Below, piece by piece: positions 1 to 64,000 of a DNA stretch of 64,000 nucleotides. The position numbers and the translations under genes were made by a program. The notes beneath the pieces were generated by a model that saw nothing but the letters and a program-made list of their open reading frames with translations, made no database searches and was not told where the DNA came from. This stretch comes from Mumia flava. GTDB taxonomy: Bacteria; Actinomycetota; Actinomycetes; Propionibacteriales; Nocardioidaceae. How positions within the stretch are numbered: position 1 is the first letter of the stretch; each line of letters starts with the position of its first letter. The stretch spans positions 868,001 through 932,000 of the forward strand of contig NZ_PGEZ01000002.1 in NCBI RefSeq assembly GCF_002797495.1, written 5' to 3'.

Positions 1-945
1 TCATGCCGGCACCGCCTCGGACCGGATCGGCCGACGCGACCAGAGCTGCGCGACGGTCAGGCCGGCGATGATGTCCCAGATCCCCCACCAGGCCGCGACC
101 AGCGCCATCCCGCCGAGCCCGTCGAAGAACTGGAAGACGAGCAGCAGGCCGAGCCCGGCGTTGCGGATCCCGACCTCGAACGTCACCGCACGCGTGGCGC
201 GGTCCGGCAGCCGGCCGGCGCGGGCGATCGCCCACCCGGTCGCGAGCGCGAGCGCGTCGTGCAGGAACACCGCGACCACGACGACGCCGATGTAGGTCAC
301 GAAGATCGACCAGTTGCCGGCGATCCCGGACACGATGATGGCGGCGAGGCCGAGGAACGCGACCTTGCCGACGATCCCGTGCGCCCGCTCGGCGACCCGC
401 GGCCACAGCTGCGAGACCGTCAGGCCGAGCGCGAACGGGATGCCGATCACGAACAGGATCTCGCTCAGCATGTCCCACGGGGACAGCGCGATGTCGGCGA
501 GGTAGTCGCTGCCCGTCGGGTGCAGGCCGCCCCAGAACGCGAACGTGATCGGCATCAGCACGATCGAGAGCAGGTTGCCGATCGCGGTCATCGAGACGGA
601 CAGCGCGACGTCGCCCTTCGCGCGGTGCGTGAGGATGTTCGAGACGTTGCCCGGCGGGCAGCACGCGACCAGGATCATGCCGAGCGCGACCGACCCCTGG
701 ACACCGAGGACGAGCGTGAGCACGAACGTCAGCGCCGGGAGGACGAGGAACTGCGCCGCGATCGCCAACGCCACCGGCACCGGCTTGCGCAGCGCGGTCC
801 GGAAGTCCGACAGCCGGGTGTCGAGCGCGATCCCGAACAGGATCGCCCCGATCACGATCTTCAGCAGCGTCAGCGACGACTCGTCGAACGAGATCCGGAT
901 CGAGTCCACGTCGGACGCGGCCGCGAGCACGGTCGAGGGATCCAT
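1..945 (-). CDS. Bile acid:sodium symporter (BASS/SBF) family transporter
   Basis: Polytopic inner-membrane protein of 314 residues with about nine hydrophobic segments, in the size range of bacterial BASS transporters. The signature CCPPGN followed by VSN lies near residues 95-103, and a second conserved stretch (FEVGIRNAGLGLLL) lies in the C-terminal third, as in sodium/bile-acid symporter folds. The family moves organic anions or keto acids with sodium; the substrate cannot be told from sequence. The ATG at 945-943 overlaps the TGA of the upstream monooxygenase by one base (TGATG), so the two are probably translationally coupled. Longer in-frame extensions upstream are shadows of the monooxygenase gene. 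Confidence 0.85.
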   Translation of the reverse strand: MDPSTVLAAASDVDSIRISFDESSLTLLKIVIGAILFGIALDTRLSDFRTALRKPVPVALAIAAQFLVLPALTFVLTLVLGVQGSVALGMILVACCPPGNVSNILTHRAKGDVALSVSMTAIGNLLSIVLMPITFAFWGGLHPTGSDYLADIALSPWDMLSEILFVIGIPFALGLTVSQLWPRVAERAHGIVGKVAFLGLAAIIVSGIAGNWSIFVTYIGVVVVAVFLHDALALATGWAIARAGRLPDRATRAVTFEVGIRNAGLGLLLVFQFFDGLGGMALVAAWWGIWDIIAGLTVAQLWSRRPIRSEAVPA

Positions 946-2402
946 CAGGACAGCTCCTCGGTGGCGGCGCGGACGGCCGTACGGTAGGCGTCCTTGTTGA
1001 CGTAGTACGCCATCCGCTCCAGACCGAGGTACTTGTAGCCGCCGGACAGGTCCGGGAGCGGTCCACGGGTCCGTTCGGCGAACGCCGCCGCCTGCTCCGG
1101 TCGGTCGCGGCGCGCCTCGAGGTACGCGGCGATCAGCTCGGCCTGCTCGTAGCGGCCCTGCCAGCCGAGCCCGGACGCCTCCACCATGCCCATCACGAAC
1201 AGGTCGTCGCGCACGGGCGTGAAGATGTTGAAGTACAGGGCGGGCGCGTCGCCGTCCCACCGCAGGTGCTCGGGATCCACGAACGGGTAGTGCAGCGTGT
1301 AGCCGGTCGCGAGCACGATCAGGTCGTAGTCGTCGCTGCTGCCGTCGCGGAAGTGCACGGTGTGACCGTCGAAGTGATCGATGTCGGCCTTGATCCGCAG
1401 GTCGCCGTGGCCGAGGTGGTGGAGGATCAGCGAGTTCACGATCGGGTGCGACTCGTAGATCTTGTGGTCCGGCTCCGGGAAGCCGAGCCGTACGGGGTCG
1501 CCGGTGAACAGCTTGAGGATCCGGCTGTCGACCGCCTGCTTGATCCGCGGCGGCAGCGGCCTGCCCTGGTTCAGGGTGTCGGCGGGTTTGCCGAAGACGT
1601 ACTTCGGGACGAAGTGGTAGCCCCGGCGCACGCTCATGTCGACCGACGCGGCGTGGTGGACCGCGTCGACGGCGATGTCGCAGCCGGAGTTGCCGGCGCC
1701 GATCACCAGCACGCGCTTGCCGGCGAACGCAGTGGCGCGGCGGTACTCGCTGGTGTGGATGATCTCGCCGTCGAACTGGCCCTTGAAGGACGGGACGTTG
1801 GGCTCGGACAGCGTGCCGTTGGCGATGATCACGCCGGCGACCCGCTCGACGGTCTCGACGGACGGGTCTCGATCGCTCGCTCCGCTCGCGCCTCGACCAC
1901 CGGAGTCATCGCCGGGGTTCTCGCCTCGACCGCCGGGGTCCTCGCTGGTCGAGGCCGAGCGGAGCGAGGATCGAGACCCGACGCTCCGCGACCGCACCTC
2001 CCAGCCGCCGTCGGGGTGCGGCTCGACCCGGACGACCTCCGTACCGAAGGCGTAGTGCCGACGCAGGTCGAAGCGGTCCGCGTACGCCGCGAAGTAGCGC
2101 TTCAGCTCGCGGTGGCTCGGGTAGTCGGCGACCTCGTCGGCCATCGGCATCTCGGCGAACTGCGTCGTCGTCTTCGACGAGATCAGGTGCGCCGACTCGT
2201 ACATCGTGCTGCGCGGACCCTCGATGTCCCACAGCCCGCCGACGTCGGTGTGCATCTCGTAGCCGCGCACCGCGAAGCCCCGCTTGGTCAGGGCTCGGGT
2301 GGCGGCCAGGCCGGACGGACCGGCGCCGATCACGGCGTACGGGAGGTCGTCCGGCTGGGCGTCCGGCTGGACGTCCGAAACGTCGGAATTCGTCTTGGGC
2401 AT
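945..2402 (-). CDS. Flavin-containing monooxygenase (FMO/Baeyer-Villiger type)
   Basis: Protein of 485 residues, predicted cytosolic NADPH- and FAD-dependent monooxygenase. The FAD Rossmann motif VIGAGPSG is at residues 24-31, the FMO fingerprint FxGxxxHxxxY is visible as FDGEIIHTSEYR, the NADPH Rossmann motif VIGAGNSG follows, and LATGY is near the C-terminus. Residues about 142-180 are not family sequence. They are encoded by a palindromic family A repeat (1864-1979) and read as a Ser/Arg/Gly/Asp-rich peptide between the FAD and NADPH domains, so the reading frame survives an insertion. The gene is coupled to the downstream transporter. The substrate is unknown. Confidence 0.88.
   Translation of the reverse strand: MPKTNSDVSDVQPDAQPDDLPYAVIGAGPSGLAATRALTKRGFAVRGYEMHTDVGGLWDIEGPRSTMYESAHLISSKTTTQFAEMPMADEVADYPSHRELKRYFAAYADRFDLRRHYAFGTEVVRVEPHPDGGWEVRSRSVGSRSSLRSASTSEDPGGRGENPGDDSGGRGASGASDRDPSVETVERVAGVIIANGTLSEPNVPSFKGQFDGEIIHTSEYRRATAFAGKRVLVIGAGNSGCDIAVDAVHHAASVDMSVRRGYHFVPKYVFGKPADTLNQGRPLPPRIKQAVDSRILKLFTGDPVRLGFPEPDHKIYESHPIVNSLILHHLGHGDLRIKADIDHFDGHTVHFRDGSSDDYDLIVLATGYTLHYPFVDPEHLRWDGDAPALYFNIFTPVRDDLFVMGMVEASGLGWQGRYEQAELIAAYLEARRDRPEQAAAFAERTRGPLPDLSGGYKYLGLERMAYYVNKDAYRTAVRAATEELS
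1864..1979. repeat. Family A palindromic element inside the monooxygenase gene
   Basis: A 116-bp element. The left arm starts GGGTCTCGATCGCTCGCTCC and the right arm is its near reverse complement ending GGATCGAGACCC; the middle repeats the CTCGACC and GTCGAGG motifs. The same arms occur intergenically at 17.6, 20.3 and 53.8 kb and inside dnaE2. Here it is translated in frame as part of the monooxygenase. Confidence 0.85.
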
Positions 2403-2489
2403 GCGCCCTAGTGTGCCAGGTCACACCAACGGACCCATCGGCGCTTGCTCCAGGCCGCGTCGCGCGGACCCGGGGAACACCCTGCCCTC

Positions 2490-2533
2490 GGGATTCCTCG
2501 CACACCGTACGCGCACGGTGTGCGAGGAATCCC
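2490..2533. repeat. Family B hairpin element between dnaE2 and the monooxygenase gene
   Basis: Perfect inverted repeat with 19-nt arms (2490-2508 and 2515-2533) and a 6-nt loop. The left arm reads GGGATTCCTCGCACACCGT. A second copy lies at 20500-20537, so this is a dispersed element and not just a local terminator. It could still terminate or attenuate transcription leaving dnaE2. The rest of the 204-bp gap (2403-2606) shows nothing else recognisable. Confidence 0.75.
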
Positions 2534-2606
2534 GATGTGCCACCCTCTGTGCGCGCACGGCGCGTCCCCGCTCAACACGCGTCCCCCGCCTCACGCGCGT
2601 CCCCGC

Positions 2607-5600
2607 CTAACGGAAGTCGCGCGATGTGGTCCGGGCGGTGATCGGGAGGCGCTCGAGCCGGTCGGCGTGGAGGTTCGCGGCTCCGTCGCGTCGCTCCAAG
2701 AGCCCTCGGACCACCAGGGCGCTGGAGTCGCGGGCGATCCGCCGGTAGCGCGCCCACAGCCCGGCCGTGCAGATCACGTTGAGCATGCCGGTCTCGTCCT
2801 CGAGGTTGAGGAATGTGACCCCGCCTGCCGTCGCCGGCCGCTGCCGGTGCGTCACGAGGCCCGCCACCTCGATCCGTAGCCCCGGCTCCGTGTGAGCGAG
2901 GTCGGCCACCCGCAGCACCCCCCGTACGGTCATCGCCTCCCGCACGTGCTCGATCGGGTGACTGTCCGGCGCGATGCTCGTCGCCCACAGGTCCGCCATC
3001 GTGGTCTCTGCCGGGCTCATCCCCGGCAGCATCGGAGCCTCGCGCAGTGCGGTGGTGCCCTCCAGCTGGTCCGGTGACTCCTGCGACGCCGCACCCGCCG
3101 ACCACAGCGCCTGCCTGCGCGACAGGCCGAAGCCGTCGAACGCCCCCGCGGTCGCCAACGCCTCCACCTGAGGTGCGGTCAGCGGGACGCGGCGAGTCAG
3201 GTCCGTCATCGAGGCGTACGGGCCGCCCCGCTCACGCTCGGCGACGATCCGCTCGGCCAGGCCGGTCCCGATCGAGGTCACCGACGTCAGTCCGAGGCGG
3301 ACCACGAACCGTCCGTCGCGGCGGTGCCAGGCGTGGTCGAACGGCGCGTCGGGGTCGAAATCGCCCACGGGCGGCTGGTCGGTCACGAGACACGCATCGT
3401 GGCCGGAGGGGTCTCGATCACTCGCTCCGCTCGCGCCTCGACCAGCGGAGCTCCCGTTGGTCGAGGCGGAGTTCCCGCCCGACCCGGTGGTCGAGGCGGA
3501 GCGGAGCGACGATCGAGACCCGCCCGACCCGCTCGCCTCCGCAGCCTCGAGGTCCGCGGCGGTGGCGACCGAGGCGTTGATGTCGGGACGCAGCACCTCG
3601 ACCCCGTGGTGACGCGCATCGGTGACGAGGCTCGCCGGCGAGTAGAACCCCATCGGCTGCGCCCGCAGGAGGCCCACCAGGAACGCGCCGGGGTAGTGCA
3701 GCCGCAGCCACGTCGAGGCGTACACGAGCAGCGCGAAGCTGATCGAGTGCGACTCGGCGAACCCGAAGCTCGCGAACGCCTCGATCCGCAGGTAGATCTC
3801 GTCGGCGAGCTCGCCGGTGATCCCGTGCGACGCCATCCCGGCGTACAAGGTGGCGCGCAGCCGCTCGATCTTCTCGACCCCGCGCTTGGAGCCCATCGCC
3901 CGGCGCAGCAGGTCGGCCTCGTCGCCGGTGCAGCCGCCGACCTGCATCGCGATCTGCATCAGCTGCTCCTGGAACAGCGGCACCCCCAGCGTCCGCTTCA
4001 GCACCGGCTCCAGCGCCGGGTGCAGATAGCTGATCTCCTCCTCGCCGGTGCGGCGGCGGATGTACGGGTGGACGGCGCCGCCCTGGATCGGACCCGGACG
4101 AATCAGCGCGATCTCGGTGACCAGGTCGTAGAAGCAGCGAGGACGCAGCCGCGGAAGCGTGCCGATCTGCGCCCGGCTCTCGACCTGGAACACCCCCACG
4201 GAGTCGCCGCGACACAGCTGGTCGTAGACGCCGGGCTCCTCCTTCGGGATCGTCGCCAGCTCCCACCGCTCCCCCACGTGCTCGGCGACCACGTCGAAGC
4301 AGTGCTGGATCGCGCCGAGCATCCCGAGGCCGAGCAGGTCGAACTTGACCAGGCCCATCCACGCGCAGTCGTCCTTGTCCCACTGCAGCACCGTCCGGTC
4401 CTCCATCCGAGCGTGCTCGACCGGACACACCTCCCCCACCGGCCGGTCCGTCAGCACCATCCCGCCGGAGTGGATCCCGAGATGGCGTGGAGCAGTCAGC
4501 AGCTGGTCGGCGAGGTCGAGGACCGGGTCCGGGATCTCCCCGGCCAGCTCCTCGCGCGGCAGGGTCCCCCATCGGTCGATCCGCTTCGACCAGGCGTCCT
4601 GCTGCCCGGTCGAGTAGCCGAGCGCCTTCGCCATGTCGCGGACGGCGGACTTCGGGCGGTACGAGATGACGTTCGCGACCTGCGCCGCGTTGTGCCGCCC
4701 GTACGTCGCGTACACCCACTGGATCACCTCCTCGCGACGGTCGGAGTCGAAGTCGACGTCGATGTCCGGCTCCTCGTCGCGCGTCGCGGACAAGAACCGC
4801 TCGAACGGCAGGTCGAACTTCACCGAGTCCACCGCGGTGATGCCGAGGGCGTAGCAGACCGCCGAGTTGGCGGCCGAGCCCCGGCCCTGACAGAGGATCC
4901 CGCGCCTGCGGGCGAACGCGACGATGTCGTGCACGATCAGGAAGTAGCCGGGAAAATCCTTCTCCTCGATCACCGCGAGCTCGGCCTCGAGCCGCTCGTA
5001 CGTGCTCGCCGGCGCGCCGGCGTACTTCTGGTCCGCCCCGCGCCGGACCAGCTCGCGCAGCCAGGTCATCGGGGTGTGTCCGTCGGGGACCTGCTGCTTC
5101 GGGAGCCGCGGCTTGGCCCGGCGCAGCTCGAAGGCGAGATCAGCGGCCACGTCGACCGTCCGCTCCACCGCTCCCGGCCAGCGAGCGAACGCCCGCGCCA
5201 TCTCCGCCCCGGAACGCAGGTGGGCCCCGGCCGCGGGCAGCCAGCCGTCCATGTCCGCGAGGCTGCGCCGCGCCCGGACCGCCGCGACCGCGTGCGCGAG
5301 CCGCCGGTCGGTCGGCGTGGCGGCGTGCACGTTGCCGGCCGCGACGACGTCGAGCCCGCAGCGCGCCGCGATCGCCGCCAGAGCGTCGTTGCGGACCGCG
5401 TCGCGAGGGTCCCCGGACTCGGACAGCTCGACCAGCACCGCGTCGGAGCCGAACCGCTCGACCAGCGCCCGCGTCTCCGTCTCCGCCGCCGCCTCGCCGC
5501 CCGGTCCGGCGAGCGCCTGACGAACCGCGCCCTTGCGGCAGCCGGTCAGCACGACCGCGTGCCCGGCGAGCCGCTCGGCGACCGCGTCCAGGTCGTAGAC

Positions 5601-6128
5601 CGGGCGTCCCTTCTCCCCGCCGGCCAGGTGCGCGTCGGTCAGCGTCGCGGACAGCCGGTGGTAGCCCTCCTGTCCACGCGCCAGCACCAGCAGGTGGCTC
5701 CCTTCCGGGTCGGCGATGCCGTTCTGGGGGCCGCGCAGTCCCAGCGACAGCTCCGCGCCGAACACCGTCGGCATCCCGTGCAGGTCTGCCGCCTCGGCCA
5801 TCCGCACCACCCCGTACAGGCCGTCGTGGTCGGCCAGCGCCAGGGCCGACAGCCGCAGCCGGACCGCCTCCTCGACCAACGCCTCCGGGCTGCTCGCGCC
5901 GTCGAGGAAGCTGAAGTCGGAGTGCGCGTGCAGCTCGGCGTACCCGACGTACGGCTCGTCGGGATGCGTGTCGGGCACGGCCGGCGGCTCGTACGGTCCG
6001 CGCTTGCGCGACGTGCCCGGACCGTCGCCGCCGTCCAGCTCGAACCCGGCCCGCTCGTGCGGCAGCAGCCGGCCGGACAGCCGGCGCTCCAGCTCCGACC
6101 ACGGCATGTCCGGGTTGTTGAATCCCAT
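2607..6128 (-). CDS. dnaE2: Error-prone DNA polymerase III alpha subunit, DnaE2
   Basis: Protein of 1173 residues. The N-terminal PHP domain begins at about residue 64 (AELHAHSDF) with ALADHDGLYG following. The polymerase catalytic carboxylates sit in PDIDVDFDSDR near residue 452, and a C-terminal OB-fold resembles other DnaE2. DnaE2 performs damage-induced translesion synthesis with ImuA' and ImuB. The start is the ATG at 6128, preceded by GGAGAGGAGGG; the frame opens further upstream but only with shadow sequence. Residues about 870-907 are encoded by a family A repeat (3409-3521), a non-family Ser/Gly/Arg-rich insertion in the variable stretch before the RLGLTSV region. It is the third gene of the LexA-controlled cassette, 37 bp after imuB. 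Confidence 0.95.
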   Translation of the reverse strand: MGFNNPDMPWSELERRLSGRLLPHERAGFELDGGDGPGTSRKRGPYEPPAVPDTHPDEPYVGYAELHAHSDFSFLDGASSPEALVEEAVRLRLSALALADHDGLYGVVRMAEAADLHGMPTVFGAELSLGLRGPQNGIADPEGSHLLVLARGQEGYHRLSATLTDAHLAGGEKGRPVYDLDAVAERLAGHAVVLTGCRKGAVRQALAGPGGEAAAETETRALVERFGSDAVLVELSESGDPRDAVRNDALAAIAARCGLDVVAAGNVHAATPTDRRLAHAVAAVRARRSLADMDGWLPAAGAHLRSGAEMARAFARWPGAVERTVDVAADLAFELRRAKPRLPKQQVPDGHTPMTWLRELVRRGADQKYAGAPASTYERLEAELAVIEEKDFPGYFLIVHDIVAFARRRGILCQGRGSAANSAVCYALGITAVDSVKFDLPFERFLSATRDEEPDIDVDFDSDRREEVIQWVYATYGRHNAAQVANVISYRPKSAVRDMAKALGYSTGQQDAWSKRIDRWGTLPREELAGEIPDPVLDLADQLLTAPRHLGIHSGGMVLTDRPVGEVCPVEHARMEDRTVLQWDKDDCAWMGLVKFDLLGLGMLGAIQHCFDVVAEHVGERWELATIPKEEPGVYDQLCRGDSVGVFQVESRAQIGTLPRLRPRCFYDLVTEIALIRPGPIQGGAVHPYIRRRTGEEEISYLHPALEPVLKRTLGVPLFQEQLMQIAMQVGGCTGDEADLLRRAMGSKRGVEKIERLRATLYAGMASHGITGELADEIYLRIEAFASFGFAESHSISFALLVYASTWLRLHYPGAFLVGLLRAQPMGFYSPASLVTDARHHGVEVLRPDINASVATAADLEAAEASGSGGSRSSLRSASTTGSGGNSASTNGSSAGRGASGASDRDPSGHDACLVTDQPPVGDFDPDAPFDHAWHRRDGRFVVRLGLTSVTSIGTGLAERIVAERERGGPYASMTDLTRRVPLTAPQVEALATAGAFDGFGLSRRQALWSAGAASQESPDQLEGTTALREAPMLPGMSPAETTMADLWATSIAPDSHPIEHVREAMTVRGVLRVADLAHTEPGLRIEVAGLVTHRQRPATAGGVTFLNLEDETGMLNVICTAGLWARYRRIARDSSALVVRGLLERRDGAANLHADRLERLPITARTTSRDFR
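3409..3521. repeat. Family A palindromic element inside dnaE2
   Basis: A 113-bp element with the same inverted arms as in the monooxygenase gene: GGGTCTCGATCACTCGCTCC on the left and a near reverse complement ending GACGATCGAGACCC on the right. Two extra GTCGAGG cores lie between the arms. It is read through in frame by dnaE2. Confidence 0.85.
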
Positions 6129-6165
6129 CGGCCCTCCTCTCCGTCGTCTCGGCCGTACGGCGCCC

Positions 6166-7830
6166 TCAGTCGTACTGCGCCTCGGCGCACCAGCCGTCGT
6201 CGCCGACCCGCAGCAGCCAGGCCGTCCCGTCCACGCCGACGACCTGGAACCGCGCCGCCCGGACTGCGGACGCGGCGTCCCACCAGCGCTCGTCGACCGG
6301 CCACGGTCCGGCCCACGCCTGCACCGGGTGCAGACCGTCGCCGCTGCGCTGGTCGAGGCGCGAACCTGCAGCCCCGTCCCGCTGGTCGAAGCGCGAACCT
6401 GCAGCCCCGTCCCGCTGGTCGAAGCGCGAACCTGCGAGCGATCGAGACCCCTCCCCCGGTCGAGACCCTCCCACCGCGAACCGGGCCGGCGCCCCCGACA
6501 GCGCACCGCGCTCGCTCACCACCACCGGCCGCCCGTCCACGCCGACCACCTCGGCCGGGCGCGGCGGGTCGTACACCCGGGCGGGAGCGGGCGGCGGCAG
6601 GCTTCCCGGCCACGGCGGCGACGGCGAGCGGGCCGGCTCGAGCGGGTCGCCCCACGGCACCGCCGTCTGCCGGTCGGCGGGCCCGCGACCACCCCCGAGG
6701 ACCACGGACACCACCGCCTCCCGGCCGAGCATGCTCTGCACCTTCGACGCGGCCCGGTGCACCCGCTCGTCCGGCCCGCTCCCCCACAGACCGTCGGCGT
6801 GCTCGGTCACCGACGCGCACTCCGCCGGCACGAACCGGACCGCCTCCACCGGCCCGCTCACCGCCGACGCCGACCCGGCCGACAGCTGCCAGCGGACCCG
6901 GTCGACGAGGTCGCCCGCGTCGAACCAGCGCGGGTGCAGCCACTGCCGCTCGGTCACCTCGCCACGGTCGGTGCGGACCTCGATCCAGACCGACGTGCAC
7001 ACCGTCTGGTGCGCGGCGAGCGCCGAGACCATCTCCTCCGCTGCACGCCGCACGCTGAACGCGACCGCCTCGGAGTCGACCAGCGGCGGCTCGAACGCGA
7101 CCTCCCGCTCGAAGTCGCTCGGCGGTCGCCGCGACGCGAACGGCCGGTCGTCGACCCCGCGGGCGAGCCGGTGCGCGAGCGCCCCGTCGGACCCGAACCG
7201 GTCCCGCACGTCCGCCGCGTCCAGGCCGGCGAACGCCCCCAGTGTCCGCAGACCGAGCCGTTGCAGCAGGCTCGCCAGATCCGGACGCTCGAGCACCGCC
7301 ACCGGCAGGTCGGCGAGGAACGCCCCCGACGCCCCCGCCGGCACGACGAGGCTGTCCTGCGGCAAGGCCCTGCGTGCCGCCTGCTCCGCGGTGAAGACCG
7401 AGTCGGCGATCCCGGCCCGGACGTCGTCGACCCCGTACGTGACCAGCCGCTCCGCGAGCACCGCAGCCGCGTGCCGCTCGCCGCCGAAGTAGCGCGCCGG
7501 ACCCGCGACCCGGATCGCGCAGGTCCCGGGCCGCAACGGCTGCACCCCTGGGGCGACCTCCTCGACGAGCGCCAGCACCGGCTCGTACGCCCGAGCCTCG
7601 TGGCCGGGGTCGCGCTCGGTGACGACGAGCTCGGGACACCGCGCCTGGGCGTCGCGCATCCGCTGCCCACGGCGCACCCCGTCCGTACGGGCGCGCGCCG
7701 AGCACGCCACCACCTCACCCCCCTCGACGACCGCGACCGGCGCACCCGCGGGGAGGTCGAGCCCGAGCCCGGTGTGCGTGACCGCCCGCACCGGCCAGTC
7801 CGGGCACCACAGCACCAGCGCCCGCGCCAT
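6166..7830 (-). CDS. imuB: ImuB-like Y-family DNA polymerase homologue (mutasome adaptor)
   Basis: Protein of 554 residues. The N-terminus MARALVLWCPDWPVRAV is typical of ImuB, the catalytically inactive Y-family relative that links DnaE2 and ImuA' to the replication clamp. A Y-polymerase fold covers roughly residues 1-330, and the C-terminal tail (WWDAASAVRAARFQVVG) matches the usual ImuB end. Residues about 461-494 are an in-frame insertion made of an 11-residue repeat (GSRFDQRDGAA, twice, plus a partial copy) encoded by a 33-bp tandem repeat at 6348-6436. The ATG overlaps the imuA' TGA by one base, so translation is coupled. Confidence 0.92.
   Translation of the reverse strand: MARALVLWCPDWPVRAVTHTGLGLDLPAGAPVAVVEGGEVVACSARARTDGVRRGQRMRDAQARCPELVVTERDPGHEARAYEPVLALVEEVAPGVQPLRPGTCAIRVAGPARYFGGERHAAAVLAERLVTYGVDDVRAGIADSVFTAEQAARRALPQDSLVVPAGASGAFLADLPVAVLERPDLASLLQRLGLRTLGAFAGLDAADVRDRFGSDGALAHRLARGVDDRPFASRRPPSDFEREVAFEPPLVDSEAVAFSVRRAAEEMVSALAAHQTVCTSVWIEVRTDRGEVTERQWLHPRWFDAGDLVDRVRWQLSAGSASAVSGPVEAVRFVPAECASVTEHADGLWGSGPDERVHRAASKVQSMLGREAVVSVVLGGGRGPADRQTAVPWGDPLEPARSPSPPWPGSLPPPAPARVYDPPRPAEVVGVDGRPVVVSERGALSGAPARFAVGGSRPGEGSRSLAGSRFDQRDGAAGSRFDQRDGAAGSRLDQRSGDGLHPVQAWAGPWPVDERWWDAASAVRAARFQVVGVDGTAWLLRVGDDGWCAEAQYD
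6348..6450. repeat. 33-bp tandem repeat, family A related, inside imuB
   Basis: Two full 33-bp units (6348-6380, 6381-6413) and a partial third (from 6414), each starting GCTGGTCGA. The third unit ends in GATCGAGACCC, the family A terminus. The 33-bp period is a multiple of three, so copy-number change keeps the imuB frame. Confidence 0.85.
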
Positions 7831-8531
7831 CAGCTCGCCAGCCCGTCCACGGCACGCAGCCCGTCCACCGCACGCAGCGCACCCCGGCCGGCGACAGGCT
7901 CCACGGTCGTGTCGAGCCGCAGCCGGGTCCGGTGGCGACGCCCGCCTCGAACGGTCGTGGTCACGGTGACCGTCCGCTGTCGGAGGTGGCCGTACCCGCC
8001 GTCGAGACCCGCCCACACGCTCTCGGAGACCTCCAGCCGCGCCTGCGCCCGCGGCCAGGCGACGACGGTGCCGCCGGCCACGCCGTCGGTGAGCACGACC
8101 AGCGTGCTGCGCTGGCGGCGCAGCCGCGCCGCGACACGCTGCGCCTCGGCGTCCCCCACCGGCACCGGCGGGCGCAGCACGATCAGCTCGGCGACGTCGC
8201 CGAGCGCACCGACGACGTGCACCCAGTGCTCCCCGGGCGCCGGCACCAGGATCGTCCGGCTCAGGTCCACCCCGAGGGCCGAGGCCGCCTCGGCCCCGAC
8301 CTCGCCGACGCCGACGACCGCGCACCACGAGCCGGCCGACGACGGACCGGCGAGCAGCGCCACCGCCAGACCGAGCGAGCCGCCCACCTCGTACACCGCG
8401 CCTCTGCTCAGCCCGCCCGGCACCACGTCGGCCAGCGCAGGCAGTGTCGGGAGCGGCTCCCCCCGTGGAGCAGAGCCCTCCATCGCCCGCACCTTGGCGG
8501 CCAGCTCGTCGACCAGCGCAGCACCCGTCAC
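7830..8531 (-). CDS. imuA': ImuA'-like RecA-fold mutasome protein
   Basis: Protein of 233 residues with a truncated RecA-like fold (GGLSRGAVYEVGG region, a strand-rich core, and RRQRSTLVVLTDG). It is the first gene of the imuA'-imuB-dnaE2 damage-tolerance operon and by family knowledge partners ImuB. The start is set at GTG 8531-8529: a TTGACT / 17 bp / GATCAT promoter ends six bases before it, and the LexA box fills the spacer, which implies a leaderless, SOS-induced transcript. A GTG at 8549 also opens the frame but lies inside the SOS box and would be upstream of the predicted transcription start. Confidence 0.88.
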   Translation of the reverse strand: MTGAALVDELAAKVRAMEGSAPRGEPLPTLPALADVVPGGLSRGAVYEVGGSLGLAVALLAGPSSAGSWCAVVGVGEVGAEAASALGVDLSRTILVPAPGEHWVHVVGALGDVAELIVLRPPVPVGDAEAQRVAARLRRQRSTLVVLTDGVAGGTVVAWPRAQARLEVSESVWAGLDGGYGHLRQRTVTVTTTVRGGRRHRTRLRLDTTVEPVAGRGALRAVDGLRAVDGLAS

Positions 8532-8566
8532 CCGTCCATGATCGAACACATGTTCGAACGAGTCAA
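8529..8566 (-). promoter_or_regulatory. SOS-regulated leaderless promoter of imuA'-imuB-dnaE2 with LexA box
   Basis: On the minus strand, -35 TTGACT (8566-8561), a 17-bp spacer and -10 GATCAT (8543-8538), then six bases and the GTG start. The spacer carries TCGAACACATGTTCGA (8542-8557), a perfect match to the mycobacterial-type LexA consensus TCGAAC-N4-GTTCGA. A bound LexA would block this promoter directly. Confidence 0.92.
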
Positions 8567-8626
8567 ACGGAGTGACCCTCCTCCGTGGTTGTCTGGCGTG
8601 GCCGTCGAACCCACCGAAGGAGACCC

Positions 8627-9154
8627 ATGCTGAAGTCGCGCATCGCCATCCTGCTCGGCACCGTACCGATCGTCGCAGCCCCGGCCCTCGCCGCCGCTCC
8701 CGCGCACGCCGCGTGCCCCGAGGCGGGCGAGACCACCGTCCACGTCACCAAGATCACCCGATCCTGGATCCCGACGAGCTTCAAGACCAGCTACCTGAAG
8801 GGACCGGCGACGCTCCGGTTCGACACGGCGGGCAAGACGGCCCGCGCGAAGGCGCGCTACCCGAAGCGGCTGAAACGCGACGTCGGCGCGGCCGTGTCCA
8901 GGGCGTCGCAACGCGGAGCCCGGGTCACCAGCCGCTGGAGCGAGAGCGGCGGCGCGTACGTCTACACGATGAAGGTCCCGAAGGGCGAGACCGCGCGGAT
9001 GCGGATGCTCCACCGCTCCCGCACCCTCAAGGTCAAGGTCACGAGGACGACGACCGGCCAGGGCGGCGGCTGCACGGTCACCACCCTCCGCAAGGGGAAG
9101 ATCAAGGCGCCGCTCGTACGCGGCCACAACCTCTGGAAGATCCAGCGCCGCTGA
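8627..9154 (+). CDS. Small secreted protein of unknown function
   Basis: Protein of 175 residues with a clear Sec signal peptide: MLKSR, a hydrophobic stretch, then a cleavage-like AAPAHA before ACPEAGE (about residue 25). The mature part is basic and rich in Lys, Arg and Thr, with one Cys near each end (ACPEA and GGGCTV) that could form a disulfide. I do not recognise the family. The start is the ATG preceded by GAAGGAG; an in-frame ATG at 8585 would put the signal peptide inside the protein. It runs divergently from the SOS operon, whose LexA box lies about 70 bp upstream, so co-regulation is possible but unproven. Confidence 0.75.
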   Translation: MLKSRIAILLGTVPIVAAPALAAAPAHAACPEAGETTVHVTKITRSWIPTSFKTSYLKGPATLRFDTAGKTARAKARYPKRLKRDVGAAVSRASQRGARVTSRWSESGGAYVYTMKVPKGETARMRMLHRSRTLKVKVTRTTTGQGGGCTVTTLRKGKIKAPLVRGHNLWKIQRR

Positions 9155-9168
9155 GCGCAGCCGCTGCA

Positions 9169-9252
9169 GACTCCGTAGCCGGCTGGGGTGAGCTGCACCG
9201 GGCGAGGGAAACCTTCGGTGCCCAGTGCAGAACTCCCCAGCCGGCTACGCAG
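9169..9252. repeat. Family C element downstream of the secreted protein gene
   Basis: Large imperfect inverted repeat. The left arm contains CTCCGTAGCCGGCTGGGG and the right arm CCCCAGCCGGCTACG, around a GGCGAGGGAAACC centre. Related sequences lie at 44.9, 48.5 and 53.7 kb, always between genes. Confidence 0.7.
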
Positions 9253-9294
9253 ACCGCCCCCGGCCGATCGGTGCAGGACCGGTCCGGGGGCGGT
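9253..9294. terminator. Bidirectional terminator hairpin between convergent genes
   Basis: Arms ACCGCCCCCGG (9253-9263) and CCGGGGGCGGT (9284-9294) form an 11-bp GC stem. It lies between the 3' ends of the secreted protein gene (+) and the peptide transporter operon (-). There is no T tract, as is usual in actinobacteria. Confidence 0.65.
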
Positions 9295-9337
9295 ACGGCC
9301 GGGTCCGTCGCCGTACGACGCGCGGTGCGCTCCGGGG

Positions 9338-11038
9338 TCAGCCGACCAGCAGGTCGTGTCCCGGGATCGCGTCGAGCAGCTTGCGGGTGTACTCCTCGCG
9401 CGGGTTGTCGAAGACCTCGGCGACGCTCGCAGCCTCGACCACCTGACCGTCCTGCATGACCAGCACGTCGTCGGCGATCTGGCGGACCACCGCGAGGTCG
9501 TGCGTGATGAACAGGTAGCTCAGTCCGAGCTCGGCCTGGAGATCGTTGAGCAGCTCCAGGATCTGCGCCTGGACCAGCACGTCGAGCGCCGAGACGGCCT
9601 CGTCGAGCACGACCACCTCCGGCTGCAGCGCCAGCGCACGCGCGATCGCCACGCGCTGACGCTGACCACCGGACAGCTCGTTGGGATACCGCTTCATCAC
9701 CGAGCCCGGCAGCGACACCTTGTCCAGCAGGGTCCGGATCCGCTGCTCGTTCTCCTTCTCGGAGCCGATCCCGTGCGTGCGCAGCGGCTCCTCGATCGAG
9801 CGGTAGACCGTGTAGAGCGGATCGAGCGAGGCGTACGGGTTCTGGAAGACCGGCTGCATCTTGCGCCGCAGGTCGAAGAGCTTCCTGCCCTTCAACGTCG
9901 ACACGTCGACGCCGTCGAACTTCACCGTGCCCTCGGTCGGCTCCAGCAGACCGAGCACCATCCGCGCGACGGTCGACTTGCCGGAGCCGGACTCGCCGAC
10001 GATCGCCGTCGTGGTCCCGCGCTCCAGACGCAGGTCCACGTGGTCCACGGCCACCAGGTCCGTCTTGCGCCACGGCTTGTCGCCGGGGAGCTTGAAGACC
10101 TTCGTCAGGCCGTCGACCTCGATCACGTGGTCGGGACCCGACGCGGCCTTCGCTGCGGCGACCTCGGCCTCCTCCGCGATCTCGCCGGCCGTCTGGATCG
10201 CTGCCTCACGGATCTCCTCGCGGTGCTGGACCGCGGTGAGCCGCTGCGACGCCAGCGACGGCGCCGAGGTCACGAGCCGCTTGGTGTACGGGTGCTCGGG
10301 ATTCTTCAGGATCTCCAGCGCGGGCCCGGACTCCACGATCTGGCCCTTGTACATCACCACGATGTGGTCGGCCCGCTCCGCAGCGAGACCGAGGTCGTGA
10401 GTGATCAGCATGACCGCGGTCCCCAGCTCGGCGGTCAGCCCGTCGAGGTGGTCGAGGATCTGCTTCTGCACCGTCACGTCGAGCGCCGAGGTCGGCTCGT
10501 CGGCGATCAGGAGCTTCGGCCGCGCGGCCAGACCCATCGCGATCAGCGCCCGCTGACGCATGCCGCCGGAGAACTCGTGCGGGTACTGCTGCGCGCGCCG
10601 CTCGGCGTCGCCGAGCCCGGCCTCCTGCAGCAGCTCCACGACCCGCCGGTCGGCGGCCTTGCCCTTGGCGACGTCGTTGGCGACCAGCGACTCCTTGATC
10701 TGGTCACCGACCTTCCACAACGGGTTGAGGTTGGTCATCGGGTCCTGCGGGACCAGGCCGATCTCGGAGCCGCGCATCGCGACCTTCTGGCCCTTCGAGG
10801 CGTTGACGATGTTGCGGCCGTCGAAGGTGATCTCGCCCCCGGTGACCTTGCCGGTGCCGGGGAGAAGACCGATCACGGCGTGGGCCGTCGTCGACTTCCC
10901 GGAGCCGGACTCGCCGACGATCGCGACCGTCTGGCCGGGATAGATCACGAGGTTCGCGCCGCGCACGGCGGGCACGATCCTCTTGTCGGACTGGAACGCG
11001 ACCTCGAGGTCACGGACCTCCAGCAGCGGTTCGGTCAT
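9338..11038 (-). CDS. Peptide ABC transporter, fused double ATP-binding protein (DppD-DppF type)
   Basis: Protein of 566 residues holding two complete ABC ATPases in tandem. Walker A GESGSGKST occurs near residue 42 and again in the second half. The signatures are FSGGMRQR and LSGGQRQR, with Walker B LLIADEPTSALD and VVLDEAVSALD. It would energise import of oligopeptides or dipeptides through the two upstream permeases. Fusion of the D and F subunits is common in actinobacteria. The ATG overlaps the TGA of the permease gene in an ATGA, so it is the last, coupled gene of the operon. In the second Walker B the usual PTSALD is VSALD. Confidence 0.93.
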   Translation of the reverse strand: MTEPLLEVRDLEVAFQSDKRIVPAVRGANLVIYPGQTVAIVGESGSGKSTTAHAVIGLLPGTGKVTGGEITFDGRNIVNASKGQKVAMRGSEIGLVPQDPMTNLNPLWKVGDQIKESLVANDVAKGKAADRRVVELLQEAGLGDAERRAQQYPHEFSGGMRQRALIAMGLAARPKLLIADEPTSALDVTVQKQILDHLDGLTAELGTAVMLITHDLGLAAERADHIVVMYKGQIVESGPALEILKNPEHPYTKRLVTSAPSLASQRLTAVQHREEIREAAIQTAGEIAEEAEVAAAKAASGPDHVIEVDGLTKVFKLPGDKPWRKTDLVAVDHVDLRLERGTTTAIVGESGSGKSTVARMVLGLLEPTEGTVKFDGVDVSTLKGRKLFDLRRKMQPVFQNPYASLDPLYTVYRSIEEPLRTHGIGSEKENEQRIRTLLDKVSLPGSVMKRYPNELSGGQRQRVAIARALALQPEVVVLDEAVSALDVLVQAQILELLNDLQAELGLSYLFITHDLAVVRQIADDVLVMQDGQVVEAASVAEVFDNPREEYTRKLLDAIPGHDLLVG

Positions 11039-12012
11039 CGCTTCCTCGCCTTCGGGTCGAGCGCGTCCCGCACGGCGTCGCCGAGCAGGATGAACGCGAG
11101 CACGGTGAGCGCGAGCGCAGCCGCCGGGACGAACATCACCTGGAGGTTCTCGCCCGACGGGATCACGACCTGCGCAGCCGCGATGTCGTTGCCCCAGGAG
11201 ACCACGCGTGAGCGCGGCAGACCGAGGCCCAGGAACGACAGCGTCGCCTCGGCCACGATGAAGATGCCGAGCGAGACGGTCGACGTCACGATCACCGGAG
11301 GCAGGGCGTTCGGGACGATGTGCCGGCGCAGGTTCGTCCAGTTGCTGGCGCCGATCGCGCGAGCGGCATCGACGAACTCGAGGTTCTTCACCTCGAGCAC
11401 CGAGCCGCGCATGATCCTCGTGATCTGCGGCCAGCCGAACAACGCCAGCGCCAGCACGACCGCTCCGACGCCGCCCCAGAACCCGCGATCCGGGTACAGG
11501 TTGTTGAAGATCGACAGCACGACGATCGACGCGAGCAGGATCGGGATGGCGAAGAAGATGTCGCTGACCCGCGAGATGATCGCGTCCGCGTTCTTGCCGA
11601 AGTAACCGGCGACGGCGCCGGTCAGCCCACCGACCAGTGCGACCAGCAGGGTCGCGAGGACACCGACGGCGACCGACGCGCGCGCCCCGTAGAGGGTGCG
11701 CGACCACACGTCGCAGCCCTGCCGGTCGAAGCCGAACGGGTGGCCCGGCGACGGCCCTTCGAACTGTCGCCCGAGGACGCAGTGGAACGGATCGGTGTTC
11801 GTGAACGCCTGCGGGACCGCGATCACGATCGCCAGCAGGACCAGCAGGACGGCGGAGGCGATGAACAGCGGGCTCTTGCGGAGCTGCTTCCACGCCTCCT
11901 TCCACTGGCTCGCAGGGGTCTCGTCGACGTCGAGGGAGTCCACCGCCTGCAGGGGCGTCTCCTCGAGGGGAGCGACGAAGCGCTCCTGTCCGGGAAGCGG
12001 TTGATTAGGCAT
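11035..12012 (-). CDS. Peptide ABC transporter permease, DppC/OppC type
   Basis: Protein of 325 residues. A cytoplasmic N-terminal tail of about 45 residues precedes the first membrane segment, followed by a large extracytoplasmic loop (DPFHCVLGRQF to DRQGCDVWSR) and five more segments. The coupling EAA loop is EFVDAARAIGASNWTNLRRH. This is the OppC N-terminal extension arrangement. It overlaps the upstream permease gene by 8 bp and the downstream ATPase gene by 4 bp. By family it forms the channel heterodimer with the DppB-type permease. Confidence 0.93.
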   Translation of the reverse strand: MPNQPLPGQERFVAPLEETPLQAVDSLDVDETPASQWKEAWKQLRKSPLFIASAVLLVLLAIVIAVPQAFTNTDPFHCVLGRQFEGPSPGHPFGFDRQGCDVWSRTLYGARASVAVGVLATLLVALVGGLTGAVAGYFGKNADAIISRVSDIFFAIPILLASIVVLSIFNNLYPDRGFWGGVGAVVLALALFGWPQITRIMRGSVLEVKNLEFVDAARAIGASNWTNLRRHIVPNALPPVIVTSTVSLGIFIVAEATLSFLGLGLPRSRVVSWGNDIAAAQVVIPSGENLQVMFVPAAALALTVLAFILLGDAVRDALDPKARKR

Positions 12013-12931
12013 AGCGGATCCTCGGGTCGAGCCAGGCGTAGAGCAGGTCCACGACCAGGCTGGCCAGCACGTAGACGAGCACCATGATCGTGACCACCGA
12101 GACGACGGTCGGGTTCTCGCCGCGTTGGATCGCCTGGAAGGCGAGGTTGCCCACGCCGGGGATGTTGAAGATGCCCTCGGTCACGACCGCACCGGCCATC
12201 AGGGCTCCGAGGTCGACACCCAGGAACGTCACGACCGGGATCAGCGAGTTGCGCAGCACGTGGCGGCGCACCACCACGCCCTCGGGGAGCCCCTTGGCGC
12301 GGGCCGTACGGACGTGGTCGGCGGTGAGGTTGCCGTAGACCGACGTCCGGGTCAGGCGTAAGACGTAGGCGAACGAGACCAGACCGAGCACGATCGCCGG
12401 GAGCAGCAGGTTGTAGAACGACGTGTTGCCGCCCACGGTCGGGGGGAACCATTCCAGCTTCACGCCGAAGACCAGCTGGAGCAGGAAGGCGAAGACGAAG
12501 ATCGGCACCGCGATCACGAGCAGCGAGACCACGAGCATCGTCGAGTCGAAGAGCTTGCCCTTGCGGATGCCCGCGATGGTGCCGGCGATGATGCCGAGCA
12601 CGGCCTCGATGATCAGGGCCATGAACGCGAGCTTGAGGGTGACGGGGAACGCCCGCTTCACCAGGTCGATGACCGGCTGCCCGGTGTAGGACATCCCGAA
12701 GTCGCCGACGAAGACGCCCTTCAGGTACAGCAGCCACTGGAGCAGGAACGGCTTGTCGAGGTTGTACTGCGCCTCGATCTGGGCCTTGACGGAGTCGGAG
12801 ATCGGCTTGTCACCGAAGAGTCCGTTGATCGGGTCGCCCGGTCGAAGGAAGACCAGGGCGTAGATGAGCAGTGTGGCCCCGAGGATGACGGGGATGGTCT
12901 GCAGCAGTCGTTTGCCGGTGTACCACCACAT
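12005..12931 (-). CDS. Peptide ABC transporter permease, DppB/OppB type
   Basis: Protein of 308 residues with six predicted membrane segments. It starts MWWYTGKRLLQTIPVILGAT, a typical OppB N-terminus, and has the conserved RPGDP and an EAA loop (VRTARAKGLPEGVVVRRHVLRN). The start ATG has AGGAGG nine bases upstream. It follows the binding-protein gene after a 126-bp gap containing a strong hairpin (13002-13045), so it is probably expressed at a lower level than the binding protein from the same promoter. Confidence 0.93.
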   Translation of the reverse strand: MWWYTGKRLLQTIPVILGATLLIYALVFLRPGDPINGLFGDKPISDSVKAQIEAQYNLDKPFLLQWLLYLKGVFVGDFGMSYTGQPVIDLVKRAFPVTLKLAFMALIIEAVLGIIAGTIAGIRKGKLFDSTMLVVSLLVIAVPIFVFAFLLQLVFGVKLEWFPPTVGGNTSFYNLLLPAIVLGLVSFAYVLRLTRTSVYGNLTADHVRTARAKGLPEGVVVRRHVLRNSLIPVVTFLGVDLGALMAGAVVTEGIFNIPGVGNLAFQAIQRGENPTVVSVVTIMVLVYVLASLVVDLLYAWLDPRIRYA

Positions 12932-13001
12932 CGCGAGCCTCCTGATGGAGAGTGATCGAGCTCAGGGTGGATCAGGCCCGGTCGGGGCCGATCGTACCCG
13001 C

Positions 13002-13045
13002 GCAGGGCGCGTGGAGCAGCCGATCAGCTGCTCCACGCGCCCTGC
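13002..13045 (-). terminator. Intercistronic stem-loop between binding protein and permease genes
   Basis: Perfect 19-bp stem (13002-13020 with 13027-13045) and a 6-nt loop. Its position 12 bp after the binding-protein stop codon suggests a partial terminator or mRNA-stabilising structure that raises binding protein over permease levels. No T tract follows on the transcribed strand. Confidence 0.65.
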
Positions 13046-13057
13046 ATCGAGCGGTGG

Positions 13058-14683
13058 TTACTTGGTGAGGAGCTGGTACTCCGGCAGGTTCTGCCAGTTG
13101 AACTCGACGTCGTTGACGCCGTCCGCGGCGACCGCGGCGATGTTCGAGTACCACAGCGGGATGGCCGGGAGGTCCTCCATGAGGATCGCCTGGGCGTCCG
13201 CGTAGATCTGCTCACGCTCCTCGTCGGACTCCGCCGCCGACGCCTGGCTCATCAGGTCGTCGAACTCGGCGTTCGAGTAGTCGCCGTCGTTCGAGCCGGC
13301 CCCCGTGCCGTACAGCGGCGCGAGGTAGTTGAAGATCGACGGGTAGTCCGGCTGCCAGCCGGTCCGGAACGCGATGTCGATCGTCCGGTCGGTGACGTCG
13401 GTCCGAAGCTCGTCGAACGTCGGGTACGCCTTGCCCTCGGCCTTGATCCCCAGGTTGTTGGAGATCTGGTTGGTCACGGCCTCGACCCAGGCCTCGTGGC
13501 CGCCGTCGCCGTTGTAGGCGAGCTGGAAGGTGCCGTTGTAGGGCTTGATCGCGTCGGCCTCGGCCCAGAGCTTCTTGGCCTCGTCCGGGTTGAACTCCAC
13601 GACCTCGTTGCCCTCGATCTCCTCGGTGAAGCCCGGCATCAGCGGCGAGCTGAAGTCGACCGCAGGCGTACGGGTGTCGGCGAAGATCTTCTCGGTGATC
13701 TCGGCCCGGTCGATGGCCATGGAGATGGCCTCGCGACGGAGGTGGCCCTCCTCGTCGTCACCGAAGCCCGGCATCGAGGCCGCGAAGGTGAACGACTGGA
13801 AGACCGAGCCCGGCTCGGAGAACGGCTGGACCTGGTTGTCGTCCTGGAACGTCGTCAGGTAGGCGTCCGGAACCGTCTTCAGGACGTCGAGGTTGCCCGA
13901 CTGGACGTCCACGTAGGCCGCGTCCAGGTTCGTGTAGAACTTGAACGTCAGGCCGGCGTTCTGCGCCTGGCGCGCGCCGTCGTAGTCCTCGTTCGGGACC
14001 AGCGCGATCTGGACGTCGTGCTGCCACGCGCCCTCGCCGTCCATCATGTACGGGCCGTTGCCGACCGGGTTCTCGCCGTAGGCCTGGAGGTCCTCGAAGG
14101 CCGCCTCGGGCAGCGGGTAGAACGCCGAGTAGCCCAGACGCGCCGGGAAGTCCGACTCGGGCTGGTTCAGGGTGATGGTGAAGGTCTTGTCGTCGACGAC
14201 CTCGAGGCCCGACATCGTGTCGACCTTCGGGTTCTCGGCCTGAACCTCCTCGAAGCCCTGGATCGGGTAGTAGAAGTAGCTGTTCAGGTGAGCGTTGGTG
14301 CTCAGCGCGCCCTGGTTCCACGCGTCCACGAACGAGCTCGCGGTCACGGGGGTGCCGTCGCTGAACGACCAGTCCTTCAGCGTGACGGTCCAGGTCTTGT
14401 TGTCGTCGGACTCGATCGACTCCGCGACCTCGAGGGTGGACGAGCCGTCGGCCTCGTACGTGACCAGGCCGGCGAAGATCATGTCGATGACGTTGCCGCC
14501 ACCGGTCTCGTTCGTCATCGAGGGAACGAGCGGGTTCTGGGGCTCAGAACCGTCGACGGTGATGACGGCATCGGTGCTGGCCGTGTCGTCATCACTCCCG
14601 CCGCCGCCGCACGCGGTCAGGGTCAGACCGACTGCAGCGAGCAACGCCACGCCCGCCAGGCGAGTACGCCGGGAGAGTCGCAT
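13058..14683 (-). CDS. Peptide ABC transporter substrate-binding lipoprotein (SBP_bac_5 family)
   Basis: Protein of 541 residues with a lipoprotein signal peptide: MRLSRRTRLAG, a hydrophobic core and the lipobox LTAC, then a Gly/Ser/Asp linker. The body carries family 5 features, including SDGTPVTASSFVDAWN and the terminal LPAIPLWY. It would be anchored on the outer face of the membrane and capture peptides for the downstream permease. AGGAGG lies just before the ATG, which decides this start over a longer frame beginning at 14752. It is the first gene of a four-gene operon. Confidence 0.93.
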   Translation of the reverse strand: MRLSRRTRLAGVALLAAVGLTLTACGGGGSDDDTASTDAVITVDGSEPQNPLVPSMTNETGGGNVIDMIFAGLVTYEADGSSTLEVAESIESDDNKTWTVTLKDWSFSDGTPVTASSFVDAWNQGALSTNAHLNSYFYYPIQGFEEVQAENPKVDTMSGLEVVDDKTFTITLNQPESDFPARLGYSAFYPLPEAAFEDLQAYGENPVGNGPYMMDGEGAWQHDVQIALVPNEDYDGARQAQNAGLTFKFYTNLDAAYVDVQSGNLDVLKTVPDAYLTTFQDDNQVQPFSEPGSVFQSFTFAASMPGFGDDEEGHLRREAISMAIDRAEITEKIFADTRTPAVDFSSPLMPGFTEEIEGNEVVEFNPDEAKKLWAEADAIKPYNGTFQLAYNGDGGHEAWVEAVTNQISNNLGIKAEGKAYPTFDELRTDVTDRTIDIAFRTGWQPDYPSIFNYLAPLYGTGAGSNDGDYSNAEFDDLMSQASAAESDEEREQIYADAQAILMEDLPAIPLWYSNIAAVAADGVNDVEFNWQNLPEYQLLTK

Positions 14684-14700
14684 GGAATCCTCCTGTTTCG

Positions 14701-14732
14701 TTGGGTGTTCGCAATAAGAATTGCGCAACCCC
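14701..14732 (-). promoter_or_regulatory. AT-rich inverted repeat in the 5' region of the peptide transporter operon
   Basis: CGCAAT-AAGA-ATTGCG (14710-14725) is a perfect 6-bp inverted repeat, extended imperfectly to GGGTG...AACCC on either side. It lies 18 bp upstream of the lipoprotein ATG. It could be an operator or an mRNA hairpin; no regulator can be assigned. Confidence 0.4.
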
Positions 14733-14886
14733 ATGCCTACTATGCGGATCACCCGTACAACAGGGTGCGAGCCAGACGCTTACCGAAGTGTTACAACCGC
14801 GGATGTGCGCTGGGCCACCCGCTTTCCTATCAGAGGGCCCCAAAACGGTCGAAACGGCGCCTAGGTTCCCGCCCCTGGACGTGAGA

Positions 14887-14916
14887 ACCGCCACGCCCCG
14901 ACGGGGGCGTGGCGGT
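14887..14916 (-). terminator. Terminator hairpin downstream of etfA
   Basis: 13-bp perfect stem (ACCGCCACGCCCC at 14887-14899 with 14904-14916) and a 4-nt loop, 18 bp beyond the etfA stop codon. It separates etfBA from the peptide transporter operon transcribed in the same direction. Confidence 0.75.
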
Positions 14917-14934
14917 CTCGGACGTACGGCGGGC

Positions 14935-15891
14935 TCAGCCCTTGCGCTTGGTGACCTCGTCGGTCGCCTGCGGCAGAACCTCCTTGAGGTCGCCGACGAC
15001 GCCGAAGTCGACCAGCTCGAAGATCGGAGCCTCGGGGTCCTTGTTGACCGCGACGATCGTCTTCGAGGTCTGCATCCCGGCGCGGTGCTGGATCGCGCCG
15101 GAGATGCCGTTGGCGACGTACAGCTGCGGCGAGACCGTCTTGCCGGTCTGCCCGACCTGGAAGCTGTGCGGGTACCAGCCCGAGTCCACAGCGGCGCGCG
15201 AGGCGCCGACAGCGGCCCCCAGCGAGTCCGCGAAGGCCTCGACCTGCGAGAAGTCGCCCCCGGTGCCACGGCCGCCGGAGACGACGATCGCCGCCTCGGT
15301 CAGCTCCGGACGACCGGTCGCCTCACGCGGCTTGGAGTCGGTGATCTTCGCGCCCTTCGCGGCGTCGGAGACCGTCACCGAGACCGGCTCGAGAGTCGCG
15401 GCGCCCGACGCCTCCTCCGGGGTGGCGGAGTTCGGCTTGACCGCCACGATCGGGGTGCCGTGGGTGACGGTCGCGTCGACGGTGAACCCGCCGGCGAAGA
15501 CCGACTGGGTCGTCTTGACCCCGTCACCCTCGGCGACGACGTCCACGGCGTCGGTGATGACGCCCGACTCGGTCTTGATCGCCAGACGTCCGGCGATCTC
15601 CTTGCCCTCCGCGGAGCTGGAGATCAGCACCGCGCCGGGCTGCTTGTCGGCGACGAGCTGGGCCAGCGCCTCGGCCTTGGGGGCGACGAGGAACTCCGAC
15701 AGCTCCGGCGCGTCCAGGACGTAGACCGTCTCGGCGCCGTACTGCGCCAGCGCGGCCTGGGCCGCGTCGGCGCCGGAGCCGATGAAGACGGCCGACGGCG
15801 TCCCGAGGCGACGGGCGATCGTCAGGAGCTCAGCAGTGGTCTTGCGGACGGAACCGTCGACGTGGTCGACGAGAACGAGGATCTCACTCAT
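14935..15891 (-). CDS. etfA: Electron transfer flavoprotein alpha subunit
   Basis: Protein of 318 residues. The C-terminal FAD-binding domain is clear: IVVSGGRGTGG, then SRAAVDSGWYPHSFQVGQTGKTVSPQLY split across the FAD-binding loop, and GISGAIQHRAGM. It dimerises with EtfB to carry electrons from acyl-CoA dehydrogenases to the membrane ETF dehydrogenase. The start lies 13 bp after etfB, so the two form an operon. Within the window, the acyl-CoA dehydrogenase at 50670-51815 is a plausible electron donor. Confidence 0.96.
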   Translation of the reverse strand: MSEILVLVDHVDGSVRKTTAELLTIARRLGTPSAVFIGSGADAAQAALAQYGAETVYVLDAPELSEFLVAPKAEALAQLVADKQPGAVLISSSAEGKEIAGRLAIKTESGVITDAVDVVAEGDGVKTTQSVFAGGFTVDATVTHGTPIVAVKPNSATPEEASGAATLEPVSVTVSDAAKGAKITDSKPREATGRPELTEAAIVVSGGRGTGGDFSQVEAFADSLGAAVGASRAAVDSGWYPHSFQVGQTGKTVSPQLYVANGISGAIQHRAGMQTSKTIVAVNKDPEAPIFELVDFGVVGDLKEVLPQATDEVTKRKG

Positions 15892-15904
15892 GCTGCTTGC
15901 CTCC

Positions 15905-16684
15905 TCAGACGAACTTCTTCGAGGCGAGGAACTCGGCGAGCTTCACGCCGCCGTCGCCCTCGTCGGTGACGATCTCGCCGGCGGTCCGCGGCGGACGCTC
16001 GGCGAAGGACAGGACCTTCGTCCAGGCGGCGTCCAGGCCGACCTGGGAGGCCTCGATCCCGAGGTCGTCGAGCGTCAGGTCCTCGACCGGCTTCTTCTTC
16101 GCCGCCATGATCCCCTTGAACGAGGGGTAGCGAGGCTCGCCGGACTGGTCGGTGACCGACACGACGGCCGGCGCGGAGGCCGTGATCGTCTCGGTCGCGG
16201 TGTCGCCGTCACGGCGCACCGTCACCGTGCTGCCGTCGACGGTCACCTCGGAGGCGAACGTCACGGCCGGCAGGCCGAGGCGCTCGGCGACCATGGTCGG
16301 GACGACGCCCATGAGACCGTCGGTCGAGCTCATCCCGAAGAACACGAGGTCGTGCTCGAGCTTCTCGATCGCCTTCGCGAGGACCAGCGACGTCGCGACG
16401 GCGTCCGAGCCGGCGATCGTGTCGTCCTCGACGTGGACGCCGGCGTCGGCGCCCATCTGCAGGGCCTTGCGGACGGCGTCGGCGGCGTCGGCAGGGCCGA
16501 CGGTGACGACGGTGACCTCACCGTCGTTCTCCTCGGCGACCTGCAGCGCCTGCTCGACCGCGTACTCGTCGAGCTCGGACAGCAGACCGTCCACGCCCTC
16601 GCGGTCGACGGTGTTGTCCGACGCATCAAAGGACCGGTCCGCCGTGGCGTCCGGTACGTACTTCACACAGACGACGATGTTCAT
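15905..16684 (-). CDS. etfB: Electron transfer flavoprotein beta subunit
   Basis: Protein of 259 residues beginning MNIVVCVKYVPD, the standard EtfB start, with the AMP-binding segment GADAGVHVEDD...AGSDAVATS and the recognition-loop region before PAVTFASEV. It pairs with EtfA, encoded 13 bp downstream. In-frame upstream sequence lacks family similarity. A 16-bp palindrome (16803-16818) lies about 120 bp upstream and may be an operator. Confidence 0.96.
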   Translation of the reverse strand: MNIVVCVKYVPDATADRSFDASDNTVDREGVDGLLSELDEYAVEQALQVAEENDGEVTVVTVGPADAADAVRKALQMGADAGVHVEDDTIAGSDAVATSLVLAKAIEKLEHDLVFFGMSSTDGLMGVVPTMVAERLGLPAVTFASEVTVDGSTVTVRRDGDTATETITASAPAVVSVTDQSGEPRYPSFKGIMAAKKKPVEDLTLDDLGIEASQVGLDAAWTKVLSFAERPPRTAGEIVTDEGDGGVKLAEFLASKKFV

Positions 16685-16802
16685 GGCCTCTTCGGCCCCT
16701 CCTGTGCAGTCGACTTCGGTCACGGCGCTCGCACGAGACGCGCGTCGCGGCAGCCGTGGCGGCTGCTGGTGCCGGAGCTGGATACGGCTCCGCATCTTTC
16801 AC

Positions 16803-16818
16803 GTTACCGACAGGTAAC
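16803..16818. promoter_or_regulatory. Palindromic operator candidate upstream of etfBA
   Basis: GTTACCGACAGGTAAC: perfect 6-bp arms with a 4-bp spacer, the size expected for a TetR-type site. It is the only clear signal in the 375-bp etfB/DUF6069 intergenic region (16685-17059), which holds no convincing gene. Confidence 0.45.
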
Positions 16819-17059
16819 CCCGATGGCGAGAGGCGGCGAAATGGCGTGGGTCACACCGGAGCCCCCTCCCGTCAGGCGCTCGACCGGAACGGATGGTGAC
16901 CCGCGCCGTGTCAGGTAGTGGCCCCTACGCCCCGGACACTGCGACACTGGGCCGCAACGACCGGCCGAGGAATCGGCCCGGCAGGTGCCCTCATGGTAGC
17001 CCCCGTGCTCCCACGGACACCGCCGGGTCCGCGGCCCGACCCGAGACGATGGAGAACGC

Positions 17060-17557
17060 ATGAGCTACGACCAGCCCCCGTACGAGCCCGGCGACGCGCG
17101 GCCGAGCGACGGTGGACCCCAGACGCCGAGCGGTCTGACGATCGACCCGGGCCGGCTCTGGGCGGGTGGGGTCGCGACCGCCGTCGTCGCCGGACTCGCC
17201 GCGGTGGTGGGTCTGCTGGTCTGCCGCGGGGTCTTCGACATCCCGGTCTTCGTGCCCGACAGCGCGGGTGGGTGGGACGTCGCCTCGACCGTGCCGTACG
17301 CGTTCGGTGCGGCCGCCGCCGCGCTGCTCGCGACCGCGCTGATGCACCTCCTGCTGATCGCGACCCCGCGCCCGAAGCTGTTCTTCGGGTGGATCGCGAC
17401 CCTGATCACGGTGATCGTCGGTGTCCTCCCGTTCACCGTCGACATCGACGTGTCCGAGCAGATCGCGTCGGCGGCGGTCGGAGTCCTGATCGCGATCGTG
17501 ATCGCGACTCTGGTCTCAGGGACGGCCTCGCGGTCGGTCAAGACCGGCGTGGCCTGA
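17060..17557 (+). CDS. DUF6069-like integral membrane protein
   Basis: Protein of 165 residues. A hydrophilic Pro/Gly/Asp-rich N-terminus (about 30 residues) is followed by four predicted membrane segments: LWAGGVATAVVAGLAAVVGLLV, an Ala-rich pair around residues 75-100, FFGWIATLITVIVGVL, and the final AVGVLIAIVIATLV. The layout resembles the actinobacterial DUF6069 family, whose function is unknown. GGAGAA precedes the ATG. It stands alone between etfB (divergent) and a repeat array. Confidence 0.7.
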   Translation: MSYDQPPYEPGDARPSDGGPQTPSGLTIDPGRLWAGGVATAVVAGLAAVVGLLVCRGVFDIPVFVPDSAGGWDVASTVPYAFGAAAAALLATALMHLLLIATPRPKLFFGWIATLITVIVGVLPFTVDIDVSEQIASAAVGVLIAIVIATLVSGTASRSVKTGVA

Positions 17558-17572
17558 CCCTCCGTCGGTCGG

Positions 17573-17811
17573 GGGTCTCGATCGGGCTCGTCCCTCGCCC
17601 GCCTCGACCAGCGTGACGTCCGCTGGTCGAGGCGCGAGCGGAGCGAGGGATCGAGACCCGTAGGCTCGCCGGCACCCGCGCGTGACGTCCGCTGGTCGAG
17701 GCGCGAGCGGAGCGAGGGATCGAGACCCGTAGGCTCGCCGGCACCCCCACGTGACGTCCGCTGGTCGAGGCGCGAGCGGAGCGAGGGATCGAGACCCGTA
17801 GGCTCGCCGGC
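17573..17811. repeat. Family A array: 69-bp unit repeated three times
   Basis: After one inverted family A half-copy (17573-17611), a 69-bp unit occurs at 17612-17680, 17681-17749 and 17750-17811. Each unit holds GGTCGAGGCGCGAGCGGAGC, ends GATCGAGACCC and is followed by GTAGGCTCGCCGGCA. The last copy runs into the ATG of the methyltransferase gene, so the duplicated segment includes that gene's -10 region. Confidence 0.88.
17799..17811 (+). promoter_or_regulatory. Leaderless -10 element of the methyltransferase gene, inside the repeat
   Basis: TAGGCT (17799-17804) lies seven bases before the ATG at 17812, the spacing seen for other leaderless starts here. The same TAGGCT recurs in the two upstream 69-bp repeat copies. 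Confidence 0.55.
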
Positions 17812-18540
17812 ATGCCCGCGCCCGAGCCTCGTCCGCAGATGGTCATCACCGGTGAGCGGACGGTGCCGGGGCTCTGGCACGAGAACTACTGGTTCCGGCG
17901 TCACGAGATCGTCTACGAGGCGATCGCCGACCGGGTCGCTGATCGCCGGGTGCTCGAGGCCGGGTGCGGCGAGGGGTACGGAGCGGACCTGCTCGCCCGG
18001 ACCGCCGCTGCGGTCGTCGCGCTCGACTACGACGCGTACGCGACCGGGCACGTCCGCACCGCCTATCCCCTGCTCCGGGTTCTGCGCGGCAACCTCGTGA
18101 GCCTGCCGTTCACGGACGGCGCGTTCGACGTGGTCGTGAGCCTGCAGACGATCGAGCACCTGTGGAGCCAGGAGGCGTTCCTCGCCGAGTGCGTGCGTGT
18201 CCTCCGTCCGGGCGGCACGCTCGTCGTCAGCACGCCGAACACCCTGACCTTCCCGCCCGGCAACCCGTACCACCCGAACGAGCTCGACCCCGACCAGCTC
18301 CGCGCTCTGGTGGCGCGGCACGCGACGGTCACCCAGTACGCGGGGCTGCGGCACGGAGCCCGGCTGACGACGTGGGAGCGCGAGCACGGTTCGATCGTCG
18401 AGGCCCAGATCGCGGGGCCGTACGCCTCGTGGCCCGAGCCCGTCGCCACCTGCGTCGCGTCGGTCACCACGGCCGACTTCGCGCTCGCGGAGGACGATCT
18501 CGCCACCTCGCTGGACCTCGTGATCAGCGCCCGGGTCTGA
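17812..18540 (+). CDS. Class I SAM-dependent methyltransferase
   Basis: Protein of 242 residues. SAM motif I is VLEAGCGEGYGADLLA, with acidic motif II VVALDYD, motif IV DVVVSLQTIEHLW and the post-motif LRPGGTLVVSTPN. This is the Methyltransf_11 pattern typical of small-molecule or lipid methyltransferases; the substrate is unknown. It begins directly at the edge of a tandem repeat, so its leader is repeat DNA and its transcript is probably leaderless. It precedes the ClpP pair by 86 bp in the same direction. Confidence 0.85.
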   Translation: MPAPEPRPQMVITGERTVPGLWHENYWFRRHEIVYEAIADRVADRRVLEAGCGEGYGADLLARTAAAVVALDYDAYATGHVRTAYPLLRVLRGNLVSLPFTDGAFDVVVSLQTIEHLWSQEAFLAECVRVLRPGGTLVVSTPNTLTFPPGNPYHPNELDPDQLRALVARHATVTQYAGLRHGARLTTWEREHGSIVEAQIAGPYASWPEPVATCVASVTTADFALAEDDLATSLDLVISARV

Positions 18541-18568
18541 TCCGCCGACAGCGGATCCGCCCGGAGCC

Positions 18569-18588
18569 GATCCGCCCAGGGTGGATTC
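18569..18588 (+). promoter_or_regulatory. Inverted and direct repeats upstream of the ClpP pair
   Basis: ATCCGCCC-A-GGGTGGAT (18570-18586) is an 8-bp inverted repeat with one mismatch. GATCCGCCC also occurs as a direct repeat at 18554-18562. It lies 40-60 bp before the first clpP start, a position suited to activator binding, perhaps by the adjacent PopR-like protein. This is inference. Confidence 0.4.
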
Positions 18589-18626
18589 GCTGGATCGCCG
18601 CCGCCAGGTGTGGCGAGGGTGAGGCC

Positions 18627-19256
18627 ATGAGCCACGACAACGCACCGCCCCAGTTCGACTCCACCACCCGCCAGCAGCTCCTCGCCCGACGTGTCCTCGT
18701 CCTCGACGGCGTCCTGGACGACGACAACGGTGCTCTGCTGTCGGCCCAGCTGATCTCGCTCGCGGCCGACGACCCGGATGCGGACGTCGCGCTGTGGATC
18801 CACTCCCCCGGCGGGTCCGTCCCGTCGATGCTCGCCCTGCGCGACCTCGTACGGATCGTGCCGTGCGACGTCGCGACCCTGGCACTCGGCCTCGCGTGCA
18901 GCGCGGGCCAGTTCCTGCTGTCGGCGGGGACGCCCGGCAAGCGGTACGCGCTCCCGCACGCCCGCGTCCTCATGCACCAGGGTTCCGCCGGCATCGGCGG
19001 GAGCGCCGTCGAGATCGAGGTCCAGGCCGACGACCTGCGGCACACCCGCGACACCGTGCTCGGCCTGATCGCCTCCGACACCGGACAGCCGGTGGAGCGG
19101 ATCTTCGAGGACTCGCTGCACGACCGGTGGTACACGGCCGAGCAGGCCCGGGCGTACGGGTTCGTCGACGCGGTCGTCGACTCCTTCGACCAGGTGATGC
19201 CGCGGAGGCGCCGCACCGTCGGGATGGGCGTCGCGGGGCGGGAGGCCGTGCGATGA
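18627..19256 (+). CDS. ClpP-family serine protease subunit (catalytic residues present)
   Basis: Protein of 209 residues with a ClpP fold. The Ser of LACSAGQFLLSAG occupies the catalytic position, the His is in RVLMHQ, and an Asp is in HDRWYTAEQARAYGF. It would assemble into a heteromeric barrel protease fed by a Clp ATPase. It overlaps the second clpP-like gene in an ATGA. The arrangement of two clpP genes with an adjacent XRE regulator resembles the Streptomyces clpP3-clpP4-popR locus, so this is probably the secondary and not the housekeeping pair. GAGGGTGAGG precedes the ATG. Confidence 0.9.
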   Translation: MSHDNAPPQFDSTTRQQLLARRVLVLDGVLDDDNGALLSAQLISLAADDPDADVALWIHSPGGSVPSMLALRDLVRIVPCDVATLALGLACSAGQFLLSAGTPGKRYALPHARVLMHQGSAGIGGSAVEIEVQADDLRHTRDTVLGLIASDTGQPVERIFEDSLHDRWYTAEQARAYGFVDAVVDSFDQVMPRRRRTVGMGVAGREAVR

Positions 19257-19888
19257 GCAGCTACACGATCCCCAACGTGATCGCCCAGCACCCGCGCGGC
19301 GAACGGATCATGGACGTCTACTCGCACCTGCTCAGCGAGCGGATCGTCTACCTCGGCACGGGCGTGGACGCCGGCGTCGCGAATGCTCTGATCGCCCAGC
19401 TGCTTCATCTGGAGGCCGACTCGCCTGATGCCGAGATCAGTCTCTACGTGAACTGCGAAGGCGGCGACGAGACCGCCATGCTCGCCGTCTACGACACGAT
19501 GCAGCACATCCGCTCCCCCATCGCCACCGTCTGCGTCGGGCAGGCGATCGCCGGCGGCGCGGTCCTGGTCGCGGGTGGGACGCCGGGCAAGCGCGCGACG
19601 CTCCCGCACGCACGGTTCGTGCTGCACCAGCCGGCGGCACGCGGGCAGGGGACGATCCCGGACCTCATTCTCCAGGCCGACGAGGTCGTGCGCGTCCGCA
19701 ACGAGATGGAGCAGATCCTCGCCGCCCACACCGGCCAGACCGCGGCCACGCTGCGACACGACACCGACCGCGACCGGGTGTTCTCGGCGAGCGCGGCCCG
19801 GGCGTACGGCCTGGTCGACGTGGTGCTCGAGGCGCCGGTCAGGCCGCGCGGGCCTGCGGCGCCCCACCCTGCGTCGGCCCCGCTGTAG
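19253..19888 (+). CDS. ClpP-like subunit lacking the catalytic serine
   Basis: Protein of 211 residues, clearly ClpP-like (SERIVYLG, then VNCEGGDETAMLAVYDTM, ATLPHARFVLHQP, and ASAARAYGLVD). At the active site, where ClpP has GQAASMGAFLL, this protein reads GQAIAGGAVLVAGG, so the nucleophile Ser is Ala. The catalytic His region (FVLHQP) is kept. It may be a structural, ClpR-like partner of the upstream subunit. The Gly-rich handle sequence is also altered (NCEGGDETA for NSPGGxVTA). It is translationally coupled, and its last 50 bp overlap the 3' end of the convergent regulator gene. Confidence 0.88.
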   Translation: MSSYTIPNVIAQHPRGERIMDVYSHLLSERIVYLGTGVDAGVANALIAQLLHLEADSPDAEISLYVNCEGGDETAMLAVYDTMQHIRSPIATVCVGQAIAGGAVLVAGGTPGKRATLPHARFVLHQPAARGQGTIPDLILQADEVVRVRNEMEQILAAHTGQTAATLRHDTDRDRVFSASAARAYGLVDVVLEAPVRPRGPAAPHPASAPL

Positions 19889-20267
19889 GGCCGGCGCCGC
19901 GGGAAACGGTCCGGCTGCGCAGGTCGAGGCTCACCCCGGCGGTCAGGTCGAGCAGCGTGCAGCCCAGGGCACCGGCGACGGCCGCGACGATCTCGCTCGA
20001 CGGCTCCTTGAGGCCGCGCTCGACCTCGGACAGGTACTGGACCGAGATCCCCGCAGCACCGGCGGTGTCAGCGAGCCTCTGGCCCCTCTCGAGCCGCAGG
20101 GCACGGAGCCGGCGACCGAGCACGACCCGCCACAGCGGCTCCGGCTCGTCGAGCGGCGCGCGCGGCGCCGTACGACCAGGGATCCGCGACGACGGTGCGT
20201 GCGCGTCGGATCGCGGAGTGTGCTCGCGTGGCTGCTCGCGTGGCTCGAACCGGATCAGGTCGCCCAT
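19839..20267 (-). CDS. XRE-family regulator, PopR/ClgR type
   Basis: Protein of 142 residues. The helix-turn-helix at about residues 50-110 (LGRRLRALRLERGQRLADTA, then ISVQYLSEVERGLKEPSSEI) is the ClgR/PopR pattern. ClgR and PopR activate clp genes in actinobacteria. In Streptomyces PopR is itself degraded by ClpP1P2 through two C-terminal alanines, and this protein also ends ARAA. It is convergent with, and overlaps by 50 bp, the ClpP-like pair. The likely circuit is that loss of the main ClpP stabilises the regulator, which then switches on this pair. That circuit is inferred from Streptomyces. Confidence 0.85.
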   Translation of the reverse strand: MGDLIRFEPREQPREHTPRSDAHAPSSRIPGRTAPRAPLDEPEPLWRVVLGRRLRALRLERGQRLADTAGAAGISVQYLSEVERGLKEPSSEIVAAVAGALGCTLLDLTAGVSLDLRSRTVSRGAGPTAGPTQGGAPQARAA

Positions 20268-20335
20268 GTCGGCAGGCTAGGTCAGGTCGCGCCTCGCAGG
20301 AAGGCCGTTCTGCTAGGGGCGGACGGGGTCTCGAT

Positions 20336-20470
20336 CACTCGCTCCGCTCGCGCCTCGACCAGCGAAGACCCACCCGCTCCGCTCGCGCCTCGACCGGCGA
20401 AGACCCACCCGCCCCGCTCGCGCCTCGACCAGCGAAGACCCACCCGCTCCGCTCGCGCCTCGCCCAGCGG
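20336..20470. repeat. Family A array with a 35-bp period, four copies
   Basis: Starts GGGTCTCGATCACTCGCTCC, then four copies of a unit (20341, 20376, 20411, 20446) containing GCTCGCGCCTCGACCAGCG and AAGACCCACC. The 35-bp period is not a multiple of three. It fills much of the 411-bp gap (20268-20678) between the PopR-like gene and the acyltransferase. Confidence 0.85.
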
Positions 20471-20499
20471 TGCCGCTGAGAACAGGGGGTCGGGGCTGA

Positions 20500-20537
20500 A
20501 TTCCTCGCACACCGTGCGCGTACGGTGTGCGAGGAAT
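20500..20537. repeat. Family B hairpin element, second copy
   Basis: Inverted repeat with 16-nt arms (ATTCCTCGCACACCGT at 20500-20515 and its complement at 20522-20537) and a 6-nt loop. It is nearly identical to the element at 2490-2533. Confidence 0.75.
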
Positions 20538-20607
20538 CCCACGTGGCCCGATTTTCTGGTGGGCCGCGCGTCTTCCAGTGGGCCGCGCGTCGCGGCTGCC
20601 GGATCAC

Positions 20608-20678
20608 GCCAGCCGCGAACCGCCAGCCGCCAACCGCCAGCCGTCACCCGCCAACCGCCAGCCGCCACCCGCCGGCCG
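20608..20678. repeat. Low-complexity CCGCCA/CCAGCCG repeat tract
   Basis: A run of short near-repeats of AACCGCCAGCCGCC and ACCCGCCAACCGCC up to the stop codon of the acyltransferase gene. No gene or hairpin was recognised in it. Confidence 0.6.
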
Positions 20679-21368
20679 TCAACCGAAGGTCTCGCGCGCC
20701 TCGGCCTGCTCGGCGGCGACCTCGGCGGTGTAGCGCTGGATCTCGGCCCACTCCGCCGCGTCGTCGCGCCGACTCTTGACCACGCGTCCGGGCAGCCCGG
20801 CGACGATCGCGTAGTCCGGGTAGTCGCCCCGGGCGACGGTGTGCGCCGCCAGCACGACCCCGCGCCCGGTCGTCGTGCCCCGCAGCACCGAGGCCTTCAC
20901 GCCGATCCACGAGTCGGGACCGATCCGTACGGGCGCGACCACCAGCCCCTGGTCCTTGATCGGCCGCTCCAGGTCGAGCGTGACGTGGTCGAAGTCGCAG
21001 ATGTAGGTCCAGTCCGACACGATCGTCGCCGCACCGATCTCGATGTCGAGGTGGGCGTTGACGATGTTGTCCGACCCCATCACGACCTTGTCGCCGAGCC
21101 GCAGCGTCCCGTTGTGCGCACGCAGCGCCGTCCGGTCGCCGAGGTGCACGAACGCACCGAGGACGATCCGGCCGTACGGAGTCTTCGTCTCGATCTGCAC
21201 GTCCCGACCGAGGAACACGAACCCCTCGGTGATGACGTCCGGGTGCCGCCGGCGGAACCGCCAGAACCGCCAGTAGCGCACCAGGTGGTACGGAGTCCAT
21301 GCGCGGTGCCGCCGGACCCAGCGCCACGAGTCGCGGGTCAGGAACCGGGCCTGACGCGGAGCGCTCAC
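20679..21368 (-). CDS. Left-handed beta-helix (hexapeptide) acyltransferase
   Basis: Protein of 229 residues. Hexapeptide-like turns run from about residue 55 to 185 (IVLGAFVHLGDRTALRAHNG, IEIGAATIVSDWTYI, IGPDSWIGVKASVL) and end in the usual AGLPGRVV. The family transfers acetyl or other acyl groups to sugars or other small acceptors; the target is unknown. The GTG start overlaps the TGA of the upstream methyltransferase (GTGA). Context (methyltransferase, enoyl-CoA hydratase) hints at modification of a glycan or lipid, but weakly. Confidence 0.85.
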   Translation of the reverse strand: MSAPRQARFLTRDSWRWVRRHRAWTPYHLVRYWRFWRFRRRHPDVITEGFVFLGRDVQIETKTPYGRIVLGAFVHLGDRTALRAHNGTLRLGDKVVMGSDNIVNAHLDIEIGAATIVSDWTYICDFDHVTLDLERPIKDQGLVVAPVRIGPDSWIGVKASVLRGTTTGRGVVLAAHTVARGDYPDYAIVAGLPGRVVKSRRDDAAEWAEIQRYTAEVAAEQAEARETFG

Positions 21369-22312
21369 GGCTTCGTCGCGGTCACCGAGACGTTGTAGTA
21401 GAGACCCTTCGGCACCACCGGCGAGACCGCCTTGTCCAGTGCCGAGAGCCGCAGCCACGTCTTGTACGCGAACATCCGCCAGCCCGCCCCGAGACGATCC
21501 TCGGGCACGGCCGCCTCGAAGGTCCGCACCGGCCAGCCGAACCACGACGCGGTCAGCTCCTCGGTCGCGGTCCGCACGTTCACGCCGCCGGCCCGCAGGA
21601 CCGTCCGCTCCAGCGCGGACGGCTCGAACGTGTGCAGGTCGACGACCGCCTCGAGCGCCGCCGCACGCGACGACTCGTCGAGCTCCTCGGCCGGACGGGA
21701 CCAGCCGCGCAGCGGGCCGAGCCTGGTCGCATTCGTCGTCGCCCACCAGGTCAGCCGTGACAGGCGCCGCGCCACGAAGTCACCCCGTCGGGTCGGCTCG
21801 CCGCAGATCACGATCCGCCCGCCCGGGCGGAGCACCCGCAGCATCTCCCGGAACGCCTTCTCGACGTCCGGGATGTGGTGGATCACCGCGTGCCCGATCA
21901 CCAGGTCGAACGAGTCGTCGTCGTACGGAAGGCTCTCCGCGTCCGCGGCCTCGCCCTCGAGCGCGAAGCCGAGACCCTCGGCGTTGCGCTGCGCGACCTC
22001 GACCATCCCCGGCGAGATGTCGGTGACCGTGCCCTTCTCGATCACGCCGGCGAGCATGAGGTTCAGGGTGAAGAATCCCGTGCCGGCGCCGATCTCGAGG
22101 CTGCGGCCGTAAGGCCAGCCGGCCTCGCCGGCGACGGCGACGAAGCGATCCCGGGCGTAGTCGATGCAGCGCTCGTCGAACGAGATCGACCACTTCTCGT
22201 CGTAGGTCTGCGCCTCCCAGTCGTGGTAGAGCACCTGGGCGAGCTTCGTGTCCTCCCAGGCGGCCTCGACCTGGTCGGCGGTCGCGTGCGGGTTGGGTGC
22301 TGAGCCGGACAT
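21365..22312 (-). CDS. Class I SAM-dependent methyltransferase
   Basis: Protein of 315 residues. SAM motif I is LEIGAGTGFFTLNLM, motif II is VTDISPGMVEVAQRN, motif IV is FDLVIGHAVIHHIPD, and LRVLRPGGRIVICGEP follows. A C-terminal extension of about 120 residues contains WFGWPVRTFEAAVP and an amphipathic tail. A lipid or other hydrophobic acceptor is possible, but the substrate is unknown. It starts 4 bp after the enoyl-CoA hydratase gene and overlaps the acyltransferase gene, so the three form one operon. Confidence 0.85.
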   Translation of the reverse strand: MSGSAPNPHATADQVEAAWEDTKLAQVLYHDWEAQTYDEKWSISFDERCIDYARDRFVAVAGEAGWPYGRSLEIGAGTGFFTLNLMLAGVIEKGTVTDISPGMVEVAQRNAEGLGFALEGEAADAESLPYDDDSFDLVIGHAVIHHIPDVEKAFREMLRVLRPGGRIVICGEPTRRGDFVARRLSRLTWWATTNATRLGPLRGWSRPAEELDESSRAAALEAVVDLHTFEPSALERTVLRAGGVNVRTATEELTASWFGWPVRTFEAAVPEDRLGAGWRMFAYKTWLRLSALDKAVSPVVPKGLYYNVSVTATKP

Positions 22313-22316
22313 CGGG

Positions 22317-23096
22317 CTACCTTCCCTCGAACGTGGCCTTGCCCGGCCCGTTCTCGATGAACGAGCGCATGCCCGTCTTCTGGTCCTCGGTCGCGAACAA
22401 CGCCGCGAAGCTCATCCGCTCGATCTCCAGCCCGGTCGTCAGGTCGACGTCGAGGCCCTTGTCGACGGAGTCCTTCGCGGCGCGCAGCGCAAGGGACGCC
22501 GCGCCGACGAACTGCCCCGCCCACGCGAGCGCCGCGTCGTACACCTCCGCCGCGGGGACGAGCCGGTCGACCAGACCGATCGCCAGGGCCTCGTCGGCGT
22601 CGACGAACCGCCCGGTGAAGATGATGTCCTTCGCCTTCGCGGGACCCACCAGGCGGGACAGCCGCTGCGTGCCGCCGGCGCCCGGGATGATCCCGAGGAG
22701 GATCTCGGGCTGGCCGAGCTTCGCGTCGTCGGCGGCGATCCGGATGTCGGTGCACAGCGCCAGCTCGCAGCCGCCGCCGAGGGCATACCCCGTGATCGCG
22801 GCCACCGTCGGCTTGCTGATTTGCGCGACCGCGGTCAGCGACGCCTGCAGGGCCTTGGACCGGGCCGCCATGTCCTGGTAGTCCATCTCGGCCATCTCCT
22901 TGATGTCCGCGCCGGCCGCGAACACCCGTTCGCCGCCGTACACGACCACCGCCGCGACGTCGTCGCGCGCGTCCGCCTCACGTGCGGCCTCGGCGATCTC
23001 GTCCTGCACCTGGATGTTCAGGGCGTTCATCTTCGGACGATCGAGCCTGATCGTGGCGACGCCGTCGGCGACCTCGAGCCGGACGAGCTCTCCCAT
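22317..23096 (-). CDS. Enoyl-CoA hydratase (crotonase family)
   Basis: Protein of 259 residues. The CoA oxyanion motif ERVFAAGADIKEM is near residue 55. The two catalytic glutamates are present in GGGCELALCTDIR and LGQPEILLGIIPGAGGTQRL, which marks a true hydratase and not an isomerase-only member. It would hydrate trans-2-enoyl-CoA in beta-oxidation. The start is the ATG at 23096; the long upstream frame extension overlaps the divergent glgX gene and is not family sequence. It is first of a three-gene operon with a methyltransferase and an acyltransferase. Confidence 0.93.
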   Translation of the reverse strand: MGELVRLEVADGVATIRLDRPKMNALNIQVQDEIAEAAREADARDDVAAVVVYGGERVFAAGADIKEMAEMDYQDMAARSKALQASLTAVAQISKPTVAAITGYALGGGCELALCTDIRIAADDAKLGQPEILLGIIPGAGGTQRLSRLVGPAKAKDIIFTGRFVDADEALAIGLVDRLVPAAEVYDAALAWAGQFVGAASLALRAAKDSVDKGLDVDLTTGLEIERMSFAALFATEDQKTGMRSFIENGPGKATFEGR

Positions 23097-23195
23097 CGGA
23101 TGTGCCTCTCGTGCAGGGTGCGGGGACGACCCGAGAGTAGCGAATGCCACAGCGTGGCCCGCCGCTGCGGCTGTCGTGTGCGTCATCATGGACGG

Positions 23196-25190
<1,995 letters not shown>

Positions 25191-25210
25191 GAACCCCCAC
25201 CGGTCTCGAC

Positions 25211-25222
25211 TACGGTCGGAGC
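25211..25222 (+). promoter_or_regulatory. Leaderless -10 element of glgE
   Basis: TACGGT (25211-25216) lies six bases before the glgE ATG at 25223, in the 32-bp gap after glgX. Confidence 0.55.
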
Positions 25223-27145
25223 ATGATCACGCGTATCCCGGTGATGGACGTCTCCCCCGTGATCGAGCACGGGGCCTACCCCGCGAAGGCCACGGTGGGC
25301 GAGCCGTTCCCGGTGCGGGCGCGGGTCTTCCGGGAGGGCCACGACCGCCTCGGCGCGGGGGTCGTGCTCACCGGTCCGGACGGGCGTGAGCGGCCCCTCG
25401 TGCGGCTCCCCCACCAGGACAACGACGTGCACGAGGTCTGGCTGACGCTGGAGCAGCCCGGTGCGTGGACCTTCCGGATCGAGACGTGGTCCGACCCGTA
25501 CGGCACGTGGCTGCACGATGCGGCGGTCAAGATCGCCGCCGACGTCGACACCGAGGTGATGCTGCTCGAGGGCGCGGTGCTGCTCGAGCGAGCGGCCAAG
25601 GGCCTTCCGCGCGGCACGACCGCCGACCGGGCCAAGCTGCGCGCCGCGGCGAAGGTGCTGAAGGACCGTCGCCGCGCCGTCGACGAGCGGCTCGAGGCGG
25701 GACGGACCGAGACGGTGCTCGACGTCATGGGCCGGTACCCCGTGCGCGACCTGCTCGACGCGACGCGGGAGTACCCGCTGTTCGCCGACCGCGAGCGAGC
25801 GCTCGCCGGTGCGTGGTACGAGCTGTTCCCTCGCTCGTACGGCGGGCTGCGCGGCGCGGCGGACCGTCTGCCCGCGGTCGCCGGGATGGGCTTCGACGTG
25901 GTCTACCTGCCGCCGATCCACCCGATCGGCCGGGTCAACCGCAAGGGACGCAACAACGCGCTCGTCACCGAGCCCGGCGACGTCGGATCCCCGTGGGCGA
26001 TCGGCGCCGCCGAGGGCGGTCACGACGCGATCCACCCCGACCTCGGCACGTTCGACGACCTCGACGCGTTCGTCGCCCGCGCCGGCGAGGTCGGCCTCGA
26101 GGTCGCGCTCGACCTCGCGCTGCAGTGCGCGCCGGACCACCCGTGGGTCCGCGAGCACCCGGAGTGGTTCAACGTCCGCGCCGACGGCTCCATCGCGTAC
26201 GCCGAGAACCCGCCGAAGAAGTACCAGGACATCTACCCGCTCAACTTCGACGTCGACCCCGAGGGCCTGTACGCGGAGATCCTGCGGGTGGTGCGGTTGT
26301 GGATGGCCCACGGGATCCGGATCTTCCGGGTCGACAACCCGCACACGAAGCCGGTCGCGTTCTGGGAGCGGCTCATGCGCGAGGTCCGCACGACCGACCC
26401 GGACGTGGTGTTCCTCGCCGAGGCGTTCACGCGGCCCGCGATGATGCAGGCGCTGGGGATGGTCGGGTTCCACCAGTCGTACACGTACTTCACGTGGCGG
26501 GAGACCAAGGGCGAGCTCGAGTCGTACCTGTCCGAGGTGTCCGGCCGCAAGGCGGCGGTGATGCGCCCGACGTTCTGGGTCAACACCCCCGACATCCTCC
26601 CGGTGCACCTGCACTCGGGAGATCCTGCGATGTTCCGGCTGCGGGCGGTGCTCGCCGCGACCGGCGCGCCGAGCTGGGGCGTGTACTCCGGTTTCGAGCT
26701 CCTCGAGCACACGCCGCTGCGTCCCGGGAGCGAGGAGTACCTCGACTCCGAGAAGTACCAGCTGCGCGAGCGCGACTTCGACGACCCGCGCTCCATCGCT
26801 CCGTTCATCGCGCGCCTGAACGCCATCCGCGCCGATCGGCCGGCGCTGCGTCAGCTCCACCGCCTCACGATCCACGCGACCGACTCCGAGCACGTGATCG
26901 CGTACTCCAAGCGCTACCTGCGCGGCGACGTCGACGACGCGGTGATCGTCGTCGCGAACCTCCAGCCCGCCGCCGACCACGAGACCACCGTCCACCTCGA
27001 CCTTCCCGCCCTCGGGATCGGGTGGGGCGAGACGTTCCGGGTCCGCGACGAGCTCACGGGCGCGGAGTACGAGTGGGGCGAGCACGACTACGTCCGGCTC
27101 GGCGGCGAGGGCGAGGTCGCGCACGTGCTGACCGTCCTGCGCTGA
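25223..27145 (+). CDS. glgE: Alpha-1,4-glucan:maltose-1-phosphate maltosyltransferase
   Basis: Protein of 640 residues, GH13 subfamily 3. GlgE hallmarks are DVVYLPPIHPIGRVNRKGRNN, the nucleophile Asp in FRVDNPHTKP, the acid/base Glu in FLAEAFTRP, and NTPDILPVHL. It extends alpha-1,4-glucan with maltose-1-phosphate made by TreS and Mak, both encoded nearby. The start is the first ATG after glgX; alternative Met residues occur within eight codons. In Mycobacterium the homologous step is essential because maltose-1-phosphate is toxic when it accumulates. Confidence 0.96.
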   Translation: MITRIPVMDVSPVIEHGAYPAKATVGEPFPVRARVFREGHDRLGAGVVLTGPDGRERPLVRLPHQDNDVHEVWLTLEQPGAWTFRIETWSDPYGTWLHDAAVKIAADVDTEVMLLEGAVLLERAAKGLPRGTTADRAKLRAAAKVLKDRRRAVDERLEAGRTETVLDVMGRYPVRDLLDATREYPLFADRERALAGAWYELFPRSYGGLRGAADRLPAVAGMGFDVVYLPPIHPIGRVNRKGRNNALVTEPGDVGSPWAIGAAEGGHDAIHPDLGTFDDLDAFVARAGEVGLEVALDLALQCAPDHPWVREHPEWFNVRADGSIAYAENPPKKYQDIYPLNFDVDPEGLYAEILRVVRLWMAHGIRIFRVDNPHTKPVAFWERLMREVRTTDPDVVFLAEAFTRPAMMQALGMVGFHQSYTYFTWRETKGELESYLSEVSGRKAAVMRPTFWVNTPDILPVHLHSGDPAMFRLRAVLAATGAPSWGVYSGFELLEHTPLRPGSEEYLDSEKYQLRERDFDDPRSIAPFIARLNAIRADRPALRQLHRLTIHATDSEHVIAYSKRYLRGDVDDAVIVVANLQPAADHETTVHLDLPALGIGWGETFRVRDELTGAEYEWGEHDYVRLGGEGEVAHVLTVLR

Positions 27146-27190
27146 GGGTCGCGGTCGATCCACCCGCCGATCCCGTACGAAGCGCACGTT

Positions 27191-27232
27191 GCCGAATCCG
27201 AGCGCGTCCTGCCGGACGCGCTCGGATTCGGC
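27191..27232. terminator. Strong bidirectional hairpin after glgE (repeat family D)
   Basis: Perfect 19-bp stem (GCCGAATCCGAGCGCGTCC at 27191-27209 with 27214-27232) and a 4-nt loop, between the convergent ends of glgE and the AbiEi/DUF559 gene. A related but imperfect hairpin lies on the other side of that gene (28362-28407). Confidence 0.8.
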
Positions 27233-27251
27233 GGAACGCGCTCGGAGTCGG

Positions 27252-28280
27252 TCACAGGCGCCCCGCCCGCGCCCGTCGATAGGCCCGAGCGAGCTCGCTC
27301 CTGATCCGCGCGGCGGTCCGCTCCTGGTTCTGGGGCAGGAGATCGATCCAGGTGACGCGGACGACGCTGAAGCCGAGATCTTCGATGGCCTTCTCGCGCC
27401 GCTTCTCGTTCATGACCTTCGTCGCGGCACTCGGACCGCCCCGATCCCCCTCGTCCTCGTACTTCTGCTTCCCGTCGAACTCGACCACGAGCCGCGCCTC
27501 CGGCCAGCAGAAGTCGACCTCGGCGTGCCGATCGGGCCCGATCGCGATCTCGTACTGCGGCTCCGGACGCTCGATCCCGTACCGCCACAGCATGACTAGC
27601 ACCCGGACCTCCCCGACGCTGTCGCACCTCGCGTCCGCGATCGCCGCCGCGTCGCGCGCCGTCGGCGCCCCGGTCCAGTGGGCCAGCGTGTCGAGCTGCG
27701 CGACGAGCCGAGAACGGTCGGCCTCCTGGTCGTACAGCTCGACCATTCCCCGCCGTCGCGCGTCGGCCATGCGCGACGCGAGCCACCCCGACGCCAGCAC
27801 CGTCCCGTCGTCGAGGTCGAGGGTCGTCATCGTCGTCGCCACCGCACGAACCGGCTCGGTGACGGGAACCCCGCCGATCTCGACGATCTCGGAAGCCTCG
27901 AGCGGGCCGCGATGGTAATGCAGGGCGCCGGTGCGCCGGCTGGTCGTCCCGTCGCGATGGGCCAGGTGGACGCGGTCGAGATCGAGCCCGTCGGGCACGA
28001 GCGCACCGGTCGCGAGCCCGTGCACGGCGATCGCGCTGTCATGGGTCCCGACATGGCCAGGCTTGACGTGCGCGAGCACGGCCCGCAGACGGACCACGGT
28101 CTGCTCCGCGACGGACAGCCGCCGCCACGACACAGGGGCGTACACGCCCCTGTGCAGATGGACGAGGACGCCTCCGTCGACGGCGCGCTGCAGCGCGGCG
28201 TCGGAGACGCCGCAGTCGACGGCCTCGCGTCGGGTGACGTACCCGCCGTTGGCGATGGCGCGCGGTTCAAGTCGGTGCAT
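27252..28280 (-). CDS. AbiEi-like N-terminal domain fused to a DUF559/Vsr-like nuclease-fold domain
   Basis: Protein of 342 residues. The N-terminal part (LEPRAIANGGYVTRREAVDC, then GVYAP) is the winged-helix region common to AbiEi-type antitoxin proteins. The C-terminal part (EVDFCWPEARLVVEFDGKQK, then EKRREKAIEDLGFSVVRVTW) carries the D-ExK-like pattern of the DUF559/very-short-patch-repair endonuclease fold. Such fusions are common, uncharacterised actinobacterial genes with a suspected defence or toxin-antitoxin role. No partner gene is adjacent. The ATG at 28280 is chosen; GTG codons 6 and 9 bases upstream are alternatives. Related inverted repeats flank the gene. Confidence 0.78.
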   Translation of the reverse strand: MHRLEPRAIANGGYVTRREAVDCGVSDAALQRAVDGGVLVHLHRGVYAPVSWRRLSVAEQTVVRLRAVLAHVKPGHVGTHDSAIAVHGLATGALVPDGLDLDRVHLAHRDGTTSRRTGALHYHRGPLEASEIVEIGGVPVTEPVRAVATTMTTLDLDDGTVLASGWLASRMADARRRGMVELYDQEADRSRLVAQLDTLAHWTGAPTARDAAAIADARCDSVGEVRVLVMLWRYGIERPEPQYEIAIGPDRHAEVDFCWPEARLVVEFDGKQKYEDEGDRGGPSAATKVMNEKRREKAIEDLGFSVVRVTWIDLLPQNQERTAARIRSELARAYRRARAGRL

Positions 28281-28361
28281 GGTCACCACCCTGTCGGCCC
28301 CCGGCCTCCGATGGCGTACTCACGGGGTGCCTGTGGAGGACCGACATCCTCCGAGCGCGCG

Positions 28362-28407
28362 TTGCCGACTCCTAGCACGTCCTGCGGGATGCGCTCGGAG
28401 TCGGCAA
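28362..28407. repeat. Repeat family D hairpin upstream of the AbiEi/DUF559 gene
   Basis: TTGCCGACTCC... at 28362-28382 pairs with 28386-28407 with about three mismatches. It shares the GTTGCCGA, CGTCCTGC and GCGCTCGGA motifs with the hairpin at 27191-27232, so the gene lies between two members of one repeat family. Confidence 0.65.
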
Positions 28408-28477
28408 GGCGCGCTCGGTCCGCGGACTACGGGCCAACGCGCGCGAGCGGCCGCTCGCTGCGCCCGCGCCGCGAGGG

Positions 28478-28999
28478 TCACATGGCGTGGCGGCGGACCG
28501 TGTCGATGTAGTGCGCCGCAGTGGTGAGCCGCATCGTCGTACGCGAACGCAGCAGCTTCATCGCCTTGAACGTCTTCCCCCGACCCAGCAGCTCGCGGAC
28601 CTGTTCCGCGATCGCGTCGGAGACCTCCGGGTGGTCCAGCGGCCGCAGAGCGGCGTGGGCGCGCTCGGTCGCCCGTTCGACCCCGAGCACCGTCTCCCAC
28701 TCCGCGACCTGGGACTTCGCGGCGAGCAGCGTCAGCCCCGTGCGTACGTGCAGGAGACGGGTCGCCTCGAGCCGTTTGCCCTCCGTCAGCAGGCGGGTCA
28801 TCTCCGCCAGGGTGACCTCGTCGACCACGGTGTTCTCGCTGGTGATCACGGAGCCGGCGCGCAGGCCCGGCGCCACCGCCGGGAGCCGCCGGCCGATCGT
28901 CGCCTCGGGCACGCGCGCCGCGGCCCGGCTCGAGAACCACACGAGCAGGGCGCCGAGCGCGATGCCGGCGACGAGCGCGACGACCACGGCGGTGACCAC
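28478..28999 (-). CDS. Single-pass membrane protein with ribosomal L7/L12 C-terminal-like segments
   Basis: Protein of 173 residues. One N-terminal membrane segment (VVTAVVVALVAGIALGALLV) is followed by a short basic linker and two stretches resembling the L7/L12 C-terminal fold: LLTEGKRLEATRLLHVRTGL with TLLAAKSQVAEWE, and VRELLGRGKTFKAMKLLRSR with a final helix. L7/L12-like domains usually bind other proteins. The role is unknown. The GTG at 28999 is chosen because TACGCT lies seven bases before it, implying a leaderless transcript divergent from treS. Longer starts up to 29092 would run into treS. Confidence 0.7.
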   Translation of the reverse strand: MVTAVVVALVAGIALGALLVWFSSRAAARVPEATIGRRLPAVAPGLRAGSVITSENTVVDEVTLAEMTRLLTEGKRLEATRLLHVRTGLTLLAAKSQVAEWETVLGVERATERAHAALRPLDHPEVSDAIAEQVRELLGRGKTFKAMKLLRSRTTMRLTTAAHYIDTVRRHAM

Positions 29000-29012
29000 G
29001 CTCGTCAGCGTA
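29000..29012 (-). promoter_or_regulatory. Leaderless -10 element of the L7/L12-like membrane protein gene
   Basis: On the minus strand TACGCT (29012-29007) is followed by seven bases and the GTG start at 28999. Confidence 0.55.
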
Positions 29013-29058
29013 GCGGCGGCGGCCTGCACAGTCGCGGAGGCGTGCAAGGATGGCGCGC

Positions 29059-30786
29059 ATGGACGCCCCCACACGAGCGAAGACGGAGGCACGCGACCGG
29101 CGCTCGACCGAGGCCCGCGACCGGCGTGACGACGACCCGCTGTGGTTCAAGCGGGCGGTGTTCTACGAGGTCCTGGTGCGATCGTTCGCGGACTCGTCCG
29201 CGGACGGCGTCGGTGACCTCGCCGGGTTGACCAGCCGCCTCGACTACCTGGCGTGGCTCGGCGTGGACTGCCTCTGGCTCCCCCCGTTCTACCCCTCTCC
29301 TCTGCGCGACGGCGGGTACGACGTGGCGCACTACACCGAGATCTCCGAGGAGCTCGGGACGATCGAGGAGTTCCAGACGCTCCTCGACGCAGCGCACGAG
29401 CGCGGGATCCGCGTGATCATCGACGTGGTCATGAACCACACGTCGGACCAGCACCCGTGGTTCACCGCGTCGCGCGACGAGCCGGACGGCCCGTACGGCG
29501 ACTTCTACGTGTGGTCCGACTCCGACGACCCGTACTCCGACGCCCGGATCATCTTCGTCGACACCGAGACCTCGAACTGGACGTACGACCCCGTGCGCGG
29601 CCAGTACTTCTGGCACCGCTTCTACTCCCACCAGCCGGACCTGAACTTCGAGAACCCCGCGGTGCACGACGCGATGATCGACGTGCTGCGGTTCTGGCTG
29701 GACATGGGCGTGGACGGGTTCCGGCTCGACGCCGTCCCGTACCTGTACGAGGAGGAGGGCTCGATCTGCGAGAACCTCCCCGAGACCCACGCGTTCCTCA
29801 AGAAGGTGCGCTCGTTCGTCGACACGCACTACCCCGGCCGCGTGCTGCTCGCCGAGGCGAACCAGTGGCCGGCGGACGTGGTCGACTACTTCGGCGACGC
29901 CGAGGCCGGTGGCGACGAGTGCCACATGTGCTTCCACTTCCCCGTGATGCCGCGCCTGTTCATGGCCGTACGCCGCGAGTCCCGCTACCCGATCAGCGAG
30001 ATCATGGAGCAGACCCCGGACATCCCGGACTCGTGCCAGTGGGGCATCTTCCTGCGCAACCACGACGAGCTGACCCTCGAGATGGTCACCGACGAGGACC
30101 GCGACTACATGTGGCGCGAGTACGCCACGGACCCGCGGATGAAGGCCAACATCGGGATCCGGCGACGGCTCGCGCCGCTGCTGGACAACGACACGAACCG
30201 CATGGAGCTCTTCACCGCGCTGCTGCTCAGCCTGCCCGGCTCGCCGGTGCTGTACTACGGCGACGAGATCGGGATGGGCGACAACATCTGGCTCGGTGAC
30301 CGCGACGGGGTCCGCACGCCCATGCAGTGGACACCGGACCGCAACGCCGGCTTCTCCCGCGCGAACCCGGGCAAGCTCAGCCTCCCGCTGATCATGGACC
30401 CGGTCTTCGGCTACCAGGCGGTCAACGTCGAGGCGCAGGAGGAGGACCGCTCGTCGCTGCTGCACTGGACGCGCCGGATGATCCACATCCGCAAGCAGCA
30501 CCCGGCGTTCGGGCTCGGCACCTTCCACGACCTGGGCGGGTCCAACCCGTCGGTGCTGTCGTTCGTGCGCGAGCACGAGGGCGACGTGATGCTGTGCGTG
30601 AACAACCTGTCGCGCTTCCCGCAGCCCGTCGAGCTCGACCTGCACGCGTACGCCGGGGTGCAGCCGGTGGAGATGCTGGGCGGTGTCGAGTTCCCCGCGA
30701 TCGGTGAGCTTCCGTACCTGCTGACCCTGGCGGGCCACGGGTTCTACTGGTTCCGGATCCGTCCGCTTCCGAAGGAGGAGGGCTGA
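29059..30786 (+). CDS. treS: Maltose alpha-D-glucosyltransferase / trehalose synthase TreS
   Basis: Protein of 575 residues, GH13 subfamily 16. The catalytic residues lie in [15 protein letters not shown] (nucleophile Asp), [10 protein letters not shown] (Glu) and [13 protein letters not shown] (Asp), with [16 protein letters not shown] near the start. It interconverts trehalose and maltose and feeds Mak and GlgE. The start is set at ATG 29059 because AAGGAT lies seven bases upstream; an ATG at 29050 would add three residues. The N-terminus carries a near-perfect tandem duplication of TEARDRR. It overlaps mak by one base (TGATG). Confidence 0.95.
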
Positions 30787-32216
30787 TGTCCCCCGAGACG
30801 CCCGCGATGCTCGACTACCTGGTGCGCCAGCGGTGGTTCGCCGGCGACGGGCCCGGCTGGGAGCTCGTCGACCTCGACGCGTACGGATGGCTGGACGGCG
30901 CGCCCGAGGGTCTGCGCGTCCGGTACGAGATCGTGACCGTGGACGGGCCCGGCGGCCGCCAGACGTACAACCTGCCGACCGCGTACCGCTCCGAGCCGAT
31001 CGAGGCGAACGCGTACGGGCTGATCGGGACGTCGCGCGACGAGGACGGTCGTGAGGAGTTCGTCTACGACGCCTTGCACGACCCGCAGGCGCGCCAGGTG
31101 CTGATGGCGGGGTTCTTCACCGACGCGCGCGTCGGTGGGATCCGGTACGCGACCGAGCCGTCGTTCCACGCGACCGACGGTGACTCCGACGAGCCGAGCG
31201 AGCCGATCGGTCCCGACTCGGAGTCCGTGCTGCTCGCGGTCGAGCAGTCGAACACCTCGATGATCGTCGACGAGGTGGCGATGCTGAAGGTGTTCCGCAA
31301 GGTCGTGCTGGGGCGCAACCCCGACGTGGAGATCCACGACGCGCTCGCCGGACCGGGCGACGACGCGATCGCGGCCCTGTGGGGCTGGGTGTGCACGGAC
31401 ACCCAGCCCGGCGAAGGGTACGACCTGGCCATGCTGCAGCGGTTCCTGCGGACCGCGACGAGCGGCTGGGACTCCGCGCGGGCGAGCGTGCGCGACCTGC
31501 TGGCCGAGCCCGACCTCGCCCCGCAGGAGGCCGGCGGCGACTTCGCGGGCGAGGCGGAGCGGCTCGGGGAGGCGGTGGCGCTGGTCCACACGCTGATGGC
31601 GCAGCGGCTGACGACCGCGTCGTGGGGCGCCGAGGAGCTGGCCGCGCTGGCCGACCGGCTGACCGCACGGATGGACGCGCTGGTGGCGCGGGTCGAGGCC
31701 CTCGCCCCGTACGCCGACGCCGCGCGGGCGGTCTACGACCAGCTCCGCACGCCCGACGGGAGCGCGCTGGCGCAGCGGGTCCACGGGGACCTGCACCTCG
31801 GCCAGACGCTGCGGACGACCGCCGGCTGGAAGCTGATCGACTTCGAGGGCGAGCCGGCCGCGCCGCTCGCGGAGCGGACCGCGCTGGACTCGCCGTTGCG
31901 CGACATCGCCGGGATGCTGCGCTCCTTCGACTACGCGGCGCGCTCGTCGCTGCTCCAGTCGGTCGCGGCCGACGGCGACGAGGTCGCGCGCGCGGAGGCG
32001 TGGGCGCGCCGCAACCGCGGGGCGTTCCTGCGCGGGTACGCCTCGGGTCGCGCCGCCGACGCGGCCGAGCCCGCGTCGTCGGCCGAGCTGACGGACACGC
32101 TGATGCGGGCGTACGAGATCGACAAGGCGCTGTACGAGTACGTGTACGAGATCGACCACCGGCCGGACTGGGTCGCGGTCCCGGCGACCGCGCTCGACCG
32201 CCTGCTCGAGCGCTGA
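30786..32216 (+). CDS. mak: Maltokinase (Pep2-type)
   Basis: Protein of 476 residues. The C-terminal aminoglycoside-kinase-like lobe has the Brenner motif RVHGDLHLGQTL and the metal-binding Asp in LIDFEGEPAAPLAER. The N-terminal cap domain (MLDYLVRQRWFAGDGPGWEL) is typical of maltokinases. It phosphorylates maltose to maltose-1-phosphate with ATP, the GlgE substrate. The ATG overlaps the treS stop codon by one base, so the pair is translationally coupled, the usual treS-mak arrangement. In some actinobacteria the two are fused; here they are separate. Confidence 0.95.
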   Translation: MSPETPAMLDYLVRQRWFAGDGPGWELVDLDAYGWLDGAPEGLRVRYEIVTVDGPGGRQTYNLPTAYRSEPIEANAYGLIGTSRDEDGREEFVYDALHDPQARQVLMAGFFTDARVGGIRYATEPSFHATDGDSDEPSEPIGPDSESVLLAVEQSNTSMIVDEVAMLKVFRKVVLGRNPDVEIHDALAGPGDDAIAALWGWVCTDTQPGEGYDLAMLQRFLRTATSGWDSARASVRDLLAEPDLAPQEAGGDFAGEAERLGEAVALVHTLMAQRLTTASWGAEELAALADRLTARMDALVARVEALAPYADAARAVYDQLRTPDGSALAQRVHGDLHLGQTLRTTAGWKLIDFEGEPAAPLAERTALDSPLRDIAGMLRSFDYAARSSLLQSVAADGDEVARAEAWARRNRGAFLRGYASGRAADAAEPASSAELTDTLMRAYEIDKALYEYVYEIDHRPDWVAVPATALDRLLER

Positions 32217-32279
32217 CGGCTCCGGGCCCCGGGTGCATTCGCCGGGTCGGCGAGCCTCGTACGGTGCAGACTGGCTCAG

Positions 32280-32735
32280 GTGTCGGGTTCTCGCTACAGC
32301 ATCGCCCTCGACGAGGGCCGACGTGGGCTCGACTCCCAGATCGACGACCTCAAGGGGACCCGGGACCGTGCGACCGCCTTCCTCGGGGTCGCCGGCGTCG
32401 CCGCGGCGTTCCTCGGTGGCCTGCGGGGCGATCGGCCGCTCGGCGTCGCCACCTGGGTCGCGGTGCTGGCCTTCCTGCTCGTCGCGGCGTTCACCGTCAT
32501 GACGTTGTGGCCGCGGGAGATGACCGTGGTCCAGCGGCCCACGACGATCGTCGGGTGGGCCGACGACGAGACGAACTCGACCGACGACATGGAGCGCGAC
32601 CTCGCGCTGCACATGAGCGGCCACTTCGACACCAACGAGCGGACGCTCGACCGTCTCCACAAGGTGACCGCTCTCGGTGCGGTCGCGCTCCTCGTCGAGG
32701 TGACGGCCCTCGTGTTCGACCTCGGGAGACTGTGA
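32280..32735 (+). CDS. Small membrane protein with two N-terminal and one C-terminal membrane segments
   Basis: Protein of 151 residues, GTG start. An amphipathic N-terminal helix (ALDEGRRGLDSQIDDLKGTR) leads to two membrane segments (ATAFLGVAGVAAAFLGG, then VATWVAVLAFLLVAAFTVM), a soluble middle, and a last segment near the end (VTALGAVALLVEVTALVF). The layout recalls the membrane effectors seen beside signalling or defence genes (2TM/SLATT or Pycsar-type), but no nucleotide cyclase is adjacent, so this is only a resemblance. CAGACT lies seven bases before the GTG. It overlaps the next gene by one base. Confidence 0.65.
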   Translation: MSGSRYSIALDEGRRGLDSQIDDLKGTRDRATAFLGVAGVAAAFLGGLRGDRPLGVATWVAVLAFLLVAAFTVMTLWPREMTVVQRPTTIVGWADDETNSTDDMERDLALHMSGHFDTNERTLDRLHKVTALGAVALLVEVTALVFDLGRL

Positions 32736-32950
32736 TGGGCAACGACGATCCGCAGCCGCGCCTCCCCGACCCCGGCCGACCGAGCCGGCGCGACCGGCCG
32801 GACGCGCCGCAGCCCGGCTCGCCCCAGCCGTGGGCGCCGCTGCCCTCGCCCGGGACGCCGCCGCAGCCGGGGGCTCCGCGACCGGGTCGGCCCGGCCCGC
32901 CGAAGCAGGGTCGATTCCGGTGGTTCCGCCGTCGGCGACGTACCGACTGA
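32735..32950 (+). CDS. Small proline-rich protein with basic tail
   Basis: Protein of 71 residues, about one-third proline, with PQPG/PPQPGAP repeats and a C-terminal basic patch (RFRWFRRRRR). The ATG overlaps the stop of the membrane protein gene (TGATG), which supports real, coupled expression. No family is recognised. The basic tail could bind membrane lipid or nucleic acid. Confidence 0.5.
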   Translation: MGNDDPQPRLPDPGRPSRRDRPDAPQPGSPQPWAPLPSPGTPPQPGAPRPGRPGPPKQGRFRWFRRRRRTD

Positions 32951-32997
32951 GCGAGGACCGTCTCGGCGGCGCAGGCGGACGTGGGCGTGTGCGGCCG

Positions 32998-35481
32998 TCA
33001 GGTCGCCTGCACCGCGTCCAGCGCCGACAGCTTGGTCGATCGCCGGGCAGGCACGAGCGCGGCGAGGAATCCGAGCACGGACCCGGCGACGAGAACGGCG
33101 ACCAGCGTGAGCCACGGCACCGTGAACCCGACGGACACGCCGGCGAGCCGGGCCATGCCCGTGGTCACGGCGAGGCTCAGCACGATCCCCGCGACCATGC
33201 CCGTCAGCGTCCCCATCAGCGCGATGAGCACCGACTCGAGCCGGACCATCCGCCGGACCCGGCGGTCGGTCATCCCGACGATCCGCAGGAGGCCGAGCTC
33301 GCGGCGGCGCTCCAGGATCGACAGCGACATCGTGTTGATGATCCCGATCAGCGCGATCACCACGCTCATCAGCAGCAGGCCGGTCACGGCGTTGATCGCG
33401 AAGTCGAAGATCCCGCCGATGAGGTTGCCCAGGGCGTTGCCCGCCATGATCGTGATGTCCGGCCGGAGGTCGGCGATGTCCTGGATCTCCTCCTCGGTCT
33501 CGGACTGCTTCCCGACCGCGACGTCGACGATCGCGGCGGTGGGAGCGACGTCGCCGACCAGCTCCTCGAAGGTCTCCTCGTCGACGAGGTCGCCGAGCTG
33601 GGCCGCGTCCAGCGACACCGCGAGCACGGCGACGACGTCGAGGTCGACCGTCTGGCCGTCGAGATCCTCGACCGCCACGGTGTCGCCCACCGTGCCGGTG
33701 CCCTCGAGGACGGCGATCGCGCCGCCGCTCAGGTCGTCGAGGCTGCCGTCGAGGACGGTCAGGTCCGTCTCCTCTCCGAGCGCGGCCAGGTCGCCGCTGG
33801 AGATGAGGGCCGGATCGCCGTCGACGGTGACGGTCTCCCGGCGGTACGGGGTGACGGCCTCGACCTCGTCGATCGACTCGATCGCGCTGACCAGGTCGGG
33901 ATCGACCGTCCCGCCCTCGGAGGACACCACGTAGTCGGCGCTCTGGAGCTCGTCGATCGTCTCGACGGCGAAGTCGCGGATGCTGCTCCCAGCGACCGAC
34001 ACGAACGTGACCAGCAGGACGCCGATCACGAGAGCGTTCGCGGTGGTCGCGGTGCGCTTGGGGTTGCGTACGGAGTTGTCGACGGCGAGGCGCCCCTCCA
34101 GCCCGAAGCGGTGCATGATCGGGCGGCTGAGGCGCGCGACGGCGACGGCGACGAACGGCGCACCGACCAGGAGCGCGGCGACGAACAGCACCGCTCCCAG
34201 GCCGATCACGGGGGCGTTCGGGCCGAAGAACATCGCGAGCAGTCCCAGCCCGGCCAGGACGGCGGACGCGATCGCCCGCCCCCGCGACAGCGTGCCGGTC
34301 TCGACGGCTGCGTCCTGCATCGCCGCGATCGGTTCCGTCCGCCCCGCGCGCCGTGCCGGCACCATCACGGAGACGACGGTGATCACCGTGCCGAGCACGA
34401 GCCCGCCGAGGATCGTGCCCGACGTGATCTTGGCGCCACCGCCGGGGAGATCGACACCGAAGAGCTGGAGCAGGAGCGCCATGACCACGACCAGGACGTA
34501 CCCGACCACGACGCCGATCGCGGACCCCGCGAGGCCGATCACGAGGCCCTCGTAGCGCAGCGACCGCTTGAGCTGCTTCCCGGTCGCACCGAGGGCCGAC
34601 AGCACCGCCAGCTCGCGCTGCCGCTGCGCCACGATCACGCTGAAGGTGTTGTAGATGACGAAGCCGCCGACCAGCAGCGCCAGGATCGCGAAGGCTTGGA
34701 GTCCCTGCTTGATGACCCGGCCGAACGAGCCCGACGACTCCTTCTGCTGCTCGCGGAAGTCCTCACCGTCCACGGCCTCGAACGCGGGCGGCGTCACGGC
34801 CTCGACCTCGTCGAGCAGCGCGTCGGGCGAGCCGGAGGCACGCAGATAGAGGTTGTCGTACTCGCGGTGGCCGTCGCGCAGCCAGTCGAACGCCGACGCC
34901 TCGGGGACCGAGACCGTGCCGGCCGAGTCCAGTGCGTCGCTGTCGGCGAACCGGGTCGTGCCGACGATCGTCACGTCTTGCGGGCCCGCGACGGTCAGCA
35001 GGGTGACGTCGTCGCCGACGGCGAAGCCCTGGTCCTCGGCGAGCCCCCGGTCGACGGCGATCTCGCCGGCCGCGCTCGGCGCCTCACCCTCCTCGACGTC
35101 GAGCGGGTTGAGCTCGTCGTCGGTGACCCACAGCCGCGCCGTCGCGTCGGTCGCGACCGGGTCGCCGCCGACCACGAAGCCGCTCGGGCCGGTCAGGGTC
35201 CCCGCGCCCGCCTCCACTCCGTCGAGCCCGAGGATCCGGTCCGCGCGACGGCCCGGGATCACCAGCGGCTCGGCGGCCTCGGCCGCGGCGTCCGGGTCGG
35301 CCACGACGGCGACGTCGACGGCCCCGAACTCCCGGTCCACGTCACCCTCGAGCGAGTCGATGATGCCCTCGGACAGGAAGCCGGTCGCGGCGTAGAACAT
35401 CACGCCGGTGATGATCGCGACCAGCGTCGCGAGGTAGCGCCCACGGTTGTGCCGGACGCTGCTGAGGATGAGCCGGAGCAC
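32998..35481 (-). CDS. FtsX/MacB-family ABC transporter permease
   Basis: Protein of 827 residues. An N-terminal membrane segment, a large extracytoplasmic MacB-like domain (about residues 45-250), three membrane segments (ILALLVGGFVIYNTFSVIVA onwards), a second transmembrane/extracytoplasmic set, and a last FtsX-type three-helix block ending RSTKLSALDAVQAT. Both conserved coupling-loop patterns (QRQRELAVLSALGA and ERRRELGLLRIVGM) are present. It is a duplicated permease acting with the ATPase encoded 5 bp upstream, probably exporting or mechanically releasing an unknown substrate. The start is GTG. Confidence 0.92.
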   Translation of the reverse strand: MLRLILSSVRHNRGRYLATLVAIITGVMFYAATGFLSEGIIDSLEGDVDREFGAVDVAVVADPDAAAEAAEPLVIPGRRADRILGLDGVEAGAGTLTGPSGFVVGGDPVATDATARLWVTDDELNPLDVEEGEAPSAAGEIAVDRGLAEDQGFAVGDDVTLLTVAGPQDVTIVGTTRFADSDALDSAGTVSVPEASAFDWLRDGHREYDNLYLRASGSPDALLDEVEAVTPPAFEAVDGEDFREQQKESSGSFGRVIKQGLQAFAILALLVGGFVIYNTFSVIVAQRQRELAVLSALGATGKQLKRSLRYEGLVIGLAGSAIGVVVGYVLVVVMALLLQLFGVDLPGGGAKITSGTILGGLVLGTVITVVSVMVPARRAGRTEPIAAMQDAAVETGTLSRGRAIASAVLAGLGLLAMFFGPNAPVIGLGAVLFVAALLVGAPFVAVAVARLSRPIMHRFGLEGRLAVDNSVRNPKRTATTANALVIGVLLVTFVSVAGSSIRDFAVETIDELQSADYVVSSEGGTVDPDLVSAIESIDEVEAVTPYRRETVTVDGDPALISSGDLAALGEETDLTVLDGSLDDLSGGAIAVLEGTGTVGDTVAVEDLDGQTVDLDVVAVLAVSLDAAQLGDLVDEETFEELVGDVAPTAAIVDVAVGKQSETEEEIQDIADLRPDITIMAGNALGNLIGGIFDFAINAVTGLLLMSVVIALIGIINTMSLSILERRRELGLLRIVGMTDRRVRRMVRLESVLIALMGTLTGMVAGIVLSLAVTTGMARLAGVSVGFTVPWLTLVAVLVAGSVLGFLAALVPARRSTKLSALDAVQAT

Positions 35482-35486
35482 GCCGA

Positions 35487-36233
35487 TCAGCCCTCGAAGC
35501 GCTTCATCCGGTCCAGCACGCGGTCGGCAGTCGGATTCGCCATCCGGTCGACGATCTGCCCGTCGGCGAGGAACAGCACCTGGTCGGCGTACGACGCGGC
35601 GTGCGGGTCGTGGGTCACCATCACGATCGTCTGGCCCGTCTCGTCGACGGCCCGCCGCATGAACGTGAGGATCTCGATGCCCGTGCGGGAGTCGAGCGCG
35701 CCGGTCGGCTCGTCGGCGAAGACGATGTCCGGGCGCGGCACGAGCGCCCGCGCGACCGCGACCCGCTGCTGCTGGCCGCCCGACAGCTGGCTGGGGAGGT
35801 TGCCCAGCCGGTCGGCCATCCCGACCGTGCCGACGACCTCGTCGAGCCAGGCCTCGTCGGGCTTCTCGCCGGCCAGGGTCAGCGGGAGCAGGATGTTCTC
35901 ACGGGCGGTCAGCGACGGGATCAGGTTGTACTGCTGGAAGATGAAGCCGAGCCGGTCGCGCCGCAGCAGCGTCAGCTCCGTCTTCGACAGCGTCGAGATG
36001 TCCGTCTCCCCGATGTACGCCGACCCGGAGGTGAGCCGGTCCAGGCCGGCGACGCACTGCATCAGTGTGCTCTTGCCGGAGCCGGACGGGCCCATGATCG
36101 CGGTGTACGCGTGCTGGGGGAAGTCGACCGTGACGCCGGCGAGCGCATGCACCGCGGCCTCTCCGGTCCCGTAGGTCTTGCGTGCATCCACGGCACGCGC
36201 GGCTGCCGTGATCACGGCCGTTCCGTCGGTCAT
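35487..36233 (-). CDS. MacB/LolD-type ABC transporter ATP-binding protein
   Basis: Protein of 248 residues. Walker A is GPSGSGKST, the Q-loop lies in LGFIFQQYNLIPSLTARENI, the signature is LSGGQQQRVAVARAL, Walker B is IVFADEPTGALD, and the H-loop is VMVTHD. The QQ before the YNLIP segment is typical of the MacB/LolD family that partners FtsX-like permeases. It is first of a two-gene operon and divergent from glgB. Confidence 0.94.
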   Translation of the reverse strand: MTDGTAVITAAARAVDARKTYGTGEAAVHALAGVTVDFPQHAYTAIMGPSGSGKSTLMQCVAGLDRLTSGSAYIGETDISTLSKTELTLLRRDRLGFIFQQYNLIPSLTARENILLPLTLAGEKPDEAWLDEVVGTVGMADRLGNLPSQLSGGQQQRVAVARALVPRPDIVFADEPTGALDSRTGIEILTFMRRAVDETGQTIVMVTHDPHAASYADQVLFLADGQIVDRMANPTADRVLDRMKRFEG

Positions 36234-36344
36234 CCGGGGCCTCCGAGGGTCGCGTACCGGTCACCCTAGCGGCGCGTCGGGCTGCTCGCCGGGATGTTGA
36301 CGGGACCGGGATCTCGGCGGTGTGGGCGCAGCCGTGATCCGTGA

Positions 36345-36357
36345 AAGACTCGGCAGC
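36345..36357 (+). promoter_or_regulatory. Leaderless -10 element of glgB
   Basis: AAGACT (36345-36350) lies seven bases before the ATG at 36358, supporting that start over an in-frame GTG at 36322. Confidence 0.5.
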
Positions 36358-38166
36358 ATGACGCGAGACCTCTGGCGCGACCTCGGTGCTCATGCGAGCC
36401 CGGACGGTGTCGACTTCGCGGTGTGGGCCCCCAACGCCCGCCGCGTCCAGGTGGTCGGCGACCACTCCGGGTGGTCGGGCGACGGCGTGGACGCCGCACG
36501 CGGCGACGACGGCGTCTGGCGGCTGCACGTGCCGGGCATCGGTGACGGCGCGCTCTACAAGTACGCGGTCGAGGGTGCGGACGGTGTGTGGCGCGAGAAG
36601 GCCGACCCGTTCGCCGCGTGGGCCGAGGTGCCCCCGTCGACGGCGTCGCGGGTGTTCACCTCCGCGTACGACTGGACCGACCAGGCGTGGATGCGACGAC
36701 GCGCTCAGGCGCAGCCGTGGGCCGAGCCGATGAGCACGTACGAGGTGCACCTCGGCTCGTGGCTCGAGGGCCGAAGCTACCGCGACCTGGCGACCGAGCT
36801 GGTCGACTACGTGGCCCGGCAGGGCTTCACGCACGTCGAGCTGATGCCGGTGATGGAGCACCCGTTCGGCGGCTCGTGGGGCTACCAGGTGACCGGCTAC
36901 TACGCGCCGACGTCACGGTACGGCTCCCCGGACGACTTCCGTGCGCTCGTCGACGCGTTCCACGCCGAGGGCATCGGCGTGATCCTCGACTGGGTGCCGG
37001 CGCACTTCCCGCGCGACGAGTGGGCGCTGGCACGCTTCGACGGCACCCCGCTGTACGAGCACCCGGACCCGCGCCGCGGGGAGCACCCGGACTGGGGCAC
37101 GTACACCTTCGACCTCACCAAGGGCGAGGTCCGCGAGTTCCTGCTCGCGAACGCGTTCTACTGGCTCGAGGAGTTCCACATCGACGGCCTGCGGGTCGAC
37201 GCGGTCGCCTCGATGCTCTACCTCGACTACTCCCGCGGACCCGGCGGCTGGGTCCCGAACATCCACGGCGGCAACATCGACCTCGAGGCCGTCTCCTTCT
37301 TCCAGGAGCTGAACCGCGCCTGCTACGGCCGTTTCCCCGGCATCTCGATGATCGCCGAGGAGTCGACCGCGTTCGACGGCGTCACCCGCGGCGCGGAGCA
37401 CGACGGGCTCGGCTTCGGCTTCAAGTGGAACCTCGGATGGATGCACGACACGCTCGGCTACGTGGCGGTCGACCCGGTCTTCCGGTCGCACGACCACCAC
37501 CGGCTGACGTTCGCGATGATGTACCACCACGCCGAGAACTTCATCCTGCCGCTCTCGCACGACGAGGTCGTCCACGGCAAGGGCTCGCTGCTCGGCAAGA
37601 TGCCGGGCGAGGGCGACGACCGTCTCGCGCACCTGCGCACGCTGCTGGGCTACCAGTGGTCGCACCCCGGCAAGCAGCTCCTGTTCATGGGCGGCGAGAT
37701 CGCCCAGGACCGCGAGTGGTCCCAGGAGCGGTCGCTGGACTGGCACCTGCTCGACCACCCCGGCCACGCCGGGATGCAGCGCCTGGTCGCCGACCTCAAC
37801 GCCGCGTACACCCAGAACCCGGCGCTGTGGGCCGACGACCACGACCCGTCCGGCTTCGCCTGGATCGAGGCCGACGACACCGACAGCAACGTGCTGACCT
37901 TCGCGCGGCGCGGCGGCGGCCGTACGGTCGTGGTCGCGGTCAACATGTCGGGCGTGACCTGGGACGCCTACCGCCTGGGTGTTCCGGCGGCGGGCACGTG
38001 GCAGTGCGTGCTCAGCACCGACCAGGCCGAGTACGGCGGGTGGGGCGCCACGCAGCGCGGCGACACGGTCACGACCGACGACGAGCCGCTGCACGGGCAG
38101 CCGTGCTCCGCGGTGCTCCGGCTGCCGGCGCTGTCGGTGACGTGGTGGGAGATCGCCGGTGCCTGA
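36358..38166 (+). CDS. glgB: 1,4-alpha-glucan branching enzyme
   Basis: Protein of 602 residues. A CBM48 domain starts at once (VDFAVWAPNARRVQVVGD), then the GH13 barrel with nucleophile Asp in GLRVDAVASMLYLDYSR, acid/base Glu in MIAEEST and Asp in LPLSHDEVVHGKGSL. It is shorter than many GlgB proteins (about 730 residues) because the extra N-terminal N1 domain is absent. It introduces alpha-1,6 branches into glucan built by GlgE. It lies about 4 kb from mak, separated by unrelated genes. It overlaps the next gene by 8 bp. Confidence 0.95.
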   Translation: MTRDLWRDLGAHASPDGVDFAVWAPNARRVQVVGDHSGWSGDGVDAARGDDGVWRLHVPGIGDGALYKYAVEGADGVWREKADPFAAWAEVPPSTASRVFTSAYDWTDQAWMRRRAQAQPWAEPMSTYEVHLGSWLEGRSYRDLATELVDYVARQGFTHVELMPVMEHPFGGSWGYQVTGYYAPTSRYGSPDDFRALVDAFHAEGIGVILDWVPAHFPRDEWALARFDGTPLYEHPDPRRGEHPDWGTYTFDLTKGEVREFLLANAFYWLEEFHIDGLRVDAVASMLYLDYSRGPGGWVPNIHGGNIDLEAVSFFQELNRACYGRFPGISMIAEESTAFDGVTRGAEHDGLGFGFKWNLGWMHDTLGYVAVDPVFRSHDHHRLTFAMMYHHAENFILPLSHDEVVHGKGSLLGKMPGEGDDRLAHLRTLLGYQWSHPGKQLLFMGGEIAQDREWSQERSLDWHLLDHPGHAGMQRLVADLNAAYTQNPALWADDHDPSGFAWIEADDTDSNVLTFARRGGGRTVVVAVNMSGVTWDAYRLGVPAAGTWQCVLSTDQAEYGGWGATQRGDTVTTDDEPLHGQPCSAVLRLPALSVTWWEIAGA

Positions 38167-39010
38167 CCTCGACCTGCAGGACGCCGGCGACGGCACGTAC
38201 GCCGTGGTGGACCACGACGGGCTCGGGCCGCCCGGCGCCATGCTCGGGACGGTGACGGTCTCGTCGTTCGACGACCACACCGCGACGGTCTCGTGGGACC
38301 TCGGCCCGACCGAGGAGCCGGAGCGGTCGACGGCCATCGCGATGGCGGTCGCCCGGGCGTTCGAGGACTTCGGGGTGACCCGGGTGCAGGCACTGGTGTC
38401 GCTCGACGCCGTGGCGGACCGGCGCGCCGCAGCCCGGGCGGGACTGCGGCGCGACGGCGTCGTCCGGCACGCCCACCGCAGCGACGAGGAGCTCGTGTCG
38501 CGGCTGTCGGACGACCCGCAGCCCGGCAGCCGCGAGGGATTCGTCGCGATGCTCAACGCGGCGCTCCCCCGCAAGCGCGCGATCGCGCAGGCGCTCGTGC
38601 GCGACGAGTCGGGCCGGGTGCTGCTGTGCGAGCTCACGTACAAGCGGGAGTGGGATCTGCCGGGCGGCGTCGTCGACCCGTCGGAGTCGCCGGCCGGGGC
38701 CATCGTCCGCGAGCTGCGCGAGGAGCTCGGTGTCACCGCGCGGGTCCGCCGCCTGGTGACCGTGAACTACCTGCCGCCGTGGAGCGCGTGGGACGACGCG
38801 GTGCTGTTCGTGTTCGAGGTCGAGCCGTTCTCCGACGACGAGGCGATGACGCTCCAGCCGACCGAGATCGCCGCGGTGCACTGGTGTACGGCCGATGACG
38901 TCCGTGAGCACGGGACCGCCGCGACGATCCGGCTGCTCGACGGTCTCGACGCCGATCCCGACGCACCGTACCGCGAGGCCGGCACGCCGTTCGCCGGCGA
39001 CGCGGGCTAG
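38159..39010 (+). CDS. Fused GNAT-like and Nudix hydrolase protein
   Basis: Protein of 283 residues, GTG start 8 bp inside glgB. Residues about 1-110 look like the C-terminal half of a GNAT acetyltransferase (RSTAIAMAVARAFEDFGVTR, then ADRRAAARAGLRRDGV). Residues about 140-265 are a Nudix domain with the box GGVVDPSESPAGAIVRELRE followed by ELG. Nudix enzymes hydrolyse nucleoside diphosphate-linked compounds. Because it is coupled to glgB, an ADP- or NDP-glucose-like substrate is an attractive guess, not shown. Its stop codon overlaps the convergent lipoprotein gene. Confidence 0.75.
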   Translation: MPDLDLQDAGDGTYAVVDHDGLGPPGAMLGTVTVSSFDDHTATVSWDLGPTEEPERSTAIAMAVARAFEDFGVTRVQALVSLDAVADRRAAARAGLRRDGVVRHAHRSDEELVSRLSDDPQPGSREGFVAMLNAALPRKRAIAQALVRDESGRVLLCELTYKREWDLPGGVVDPSESPAGAIVRELREELGVTARVRRLVTVNYLPPWSAWDDAVLFVFEVEPFSDDEAMTLQPTEIAAVHWCTADDVREHGTAATIRLLDGLDADPDAPYREAGTPFAGDAG

Positions 39011-40206
39011 GAGTCCGGCGTCGCGCCAGGCAGGAGAGGGGCCTCGGTCTCGCCGGGCGCGGGCGCGGGTGCCGTCTCGCCGGGCGCAGGTGCCGTCTCC
39101 CCAGGGGCGGGTGCCGTCTCGCCGGGCGCCGGTGCCGTCTCCCCAGGGGCAGGCGGGGTCTCGCCGGGCGCGGTCTCGGTCGGCGCGGGCGGGACCAGCG
39201 CCGCCTGCCCGTCGCCGTCCGCGCGGCCGACCACCCCGCCGTACTGCCCGATCACGCGCGGCGTCCCGCTGTCACCCTGCGGCGGGACGTACATCAGCAC
39301 CTCGTGGTAGTAGCGCAGGACACCGGGCCCGCCCATGGGGTCACCGAGGTGTGCGCGCTGCTCGGAGTCGTCCGGCCAGCGGACCACGGCCCCCTGCCTG
39401 AGGGTGTACGCGTCCTGGCGGAGCAGGGTGCCGACCACGAGTGCCCCGCCCTCGCGGGTGCGGAAGGCGTACAGGTCGGGCTGCACCGCCCAGGAGCGCT
39501 CGAGCCCGAGCCCGGGATGCTCGGCCAGCAACGCAGCCTCCTGGCGACGCATCTGCTGCACGAACGAGTCGGTGGCGGCCTCGCCCGGGGCGGCGTCGGC
39601 GTCCAGCGCAGCCGCGTAGTCGTCCAGAGCCTCCTGGGGCGACGCGGCGAGCCCCGCGCCGTCGTCGGCATCGAGCACGTCCAGGGCGCCGTCGGTGACG
39701 GCCGGCTCGGGGAGCGCGGTCGAGCCGAACGTCTCCGGCCCGGCGACCAGCCGCCAGGGCGCGACCGCCGACGGGCGCGAGAACACCCGCAGCTGTCGCC
39801 GCGACCGCTCGTCGTCGGCGGCGATCGTGACGAACCACAGCGGGTACGCGTCCAGGCGCGGCGTGTACTGCTCCTCGGTCTCCCACGTGGACGTACCGCT
39901 CCCGGTGGCGGTGACGCCGTTGAGGAGCCGGGCGACCTGGATCGCGCCGGTGTCGATCGCCAGCATCGAACCGCCCTCGACGAGCGCGAGCGTCTCAGCG
40001 TCGAGCGCGGCCATCCCGAACTCGCGCGCCTCCTCGTACGTCCCCGAGATGCTGTCGACGTCGTCCGGTGCGGCGGCGATCTTGCCCGCGGGAGCGTCCT
40101 TGCGGACCGGGACCACACCGCAGCCCGCGAGCGCGGCCGCGAGCACCCCGACCGCCAGGGCGAGCGCTCCGAGCCGTACGGGGCGGGAACGGAGGCCGGC
40201 CGTCAT
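39007..40206 (-). CDS. Lipoprotein with C-terminal PAPGET repeats
   Basis: Protein of 399 residues with a lipobox (LAALAGC near residue 30). The central region (about 60-340) is a mixed fold of unknown function (WFVTIAADDERSRRQLRVFS, RYYHEVLMYVP). The C-terminal 50 residues are five tandem APAPGET-like repeats encoded by a 21-bp unit, a Pro-rich tail perhaps spanning or binding the cell wall. The ATG overlaps the TGA of the upstream membrane protein gene (ATGA). No enzymatic motif is recognised. Confidence 0.75.
   Translation of the reverse strand: MTAGLRSRPVRLGALALAVGVLAAALAGCGVVPVRKDAPAGKIAAAPDDVDSISGTYEEAREFGMAALDAETLALVEGGSMLAIDTGAIQVARLLNGVTATGSGTSTWETEEQYTPRLDAYPLWFVTIAADDERSRRQLRVFSRPSAVAPWRLVAGPETFGSTALPEPAVTDGALDVLDADDGAGLAASPQEALDDYAAALDADAAPGEAATDSFVQQMRRQEAALLAEHPGLGLERSWAVQPDLYAFRTREGGALVVGTLLRQDAYTLRQGAVVRWPDDSEQRAHLGDPMGGPGVLRYYHEVLMYVPPQGDSGTPRVIGQYGGVVGRADGDGQAALVPPAPTETAPGETPPAPGETAPAPGETAPAPGETAPAPGETAPAPAPGETEAPLLPGATPDS
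39046..39165 (-). repeat. 21-bp tandem repeat encoding the lipoprotein tail
   Basis: About five imperfect copies of a 21-bp unit containing GGTGCCGTCTC and a CC(A/G)GG core, encoding APAPGET. The period is a multiple of three, so slippage changes tail length without a frameshift. Confidence 0.75.
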
Positions 40207-40919
40207 CGCACCTCCTCGAGGAAGTCGTCGAGCGTGTCGGTGTCGGCCGGGTCGGTCTCCGGCCACGGCACCTCCCACTCGTCGTCGGCCAGCGCGGCGG
40301 GATCGGCCCGGCGACGCCGGACGAACGGCCGGACCCGCAGCAGCGCCAGCCCGATCCCGACGAGACCGATCCCGGCCGCAGCGGACCCGACCGCGATCCC
40401 GAAGCCGCCCGGCCACTCGTACGCGGCGCTGATCCGCAGACCCTCGAGGTCACCGTCACCGAGCGCCAGCACCGCCAGCGACGCGGAGTCCGACGGAAGG
40501 TCGAACCGCAGCTCGGCCTTGCCGACGCCGGCGGCGTCCGCCCACCACCAGTCGAGCGCGGTCGGAGCGGCGGGGAGGTACGGGTCGCCGTCGACGTCGT
40601 CCGTGCTCACCTCCCACGGGAGCGCGAACGTCGCCACCTCCTCGTGCGCGGTCCCGCCGAGGTAGTCGTCGACGTCGACGGGGTGCGCGAGCCCGATGAA
40701 GACCGGCCGCTCGTCACCCAGGTCCGCGACCACGCTCACCTGCGGTCCGGCGTACGCGAGAACCCCCGGGGCGGTCGCGATCGCGCGGTCGCTCACCTCG
40801 ATGGCGTGCGGACCCGTGCGGACCTGGTCGTCGGGGCCGAGCGCCACCGCGACCGACGTCGCGACGAGCACGAGCAGGACGCCGAGTCCGACGAGTGTCA
40901 CACCCCCGACCCGACGCAT
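40203..40919 (-). CDS. Membrane protein with N- and C-terminal membrane segments
   Basis: Protein of 238 residues. A membrane segment at the start (GGVTLVGLGVLLVLVATSVA), an extracytoplasmic domain of about 140 residues rich in Asp and Val, then a second segment (FGIAVGSAAAGIGLVGIGLA) and an acidic cytoplasmic tail (DEWEVPWPETDPAD). Unknown function. It is coupled to the downstream lipoprotein gene, and the two likely act together at the cell surface. CATACT lies six bases before the ATG at 40919, so the transcript is probably leaderless. Confidence 0.7.
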   Translation of the reverse strand: MRRVGGVTLVGLGVLLVLVATSVAVALGPDDQVRTGPHAIEVSDRAIATAPGVLAYAGPQVSVVADLGDERPVFIGLAHPVDVDDYLGGTAHEEVATFALPWEVSTDDVDGDPYLPAAPTALDWWWADAAGVGKAELRFDLPSDSASLAVLALGDGDLEGLRISAAYEWPGGFGIAVGSAAAGIGLVGIGLALLRVRPFVRRRRADPAALADDEWEVPWPETDPADTDTLDDFLEEVR

Positions 40920-40931
40920 GGCTCCAGTATG
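40920..40931 (-). promoter_or_regulatory. Leaderless -10 element of the membrane protein/lipoprotein pair
   Basis: On the minus strand CATACT (40931-40926), then six bases (GGAGCC) and the ATG at 40919. Confidence 0.55.
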
Positions 40932-41018
40932 CAGACCGGCCGGTGGGGACCCGGGGGGCGACACCATCCGGACGTGTATGCGCAGACCGGGCGTACGCGT
41001 CGGCCCGGACTGCGTCGC

Positions 41019-41930
41019 TCAGAACAGCGCGGAGGCGAGGGCGCGTCGCGCCTGACCGACCCGCGGATCATCCGTGCCGACCACGGTGAAGAGCTCCACG
41101 AGACGGGCACGGACCCGCTCGCGCTCGTCGCCCGCCGTCGCGCGGACCAGGTCAATCAGGCGGCCGAAGGCGTCGTCGACGTGACCGCCCGCGACGTCGA
41201 GGTCGGCGACCAGCAGCTGCGCGTCCACGTCGGCGGGATCGTCGGCGGCAGCAGCACGCGCGTCGTTGAGGTCCACGCCGGAGGTGCGCTGCAACAGCTT
41301 CGCGCCCGCGAGCCGCTCGGCAGCCTCGGAGTCGGCCGGGTTCGCGGCGACCAGCTTCTCGTACTCGGCGACGGCCGTGGCGAAGTCCCCTTCGGCGTAA
41401 GCGTCGTCGGCAGCCGCGAACCGCGGGTCGTCCGCCGGCTCCTCCTCGACGGGAGCCGCGCCCCCGGACGGGGCGGCGGTGCCGGTCACGCCGTTGGCCT
41501 CGGCGACGCGGAGCAGCTCGTCGAAGTACTGGCGGACCTCGGGCTCGTCCGCCGTGCCCTGGAACAGCGGCACCGGCTGGCCCTTGACGACCCCGAGCAC
41601 GAACGGGACGCCCTGGGCGCCGAGCATCTGCGCGATCTGAGGGTTGGTGTCGACGTCGATCTGCGCAAGCTGCAGCCGCCCGCCGTAGGAGTCCGCGACG
41701 CGACCCAGCAGCGCGTTGAAGCTGGCGCTCTGCTCGGCCCGCGACGTCCACAGCGACAGCACGACGACGTGGCTCGCCGACTCGGTGAGGATCTGCTGGA
41801 AGTTCTGCTCGGTGACGTCGACGACCCAGGTCGCGCCTGCGGGCGCGGCGCCGGCAGACGACGGCGGCTTCGACGTGGCGGCGTTCTTCAGCGCCGAGAG
41901 ATCGACGGCGCCAGGACGGGAGAAGCTCAT
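41019..41930 (-). CDS. CnoX/YbbN-like thioredoxin-fold protein with TPR-like tail
   Basis: Protein of 303 residues. A thioredoxin-like domain (about residues 35-145: VVDVTEQNFQQIL, LQLAQIDVDTNPQIAQMLGA, QGVPFVLGVVKGQPV) is followed by a TPR-like helical region (AEGDFATAVAEYEKLVAANP) as in CnoX/YbbN chaperedoxins. The active-site CxxC is missing: the position reads LWTSRAEQS. It is therefore unlikely to be a disulfide reductase; a holdase or adaptor role fits. AGGAGG precedes the ATG. It follows a small membrane protein gene by 22 bp. Confidence 0.82.
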   Translation of the reverse strand: MSFSRPGAVDLSALKNAATSKPPSSAGAAPAGATWVVDVTEQNFQQILTESASHVVVLSLWTSRAEQSASFNALLGRVADSYGGRLQLAQIDVDTNPQIAQMLGAQGVPFVLGVVKGQPVPLFQGTADEPEVRQYFDELLRVAEANGVTGTAAPSGGAAPVEEEPADDPRFAAADDAYAEGDFATAVAEYEKLVAANPADSEAAERLAGAKLLQRTSGVDLNDARAAAADDPADVDAQLLVADLDVAGGHVDDAFGRLIDLVRATAGDERERVRARLVELFTVVGTDDPRVGQARRALASALF

Positions 41931-41952
41931 CGGATGCCTCCTGCGGTGCGGC

Positions 41953-42273
41953 TCAGTGACCGCCGGCCAGCTCGGCCCGCGACGCCGAGGCCTCCAGCGG
42001 CGGGCCCTGCGGACCCCCGGCGACGTACTGCTCGTAGCTCGGCTTGGTCCGTCGTGCGAGGACGTAGCCGAACAGCGTGAGGACCAGCGCGAGCGCGACC
42101 GGGATGCCGACGAAGATCAGCAGCACGTCCAGGGTCGACATCGGCGTGCCGTCCTCCCAGCCCGACGGGGTGTCGGCGGCCGCCGGACCGGCCAGCGCGA
42201 CCGCACCGAGCGGTGCGGCGACGGCGAGGCTCGCGGCGAAAGTACGGACTGCGGTGCGGCTGCGGCTCAGCAT
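41953..42273 (-). CDS. Small membrane protein with signal peptide
   Basis: Protein of 106 residues. An N-terminal signal-like segment ends GPAAAD near residue 34, and a membrane helix follows (LDVLLIFVGIPVALALVLTL) with a polar tail (TKPSYEQYVAGGPQGPP). Many actinobacteria carry a similar small protein; the function is unknown. TAGACT lies seven bases before the ATG, suggesting a leaderless transcript that continues into the CnoX-like gene. Confidence 0.68.
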   Translation of the reverse strand: MLSRSRTAVRTFAASLAVAAPLGAVALAGPAAADTPSGWEDGTPMSTLDVLLIFVGIPVALALVLTLFGYVLARRTKPSYEQYVAGGPQGPPLEASASRAELAGGH

Positions 42274-42286
42274 GGGCGTCAGTCTA
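42274..42286 (-). promoter_or_regulatory. Leaderless -10 element of the small membrane protein gene
   Basis: On the minus strand TAGACT (42286-42281), then seven bases and the ATG at 42273. Confidence 0.6.
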
Positions 42287-42335
42287 GCCGCGCGGTGCGG
42301 TCACCTCGTCGCCGGATTGACCGGCGAACCCGCCC

Positions 42336-42347
42336 TACACTCGGGCC
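42336..42347 (+). promoter_or_regulatory. Leaderless -10 element of the amidase gene
   Basis: TACACT (42336-42341), then six bases and the ATG at 42348. TTGACC lies further upstream at 42317-42322, but the 13-bp spacing is short for a -35. Confidence 0.6.
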
Positions 42348-43769
42348 ATGGCCTCGACTCCCCCCGAAGCCCACGGCGCTCTGGCGCTCGCCGCCGCGTT
42401 CCGGACCGGCGCGGCCGACCCCGTCGAGGAGGTGGAGCGACGTCTCGAGCGCATCGCGGTGCTAGACGAGACCGTCGGCGCCTTCGTCACCGTCACCGCC
42501 GAGCCTGCCCTCGCCGCCGCCCGGGCCGCCCGAGACGCGCTGGCCGCGCCCGCCGCCGACCTGCCTCCGCTGTACGCCGTGCCGACCGCGCTCAAGGACC
42601 TGACGCCGACCGGGGGCGTCCGGACGACCTTCGGGTCGGCCGCGTTCGCCGACTTCGTGCCGGACGTCGACGCCACGATCGCCGAGCGGGTGCGCGACGC
42701 GGGGATGCCGGTGCTGGGCAAGACGAGCACGCCGGAGCTCGGACTCCCCTGCTACACCGAGCCCGACGTCGCGCCGCCGGCGCGCACACCGTACGACCTG
42801 ACCCGCGGCGCCGGCGGGTCGTCCGGCGGGGCCGCCGCGGCAGTCGCCTCGGGTCTGCTCCCGGTGGCGGCCGGCTCGGACGGAGGCGGCTCGATCCGGA
42901 TCCCGGCCTCGTCGTGCGGGCTCGTCGGCCACAAGCCGTCGCGCGGGCTGATCCGGGTGCGCCCGGACGAGGTCGACCCGGTCGGGCTCGGGGTCCACGG
43001 CCCGCTCGCGCTGACCGTCGCCGACGCGGCGGCGCTGCTCGACGTGCTCGCCGGCACCGGCCGTACGTTCCTGGACGCCGCCGGGACGCGCCCGCCGCGC
43101 CTGCGGATCGGCCGCTTCGCGACCCCGGTGATCAGCGACGCCCCGGTCGACGACACGGTGCTCGCGGCGTACGAGGAGGCGACCCGGCTGCTGTCCGGAC
43201 TCGGGCACACCGTGGTCGACGTCGAGCCGCCGTTCGGGCCGGACACCGTCGCGGCGTTCGAGACGGCGTGGTTCGTCGGGGCGGCGAGCGCCCCCGTACC
43301 CCCCGAGTCCGAGCACCTGCTGCGCCCGCTCACCCGGTGGGAGCGCGAGCTCGGGCGAGCCGCGAGCGGCGTCGAGCACCTGGAGGCGCTGCGCGCCATG
43401 CGCGAGGCCGAGCGCCGCACCCTGGACGCGTACGCCCACCTCGACGTCATCCTGACCCCGACGCTCGGGCAGCTCCCGGCGGCGGTCGGCTCCATCCGCG
43501 ACGACGACGACCCGGCTGCGGACTTCGCGGCGCAGAAGGCGTTCACCCCGTACACCTCCGTGTGGAACGTCACAGGCAGCGCGGCGGTCTCGTTGCCGAC
43601 GGCGTGGACCTCCGACGGGTTGCCGGTCGGGACGATGCTGGCCACGGCCCCGGGCGAGGACGCGCTGCTGCTTGCGCTCGCGGCGGAGGTCGAGGCCGCG
43701 TGCACGCACGCGGAGGTGCCGTGGGACCGTCCGGCACCCCCGGACCCGGTCGGGCCGCTCCCCCGCTGA
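42348..43769 (+). CDS. Amidase signature family hydrolase
   Basis: Protein of 473 residues. The Ser-cisSer-Lys triad is visible: Lys in VPTALKDLTP, cis-Ser in GAGGSSGGAAAAVASG, and nucleophile Ser in GSDGGGSIRIPAS. The C-terminal NVTGSAAVSLPT block is typical of AS enzymes. It hydrolyses amide bonds; related enzymes include 6-aminohexanoate-cyclic-dimer hydrolase-like and general amidases. It is not a GatA, because no gatB or gatC is adjacent. It stands alone with its own promoter. Confidence 0.9.
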   Translation: MASTPPEAHGALALAAAFRTGAADPVEEVERRLERIAVLDETVGAFVTVTAEPALAAARAARDALAAPAADLPPLYAVPTALKDLTPTGGVRTTFGSAAFADFVPDVDATIAERVRDAGMPVLGKTSTPELGLPCYTEPDVAPPARTPYDLTRGAGGSSGGAAAAVASGLLPVAAGSDGGGSIRIPASSCGLVGHKPSRGLIRVRPDEVDPVGLGVHGPLALTVADAAALLDVLAGTGRTFLDAAGTRPPRLRIGRFATPVISDAPVDDTVLAAYEEATRLLSGLGHTVVDVEPPFGPDTVAAFETAWFVGAASAPVPPESEHLLRPLTRWERELGRAASGVEHLEALRAMREAERRTLDAYAHLDVILTPTLGQLPAAVGSIRDDDDPAADFAAQKAFTPYTSVWNVTGSAAVSLPTAWTSDGLPVGTMLATAPGEDALLLALAAEVEAACTHAEVPWDRPAPPDPVGPLPR

Positions 43770-43829
43770 TCAGCGACCCGGTGCGCTGCCGGGAGCGGTG
43801 AGCCGCTGGAACAGCCGAGGCACGGTCGC

Positions 43830-43842
43830 TACCGTCGGGACG
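43830..43842 (+). promoter_or_regulatory. Leaderless -10 element of the MscS-type channel gene
   Basis: TACCGT (43830-43835), seven bases, then GTG 43843 directly followed by ATG 43846. Confidence 0.5.
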
Positions 43843-44862
43843 GTGATGACCGCGCTGCCCTTCGACAACGAGTGCTGGACCGACCCGGACAACACGACGT
43901 GTCGGCTGGTCCACAAGTGGACCGGCAACGACACGCTGGCCGAGATGAGCAACATCTTCCTGGCCAAGCCGCTGTCGATCCTGATCCTGATCCTGATCGG
44001 GATCTTCGCCCGCTGGCTGCTCAACCGCGTGATCGACAAGGTCGCGCGCCGCGCCGGCACCACCGCGATGCCCGGGGCTCTCGGCCGTGCGGCGCCGATC
44101 AACCAGCGCCGGGCGCTGCGCGCCGAGAGCCTGGCTTCGCTGCTGAAGAGCATCAGCACCGCCGTGATCGCCTCGATCGTCGTGCTCATGATCATCGCGC
44201 AGCTCGGCTACAACATCGGTCCGCTGCTCGCCTCGGCCGGCATCGTGGGTCTGGCGCTGGGCTTCGGCGCCCAGAGCCTGGTCAAGGACTTCGTGTCGGG
44301 CATCTTCATGGTCTTCGAGGACCAGTACGGCGTCGGCGACTGGGTCGACCTCGGGCCTGCCGACGGCACCGTCGAAGCCGTGAGCATGCGGATCACCCGG
44401 ATCCGCGACGTGGACGGCACGGTCTGGTACGTCCGCAACGGCGAGATCACGCGAGTCGGCAACATGTCGCAGAACTGGGCCCGTGCCGTGATGGACATCC
44501 CGGTCGCCTACGGCGAGGACATCGACGAGGTCCGCGACACCCTCATCGCGGTCGCCGAGCGGATGCGTGAGGACGAGGAGTGGCGCACGAAGATCCTCGA
44601 GCCTCCGGAGGTCTGGGGCGTCAACGCCATCAGCGCCGAGGGGATCATGGTGCGCACGGCGATCAAGACCGCGCCGCTGGAGCAGTGGGCCGTGATCCGC
44701 GAGCTGCGGGAGCGGGTGCTCAACGAGTTCGAGCGGCTCGGCATCGACGTCCCGTACGCCCACGCGGTCGCGTACGGCCAGCCGCCCCGCGACGGCGTGG
44801 ACGGCGACGACGCCCGCAACGCCGCGATCGCCGACCAGGCCACGCCGGACGACGCGCTGTAG
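43843..44862 (+). CDS. MscS-family mechanosensitive ion channel
   Basis: Protein of 339 residues. An extracytoplasmic N-terminus holds two Cys (NECWTDPDNTTCRL), followed by membrane segments at about 40-60 and 105-130. The pore-lining third segment is GLALGFGAQSLVKDFVSGIF, and the beta domain follows (GDWVDLG, VEAVSMRITRIRDVDGTVWY, IRNGEITRVGN-like VRNGEITRVGN). It releases solutes on osmotic downshock. The GTG at 43843 is chosen from the -10 spacing; the next codon but none between is an ATG at 43846, which is nearly equivalent. Confidence 0.92.
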   Translation: MMTALPFDNECWTDPDNTTCRLVHKWTGNDTLAEMSNIFLAKPLSILILILIGIFARWLLNRVIDKVARRAGTTAMPGALGRAAPINQRRALRAESLASLLKSISTAVIASIVVLMIIAQLGYNIGPLLASAGIVGLALGFGAQSLVKDFVSGIFMVFEDQYGVGDWVDLGPADGTVEAVSMRITRIRDVDGTVWYVRNGEITRVGNMSQNWARAVMDIPVAYGEDIDEVRDTLIAVAERMREDEEWRTKILEPPEVWGVNAISAEGIMVRTAIKTAPLEQWAVIRELRERVLNEFERLGIDVPYAHAVAYGQPPRDGVDGDDARNAAIADQATPDDAL

Positions 44863-44903
44863 CGGCGGTCGGGTCTGCCAGTCGGCGGGGTGGCCTGTCT
44901 CGC

Positions 44904-44992
44904 CTGGCGGTCTCCGTAGCCGGCTACGGGATTCCGCACTGGGCCCCTGATGGTTTTCCCAGCCAGGTGCGGGTCTCCGTAGCCAGGTGGCG
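44904..44992. repeat. Family C element downstream of the MscS gene
   Basis: GTCTCCGTAGCCGGCTACGG, then a GGTTTTCCCAGCCAGGTGCG core and GTCTCCGTAGCCAGGTGG. The same modules occur at 48.5 and 53.7 kb. Confidence 0.7.
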
Positions 44993-44997
44993 CGCCT

Positions 44998-45230
44998 GCG
45001 GTCCGAACGCCGGCACGTCCGACGCGCGTACGGCTTCCGCGGCCGGTCCCGGCTGGAGCGGGAGACCGAGATGCCTGCGTTCGCTACCCGCTCCCGGCTC
45101 GTACGCAGGCACGTGCGCGGATCGCGTACGCGGTCGAACCGTGATGCCTGCGCAGGCACCAACCCGCGGCTCGAACGCAGGCACCTCCGTTCCCGTAGCG
45201 CGCCCGCGGTCCGAACGCAGGCACGTGCAC
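44998..45230. repeat. Cluster of GAACGCAGGCAC repeats
   Basis: At least four near-copies of a (T/A)CGAACGC(A/C)GGCAC motif occur at about 45005, 45102, 45173 and 45212. Inverted versions include the perfect palindrome TGCCTGCGCAGGCA at 45143-45156. It fills the rest of the 431-bp gap (44863-45293) between mscS and the globin gene. No gene was recognised. Confidence 0.6.
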
Positions 45231-45293
45231 CGCCAGACGCGGGCCGACCCGTACGAAGTGCCGCGGGCCGACCCGTACGTCGCGCCGCCGCCG

Positions 45294-45692
45294 CTACTCG
45301 GGGTCGTGCGCGTTCAGCAGGAACTGCGCCGCGTGGGTGACGTAGGCCCAGAACTCGCGGTCGTGCTCCGGGTCCAGGGCGACGGTGTCCAGCGCGGCCC
45401 GGAAGTGGCGCAACCAGTGCTCGGCCGCGGTCGGCGTGACCAGGAACGGCGCGTGCCGCATCCGCAGGCGCGGGTGACCGCGGGTCTCGGAGTAGGTCGT
45501 CGGGCCGCCCCAGTACTGCGTCAGGAACAGCGTCAGGCGCTCGCGCGCACCGGCGAGGTCCTCCTCCGGGTACATCGGACGCAGCACCGGGTCGGTCGCG
45601 ACTCCCTCGTAGAAGGCGTCGACGATCGCGGCCATCGTCTCGCGTCCGCCGATCGCCTCGTAGAACGTCTGCTCGTCGCTGCGCTGAGTCAC
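45294..45692 (-). CDS. glbO: Group II truncated hemoglobin
   Basis: Protein of 132 residues, the usual length for GlbO. The features are FYEAIGGRE at the start, a B-helix Tyr in VDAFYEGVATDP, the proximal His in RMRHAPF, and the group II Trp in EHWLRHF. It binds O2 or other diatomic ligands and is cytosolic. The start is set at GTG 45692 because GACAAT lies seven bases before it; an ATG at 45701 overlaps that element. It follows the thioesterase gene by 23 bp but seems to have its own promoter. Confidence 0.92.
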   Translation of the reverse strand: MTQRSDEQTFYEAIGGRETMAAIVDAFYEGVATDPVLRPMYPEEDLAGARERLTLFLTQYWGGPTTYSETRGHPRLRMRHAPFLVTPTAAEHWLRHFRAALDTVALDPEHDREFWAYVTHAAQFLLNAHDPE

Positions 45693-45705
45693 GCCCCCCA
45701 TTGTC
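45693..45705 (-). promoter_or_regulatory. Leaderless -10 element of the truncated globin gene
   Basis: On the minus strand GACAAT (45705-45700), then seven bases and the GTG at 45692. Confidence 0.5.
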
Positions 45706-45715
45706 GCGGCCGCGA

Positions 45716-46516
45716 TCAAGGATGCGTCGGGGTGTCCGTCGGCGCGTCGTCGACGAGGTCGATCCGGTGCGGTTCGAGCAGGGCACGCTCGCGCTCGGTG
45801 TACGGGCGGGACCGCTGGGTCGCGCGGTCGAACCCGACCAGGACGACGCTGGTCCGGCCCAGCACGACCGGCGCTCCCTCGTGCTCGGACGACACGAGCT
45901 GGCTCACCAGCTCGAAGCTCGACCGTCCGATCCTGCCCACGCCCGACCTCACCTCGTACGGGGTGGCGCGGTAGCGCGGAGCGCCGTACATCCACAAGGT
46001 GCTCCGCGCGACCACGCGGTGGCCGGACTCCTTCCCGCTCAGCCCGAACAGCATCTGGACCCGCCCCTCCTGGAGGAGGTCGAGCATCGCGACCTCGTCT
46101 GCGGCGCCTTCCGCACCGAGGTCGGCGATCCGCAGGGCGACGGGCACCCTGAACCGCAGCCGCTCGTCCGCCACCACCGGGGACGGCGACGGACCGAGCT
46201 CGGTCCTGGCCCGGACGTACTCGGTCACCGCTCCGTCGTCGGCGCGGTCGAGGATCGACTGCTCGACCACCGTCTCGCCCGCCGCTCCCCCCGCCGTCAC
46301 CGTCGACTCGACTGTGACCGGCGTGCTGCGGAAGACCAGGGGTGCGCGGTACTCGAGCTCGAGGACCTTCACCGTGCCGGCTCCCGGGTCGAGGACGCCG
46401 TCGCGCTCCATCGCGTGCCGCGCCTCCCGCAGGTAGTCGGCGTACGTCACGTTGTTGACGTGCGCGAGGGCGTCCATGTCGCCCCAGCGCAACGGGCAGG
46501 CGTAGCGGTGGTCCAC
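45716..46516 (-). CDS. Double hotdog acyl-CoA thioesterase
   Basis: Protein of 266 residues. Two tandem 4HBT/hotdog domains: the first begins YACPLRWGDMDALAHVNNVT with the catalytic Asp-xx-x-x-His-Asn pattern, the second around ESGHRVVARSTLWMYGAP. Family members hydrolyse acyl-CoA to free acid and CoA. The GTG start at 46516 is seven bases after CACCAT on the minus strand. It lies upstream of the globin gene and divergent from the SDR/phosphotransferase pair. Confidence 0.87.
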   Translation of the reverse strand: MDHRYACPLRWGDMDALAHVNNVTYADYLREARHAMERDGVLDPGAGTVKVLELEYRAPLVFRSTPVTVESTVTAGGAAGETVVEQSILDRADDGAVTEYVRARTELGPSPSPVVADERLRFRVPVALRIADLGAEGAADEVAMLDLLQEGRVQMLFGLSGKESGHRVVARSTLWMYGAPRYRATPYEVRSGVGRIGRSSFELVSQLVSSEHEGAPVVLGRTSVVLVGFDRATQRSRPYTERERALLEPHRIDLVDDAPTDTPTHP

Positions 46517-46604
46517 GACAGCGATGGTGGCACGGTGGAGGTCGAGGTGGCAGGGTGACCCCCGTCCCCTGTGTGTCTCGCTTCACGCGCGATGGGGTAC
46601 GTTG

Positions 46605-46620
46605 CTAAGCAACCGCTTAG
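46605..46620. promoter_or_regulatory. TetR-type operator upstream of the SDR/phosphotransferase operon
   Basis: CTAAGC-AACC-GCTTAG, perfect 6-bp arms with a 4-bp spacer, 36 bp before the SDR start codon. The same arms occur at 51859-51874, in front of the acyl-CoA dehydrogenase and beside a tetR gene. Confidence 0.75.
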
Positions 46621-46655
46621 TGCGAGCACCAGACCCGTCCCACCGAGGAGTACCT

Positions 46656-47411
46656 GTGAGCCAGCAGCGCACCGCCATCGTGACCGGCGCCGCCCGCGGC
46701 ATCGGCGCCGCCGTCGCCAAGCGTCTCGCGGCCGACGGACACGCCGTCGCCGTCGTCGATCTCGACGAGTCGGCCTGCCAGGGCACCGTCGACGCGATCA
46801 CCGCCGAGGGTGGCAAGGCGATCGCCGTCGGAGCCGACGTCTCCGACGAGGCTGCCGTCGCCGCAGCCGTCGAGCGCGTCGCTGCCGAGCTCGGCGGACC
46901 GACGATCCTGATCAACAACGCCGGCATCACCCGCGACAACCTGCTGTTCAAGATGAGCGTCGCCGAGTGGGACTCGGTGATGGGCGTCCACCTGCGCGGC
47001 GCGTTCCTGATGGCCCGTGCGGCCCAGCAGCACATGGTCGAGGCGAAGTTCGGACGGATCGTCAACCTGTCCTCCACCTCGGCGCTGGGCAACCGCGGCC
47101 AGGTCAACTACTCAGCCGCCAAGGCCGGCATGCAGGGCTTCACGAAGACCCTCGCGATCGAGCTCGGCAAGTTCGGCGTCACCGCCAACGCGATCGCCCC
47201 GGGCTTCATCGAGACCGAGATGACCGCCGACACCGCCAAGCGGCTCGGCGTGGACTACGAGGACTTCAAGACGTTCTCCGCGCAGCAGATCCCGGTCGCC
47301 CGCGTCGGGCAGCCCGAGGACATCGCGGCGACCGCCTCGTTCCTGACCAGCGAGGAGTCCGGCTTCGTCTCGGGCCAGGTCATCTACGTTGCCGGCGGAC
47401 CGAAGGACTGA
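46656..47411 (+). CDS. Short-chain dehydrogenase/reductase (FabG-like)
   Basis: Protein of 251 residues. The cofactor motif is TGAARGIG, then DLDES (NAD(H)-type Asp after strand 2), NNAG, the active site Ser in NLSSTS and YSAAK, and the C-terminal GQVIYVAGGP. It is probably a 3-hydroxyacyl-CoA or 3-oxoacyl dehydrogenase, given the CoA-metabolism neighbours. The GTG start has GAGGAG eight bases upstream. It is followed 5 bp later by a phosphotransferase gene; a TetR-type palindrome precedes both. Confidence 0.9.
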   Translation: MSQQRTAIVTGAARGIGAAVAKRLAADGHAVAVVDLDESACQGTVDAITAEGGKAIAVGADVSDEAAVAAAVERVAAELGGPTILINNAGITRDNLLFKMSVAEWDSVMGVHLRGAFLMARAAQQHMVEAKFGRIVNLSSTSALGNRGQVNYSAAKAGMQGFTKTLAIELGKFGVTANAIAPGFIETEMTADTAKRLGVDYEDFKTFSAQQIPVARVGQPEDIAATASFLTSEESGFVSGQVIYVAGGPKD

Positions 47412-47416
47412 CGCGA

Positions 47417-48442
47417 ATGCCCGAGGAGCTTCCCGGGCTCGATCTCGACCGGCTGGGCGCCTACCTCGACGAGGTGGCGCCCGGCCTGGTCTCGGGCCCG
47501 CTGTCCGGTTCGGTGATCGCCGGTGGGCGGTCGAACCTCACCTACGACGTCACGGACGGCACGACCTCGCTGGTGGTACGGCGCCCGCCGCTCGGCCACG
47601 TGCTCGCGACCGCGCACGACATGGGCCGTGAGTTCACGGTGATCAACGCGCTGGCCCCGACCGCGGTCCCCGTGCCGAAGGCGTACGTCCACTGCACCGA
47701 CGCCGACGTGATCGGCGCCGAGTTCTACGTGATGAGCAAGGAGAAGGGTCTCGCGATCCGACGGGCCGACGAGCTCGCGCCGTTGGGTCCGGAGCGGACC
47801 GCGGACATCGCCGGACGGCTCGTCGACACCCTCGCCGACCTGCACGCGGTCGACCCTGCGTCCGTCGGGCTCGAGGAGTTCGGACGACCCGACGGCTACC
47901 TGGAGCGCCAGGTCCGACGCTGGACGAAGCAGGCCGAGGCCTCGAAGAGCCGCGAGCTCGCCGGGTACGAGGAGCTGCGTGACTACCTCGGCGCGAACGT
48001 GCCGGCATCCTCCGACGCCTCGATCGTGCACGGCGACTTCCGGCTCGACAACGCGCTCGTGGACGTCGAGGACGGCGACCGGATCACCGCGGTGCTCGAC
48101 TGGGAGATGGCGACGCTGGGCGACCCGCTGTCGGACGTCGCGCTGACGATCGTGTACCAGGAGATGGGTCGCAACGACAGCAACAACGTCGTCGCGACCG
48201 CCACCGCCGCGCCGGGCTACCCGAGCGTCGACGAGGTGCTCGCTCGCTACACCGCCCGCAGCGGGCGCGACGTGTCCTCGATCGGGTTCCACCTCGCGCT
48301 CGGCTATTTCAAGCTCGCGATCATCACCGAGGGGATCCACTACCGGTTCACCCAGGGCCAGACCGTGGGCGCCGGGTTCGACCGGATCGGCGAGTCCACC
48401 GAGCCGCTGATCGCCGCCGGCCTCGCAGCCGCGAAGTCCTGA
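47417..48442 (+). CDS. APH-family phosphotransferase of the ACAD10-N-terminal type
   Basis: Protein of 341 residues with a kinase-like fold: GGRSNLTYDV near residue 35, the Brenner motif IVHGDFRLDN and the metal-binding LDWEMATLGDPLSD. This form is common next to acyl-CoA dehydrogenase genes in actinobacteria and matches the kinase domain fused to acyl-CoA dehydrogenases in ACAD10/ACAD11. Those phosphorylate 4-hydroxyacyl-CoAs during catabolism of hydroxy fatty acids. That role fits here but is inferred from context. It is an operon partner of the upstream SDR. Confidence 0.88.
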   Translation: MPEELPGLDLDRLGAYLDEVAPGLVSGPLSGSVIAGGRSNLTYDVTDGTTSLVVRRPPLGHVLATAHDMGREFTVINALAPTAVPVPKAYVHCTDADVIGAEFYVMSKEKGLAIRRADELAPLGPERTADIAGRLVDTLADLHAVDPASVGLEEFGRPDGYLERQVRRWTKQAEASKSRELAGYEELRDYLGANVPASSDASIVHGDFRLDNALVDVEDGDRITAVLDWEMATLGDPLSDVALTIVYQEMGRNDSNNVVATATAAPGYPSVDEVLARYTARSGRDVSSIGFHLALGYFKLAIITEGIHYRFTQGQTVGAGFDRIGESTEPLIAAGLAAAKS

Positions 48443-48448
48443 GGACCC

Positions 48449-48597
48449 TGGCAGTCTCCGTAGCCGAGGTCCTGACGGCCTGGCAGTCTCCGTAGCCGAG
48501 GTCCTGACGGCCTGGCGGTCTCCGTAGCCAGCCACGAAGACCCGCACCTGGCGAGGGAAGTTTCCCCAGCCAGGTGCGGGTCTGCGTAGCCAGCCGT
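48449..48597. repeat. Family C cluster downstream of the phosphotransferase gene
   Basis: Three direct copies of (T/G)GGC(A/G)GTCTCCGTAGCC separated by GAGGTCCTGACGGCC, then a hairpin (CACCTGGCGAGGGAAG with TTTCCCCAGCCAGGTG) and a final CGTAGCCAGCC. It fills the gap between convergent gene ends (48443-48626). Confidence 0.75.
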
Positions 48598-48626
48598 TGC
48601 CGTGCTGCCAGCCGGCGAGGACCGGG

Positions 48627-49391
48627 TCAGACTCCGCCGGTCAGCGTCAGTCCGCCGTCGATCACCAGGTTGCGTCCGGTCAGCCAGGCGGCGTCGTCGG
48701 ACAGCAGGAACGCCACCGCCGAGCCGATGTCGTCCGGCACACCGAGCCGCTTCAGCGGGTACGCAGCCGACACCTCGTCCTCCTTGCCCTCGTACAGGGC
48801 CGTGGCGAACTTGGTCTTCACGACCGCGGGCGCGACCGAGTTCACCCGGATGTTCGGGCCGAGCTCGACCGCGAGCTCCTCGGTGACGTGGATCAGCATC
48901 GCCTTGCTGGCGCCGTAGAAGCCGATCCCCGGCGCGGGCTTGATCCCGGCCACGGAGGCGACGTTGACCACGGAGCCGCCCTTCGCCTCCATCCACGCGC
49001 CGTAGACCTTCTGCGTCCACGCCAGCGCGCTGAGCACGTTGACCTGGAAGATCTTGGCCGCCGCGGCGAGGTCGATGTCGATCATGCGCCCGTAGACCGG
49101 GTTGATCCCGGTGTTGTTGACCAGGTGGTCGACGGACCCGAAGGCCTCGATCGTCTTCGCGATCACCTCGTCCTGGTGGCTCTCGTCGTCGGCCTTCCCG
49201 GCCACGCCGATCGCGACCTCGGGCCCGCCGAGGTGGACCACGGCCTCCTGGAGCGCCTCGTCGTTGCGCGCCGTGATGCAGACCCGGGCGCCCTCCTCGA
49301 CGAGCCGCTCGGCGATGCCGAGGCCGATCCCGCGGCTCGCGCCGGTGACGATCGCCGTACGGCCGTCGAACCGCCTCGTGCCGGCGCTCAC
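48627..49391 (-). CDS. Short-chain dehydrogenase/reductase
   Basis: Protein of 254 residues. Motifs are TGASRGIGLGIA, VNNTGINP (NNxG), the catalytic Ser in NVASVAG and YGASKA, and a C-terminal GRNLVIDGGLT. It is probably a 3-hydroxyacyl-CoA dehydrogenase-like step given the thiolase and acyl-CoA dehydrogenase genes upstream. The GTG start overlaps the thiolase TGA (GTGA). It is the last gene of the three-gene operon. Confidence 0.9.
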   Translation of the reverse strand: MSAGTRRFDGRTAIVTGASRGIGLGIAERLVEEGARVCITARNDEALQEAVVHLGGPEVAIGVAGKADDESHQDEVIAKTIEAFGSVDHLVNNTGINPVYGRMIDIDLAAAAKIFQVNVLSALAWTQKVYGAWMEAKGGSVVNVASVAGIKPAPGIGFYGASKAMLIHVTEELAVELGPNIRVNSVAPAVVKTKFATALYEGKEDEVSAAYPLKRLGVPDDIGSAVAFLLSDDAAWLTGRNLVIDGGLTLTGGV

Positions 49392-50611
49392 GAGAGCCGC
49401 TCCAGCACCATCGCCATGCCCATGCCGCCGCCGACGCACATCGACTCGACGCCGAACTGCTTGTCGTGCCACTGCAGACCGTTGATCAGCGTCGAGGTGA
49501 TCCGGGCACCCGTCATGCCGAACGGGTGGCCGAGCGCGATCGAGCCGCCGTTGACGTTCAGCTTGTCCTCGTCGATGCCGAGCTGCTGGGCGGAGCCGAG
49601 CGACTGGACCGCGAACGCCTCGTTGATCTCGAACAGATCGATGTCACCCAGGCTCATGCCGGCGTTCTTCAGCGCCTGCGGGATCGCCTGGACCGGGCCG
49701 AGACCCATGATCTCCGGCGACAGGCCGGTCACGCCGGTGGACACGATCCGCGCGAGCGGCGTCAGGCCGAGCTCCTTCGCCTTCGTGTCGCTCATGATCA
49801 CGAGCGCTGCGGCGCCGTCGTTGAGCGGGCACGCGTTGCCGGCGGTCACGGTGCCGTCGGGACGGAAGACCGGCTTGAGCTGCGAGACCTTCTCGTACGT
49901 GGTGCCGGGCCGCGGGCCGTCGTCGGCCGTGACCTGGGTGCCGTCGGGCAGGGTCACCGGGACGATCTCGCGGTCCCAGAAGCCCTCCTCGATCCGCTGC
50001 ACGGCGAGGTTCTGGCTGCGCACGGCGAAGCGGTCCTGCTCCTCGCGGCTCATGCCGATGACCTGCTGGACGTTCTCCGCGGTCTGGCCCATCGCGATGT
50101 AGACGTCGGGGAGCTGGTCGTCCTCGCGCGGGTCGGTCCAGGTCTGGCCTCCCTGCGCGAGCTTGTCCGTACGGGTCACCGCGTCGTCGAACACCGGGTT
50201 CGTGATCTCCTGGCCGGGGATCGCGTCGCTGTTGCCCTTCGCGAAGCGGCTGACGGTCTCGACTCCGGCCGAGATGTACGCGTCGCCCTCGCCGGCCTTG
50301 ATGGCGTGGAACGCCATCCGGGTCGTCTGGAGGCTCGAGGAGCAGTAGCGCGTGACCGTGGTCCCGGGGAGGAAGTCGTACCCGAGGAGCACGGAGACCA
50401 CGCGACCCATGTTCATCCCCTGCTCGCCGCCGGGCAGGCCGCAGCCGAGGATCAGGTCGTTGATGTCACGCGGATCCAGCTCCGGGACCTTGTCGAGCGC
50501 GGCGCGGACCATCTGCACGGTCAGGTCGTCGGGACGCATGTCCTTCAGCGAGCCCTTGAACGCACGCCCGATCGGCGACCGTGCGGTGGAGACGATGACG
50601 GCTTCAGTCAT
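49388..50611 (-). CDS. Acetyl-CoA C-acyltransferase (thiolase)
   Basis: Protein of 407 residues. The nucleophile Cys is in TRYCSSSLQT, the His in GGSIALGHPFGMTGAR and the second Cys in CVGGGMGMA. It cleaves 3-ketoacyl-CoA with CoA in beta-oxidation, or condenses in reverse; the degradative role is favoured by the neighbours. It lies 58 bp after the acyl-CoA dehydrogenase gene and overlaps the SDR gene. Confidence 0.95.
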   Translation of the reverse strand: MTEAVIVSTARSPIGRAFKGSLKDMRPDDLTVQMVRAALDKVPELDPRDINDLILGCGLPGGEQGMNMGRVVSVLLGYDFLPGTTVTRYCSSSLQTTRMAFHAIKAGEGDAYISAGVETVSRFAKGNSDAIPGQEITNPVFDDAVTRTDKLAQGGQTWTDPREDDQLPDVYIAMGQTAENVQQVIGMSREEQDRFAVRSQNLAVQRIEEGFWDREIVPVTLPDGTQVTADDGPRPGTTYEKVSQLKPVFRPDGTVTAGNACPLNDGAAALVIMSDTKAKELGLTPLARIVSTGVTGLSPEIMGLGPVQAIPQALKNAGMSLGDIDLFEINEAFAVQSLGSAQQLGIDEDKLNVNGGSIALGHPFGMTGARITSTLINGLQWHDKQFGVESMCVGGGMGMAMVLERLS

Positions 50612-50669
50612 GTCAGAGTCCTTCTCGTCGTTGATTCGGTTCCCCGAGAGGGTGGGTCCGACCGACCGG

Positions 50670-51815
50670 TCAGAGCCCGAGGTCGCGGCCGATGAGCTCC
50701 TTCATGATCTCGTTCGACCCCGCCCAGATCTTGGTGACGCGGGCGTCGCGCCAGGCGCGCGCCACGCGGTACTCGTTCATGAACCCGTACCCCCCGTGCA
50801 GCTGCACGCAGTGGTCGAGCACCTCGTTCTGCACCTGCGAGGACAGCCACTTGACCTTCGCCGCGTCGATCGCGGTGAGCTCGCGCTTCGTGTGCGCGAG
50901 GACGGCAGCGTCCACGTAGGCCTCGACCGACTCGATCCGCGTGACGAGCTCGGCGAGCAGGAACTTGTTGTGCTGGAACGCGCCGATGGGCTGGCCGAAG
51001 GCGTTGCGCTCCTTCGCGTAGTCGATCGTCTCCAGCAGGATCTGCTTGGCGTGCGCGACGTTCGAGACCGCGCAGGACAGACGCTCCTGCGGGAGCCGCT
51101 CCATCATGGCGATGAACCCGCGGTCGACCTCACCGATGACCTGCTCGTCGCCGACCCGGACGTCGGCGAAGAACAGCTCGGCGGTGTCCGACTCGGTCTG
51201 GCCGACCTTGTCGAGCTTGCGGCCCCGGGTGAACCCGTCCATCCCGGTCTCGACCGCGAACAGCGTGATGCCCTTCGCGCCCTTCTCCGGGCTGGTGCGG
51301 GCCGCGACGACGACCAGGTCGGCGGACCACCCGTTGGTGATGAAGGTCTTGGAGCCGTTGATCACCCAGGAGTCACCGTCCCGTACGGCGGTGGTCTTGA
51401 GCGCGGCGAGATCGGACCCGCCCGACGGCTCGGTCATCGCGATCGCGGTCAGCAGCTCGCCGGTGCAGAACCGCGGCAGCCAGCGCTCCTTCTGCTCGTC
51501 GGTCGTCAGCTCGACGAGGTAGGGCGCGACGATGTCGGAGTGGATGCCGGTGCACGACGGCAGCGCGGCGTTCACCTTCGACAGCTCCTCGGCGAGGACC
51601 GCGTTGAACCGGAAGTCCTCGGCTCCGGCGCCACCGAGCTGCTCGGGGATCTCGAGGCCCAACAGGCCCTGCTTGCCCGCCTCGAGCCAGTAGTCTCGCG
51701 GGAGGCCCTTGTCGTCGACGTACTGGTCGACGTTCGGAAGGACGTTGCGCTCGACGAACTCGGCGACCGACGCACGGAACGCCTCGTGGTCGGAGTCGTA
51801 GATGGCTCGCTTCAT
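50670..51815 (-). CDS. Acyl-CoA dehydrogenase
   Basis: Protein of 381 residues with the three-domain ACAD fold: FAD/substrate strand segment ELLTAIAMTEPSGGSDLAAL, WVINGSKTFITNG, and the C-terminal LHGGYGFMNEYRVARAWRDA. Where medium-chain enzymes carry the catalytic Glu (YEGT), this one reads WAGSNEIMKELIGRDL, the pattern of long-chain enzymes, whose base is the Glu in a preceding helix; LLETIDYAKERNAFG supplies one. A broad or long-chain substrate is likely. It would donate electrons to EtfBA. The promoter overlaps a TetR-type palindrome. Confidence 0.93.
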   Translation of the reverse strand: MKRAIYDSDHEAFRASVAEFVERNVLPNVDQYVDDKGLPRDYWLEAGKQGLLGLEIPEQLGGAGAEDFRFNAVLAEELSKVNAALPSCTGIHSDIVAPYLVELTTDEQKERWLPRFCTGELLTAIAMTEPSGGSDLAALKTTAVRDGDSWVINGSKTFITNGWSADLVVVAARTSPEKGAKGITLFAVETGMDGFTRGRKLDKVGQTESDTAELFFADVRVGDEQVIGEVDRGFIAMMERLPQERLSCAVSNVAHAKQILLETIDYAKERNAFGQPIGAFQHNKFLLAELVTRIESVEAYVDAAVLAHTKRELTAIDAAKVKWLSSQVQNEVLDHCVQLHGGYGFMNEYRVARAWRDARVTKIWAGSNEIMKELIGRDLGL

Positions 51816-51852
51816 GGGAGTGCCTCCGTGCGGTGTGGTCTCGATCCCCTAG

Positions 51853-51874
51853 AGTGTACTAAGCGCGCGCTTAG
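51853..51874 (-). promoter_or_regulatory. TetR-type operator and -10 of the acyl-CoA dehydrogenase operon
   Basis: CTAAGCGCGCGCTTAG (51859-51874), a perfect 16-bp palindrome, directly precedes TACACT (minus strand 51858-51853). It fills the -35/-10 spacer. It lies between the acyl-CoA dehydrogenase operon and the divergent tetR gene and matches the site at 46605-46620. Confidence 0.8.
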
Positions 51875-51938
51875 CCGTGACGGGGGTCCCACAGGGACGG
51901 CCGTGCGTGCACCAGCATCGTCACCCCAGGAGCCGGCC

Positions 51939-52520
51939 ATGTCAGAACCCACCAGTCGTCAGCGGCTGATCGAGGCTGCGATCGAGGCGTTCGCCGAGCG
52001 CGGGTTCCATGCGACGACGACGCGGGACATCTCGACCCGCGCGGGGATGAGCCCGGCCGCCCTGTACGTCCACCACGCGTCGAAGGAGCAGCTGCTCTAC
52101 GAGGTGAGCTCGTTCGGCCACGCTGACACGCTCGCCATGGTTCGCGAGGTGTACGCCTCGTCGGAGGACCCCGTCGAGCGCCTGCGGCTGATGCAGTATG
52201 AGTTCACCCGCTGGCACGCGGTCCACCAGCAGAAGGCGCGGGTGGTGCAGTACGAGATCGCCGCGCTCACCCCGGAGCACCGCCGCGAGGTCGCCGGCTA
52301 CCGGCGCGACATCGAGCAGGTCTACCGTGACGCGATCGGCGCCGGCGTCGACAAGGGCGTCTTCGACGTCGAGGACGTACGCGGGACTGCGCTCGCGCTG
52401 ATCTCCATGGCGATCGACCTGGTCCGGTGGTACCAAGCAGAAGGTCCGCGAACCCCGGAGGGGATCGCGGACCTCTACGCGCAGCTCGCGCTGCGGGCGG
52501 TCGGCGTCAGCGACGCCTGA
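51939..52520 (+). CDS. TetR-family transcriptional regulator
   Basis: Protein of 193 residues. The N-terminal helix-turn-helix is RQRLIEAAIEAFAERGFHAT, then TTRDISTRAGMSPAALYVHH. The C-terminal part (about residues 70-190) has the helical ligand-binding fold seen in KstR2/FadR-like regulators. It is divergent from the acyl-CoA dehydrogenase operon and most likely represses it through CTAAGC-N4-GCTTAG, also present upstream of the SDR/phosphotransferase operon. An acyl-CoA ligand is probable but not shown. AGGAG precedes the ATG. Confidence 0.9.
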   Translation: MSEPTSRQRLIEAAIEAFAERGFHATTTRDISTRAGMSPAALYVHHASKEQLLYEVSSFGHADTLAMVREVYASSEDPVERLRLMQYEFTRWHAVHQQKARVVQYEIAALTPEHRREVAGYRRDIEQVYRDAIGAGVDKGVFDVEDVRGTALALISMAIDLVRWYQAEGPRTPEGIADLYAQLALRAVGVSDA

Positions 52521-52529
52521 CCCTGCTGG

Positions 52530-53066
52530 TCACTGGGCGAGGACGGCCTCGCCGGTGATCAGGATGCTGATCTTGTCGCCGATCATGACCTTGTCGCCCT
52601 CGAGCGGGATGTTGAAGTCGATCCCGAAGTCCTTGCGGCTGATCGACGTGGTGGCCTCGACGCCGACGCGCGTGCCGCCCCACGGATCCTTGCCCTCACC
52701 GAGGAACTCGACCGCGAGCTCGACCGGCTTCGTGACGTCCTTGATCGTCAGGTCGCCGACGAGCACGAACGCGGTGTCGGACTTCTGCAGCACGCTCGTC
52801 GAGGTGAACGTCATCGACGGGTGCGACTCGACCGAGAAGAAGTCGCTCGACCGCAGGTGCGCATCGCGATCGGCCGTGCCGGTGTTGACCGACGAGAGGT
52901 CGATCGTGGCGGTCGCAGTCGACGTGGTGATGTCGGGCTGGGTGACGATCTGGGCCTCGAACTTCTCGAACGTGCCCCGGACCTTGCTCATGATGTGACG
53001 GACGGTGAACCCGATCTCGGTGTGCGTGGGATCGAAGTTCCAGGTGCCTACGGTGATGTCAGCCAT
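52530..53066 (-). CDS. YceI-family protein
   Basis: Protein of 178 residues with the YceI lipocalin-like fold: WNFDPTHTEIGFTVRHIMSKV at the start, then DRDAHLRSSDFF and the conserved LTIKDVTKPVELAVEF. YceI proteins bind polyisoprenoid or other lipids. There is no signal peptide, so it appears cytosolic. AGGAGG precedes the ATG. It is divergent from a marR gene, with overlapping promoters. Confidence 0.92.
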   Translation of the reverse strand: MADITVGTWNFDPTHTEIGFTVRHIMSKVRGTFEKFEAQIVTQPDITTSTATATIDLSSVNTGTADRDAHLRSSDFFSVESHPSMTFTSTSVLQKSDTAFVLVGDLTIKDVTKPVELAVEFLGEGKDPWGGTRVGVEATTSISRKDFGIDFNIPLEGDKVMIGDKISILITGEAVLAQ

Positions 53067-53109
53067 CGCGACGCCTCCTAACTGATTGCAGTTTCAACCA
53101 ACCCGTCTC

Positions 53110-53162
53110 ACTGTAGCAGATGTTGTTGAGGTGTCAACTAAACCGGGAGTACACTGGGTCAC
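53110..53162. promoter_or_regulatory. Overlapping divergent promoters of yceI and marR with a palindromic operator
   Basis: For marR (+), -35 TTGAGG (53126-53131), 18 bp, -10 TACACT (53150-53155), seven bases, ATG. For yceI (-), -35 TTGACA (53137-53132), 16 bp, -10 TACAGT (53115-53110). Both -35 boxes lie in the inverted repeat GTTGA-GGTG-TCAAC (53125-53138), the likely MarR operator. Confidence 0.8.
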
Positions 53163-53654
53163 ATGACGACGAGCACGACCCCTCCCCCGCAGACGATGAC
53201 CCGCTGGCTCACGACCGAGCAGCAGGTGCTGTGGCGGTCGTTCCTCGGCGGTGCGACCGTCTTCTTCGACCAGCTCGACCGCGACCTGCGGCGCGAGCAC
53301 GACATCTCGATGCCCGAGTACGAGATCCTCGTGCGGCTCTCCGAGGCCGAGGACCAGACCCTGCGGATGGCCGTGATCGCGTCGAGCGTCGCCCACAGCC
53401 GCTCCCGCGTCACCCACACGATCGCACGGATGGAGAAGGCGGGGCTGGTCGAGCGGGCGTCGTGCCTGTCGGACGGGCGGGGCGTCAACGCGCACCTCAC
53501 CGAGGCGGGCATGGACAAGCTCCGCGACGCCGCCCACACCCACGTGACCGGCGTCCGGGAGTACCTGCTCGACAACGCGACCGACGAGGAGTTCGAGGTG
53601 ATCGGCCGCGTGTTCGAGCGCGTGGTCACCGCGCTCGGCGGCCACCGGATGTGA
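53163..53654 (+). CDS. MarR-family transcriptional regulator
   Basis: Protein of 163 residues. The winged helix is EYEILVRLSEAEDQTLRMAV, then SSVAHSRSRVTHTIARMEKA and the wing (RASCLSDGRGVNAHLTEAG). MarR proteins respond to phenolics, oxidants or metabolites. It probably represses itself and the divergent yceI by binding the shared -35 palindrome. The start is leaderless, seven bases after TACACT. Downstream lies a perfect 30-bp palindrome as terminator. Confidence 0.92.
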   Translation: MTTSTTPPPQTMTRWLTTEQQVLWRSFLGGATVFFDQLDRDLRREHDISMPEYEILVRLSEAEDQTLRMAVIASSVAHSRSRVTHTIARMEKAGLVERASCLSDGRGVNAHLTEAGMDKLRDAAHTHVTGVREYLLDNATDEEFEVIGRVFERVVTALGGHRM

Positions 53655-53659
53655 CGCTG

Positions 53660-53689
53660 ACGGTTTCCGTAGCCGGCTACGGAAACCGT
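53660..53689. terminator. 30-bp perfect palindrome after marR
   Basis: ACGGTTTCCGTAGCC followed at once by its reverse complement (53660-53689), five bases after the marR stop codon. It serves as a terminator, but its CCGTAGCCGG core is shared with repeat family C. Confidence 0.7.
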
Positions 53690-53742
53690 CACCTGGCGAG
53701 GGAGGTTTCCCCTGCCAGGTGCGGGTCTCCGTAGCCAGGTGG
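53690..53742. repeat. Family C element downstream of marR
   Basis: CACCTGGCGAGGGAGG with TTTCCCCTGCCAGGTG forms a hairpin, followed by GTCTCCGTAGCCAGGTGG. It matches the 48.5-kb copy closely. Confidence 0.75.
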
Positions 53743-53749
53743 ACCGACG

Positions 53750-53903
53750 GGTCTCGATCGCTCGCTCCGCTCGCGCCTCGACCGGCGGGACCGCAGCCCG
53801 AGTGGTCTCGATCGCTCGCTCCGCTCGCGCCTCGACCGGCGGAACGGCAACTCGAGCGGTCTCGATCGCTCGCTCCGCTCGCGCCTCGACCAGCGGCACG
53901 GCG
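53750..53903. repeat. Family A array with a 54-bp period, three copies
   Basis: Copies start at 53750, 53804 and 53858, each opening GGTCTCGATCGCTCGCTCCG and containing CTCGACC(G/A)GCGG. All three point the same way, with no right arms. They lie between the convergent marR and ettA genes. Confidence 0.88.
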
Positions 53904-53913
53904 GACAACGCGC

Positions 53914-53947
53914 ACGCGCCCCGGCCAGCGTGCTGGTCGGGGCGCGT
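53914..53947. terminator. Terminator hairpin downstream of ettA
   Basis: 16-nt arms (53914-53929 and 53932-53947) with one G-T pair, stem core ACGCGCCCCGG, 14 bp beyond the ettA stop codon. Confidence 0.7.
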
Positions 53948-53961
53948 CGCGTGCAGCGGTG

Positions 53962-55644
53962 TCAGTCGCGGGTCAGGCGGCGGTGCGTGACGCTGTGCGG
54001 ACGCGCCGCCTCCGGGCCGAGGCGCTCGATCTTGTTCGCTTCGTAGTCGGCGAAGTTGCCCTCGAACCAGAACCAGTTCGCGGGCTCGTCGGCATCGCCC
54101 TCCCACGCGAGGATGTGGGTCGCGACCCGGTCGAGGAACCACCGGTCGTGGGAGACCACGACGGCGCACCCCGGGAACTCCAGCAGCGCGTCCTCGAGCG
54201 ACTGGAGCGTCTCGACGTCCAGGTCGTTGGTCGGCTCGTCGAGGAGCAGCAGGTTGCCGCCCATCTTGAGGGTGAGCGCGAGGTTCAGGCGGTTGCGCTC
54301 GCCGCCCGACAGGACGCCGGCGCGCTTCTGCTGGTCGGGACCCTTGAACCCGAACGACGCGACGTACGCCCGGCTGGGCATCTCGAAGTTCGCGACCTTG
54401 ATGTGGTCGAGACCGTCGGAGACGACCTCCCACACGTTCTTCTGCGGGTCGATCCCGCCGCGGCTCTGGTCGACGTAGGAGATCTTGACCGTCGACCCGA
54501 CCGTGAGGGCACCGGCGTCCGGCTCCTCCTCCCCCACGATCATCTTGAACAGTGTGGTCTTGCCGACACCGTTCGGGCCGACGATGCCGACGATGCCGGC
54601 CCGGGGAAGCGAGAACGACAGTCCGTCGATCAGCGTCCGGTCGTCGAAACCCTTGGTGAGCTTGCTGGTGTCCAGCACGACGTCGCCGAGACGCGGGCCC
54701 GGCGGGATGTTGATCTCGGCGAGATCGATCGCCCGTCCGCGCTCCGCCTCCGCCGCCAGCTCCTCGTAGCGCGCGAGACGCGCCTTGTTCTTGGCCTGGC
54801 GGGCCTTCGGGTTCGAGCGGACCCACTCGAGCTCGCGCTCGAGGATCTTCTGACGCTTCGCGTCCTTCTTGCCCTCGACGACCAGGCGCTGCTTCTTGGT
54901 GTCGAGGTACGTCGAGTAGTTGCCCTCGTACGGGTGGGTCTTGCCGCGGTCCAGCTCGAGGATCCACTGGGCGACGTTGTCCAGGAAGTAGCGGTCGTGC
55001 GTCACGGCCAGCACGGCACCGGGGTACGAGGCGAGGTGCTGCTCGAGCCACAGCACGCTCTCGGCGTCCAGGTGGTTCGTCGGCTCGTCGAGCAGCAGGA
55101 GATCGGGCTGCTGCAGCAGGAGCTTGCACAGCGCGACGCGACGACGCTCTCCGCCGGAGAGGTGATCGACGATCGTGTCCGGCGGCGGGCAGCGCAGCGC
55201 GTCCATCGCCTGCTCGAGCCGCGAGTCGAGATCCCACGCGCTCGCGTGGTCGAGGTCGGCCTGGAGGTTGCCCATCTCCGCCAGCAGCGAATCGTAGTCG
55301 GCGTCGGGGTCGGCCAGCTCCTCGCTGATCTGGTTGAACCGGTCGAGCTTGCCCTTGATCTCGGTGACGGCCTCCTCGACGTTCGCCAGGACGGTCGTGC
55401 CCTCGGTCAGCGGCGGCTCCTGCAGCAGGATGCCGACGCTCGCCTCGGGGTCCTTGTAGGCGTCGCCGTTGCTGGGCTGCTCCATCCCGGCCATCAGCTT
55501 CAGCAGGGTCGACTTGCCGGTGCCGTTGGGGCCCACGACGCCGATCTTGGCGCCGTGCAGGAACGAGAGCGTGACGTCGTCGAGGACGACCTTGTCGCCG
55601 AGGGACTTGCGGACGTTGCGCAGCGTGAACACGTAGTCAGCCAT
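53962..55644 (-). CDS. ettA: Energy-dependent translational throttle protein EttA (ABC-F)
   Basis: Protein of 560 residues with two ABC domains and no membrane segments. Walker A motifs are GPNGTGKST and GPNGVGKTT, the signatures LSGGERRRVALCKLL and LSGGERNRLNLALTL, with Walker B LLLLDEPTNHLD and LLLLDEPTNDLD. The EttA-type arm and linker (DTKKQRLVVEGKKDAKRQK) are present. It binds the ribosomal E site and gates elongation by the ATP/ADP ratio. It is encoded 12 bp after the SSB-like gene. Confidence 0.95.
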   Translation of the reverse strand: MADYVFTLRNVRKSLGDKVVLDDVTLSFLHGAKIGVVGPNGTGKSTLLKLMAGMEQPSNGDAYKDPEASVGILLQEPPLTEGTTVLANVEEAVTEIKGKLDRFNQISEELADPDADYDSLLAEMGNLQADLDHASAWDLDSRLEQAMDALRCPPPDTIVDHLSGGERRRVALCKLLLQQPDLLLLDEPTNHLDAESVLWLEQHLASYPGAVLAVTHDRYFLDNVAQWILELDRGKTHPYEGNYSTYLDTKKQRLVVEGKKDAKRQKILERELEWVRSNPKARQAKNKARLARYEELAAEAERGRAIDLAEINIPPGPRLGDVVLDTSKLTKGFDDRTLIDGLSFSLPRAGIVGIVGPNGVGKTTLFKMIVGEEEPDAGALTVGSTVKISYVDQSRGGIDPQKNVWEVVSDGLDHIKVANFEMPSRAYVASFGFKGPDQQKRAGVLSGGERNRLNLALTLKMGGNLLLLDEPTNDLDVETLQSLEDALLEFPGCAVVVSHDRWFLDRVATHILAWEGDADEPANWFWFEGNFADYEANKIERLGPEAARPHSVTHRRLTRD

Positions 55645-55656
55645 GATGAGTCAAGA

Positions 55657-56133
55657 CTAGGCGCTCACGGGTTGCCGGGACTCACCGGTGGTCGGGGCCT
55701 GCTCGCCCTGGCTCGCCTCGAACGCGCGGACGACCTCGCCCTCGCTGGCGGTGGCCTCGGTGGCCGCCGGCTGCTCGTTGCGCCGGAACGTGGTCGTGCC
55801 GCGGTTCAGGTCGTGGCAGACGGCGGTCGCCTCGAGGACGTCGCGGCGCTGCGTCTCCCGCGTCGTCGGGTCCTGCCAGGTGTGGGTGCGGATCCGGCCG
55901 ATCACGACGACCGGCTCGCCGACCGTCAGCGACGCCTTCACGTTCTCCGCGAGGGTGCGGGTCGCCTTGACGGTGATCCAGACCGTCTCCAGGTCGCGCC
56001 AGATGCCCTGCTTGCGGTCGAAGTACCGGGGGGTGGAGCCCACCCGGAACATCGCCCAGCAGAACGCGTTGCTCTCGCGGAAGTCGACCTCGGTGCCGAC
56101 GTGGCCGTAGACGGTCATGGTGTTGTCGCTCAT
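55657..56133 (-). CDS. Single-stranded DNA-binding protein (SSB-like)
   Basis: Protein of 158 residues with an OB-fold (MTVYGHVGTEVDFRE to VVVIGRIRTHTWQD). The C-terminal tail is Ala/Glu/Gln-rich but ends SRQPVSA and lacks the acidic DDDIPF-type tip that housekeeping SSB uses to recruit partners. It is probably the secondary SSB found upstream of ettA in many actinobacteria. AGGAG precedes the ATG. It is 165 bp downstream of the two GTPase genes and on the same strand. Confidence 0.85.
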   Translation of the reverse strand: MSDNTMTVYGHVGTEVDFRESNAFCWAMFRVGSTPRYFDRKQGIWRDLETVWITVKATRTLAENVKASLTVGEPVVVIGRIRTHTWQDPTTRETQRRDVLEATAVCHDLNRGTTTFRRNEQPAATEATASEGEVVRAFEASQGEQAPTTGESRQPVSA

Positions 56134-56298
56134 CGTTCGCTCCTGTCGTCGGGGACGACACGAGCATCGTCTGCCGACGGCGACAGCGGGAGCCGCGGCG
56201 ACCGGTCTGGGGACAGCGACGACCTTGTGGACGCAGATCGGACCGACGACGGACGCAGGGTCAGGACCCAGCACCGCCCGTACGAGCCACGTGGACCG

Positions 56299-57915
56299 TC
56301 AGGCGCGGTGTCCGAGCGCGGTCGCGAGTCCCACGCGCGCCTGCTCGTACGCGCCGAGCTCGGCGTCGATCGGGTCGAGCACGCGCTCCTGGGCCACGTC
56401 GGCCACGACCTCGTGCATCGCGTCGGCGAGACCGTGTGCGCGTCGGGACGCCGACGACTTCGCAGCGACGGTCGCGACCAGCGCCAGCACGAGCCCGACC
56501 ACCAACCCCCCGACGGCGAGCAGGACCGGCACGCCGATCCCCGCAACCGTCGGCATGTCGGCATCACCGGTGATCTCGGCGCCCGCGACCGCGAGCAGCC
56601 AGAGCGCACCGCCGACCGTGGCGATCAGCGCCAACCACTGGATGACGTTGAACAGGCCCCACCACATCGGCGGGCGGCCGAGGGAAGGACCGTCGGCCGC
56701 GATCCGCTTCTCCAGCTCGTCGGCCAGGTCGGCGTTCGGGGACACGACCCGCCGGCGCAGCGCCTGGAACCACGGCGAGCTCAGCCCGACCGACGCCCGG
56801 TCGACCACGGCACGGACCGCCACATCGGTCGCCGACCGCTGGAGCCGCACCGGAGCCTCGTCGTCGGAGAGCGCCGAGACGGCCGCCGGCGGGCTCGTCC
56901 GGGACCGGCCGAACATCCGCAGCGGAGGCCAGGTCGTCTTCGAGACCGCCTTCGAGACCAGCGACTTCTCCATCTCGTCGGCCACGGCGTCGATCCCGGC
57001 GGCGTCGACCAGCGCTCCGACGAACTGGTCGCGGTCGGAGTCGGTCAGGCCGATCGCCGGGGCGTCACCGCTGGCCTGCTGCAGCGCCCGCGCCGCGTGG
57101 TCCACGTCGGCGCCGATGCGGGTGCCCGCAGCCTGCTTGTCGCGGATCTTCCGGACCAGGGCGCGCTTGAGGTCGTCGACGCCGTCGCCACGGGCCGCGG
57201 ACACCGCGAACACCCCGACGTTCGGGAGGCCGTCCTCTGCGAGCAGGCGCCGTACGTCCTGCAACGTGCTGTCCCACTTCTCGGTGGGGATCTTGTCGAT
57301 CTGGTTCAGGACGATCATCGTCACGTCCGCGTGCCGGGCGAGCGGCCGCAGGTAGCGCTCGTGCACGGCCGCGTCCGCGTACTTCTGCGGGTCCAGCACC
57401 CACACCAGCACGTCGGCGTACTGCACGAGGCGGTCCACCTCCAGGTGGTGGGAGACCTCGGTCGAGTCGTGGTCGGGGAGGTCGAGCAGCACGAGCCCCT
57501 CGAGGTTCACCTCGTCCGGCACGACGCCGAGCTGGCTGCCGAGCGACATCTGCTGGCGCTCCGGGATGCCCATCCACTCGAGCAGGTCGCGGGCCTGGCC
57601 GCCGCCCCATGCGACCGCCATCGCCCACGAGGTGGTCGGCCGGCGCACGCCCACGGCGGACAGCTCGACGCCAGTGATCGCGTTGAACAGCGACGATTTG
57701 CCCGACCCGGTCGCACCCGCGAGCGCGACCACGGTGTGGTCGCTGGAGAGCCGCAGCCGGTCGCGGGCGCGTCCCACGACCGTGCCGGCCTCGGCGACGA
57801 CCGCGTCGTCGATGCGTCCGGTCGCGGCCTCGGTCGCTCGGGCGAGCCCGTCGACGCGTGCAGCAAGGTCGCCGCCGGTCGAGCTGAAGAGCGGCGCGGG
57901 AGGTGTGGAGTTCAC
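56299..57915 (-). CDS. Dynamin-like/YfjP-type GTPase with C-terminal membrane segments
   Basis: Protein of 538 residues, GTG start. G1 is GATGSGKSSLFN, G3 is LLDLPDHDS, G4 is VLNQIDK. A helical middle region precedes two membrane segments near residues 420-480 (ALIATVGGALWLLAVAG and VLLAVGGLVVGLVLALV). It likely associates with the inner membrane. It overlaps the upstream GTPase gene (GTGA), and the two probably act as a pair, as in actinobacterial tandem dynamin-like proteins. The exact role is unknown; membrane repair, division or envelope homeostasis are candidates. Confidence 0.85.
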   Translation of the reverse strand: MNSTPPAPLFSSTGGDLAARVDGLARATEAATGRIDDAVVAEAGTVVGRARDRLRLSSDHTVVALAGATGSGKSSLFNAITGVELSAVGVRRPTTSWAMAVAWGGGQARDLLEWMGIPERQQMSLGSQLGVVPDEVNLEGLVLLDLPDHDSTEVSHHLEVDRLVQYADVLVWVLDPQKYADAAVHERYLRPLARHADVTMIVLNQIDKIPTEKWDSTLQDVRRLLAEDGLPNVGVFAVSAARGDGVDDLKRALVRKIRDKQAAGTRIGADVDHAARALQQASGDAPAIGLTDSDRDQFVGALVDAAGIDAVADEMEKSLVSKAVSKTTWPPLRMFGRSRTSPPAAVSALSDDEAPVRLQRSATDVAVRAVVDRASVGLSSPWFQALRRRVVSPNADLADELEKRIAADGPSLGRPPMWWGLFNVIQWLALIATVGGALWLLAVAGAEITGDADMPTVAGIGVPVLLAVGGLVVGLVLALVATVAAKSSASRRAHGLADAMHEVVADVAQERVLDPIDAELGAYEQARVGLATALGHRA

Positions 57916-59633
57916 GTCAGGTTGTCCCAGTCGTCGGGGATCAGGTCGCGGTGGCGGGCGTCCTCTGCGGACCGCGCCGCCGACCGGATACTAGCGGCAG
58001 CGTCGGGCGATGCCGCCGTCCGAGACAGCGCGTCGTAGAAACGCTGACGTTCTCCGACCAGGACGGTCCCCGCCCGCCTGAGGAGATCTTCCTTCGCGGT
58101 CTGCAGGAGATGCTCGGAGGAGTCCCCGAAGGTCTCCGCGAGCAGGTCGCGCGCGGCCGCGCCGCCGCTGTGGTGCGCGTCCTCACGGGTCGCGAGCTCG
58201 TTGAGCACCGCCACGGCCAGGGTGATCGCGGCGCCGTGGGTGCCCAGCGCCAGGAACCGCGCCGATGTCTTGCGCTCGCTCCCGGTCGACCGGACGATCT
58301 CGGTGCACGCCTCGACCCAGTCCTGCGAGACACGCTCCGCACGCGCCCGTACGGTCCGGGTCGCCCGCTCCAGCTCACGATCCCCGCCACGCAGCAGCGC
58401 GGCGCCCGCTTGGTTCTCCTCCCACGCCTGGTACGCGGCGTGGGCACCGGCCTCGGCCTGCTCGAGGAGCAGCAGCTCGACGTTCGTCGCCAGGGCCTGC
58501 TGGACCTCCGCGACCCGCGTCCGGCGGCCGCGCACGCTGTCGACGATGCGGTCGCGGATCCGGCCCATCCGGTCGTCGACGCCGCGACCCATGTCGCCGC
58601 CGACGAAGTCGCGCCATCGCGCCGCGAGCTCGCCGTGCATCAGGGTCCCGTCGGAGACGGACTTGTCGAAGGCCGCCTCGGCGCCGGTGTAGGCACGGTC
58701 CACGTCCTCGACGAGGCTGGCGGTCACCGCGCCCTGCTCGGCGACCAGGTCGGCCACGTCGAACGCGGCGAAGACGATCTTGCGCACGGCACCGTCGAGC
58801 GTCTGCGCGACCACGGCAGCGCGCACCTCGGGGTCCCCCGCGAGGTCGTGCAGCCAGCTGAGGATGGGAGCGACCGCGCTCGGCGGCAGCAGGCCCTCGC
58901 TGTCGACGCTGGACTCGAGCACGGTGAACAGCGGCGAGTCCTTCAGTCCGCGCGCCGTGAGCATCCGGGCCAGGTGGCCGCGCACCTCCCCCATCGACTC
59001 CGTCGACGTGCGGTCGAGCACGATCGCGACGGCGGCGCTGCGGTCCGCGGCCTCACGGAGGTAGTCCCACGGCACCTGGTCGGCGTACCGGGCGGCGGAG
59101 GTGACGAACAACCAGAGGTCCGCGGCCGCCAGCAGCTCGCCGGCCAGACGACGGTTGCTCTCCTCGACCGAGTCGACGTCGGGCGCGTCCAGGATCGCCA
59201 GCCCACGGGGCACCGTGTGCGCGGCGACGAGCGTCAACGAGCGGGCGTCGTTGGTCTGGCTCGCCGTCCGGGCGAGGTCGGGAAGGATCCGGTCCGGCTG
59301 GAACCACTCCGCGTCGTCCGGATGGTGGACCAGCACCGCGGAGCGGGTCGTCGGGCGCAGCACGCCGGACTCCGTGACCGCCCGTCCGATCAGGGAGTTG
59401 ACCAGGGTCGACTTGCCGGCTCCGGTCGAGCCGCCGACGACGGCCAGCAGCGGCGCGTCCTGCTGGACGAGCCGCGGCAGGACGTAGTCGTCGAGCTGCG
59501 TGACGAGGGCCTGGCGGGCGTCGCGACCGTCCTGCGCGCCCGGGATCTCGAGTCCGAGGGCAGCACCGCTCAGCTCGGCACGCAGCTTCAGAAGTGCGGC
59601 GAGCAACGTCGCGGTAGAGCCGTCCGTCGACAC
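57912..59633 (-). CDS. Dynamin-like GTPase (partner of the membrane GTPase)
   Basis: Protein of 573 residues. G1 is GGSTGAGKSTLVNSLIG, G3 is ILDAPDVDS, and G4 is weak (VLDRTS). A long helical C-terminal region follows, with only one weakly hydrophobic stretch (FLALGTHGAAITLAVAVL). The start is set at GTG 59633 with GGAGG five bases upstream; TACACT (minus strand 59656-59651) is a plausible -10. A longer frame (to 59690) has no ribosome-binding site. It is first of the GTPase pair; ssb and ettA may be in the same transcript. Confidence 0.83.
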   Translation of the reverse strand: MSTDGSTATLLAALLKLRAELSGAALGLEIPGAQDGRDARQALVTQLDDYVLPRLVQQDAPLLAVVGGSTGAGKSTLVNSLIGRAVTESGVLRPTTRSAVLVHHPDDAEWFQPDRILPDLARTASQTNDARSLTLVAAHTVPRGLAILDAPDVDSVEESNRRLAGELLAAADLWLFVTSAARYADQVPWDYLREAADRSAAVAIVLDRTSTESMGEVRGHLARMLTARGLKDSPLFTVLESSVDSEGLLPPSAVAPILSWLHDLAGDPEVRAAVVAQTLDGAVRKIVFAAFDVADLVAEQGAVTASLVEDVDRAYTGAEAAFDKSVSDGTLMHGELAARWRDFVGGDMGRGVDDRMGRIRDRIVDSVRGRRTRVAEVQQALATNVELLLLEQAEAGAHAAYQAWEENQAGAALLRGGDRELERATRTVRARAERVSQDWVEACTEIVRSTGSERKTSARFLALGTHGAAITLAVAVLNELATREDAHHSGGAAARDLLAETFGDSSEHLLQTAKEDLLRRAGTVLVGERQRFYDALSRTAASPDAAASIRSAARSAEDARHRDLIPDDWDNLT

Positions 59634-59650
59634 TCGAACCTCCGCTGGAC

Positions 59651-59656
59651 AGTGTA
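59651..59656 (-). promoter_or_regulatory. -10 element of the GTPase operon
   Basis: TACACT on the minus strand, 17 bases before the GTG at 59633, with GGAGG between. No convincing -35 was found. Confidence 0.5.
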
Positions 59657-59757
59657 CGGGCGCGTGCGGGCACCTCGGCGCCCATGGCAAACCTTAGTGG
59701 AGCGTTCCTGAAGCGTCGCACGGGCGAGCCGCTCACGCAGGACGGACGTGGTGGGGC

Positions 59758-61164
59758 TCACCACGGCCCCCCGCGCGACGGAGGCTCCGCCTGGGGCGGG
59801 ACCGGCGTGGGCGGCGGCGCGGTCGGCGGCGGCCAGGCCGCGGGCGGCACAGGAGGTGCTCCGGGCGGTGCGCCGTACGGGCCAGGTGCCCCTGCCGTCG
59901 GATACAAGGCCCCGGCCTGCGGCGCGGGCGGAGCGTACGGCGGGTAGCCCGGCGCGACCGGCTGGGCGGAGAAGCGCATCGGCGGCGGCAGCACGACGTA
60001 CGGCCGAAGGGCGCGCATCACGCCGAGCAGCTGCTCGACCCGGACCCGGGCCTGCGGCTTGGGTCTCCCCTCCAGGATCCCCGCGTGCAGGAACGCGGTC
60101 GTGACCGCGTCGCGCTGGTAGCGGCGGGTCGCGCGCGAGGCGACGTCGCCGCCGCGCTCCCGCGCGTACGTCACGGCCTTGCGACGGTACGCCGGGGCTG
60201 CGATGAACGGGATCTCGTCGGGGACCATCCAGCCGCGCCGGGCCAGATCGGTCAGCGCGCGCGCCAGGAAGCGCCCCTGCCGGCTCCGCGCCAGCACCGC
60301 CAGGACGATCAGCCCGGCGAGCAGCCCACCGACGAGCACGTACACGACGAGGAACCATGCGCCTTCGTCGAAGGACGCGCCGGCGTTCCACAGCCCGTGG
60401 AGCAGGATGCTGCCGACCAGCCCGCCGACCCAGAGCAGGACCTTGAGCGGCTTGGAGCGCACGGTGACCGCGATCCCGACGGCGATGCCGAACGCCGCAG
60501 TGAACATCGGGTGCGCGAACGGGCTCATGATCCCGCGCAGCACGAACGTCATCGTCGTCGCGAACGGCCCGTCGATCGTGGTCTCGTCGATCCCGACGTA
60601 CGAGCCCGCGTAGTAGCCGACGTTCTCGACGAACGCGAACCCCAGACCGACCAGGCCCGCGAAGACGAGACCGTCGACCAGCCCGTCGATCACGCGGCGC
60701 ATCCGTACGAACGTGAGGACCAGGAAGAGGGCCTTCGCCGGCTCCTCGGTCAGCGGCGCCACCACCGTCGCCATCACGGGCAGGCTCGGGCTCCACAGCC
60801 AGTCGATCGTCAGCTGCGCCGCCAGAGCGATCGAGACCGCTCCGACGCCACCCCACACCACCGCCGCGAGCTTGTAGTGCCACGGCTCCGGCTCGTAGCG
60901 GTCGAGCCAGAAGAAGCACGCGAGCAGCGCGGGCAGCGGCAGCAGCGCGTACAGGAGGCTCAGGCCGCTGCCCCGCGCGTCGCCGGAGGTGATCGCGAAG
61001 AAGCCGGCCCCGACGACGCCGACCGCCGCCATCACGAACATCAGGGCGACGAGCACGACGTGGCCGCGCTGGCGCATCGGGTCGGGCAGGTCAGGCAGGA
61101 GGACGGGCGCCGCGGCGGCCGCGGCCGGCTGCGGGGGCGGTGCGGCACGCCACGGTTCGGACAC
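59758..61164 (-). CDS. PrsW-family intramembrane metalloprotease
   Basis: Protein of 468 residues with about nine membrane segments. The PrsW motifs are APLTEEPAKAL, FAFVENVGYY, SPFAHPMFTAAFG and LLHGLWN, the Glu and His residues of a metal site. The C-terminal 110 residues are cytosolic and end in a Pro/Ala/Gly-rich tail. By family it cleaves membrane substrates such as anti-sigma factors; no anti-sigma gene is adjacent. The GTG at 61164 lies six bases after TAGGGT, so the transcript is probably leaderless. Confidence 0.9.
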   Translation of the reverse strand: MSEPWRAAPPPQPAAAAAAPVLLPDLPDPMRQRGHVVLVALMFVMAAVGVVGAGFFAITSGDARGSGLSLLYALLPLPALLACFFWLDRYEPEPWHYKLAAVVWGGVGAVSIALAAQLTIDWLWSPSLPVMATVVAPLTEEPAKALFLVLTFVRMRRVIDGLVDGLVFAGLVGLGFAFVENVGYYAGSYVGIDETTIDGPFATTMTFVLRGIMSPFAHPMFTAAFGIAVGIAVTVRSKPLKVLLWVGGLVGSILLHGLWNAGASFDEGAWFLVVYVLVGGLLAGLIVLAVLARSRQGRFLARALTDLARRGWMVPDEIPFIAAPAYRRKAVTYARERGGDVASRATRRYQRDAVTTAFLHAGILEGRPKPQARVRVEQLLGVMRALRPYVVLPPPMRFSAQPVAPGYPPYAPPAPQAGALYPTAGAPGPYGAPPGAPPVPPAAWPPPTAPPPTPVPPQAEPPSRGGPW

Positions 61165-61176
61165 ACCGACACCCTA
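61165..61176 (-). promoter_or_regulatory. Leaderless -10 element of prsW
   Basis: On the minus strand TAGGGT (61176-61171), six bases, GTG at 61164. Confidence 0.55.
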
Positions 61177-61234
61177 GCCAGCGGCCAAGACCGTCACGCC
61201 GCCGTCCGGAAGTGCGGCATACTGGCGCCCGTCC

Positions 61235-61308
61235 GCGCCCGTAGCTCAGCTGGACAGAGCAGCGGCCTTCTAATCCGCCGGTCGCAGGTTCGAATCCTGC
61301 CGGGCGCA
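61235..61308 (+). tRNA. tRNA-Arg, anticodon TCT
   Basis: Acceptor arms GCGCCCG (61235-61241) and CGGGCGC (61301-61307) pair fully. The D-arm is GCTCAGCTGGACAGAGC, the anticodon loop CTTCTAA (anticodon TCT), and the T-arm GCAGGTTCGAATCCTGC. The CCA is not encoded. CATACT upstream (61218-61223) may be the -10. TCT reads AGA/AGG-type Arg codons, rare at this GC content. Confidence 0.95.
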
Positions 61309-61313
61309 CCGAT

Positions 61314-61346
61314 TCGGCGGCGCCGGACGGCTTCCGGCGCCGCCGA
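61314..61346 (+). terminator. Terminator hairpin after tRNA-Arg
   Basis: 14-bp perfect stem (TCGGCGGCGCCGGA at 61314-61327 with 61333-61346) and a 5-nt loop, six bases after the tRNA. Confidence 0.75.
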
Positions 61347-61400
61347 CCCGGCACCCGTCCGTACGTGCGGGCGCGGCCGGCACCCGGACGTACGGGTGGC

Positions 61401-61847
61401 TCAGTCGCTCAGCCGGGCGGACAGGACGACCTCCGGCACGGCGGCGAGCGCCTTGCTGACCGGGCACCCGGTCTTCGTCTCCTCGGCGACCCGGTCGAAG
61501 TCGTCGGCGCTGATCCCCTCCGCCGACACCGTGACGTCGAGCGCGATCCTCGAGATCTTCAGCCCGCCCTGCTCCTCGTCCGGACCGACCGTGACGTCGG
61601 CCGTGATGGATGTGGCCCCCGGCGTACCGCCGGCCTTCTCGATCCCACCCGACAGTGCCATCGCGAAGCACGAGGCGTGCGCGGCCGCGATCAGCTCCTC
61701 GGGACTGGTGACGCCACCGGCCTCGTCGGCGATCCGCCGTGGGAAGGAGACGTCGAACGTGCCCACGTGCGAGCTGTCGAGACTGACCTGCCCCGACCCG
61801 TCCTGAAGACCACCGGTCCACTGCACCGTTGCACTGCGCGTCGCCAT
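61401..61847 (-). CDS. OsmC-family peroxiredoxin
   Basis: Protein of 148 residues. The two conserved cysteines of OsmC/Ohr proteins lie in AAHASCFAMAL and TKTGCPVSKAL. The first part (VSFPRRIADEAGGVTSPEEL) is typical of the OsmC branch. It reduces organic hydroperoxides in the cytosol. GAGGAGC lies seven bases before the ATG. It is monocistronic. Confidence 0.93.
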   Translation of the reverse strand: MATRSATVQWTGGLQDGSGQVSLDSSHVGTFDVSFPRRIADEAGGVTSPEELIAAAHASCFAMALSGGIEKAGGTPGATSITADVTVGPDEEQGGLKISRIALDVTVSAEGISADDFDRVAEETKTGCPVSKALAAVPEVVLSARLSD

Positions 61848-61976
61848 CGCCTGCTCCTCTCGTTGGATGGACGTGAGGGCGCGGGGATCCGCGGCCCGAA
61901 CCCCACCGTACGAACGAACGCCCGGCCGCGCAGACGGCTCGGGGCCGTGCGCGACCGGGCGTCGGTCAGAGGCGCG

Positions 61977-62816
61977 TCACTGCTCCGCGGTGCCGCCCGC
62001 CTCCTGGATCGCCTGCTGGATGTCCTCGGTGCCCGGGACCGTCGGGTTGCCGTCGGCGTCCTCGGGCCCGTTGACGGTCGTCCCCTCGACCCACACGGTC
62101 GGGGTGCCCGACAGCGTGTTGCCCTCGGAGTCCTCGTCCTCGAACGCCTGCTTGGTCGCCTCACCCTCCGGCGACGCCCAGTCGCGGAACGGACGCCCGC
62201 GGATGCAGTCGGCCGCCTCCGGGGTGCCGGACTCCTCCGCGAACTGGACGAAGTCGGACGCGTCGAGGTTGCCGCCCTCGGCGGGCTGGTTCTCGTAGGC
62301 CAGCGTCGCGAAGGTGCGGTACGCCTCGGCGCCGCCCTCCTCGAACACGCACATCGAGGCAGCGAGCGCGTCCGAGGAGTACTCGGTCAGGAAGGACACG
62401 GGCCGGAACTCGACCTCGATGGTGCCGGCAGCGACCTGCTCGTCGAGCCACACACCGGTCGAGGCCTCGAACGACTTGCAGTGCGGACACGCGAAGTCCT
62501 CGAACAACGTCACCTGGACCGGATCACCACCGGCCGTACCACCCGCGTCGGAGGAACCGCCAGAACCACCCGCGTCCTCCGCGGTGTAGAGCACGCCGTT
62601 GCCGTCGGTCAGACCCTCCGGAGCCCGGGTCGCCACGTCCGCGTTGTTGTCGATCGCCGTCTTCACAGCGAACCCGGCACCCGCGATCACCGCCACCACC
62701 GCCACCACGATCACCGCGGTGATGATGTTGCGGCGCCGCTTCTCCTGCCGCTCCCGCTCCTTGCGCATCTGCTCAGCGCGCGCCTGCCGTGCGCGCTTGT
62801 CGTCCTTGCTGGCCAC
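61977..62816 (-). CDS. DsbA-like thioredoxin-fold protein, membrane-anchored
   Basis: Protein of 279 residues. A Lys/Arg/Glu-rich cytoplasmic head is followed by a membrane anchor (IITAVIVVAVVAVIAGAGFA, about residues 35-55), a Gly/Ser linker and a DsbA-like domain with the active site CPHC (LFEDFACPHCKSFE) and the cis-Pro in SGTPTVWV. Two more Cys (SMCVFEE, ADCIRGR) lie in the helical insert. It is likely an extracytoplasmic disulfide oxidoreductase. The GTG at 62816 lies six bases after TACTGT. Confidence 0.9.
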   Translation of the reverse strand: MASKDDKRARQARAEQMRKERERQEKRRRNIITAVIVVAVVAVIAGAGFAVKTAIDNNADVATRAPEGLTDGNGVLYTAEDAGGSGGSSDAGGTAGGDPVQVTLFEDFACPHCKSFEASTGVWLDEQVAAGTIEVEFRPVSFLTEYSSDALAASMCVFEEGGAEAYRTFATLAYENQPAEGGNLDASDFVQFAEESGTPEAADCIRGRPFRDWASPEGEATKQAFEDEDSEGNTLSGTPTVWVEGTTVNGPEDADGNPTVPGTEDIQQAIQEAGGTAEQ

Positions 62817-62828
62817 GGGCAGACAGTA
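62817..62828 (-). promoter_or_regulatory. Leaderless -10 element of the DsbA-like gene
   Basis: On the minus strand TACTGT (62828-62823), six bases, GTG at 62816. Confidence 0.55.
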
Positions 62829-62906
62829 GCGGCGGCCCGGGGTCATCCGAGCCATCCGTGCGTGCAGGCCGAAGGCGTGCGTGACGCGTTCGTCGGCGGT
62901 CGGGAC

Positions 62907-62920
62907 TAGGGTGATGTGTC
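62907..62920 (+). promoter_or_regulatory. Leaderless -10 element of orn
   Basis: TAGGGT (62907-62912), eight bases, then GTG 62921 directly followed by ATG 62924. Confidence 0.45.
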
Positions 62921-63568
62921 GTGATGGACAGGCTGGTGTGGATCGACTGCGAGATGACCGGGCTCGACCTCGAGAACGACGCGCTCATCGAGGTGGCGGC
63001 CGTCGTGACCGACTTCGAGCTGCAACCGCTCGGCGAGGGCGTGGACGTCATCATCAAACCGCCGGCCGGAGCGGTGGAGCAGATGGGCGACGTCGTCACG
63101 CAGATGCACACCTCGTCGGGCCTGCTCGCCGAGCTCGACGGCGGCACGAGCATGGACGAGGCCCAGCAGCTCGTCCTGGACTACATCCGTGAGCACGTTC
63201 CGGAGGCGGGCAAGGCCCCGCTCGCCGGCAACACAGTCGGGACGGACCGCGCGTTCCTCGCGCGCGACATGCCCGAGCTGGAGGCGCACCTGCACTACCG
63301 GATCGTCGACGTCTCGTCGATCAAGGAGCTGTCGCGGCGGTGGTACCCGCGGGCGTACTTCAACTCCCCGGAGAAGAACGGCAACCACCGTGCGCTCGCC
63401 GACATCCTGGAGAGCATCGAGGAGCTCCGGTACTACCGTGAGGCCGTCTTCGTCCCGCAGCCGGGCCCGGACAGCGACACCGCCAAGGCCCTCGGGGAGA
63501 AGTACGCGGGGTCGCTCACCGGGAAGGGCGCGGAGGGCGGGACCCAGGATTCGGACCCCGCAGACTGA
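62921..63568 (+). CDS. orn: Oligoribonuclease
   Basis: Protein of 215 residues of the DEDDh exonuclease family. ExoI is WIDCEMTGLD, ExoII is GNTVGTDRAFL and ExoIII is NGNHRALADI, with the acidic residues and His all present. It degrades short RNA oligonucleotides such as pGpG to mononucleotides and so also clears the linear product of c-di-GMP. It starts at GTG 62921 or the adjacent ATG 62924. It lies just before tRNA-His. Confidence 0.95.
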   Translation: MMDRLVWIDCEMTGLDLENDALIEVAAVVTDFELQPLGEGVDVIIKPPAGAVEQMGDVVTQMHTSSGLLAELDGGTSMDEAQQLVLDYIREHVPEAGKAPLAGNTVGTDRAFLARDMPELEAHLHYRIVDVSSIKELSRRWYPRAYFNSPEKNGNHRALADILESIEELRYYREAVFVPQPGPDSDTAKALGEKYAGSLTGKGAEGGTQDSDPAD

Positions 63569-63614
63569 CCCGGTATGCTTTCTACGCCGCACGCGGTGAT
63601 GCCGCGGTGCGCGC

Positions 63615-63688
63615 GGTGGGTGTAGCTCAGTTGGTAGAGCACCGGCTTGTGGTGCCGGTGGCCGCGGGTTCAAGTCCCGTCATCCACC
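63615..63688 (+). tRNA. tRNA-His, anticodon GTG
   Basis: Acceptor arms GTGGGTG and CATCCAC, with the extra G at -1 (63615) opposite discriminator C (63688), a histidine identity mark. The anticodon stem is CCGGC/GCCGG with loop TTGTGGT (anticodon GTG); the T-arm is GCGGGTTCAAGTCCCGT. CCA is not encoded. TATGCT at 63574-63579 may be the -10. Confidence 0.95.
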
Positions 63689-63695
63689 CCCACGC

Positions 63696-63729
63696 GAAGG
63701 CCCGGAATCCGTACGGACTCCGGGCCTTC
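63696..63729 (+). terminator. Terminator hairpin after tRNA-His
   Basis: 11-bp stem (GAAGGCCCGGA with its complement) whose loop contains a second palindrome, TCCGTACGGA (63708-63717). It lies between tRNA-His (+) and the convergent pseudouridine synthase gene. Confidence 0.75.
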
Positions 63730-63743
63730 GGCATGTCCGGCCG

Positions 63744-64000
63744 TCAGGGTGTCGCAGCGGGTGTCGCGGGGCTGAGCGGGAGCGTGCGGGGGCTGACGAA
63801 CCGCCGCGGCGAACCGTCGACCGGGTCGGTGAACGCCAGCTCGCTCGCGAGCAGCTGGAGCGGACGCGCGAAGTCGTCCACGTCGACGTCGAGCACCTCG
63901 GGATAGAGCGGGTCGTCGACGATCGGGATCCCGAGCCCGTGCAGGTGCGCCCGCAGCTGGTGCGTGCGCCCGGTCAGCGGCTCGAGCCGGTACACCCCGA
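63744..64000 (-). CDS. RluA-family pseudouridine synthase, 3' part only
   Basis: The last 85 codons of a gene that runs off the right edge. The conserved C-terminal block [20 protein letters not shown] followed by PLYPE is diagnostic of RluA-type synthases, with [14 protein letters not shown] after it. The catalytic Asp region lies outside the window, so the target RNA cannot be named. Confidence 0.9.

Follow-up and report, generated by a model that had tools for sequence, protein, structure and literature searches.

A probable translated copy of a REP-like palindromic repeat in a flavin monooxygenase of Mumia flava

Introduction

How does a palindromic repeat come to be read as part of a conserved enzyme? 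The question is raised by positions 1864–1979 of a 64,000-nt stretch of the Mumia flava genome (contig NZ_PGEZ01000002.1, positions 868,001–932,000; hereafter the window), where a first-pass annotation had placed a 116-bp element with inverted arms inside a flavin monooxygenase (FMO) gene and had likened it to the palindromic elements of Rickettsia (RPEs). RPEs are palindromic repeats of about 105–150 bp that occur between genes and also as in-frame fusions within conserved protein-coding genes (PMC2229807, PMC10969869), and a guanylate kinase carrying an RPE insert was reported to be active (PMC2229807). Herein, the element, its host protein, its other copies and its occurrence in related species were analysed computationally. 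The results make it very probable that the FMO block is a tolerated, translated copy of a palindromic family that resembles REPs and MITEs and has spread across the genome.

The insert and its host protein

The annotated element was recovered as a palindromic doublet on the minus strand (1864–1979). It is composed of a 34-nt arm (1865–1898, plus strand) whose two outer pairs are both G-C, a 48-nt spacer (1899–1946) containing pieces similar to the right end of the arm, and a 32-nt arm (1947–1978, minus strand). Folded as single-stranded DNA, the coding strand of the doublet reaches −53.8 kcal/mol (z = −9.1), a value equalled by none of 200 shuffles. The in-frame reading was also confirmed: the host ORF (945–2402, minus strand; Pfam FMO-like; 485 aa) has no stop through the insert, which is read as residues 142–180, GSRSSLRSASTSEDPGGRGENPGDDSGGRGASGASDRDP. 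The Arg-rich linkers so encoded include the stretches GSRSSLRSAST and GRGASGASDRDP. The freedom of the arm from stop codons in all six frames was considered as a special adaptation and rejected, as 42.5% of random 40-mers from the window are equally open.

Alignment with homologues identifies the block as insertion-only. From the tryptophan of GGW to the alanine of ANGT, the Mumia flava FMO has 61 residues, compared with 22–35 in all 80 homologues, which are the loci retained from 154 confirmed (from Microbacterium, Ornithinimicrobium, Nocardioides, Variovorax and others). The best FMO matches point to an actinobacterial origin, and to Nocardioidaceae in particular. A short linker was likewise found in G002, a genome of the same genus, and in G018, of another genus, and the same peptide encoded by different DNA was not seen in distant genera. 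These comparisons agree with the annotated view of the block as foreign to FMOs. At the same linker, the same-genus G003 carries a palindromic repeat of another arm type (GGTCTCGACAGGCTCGACC), and G005 and G001, of the same genus too, carry a repeat of an arm type other than that of Mumia flava (GGTCTCGATCGCTTCGCGCCTCGACC). The G001 orthologue (L057) has a further insertion at a second site, in the RGGGSGSGDGQS region.

In an AlphaFold model built on 24 aligned sequences (mean pLDDT 77), the insert is placed between the beta strands 134–140 and 183–188, upstream of the invariant G235/G237/N238/S239/G240 motif. Residues 144–178, within the insert, have a pLDDT below 50, as do residues 1–15, 314–318 and 458–460; low values in the insert are expected in any case, since the block has no counterpart in any aligned homologue. 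As modelled, the insert lengthens the turn of a beta-hairpin. The annotated location between the FAD and NADPH modules was thus correct in that the insert lies between two nucleotide-binding motifs, but the hairpin turn in the model is no clean module joint.

Copies in the window and in the genome

At up to 3 mismatches, the arm is present in 131 copies (85 + 46) in the 4.40-Mb genome, compared with none for the pattern read backwards. The annotated presence of the same DNA elsewhere in the window also held, with three sites outside called genes: three 34-nt arms at 17625–17796 (minus strand), within a 69-bp triplication spanning 17611–17817; a single 34-nt arm at 20327–20360 (plus strand), behind which partial, degenerate copies of 35 bp run on to about 20469; and three 34-nt arms with 54-bp spacing at 53750–53891 (plus strand). 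Furthermore, a second doublet (3409–3521, minus strand), with a 34-nt arm at 3410–3443 (plus) and a 32-nt arm at 3489–3520 (minus), is read in frame in a dnaE2-like DNA polymerase III alpha ORF that adjoins the FMO (2607–6506, minus strand; limits of the ORF, with a putative start).

One alternative is that GC-rich linkers simply grew as low-complexity sequence by slippage, with no mobile element involved. Such growth could account for the tandem STSGG/ASTSG repeats in the G001 and G005 linkers and for the arm-like pieces in the FMO spacer, but full doublets that closely match the FMO and dnaE2 blocks are present elsewhere in the genome, and slippage produces neither inverted heterodimers nor the covariation within arms described below. 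This origin is barely credible.

Several other repeats were observed in the window. A second, apparently unrelated family with inverted parts (TCTCCGTAGCC / CAGGTGCGGGTCT-like) is present at 9161–9257, 44902–44990, 48510–48597 and 53655–53742, and a 41-nt palindromic sequence (ATTCCTCGCACACCGT...) with 100% complementarity, possibly of a third family, at 2490–2530 and 20500–20540. Imperfect 14-bp repeats (CGCCAGCCGCCAAC-like) lie at 20593–20690, near the single arm at 20327, and imperfect 21-bp tandem repeats (GGCGCGGGTGCCGTCTCGCCG-like) at 39062–39166. A search of the whole window against Rfam at gathering scores returned two tRNAs only, and a search for intrinsic terminators in 900–6600 gave two terminator-like sites, neither at the repeat elements.

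The repeat was surveyed in 72 stretches around listed copies together with the window, 443,072 bases in total, the stretches having been picked by the usual ends of the arm within 3 mismatches. A similar pattern found 110 arms, and a looser one admitting the 32-nt form found 150 arms in 98 sites; the census is incomplete (110 arms compared with 131 genome-wide), since only part of the places with 2–3 mismatches were listed. One arm is present in 64 sites, two in 19, three in 13, and four and five in one site each, and 24 of the 98 sites hold an inverted pair. Among pure tandem arrays, 8 of 10 have exactly three arm copies, including the two in the window. Fixed bases extend past the search pattern as far as CGG (C 149/150, G 149/150, G 135/150) and no further, giving a repeat unit of about 40 nt.

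Placement of the 98 sites is uneven, with 32 between converging genes, 31 between parallel genes and 6 between diverging ones; a further 28 fall within genes and 1 lies at the end of a stretch. The median distance to the 3′ end of the adjacent gene is 35 bp (n = 95). In the window, gaps of 40 bp or more number 7 converging, 17 parallel and 9 diverging, gaps of the element itself included; set against these, the converging and diverging classes differ (p = 0.006, using 16 window gaps, some of which contain the elements themselves), as do all three classes (p = 0.010). Genes are depleted of sites, holding 15 of 98 by a strict rule, or 28 by a looser one, compared with the 0.907 of the window that is coding.

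The concentration behind genes, especially between converging ones, and the strong stem of the doublet would both suit arms that are functional sites under selection, either terminators or binding sites of a chromosome-organising protein, with the genic copies as by-products. Yet 64 of the 98 sites are single arms, whose folding is no better than that of shuffles, copies in genes would terminate their own messages, and the pattern counts of 2 to 333 across one family (see below) are typical of selfish DNA. A functional role as the origin of the pattern is considered distinctly improbable, and spread of a REP-like, MITE-like family remains the preferred reading.

Arm structure and the 34/32 rule

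Covariation was searched in 145 arms with both terminal bases on either side, as well as bases 11, 12, 18, 24 and 25, left free, strongly altered arms being under-sampled because of the way the stretches were picked. Pairing was found in 145 of 145 arms for positions 1–34 (G-C 124, C-G 20, A-T 1) and 2–33 (G-C 139, T-A 3, C-G 2, G-T 1), and in 143 of 145 for 12–24 (C-G 133, G-C 9, T-A 1, unpaired 2), in each case a level reached by 0 of 2000 shuffles. Pair 11–25 received little support (65/108; 92 of 2000 shuffles as high), and non-partner control combinations stayed at shuffle level. Among 19 distinct 34-nt arms, 4 of 11 pairs have changed on both sides (5 of 500 shuffles), with 9 such cells (0 of 500), and 7 pairs are invariant; the signal collapses when the partners are slid, and the structure behind this count was partly drawn from the same data.

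The folding energy of solo arms is no better than that of shuffles (two Mumia flava arms gave z 0.2 and 1.0), so the case for a hairpin in single arms is carried by covariation. Judged by it, every arm acts as a hairpin unit by itself, and the 32-nt form seems to be a 34-nt arm lacking pair 11–25. For 34 distinct Mumia flava arms with a 5-nt tail added, the TCGA stem had a mean probability of 0.06; in the same fold run, the GGTC tag was mostly unpaired and the stem reached 0.42–0.74 in several arms from other genomes, the energy set being uncertain. An unpaired GGTC tag resembling that of CGTC REPs, once suspected from a fold, was rejected, as the outer bases covary as pairs.

Adjoining inverted arms follow a strict rule: one 34-nt and one 32-nt arm are combined in 25 of 26 cases, where shuffling gives an expectation of 13.2 and 0 of 5000 values as high. 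When the GGTC ends point outward, 18 of 19 pairs are heterodimers, and when they point inward, 7 of 7 are; a few arms are shared by two such neighbours. Direct neighbours are like with like in all 26 cases (21 of 34/34 and 5 of 32/32). The 34/32 rule suggests two distinct ends of one unit.

Copies read in frame in other genes

The strict rule called a site in frame when the frame was open, at least 40 codons lay on each side and the codon score exceeded 0.12 on both flanks, the score being home-made and trained on the same sampled stretches. By this rule, 15 of the 98 sites are in frame, in 14 genes that each have a Pfam domain; the 13 sites added by the looser gene call are less certain. The hosts encode a sulfite-oxidase-like protein, Mfd, DnaX, a heavy-metal P-type ATPase, AtuA, a CobBC fusion, CobN, a double ABC ATPase, a DUF3516 protein, NrdJ (two sites), HsdR, the FMO, DnaE2 and urea carboxylase. 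The outer pairs are kept in 29 of 29 arms in these sites. Five of the six frames of the arm are used, as expected if frame retention alone matters.

Several of the 14 hosts, namely Mfd, DnaX and DnaE2, serve DNA replication or repair. Three are cobalamin-related, namely CobBC, CobN and the B12-dependent NrdJ (G000 C1:2367744, C1:2408453, C2:453765 and C2:454320).

Recurrence in related species

Counts of the general pattern GGTCTCGA-N(3-27)-CTCGACC are 167, 12, 123, 89 and 134 in G001 to G005, respectively, and 102 in G018, with controls at 0–2 per strand. It was found in all of 100 genomes drawn from the family, with 2 to 333 copies and at least 50 in 25 of them (controls again 0–2 per strand). 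Across the phylum, 270 of 396 genomes match, mostly with a handful of copies, as coding chance can give; a few are rich.

Comparison with relatives covered 13 of the 15 in-frame sites and comprised 59 gene-species pairs of one locus each with an identity of at least 44%. The full pattern recurs at the corresponding linker in 12 of these and is lacking in 47. The linkers concerned are those of mfd and dnaX (both in G001 and G005), AtuA (G001, G018), the DUF3516 protein (G003), nrdJ at its first (G005) and second (G001) site, and the FMO (G001, G003, G005). In addition, part-motifs are 24 times denser in linkers (51 in 7,221 bases, 7.06/kb) than in the remaining 168,326 bases (49, 0.29/kb); their matches form tandem clusters and lack independence, and since the linkers were picked for their Mumia flava copy, this density describes recurrence at shared sites rather than a genome-wide rate. 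Nothing was found at the site of the double ABC ATPase in 6 of 6 relatives or of the P-type ATPase in 3 of 3, the latter at 48–54% identity and perhaps paralogues. Among the matches listed for six genomes, there was none for HsdR, and urea carboxylase had only matches of 37–39%.

The repeats at the linkers of relatives differ in type from the Mumia flava 34/32 arms. BLAST with the whole element gave matches in G001 and G005 and none in G002–G004, and the Mumia flava 34-mer at up to 3 mismatches was found in none of 57 relatives. A scan of named genomes with the arm likewise gave no match, in a collection that may lack near records. A 26-nt type of G001 and G005 is absent from the sampled Mumia flava segments, where a 19-nt type of G003 occurs twice.

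Such a distribution may also be read as ancestry. The copies would have stood at these sites in an ancestor and would no longer transpose, and gene conversion or template switching would homogenise them within each species, leaving the same linkers with different arm types. This account is favoured by linkers shared by species with different types (the FMO in G001, G003 and G005; mfd and dnaX in G001 and G005), and by the absence of Mumia flava 34-mers from relatives and of the 26-nt type from Mumia flava segments. Template switching across a hairpin could also yield the double changes that keep arms paired, and the prevalence of exactly three copies in pure tandem arrays points to copying errors. 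However, some sites are empty in all relatives compared, as seen for the two ATPases (with the same caveat about paralogues), and the heterodimer rule is not predicted. Moreover, replacement at many unlinked sites would demand very active conversion, and the 19-nt G003 type in Mumia flava indicates that the types are not strictly species-bound. Ancestry with conversion is judged unlikely.

Relation to known palindromic repeats

Among known systems, the RPE analogy proved a good one: like RPEs, the Mumia flava repeat is found in frame in conserved genes and also outside genes, its translation being deduced from the open frames. The host phylum and base composition are different, the comparison being one of published descriptions. 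The annotation placed known in-gene palindromes in Rickettsia; they occur well beyond that genus. According to PMC3733652, GTAG/CGTC-tagged REPs are found in 8 phyla, some of them in genes, often those of replication and repair and including dnaE2, and RPE-6 and RPE-4 correspond to CGTC-tagged REPs. The same source describes REPs as imperfect hairpins of 20–40 nt that stand alone, in dimers or in groups, mostly near 3′ ends where the flanking genes converge or run in parallel; it gives no known transposase for CGTC REPs, and reports that different REPs lie at nearly one position in two recB genes of Xanthomonas.

The Mumia flava repeat shares several of these features. It is a short imperfect hairpin, as indicated by covariation, in high copy (131), it lies near 3′ ends with few sites between diverging genes (32/31/6 converging, parallel and diverging; median 35 bp), and it has intragenic copies, dnaE2 included. 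It differs from REPs, RPE-6 and RPE-4 in that neither GTAG nor CGTC stands as an unpaired tag on its arms, whose outer bases are paired in 145 of 145; 20 of 150 arms do start with CGTC, each with a matching change at the 3′ end. The passages on REPs in PMC3733652 also make no mention of a rule like that of the 34/32 heterodimer, and its main text has no words beginning with "Actino".

REPINs consist of two REPs in inverted orientation that fold into a long hairpin (PMC3116915), and the inverted doublets of Mumia flava resemble them in this respect. Here, however, single-arm sites outnumber inverted-pair sites (64 and 24), and arms in inverted pairs are no closer to the consensus than singlets: the mean mismatches of 34-nt arms are 0.13 for single arms (52), 0.46 for those of inverted sites (26) and 0.10 for those of tandem sites (31). 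Membership in REPINs was ruled out on three counts, as no RAYT was found and doublets are neither predominant nor more conserved. The terminal inverted repeats of MITEs have a likeness in the inverted arms of 24 of the 98 sites, single arms being present elsewhere, but a target-site duplication was absent at 19 Mumia flava doublets (mean flank match 1.95 nt, compared with 2.20 in shuffles).

A Y1 (RAYT-type) transposase was sought with PF01797 only and was not found in Mumia flava or in ten other genomes, eight with 39–167 copies of the pattern and two poor in it (G002 with 12 and G354 with 7); the control search was positive in 5 of 14 known genomes. This absence fits a survey in which Actinobacteridae were reported with only one subclass of Y1 transposases (PMC6006769). 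REP counts for three Actinomycetota species, which may or may not cover this family, have been given by RepRanger (PMC12306157). Among the titles and abstracts listed from the open-licence literature, no actinobacterial description of the repeat was found, and four words of its sequence occurred in none of the papers, which does not imply its absence in print. The Mumia flava family appears to be undescribed, with comparable translated repeats known from other bacterial groups.

Proposed origin and significance

In the preferred reading, the repeat family would spread through the genome and settle mostly just behind stop codons, probably as hairpin-ended single-stranded DNA handled in trans by some enzyme. 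Most insertions in genes would be lost, and in-gene copies would survive where their length keeps the frame and the site is a flexible linker or turn. The survivors would presumably be produced as part of the protein, as a disordered, hydrophilic loop that may be neutral or nearly so.

A broader proposal is put forward tentatively, as a possibility with somewhat more against it than for it. The repeat may belong to a RAYT-less, untagged REP-like superfamily that is common in the family, has a two-ended unit (34 + 32 nt) and recolonises the same loops of DnaE2, Mfd, DnaX, NrdJ and FMO, acting as a steady source of linkers. The 34-nt and 32-nt hairpins would then resemble the left and right ends of single-strand transposons.

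Since the usual transposase was not found, the question arises of what copies the hairpins, and the 34/32 rule together with the covarying ends would provide concrete bait for the copying enzyme. Because repeats occur at shared linkers in several species, they offer a natural series for the effect of an inserted loop on an enzyme. Translated palindromes would be extended from Rickettsia and Proteobacteria to high-GC Actinobacteria, where they would lie in genes of replication, repair and B12 metabolism.
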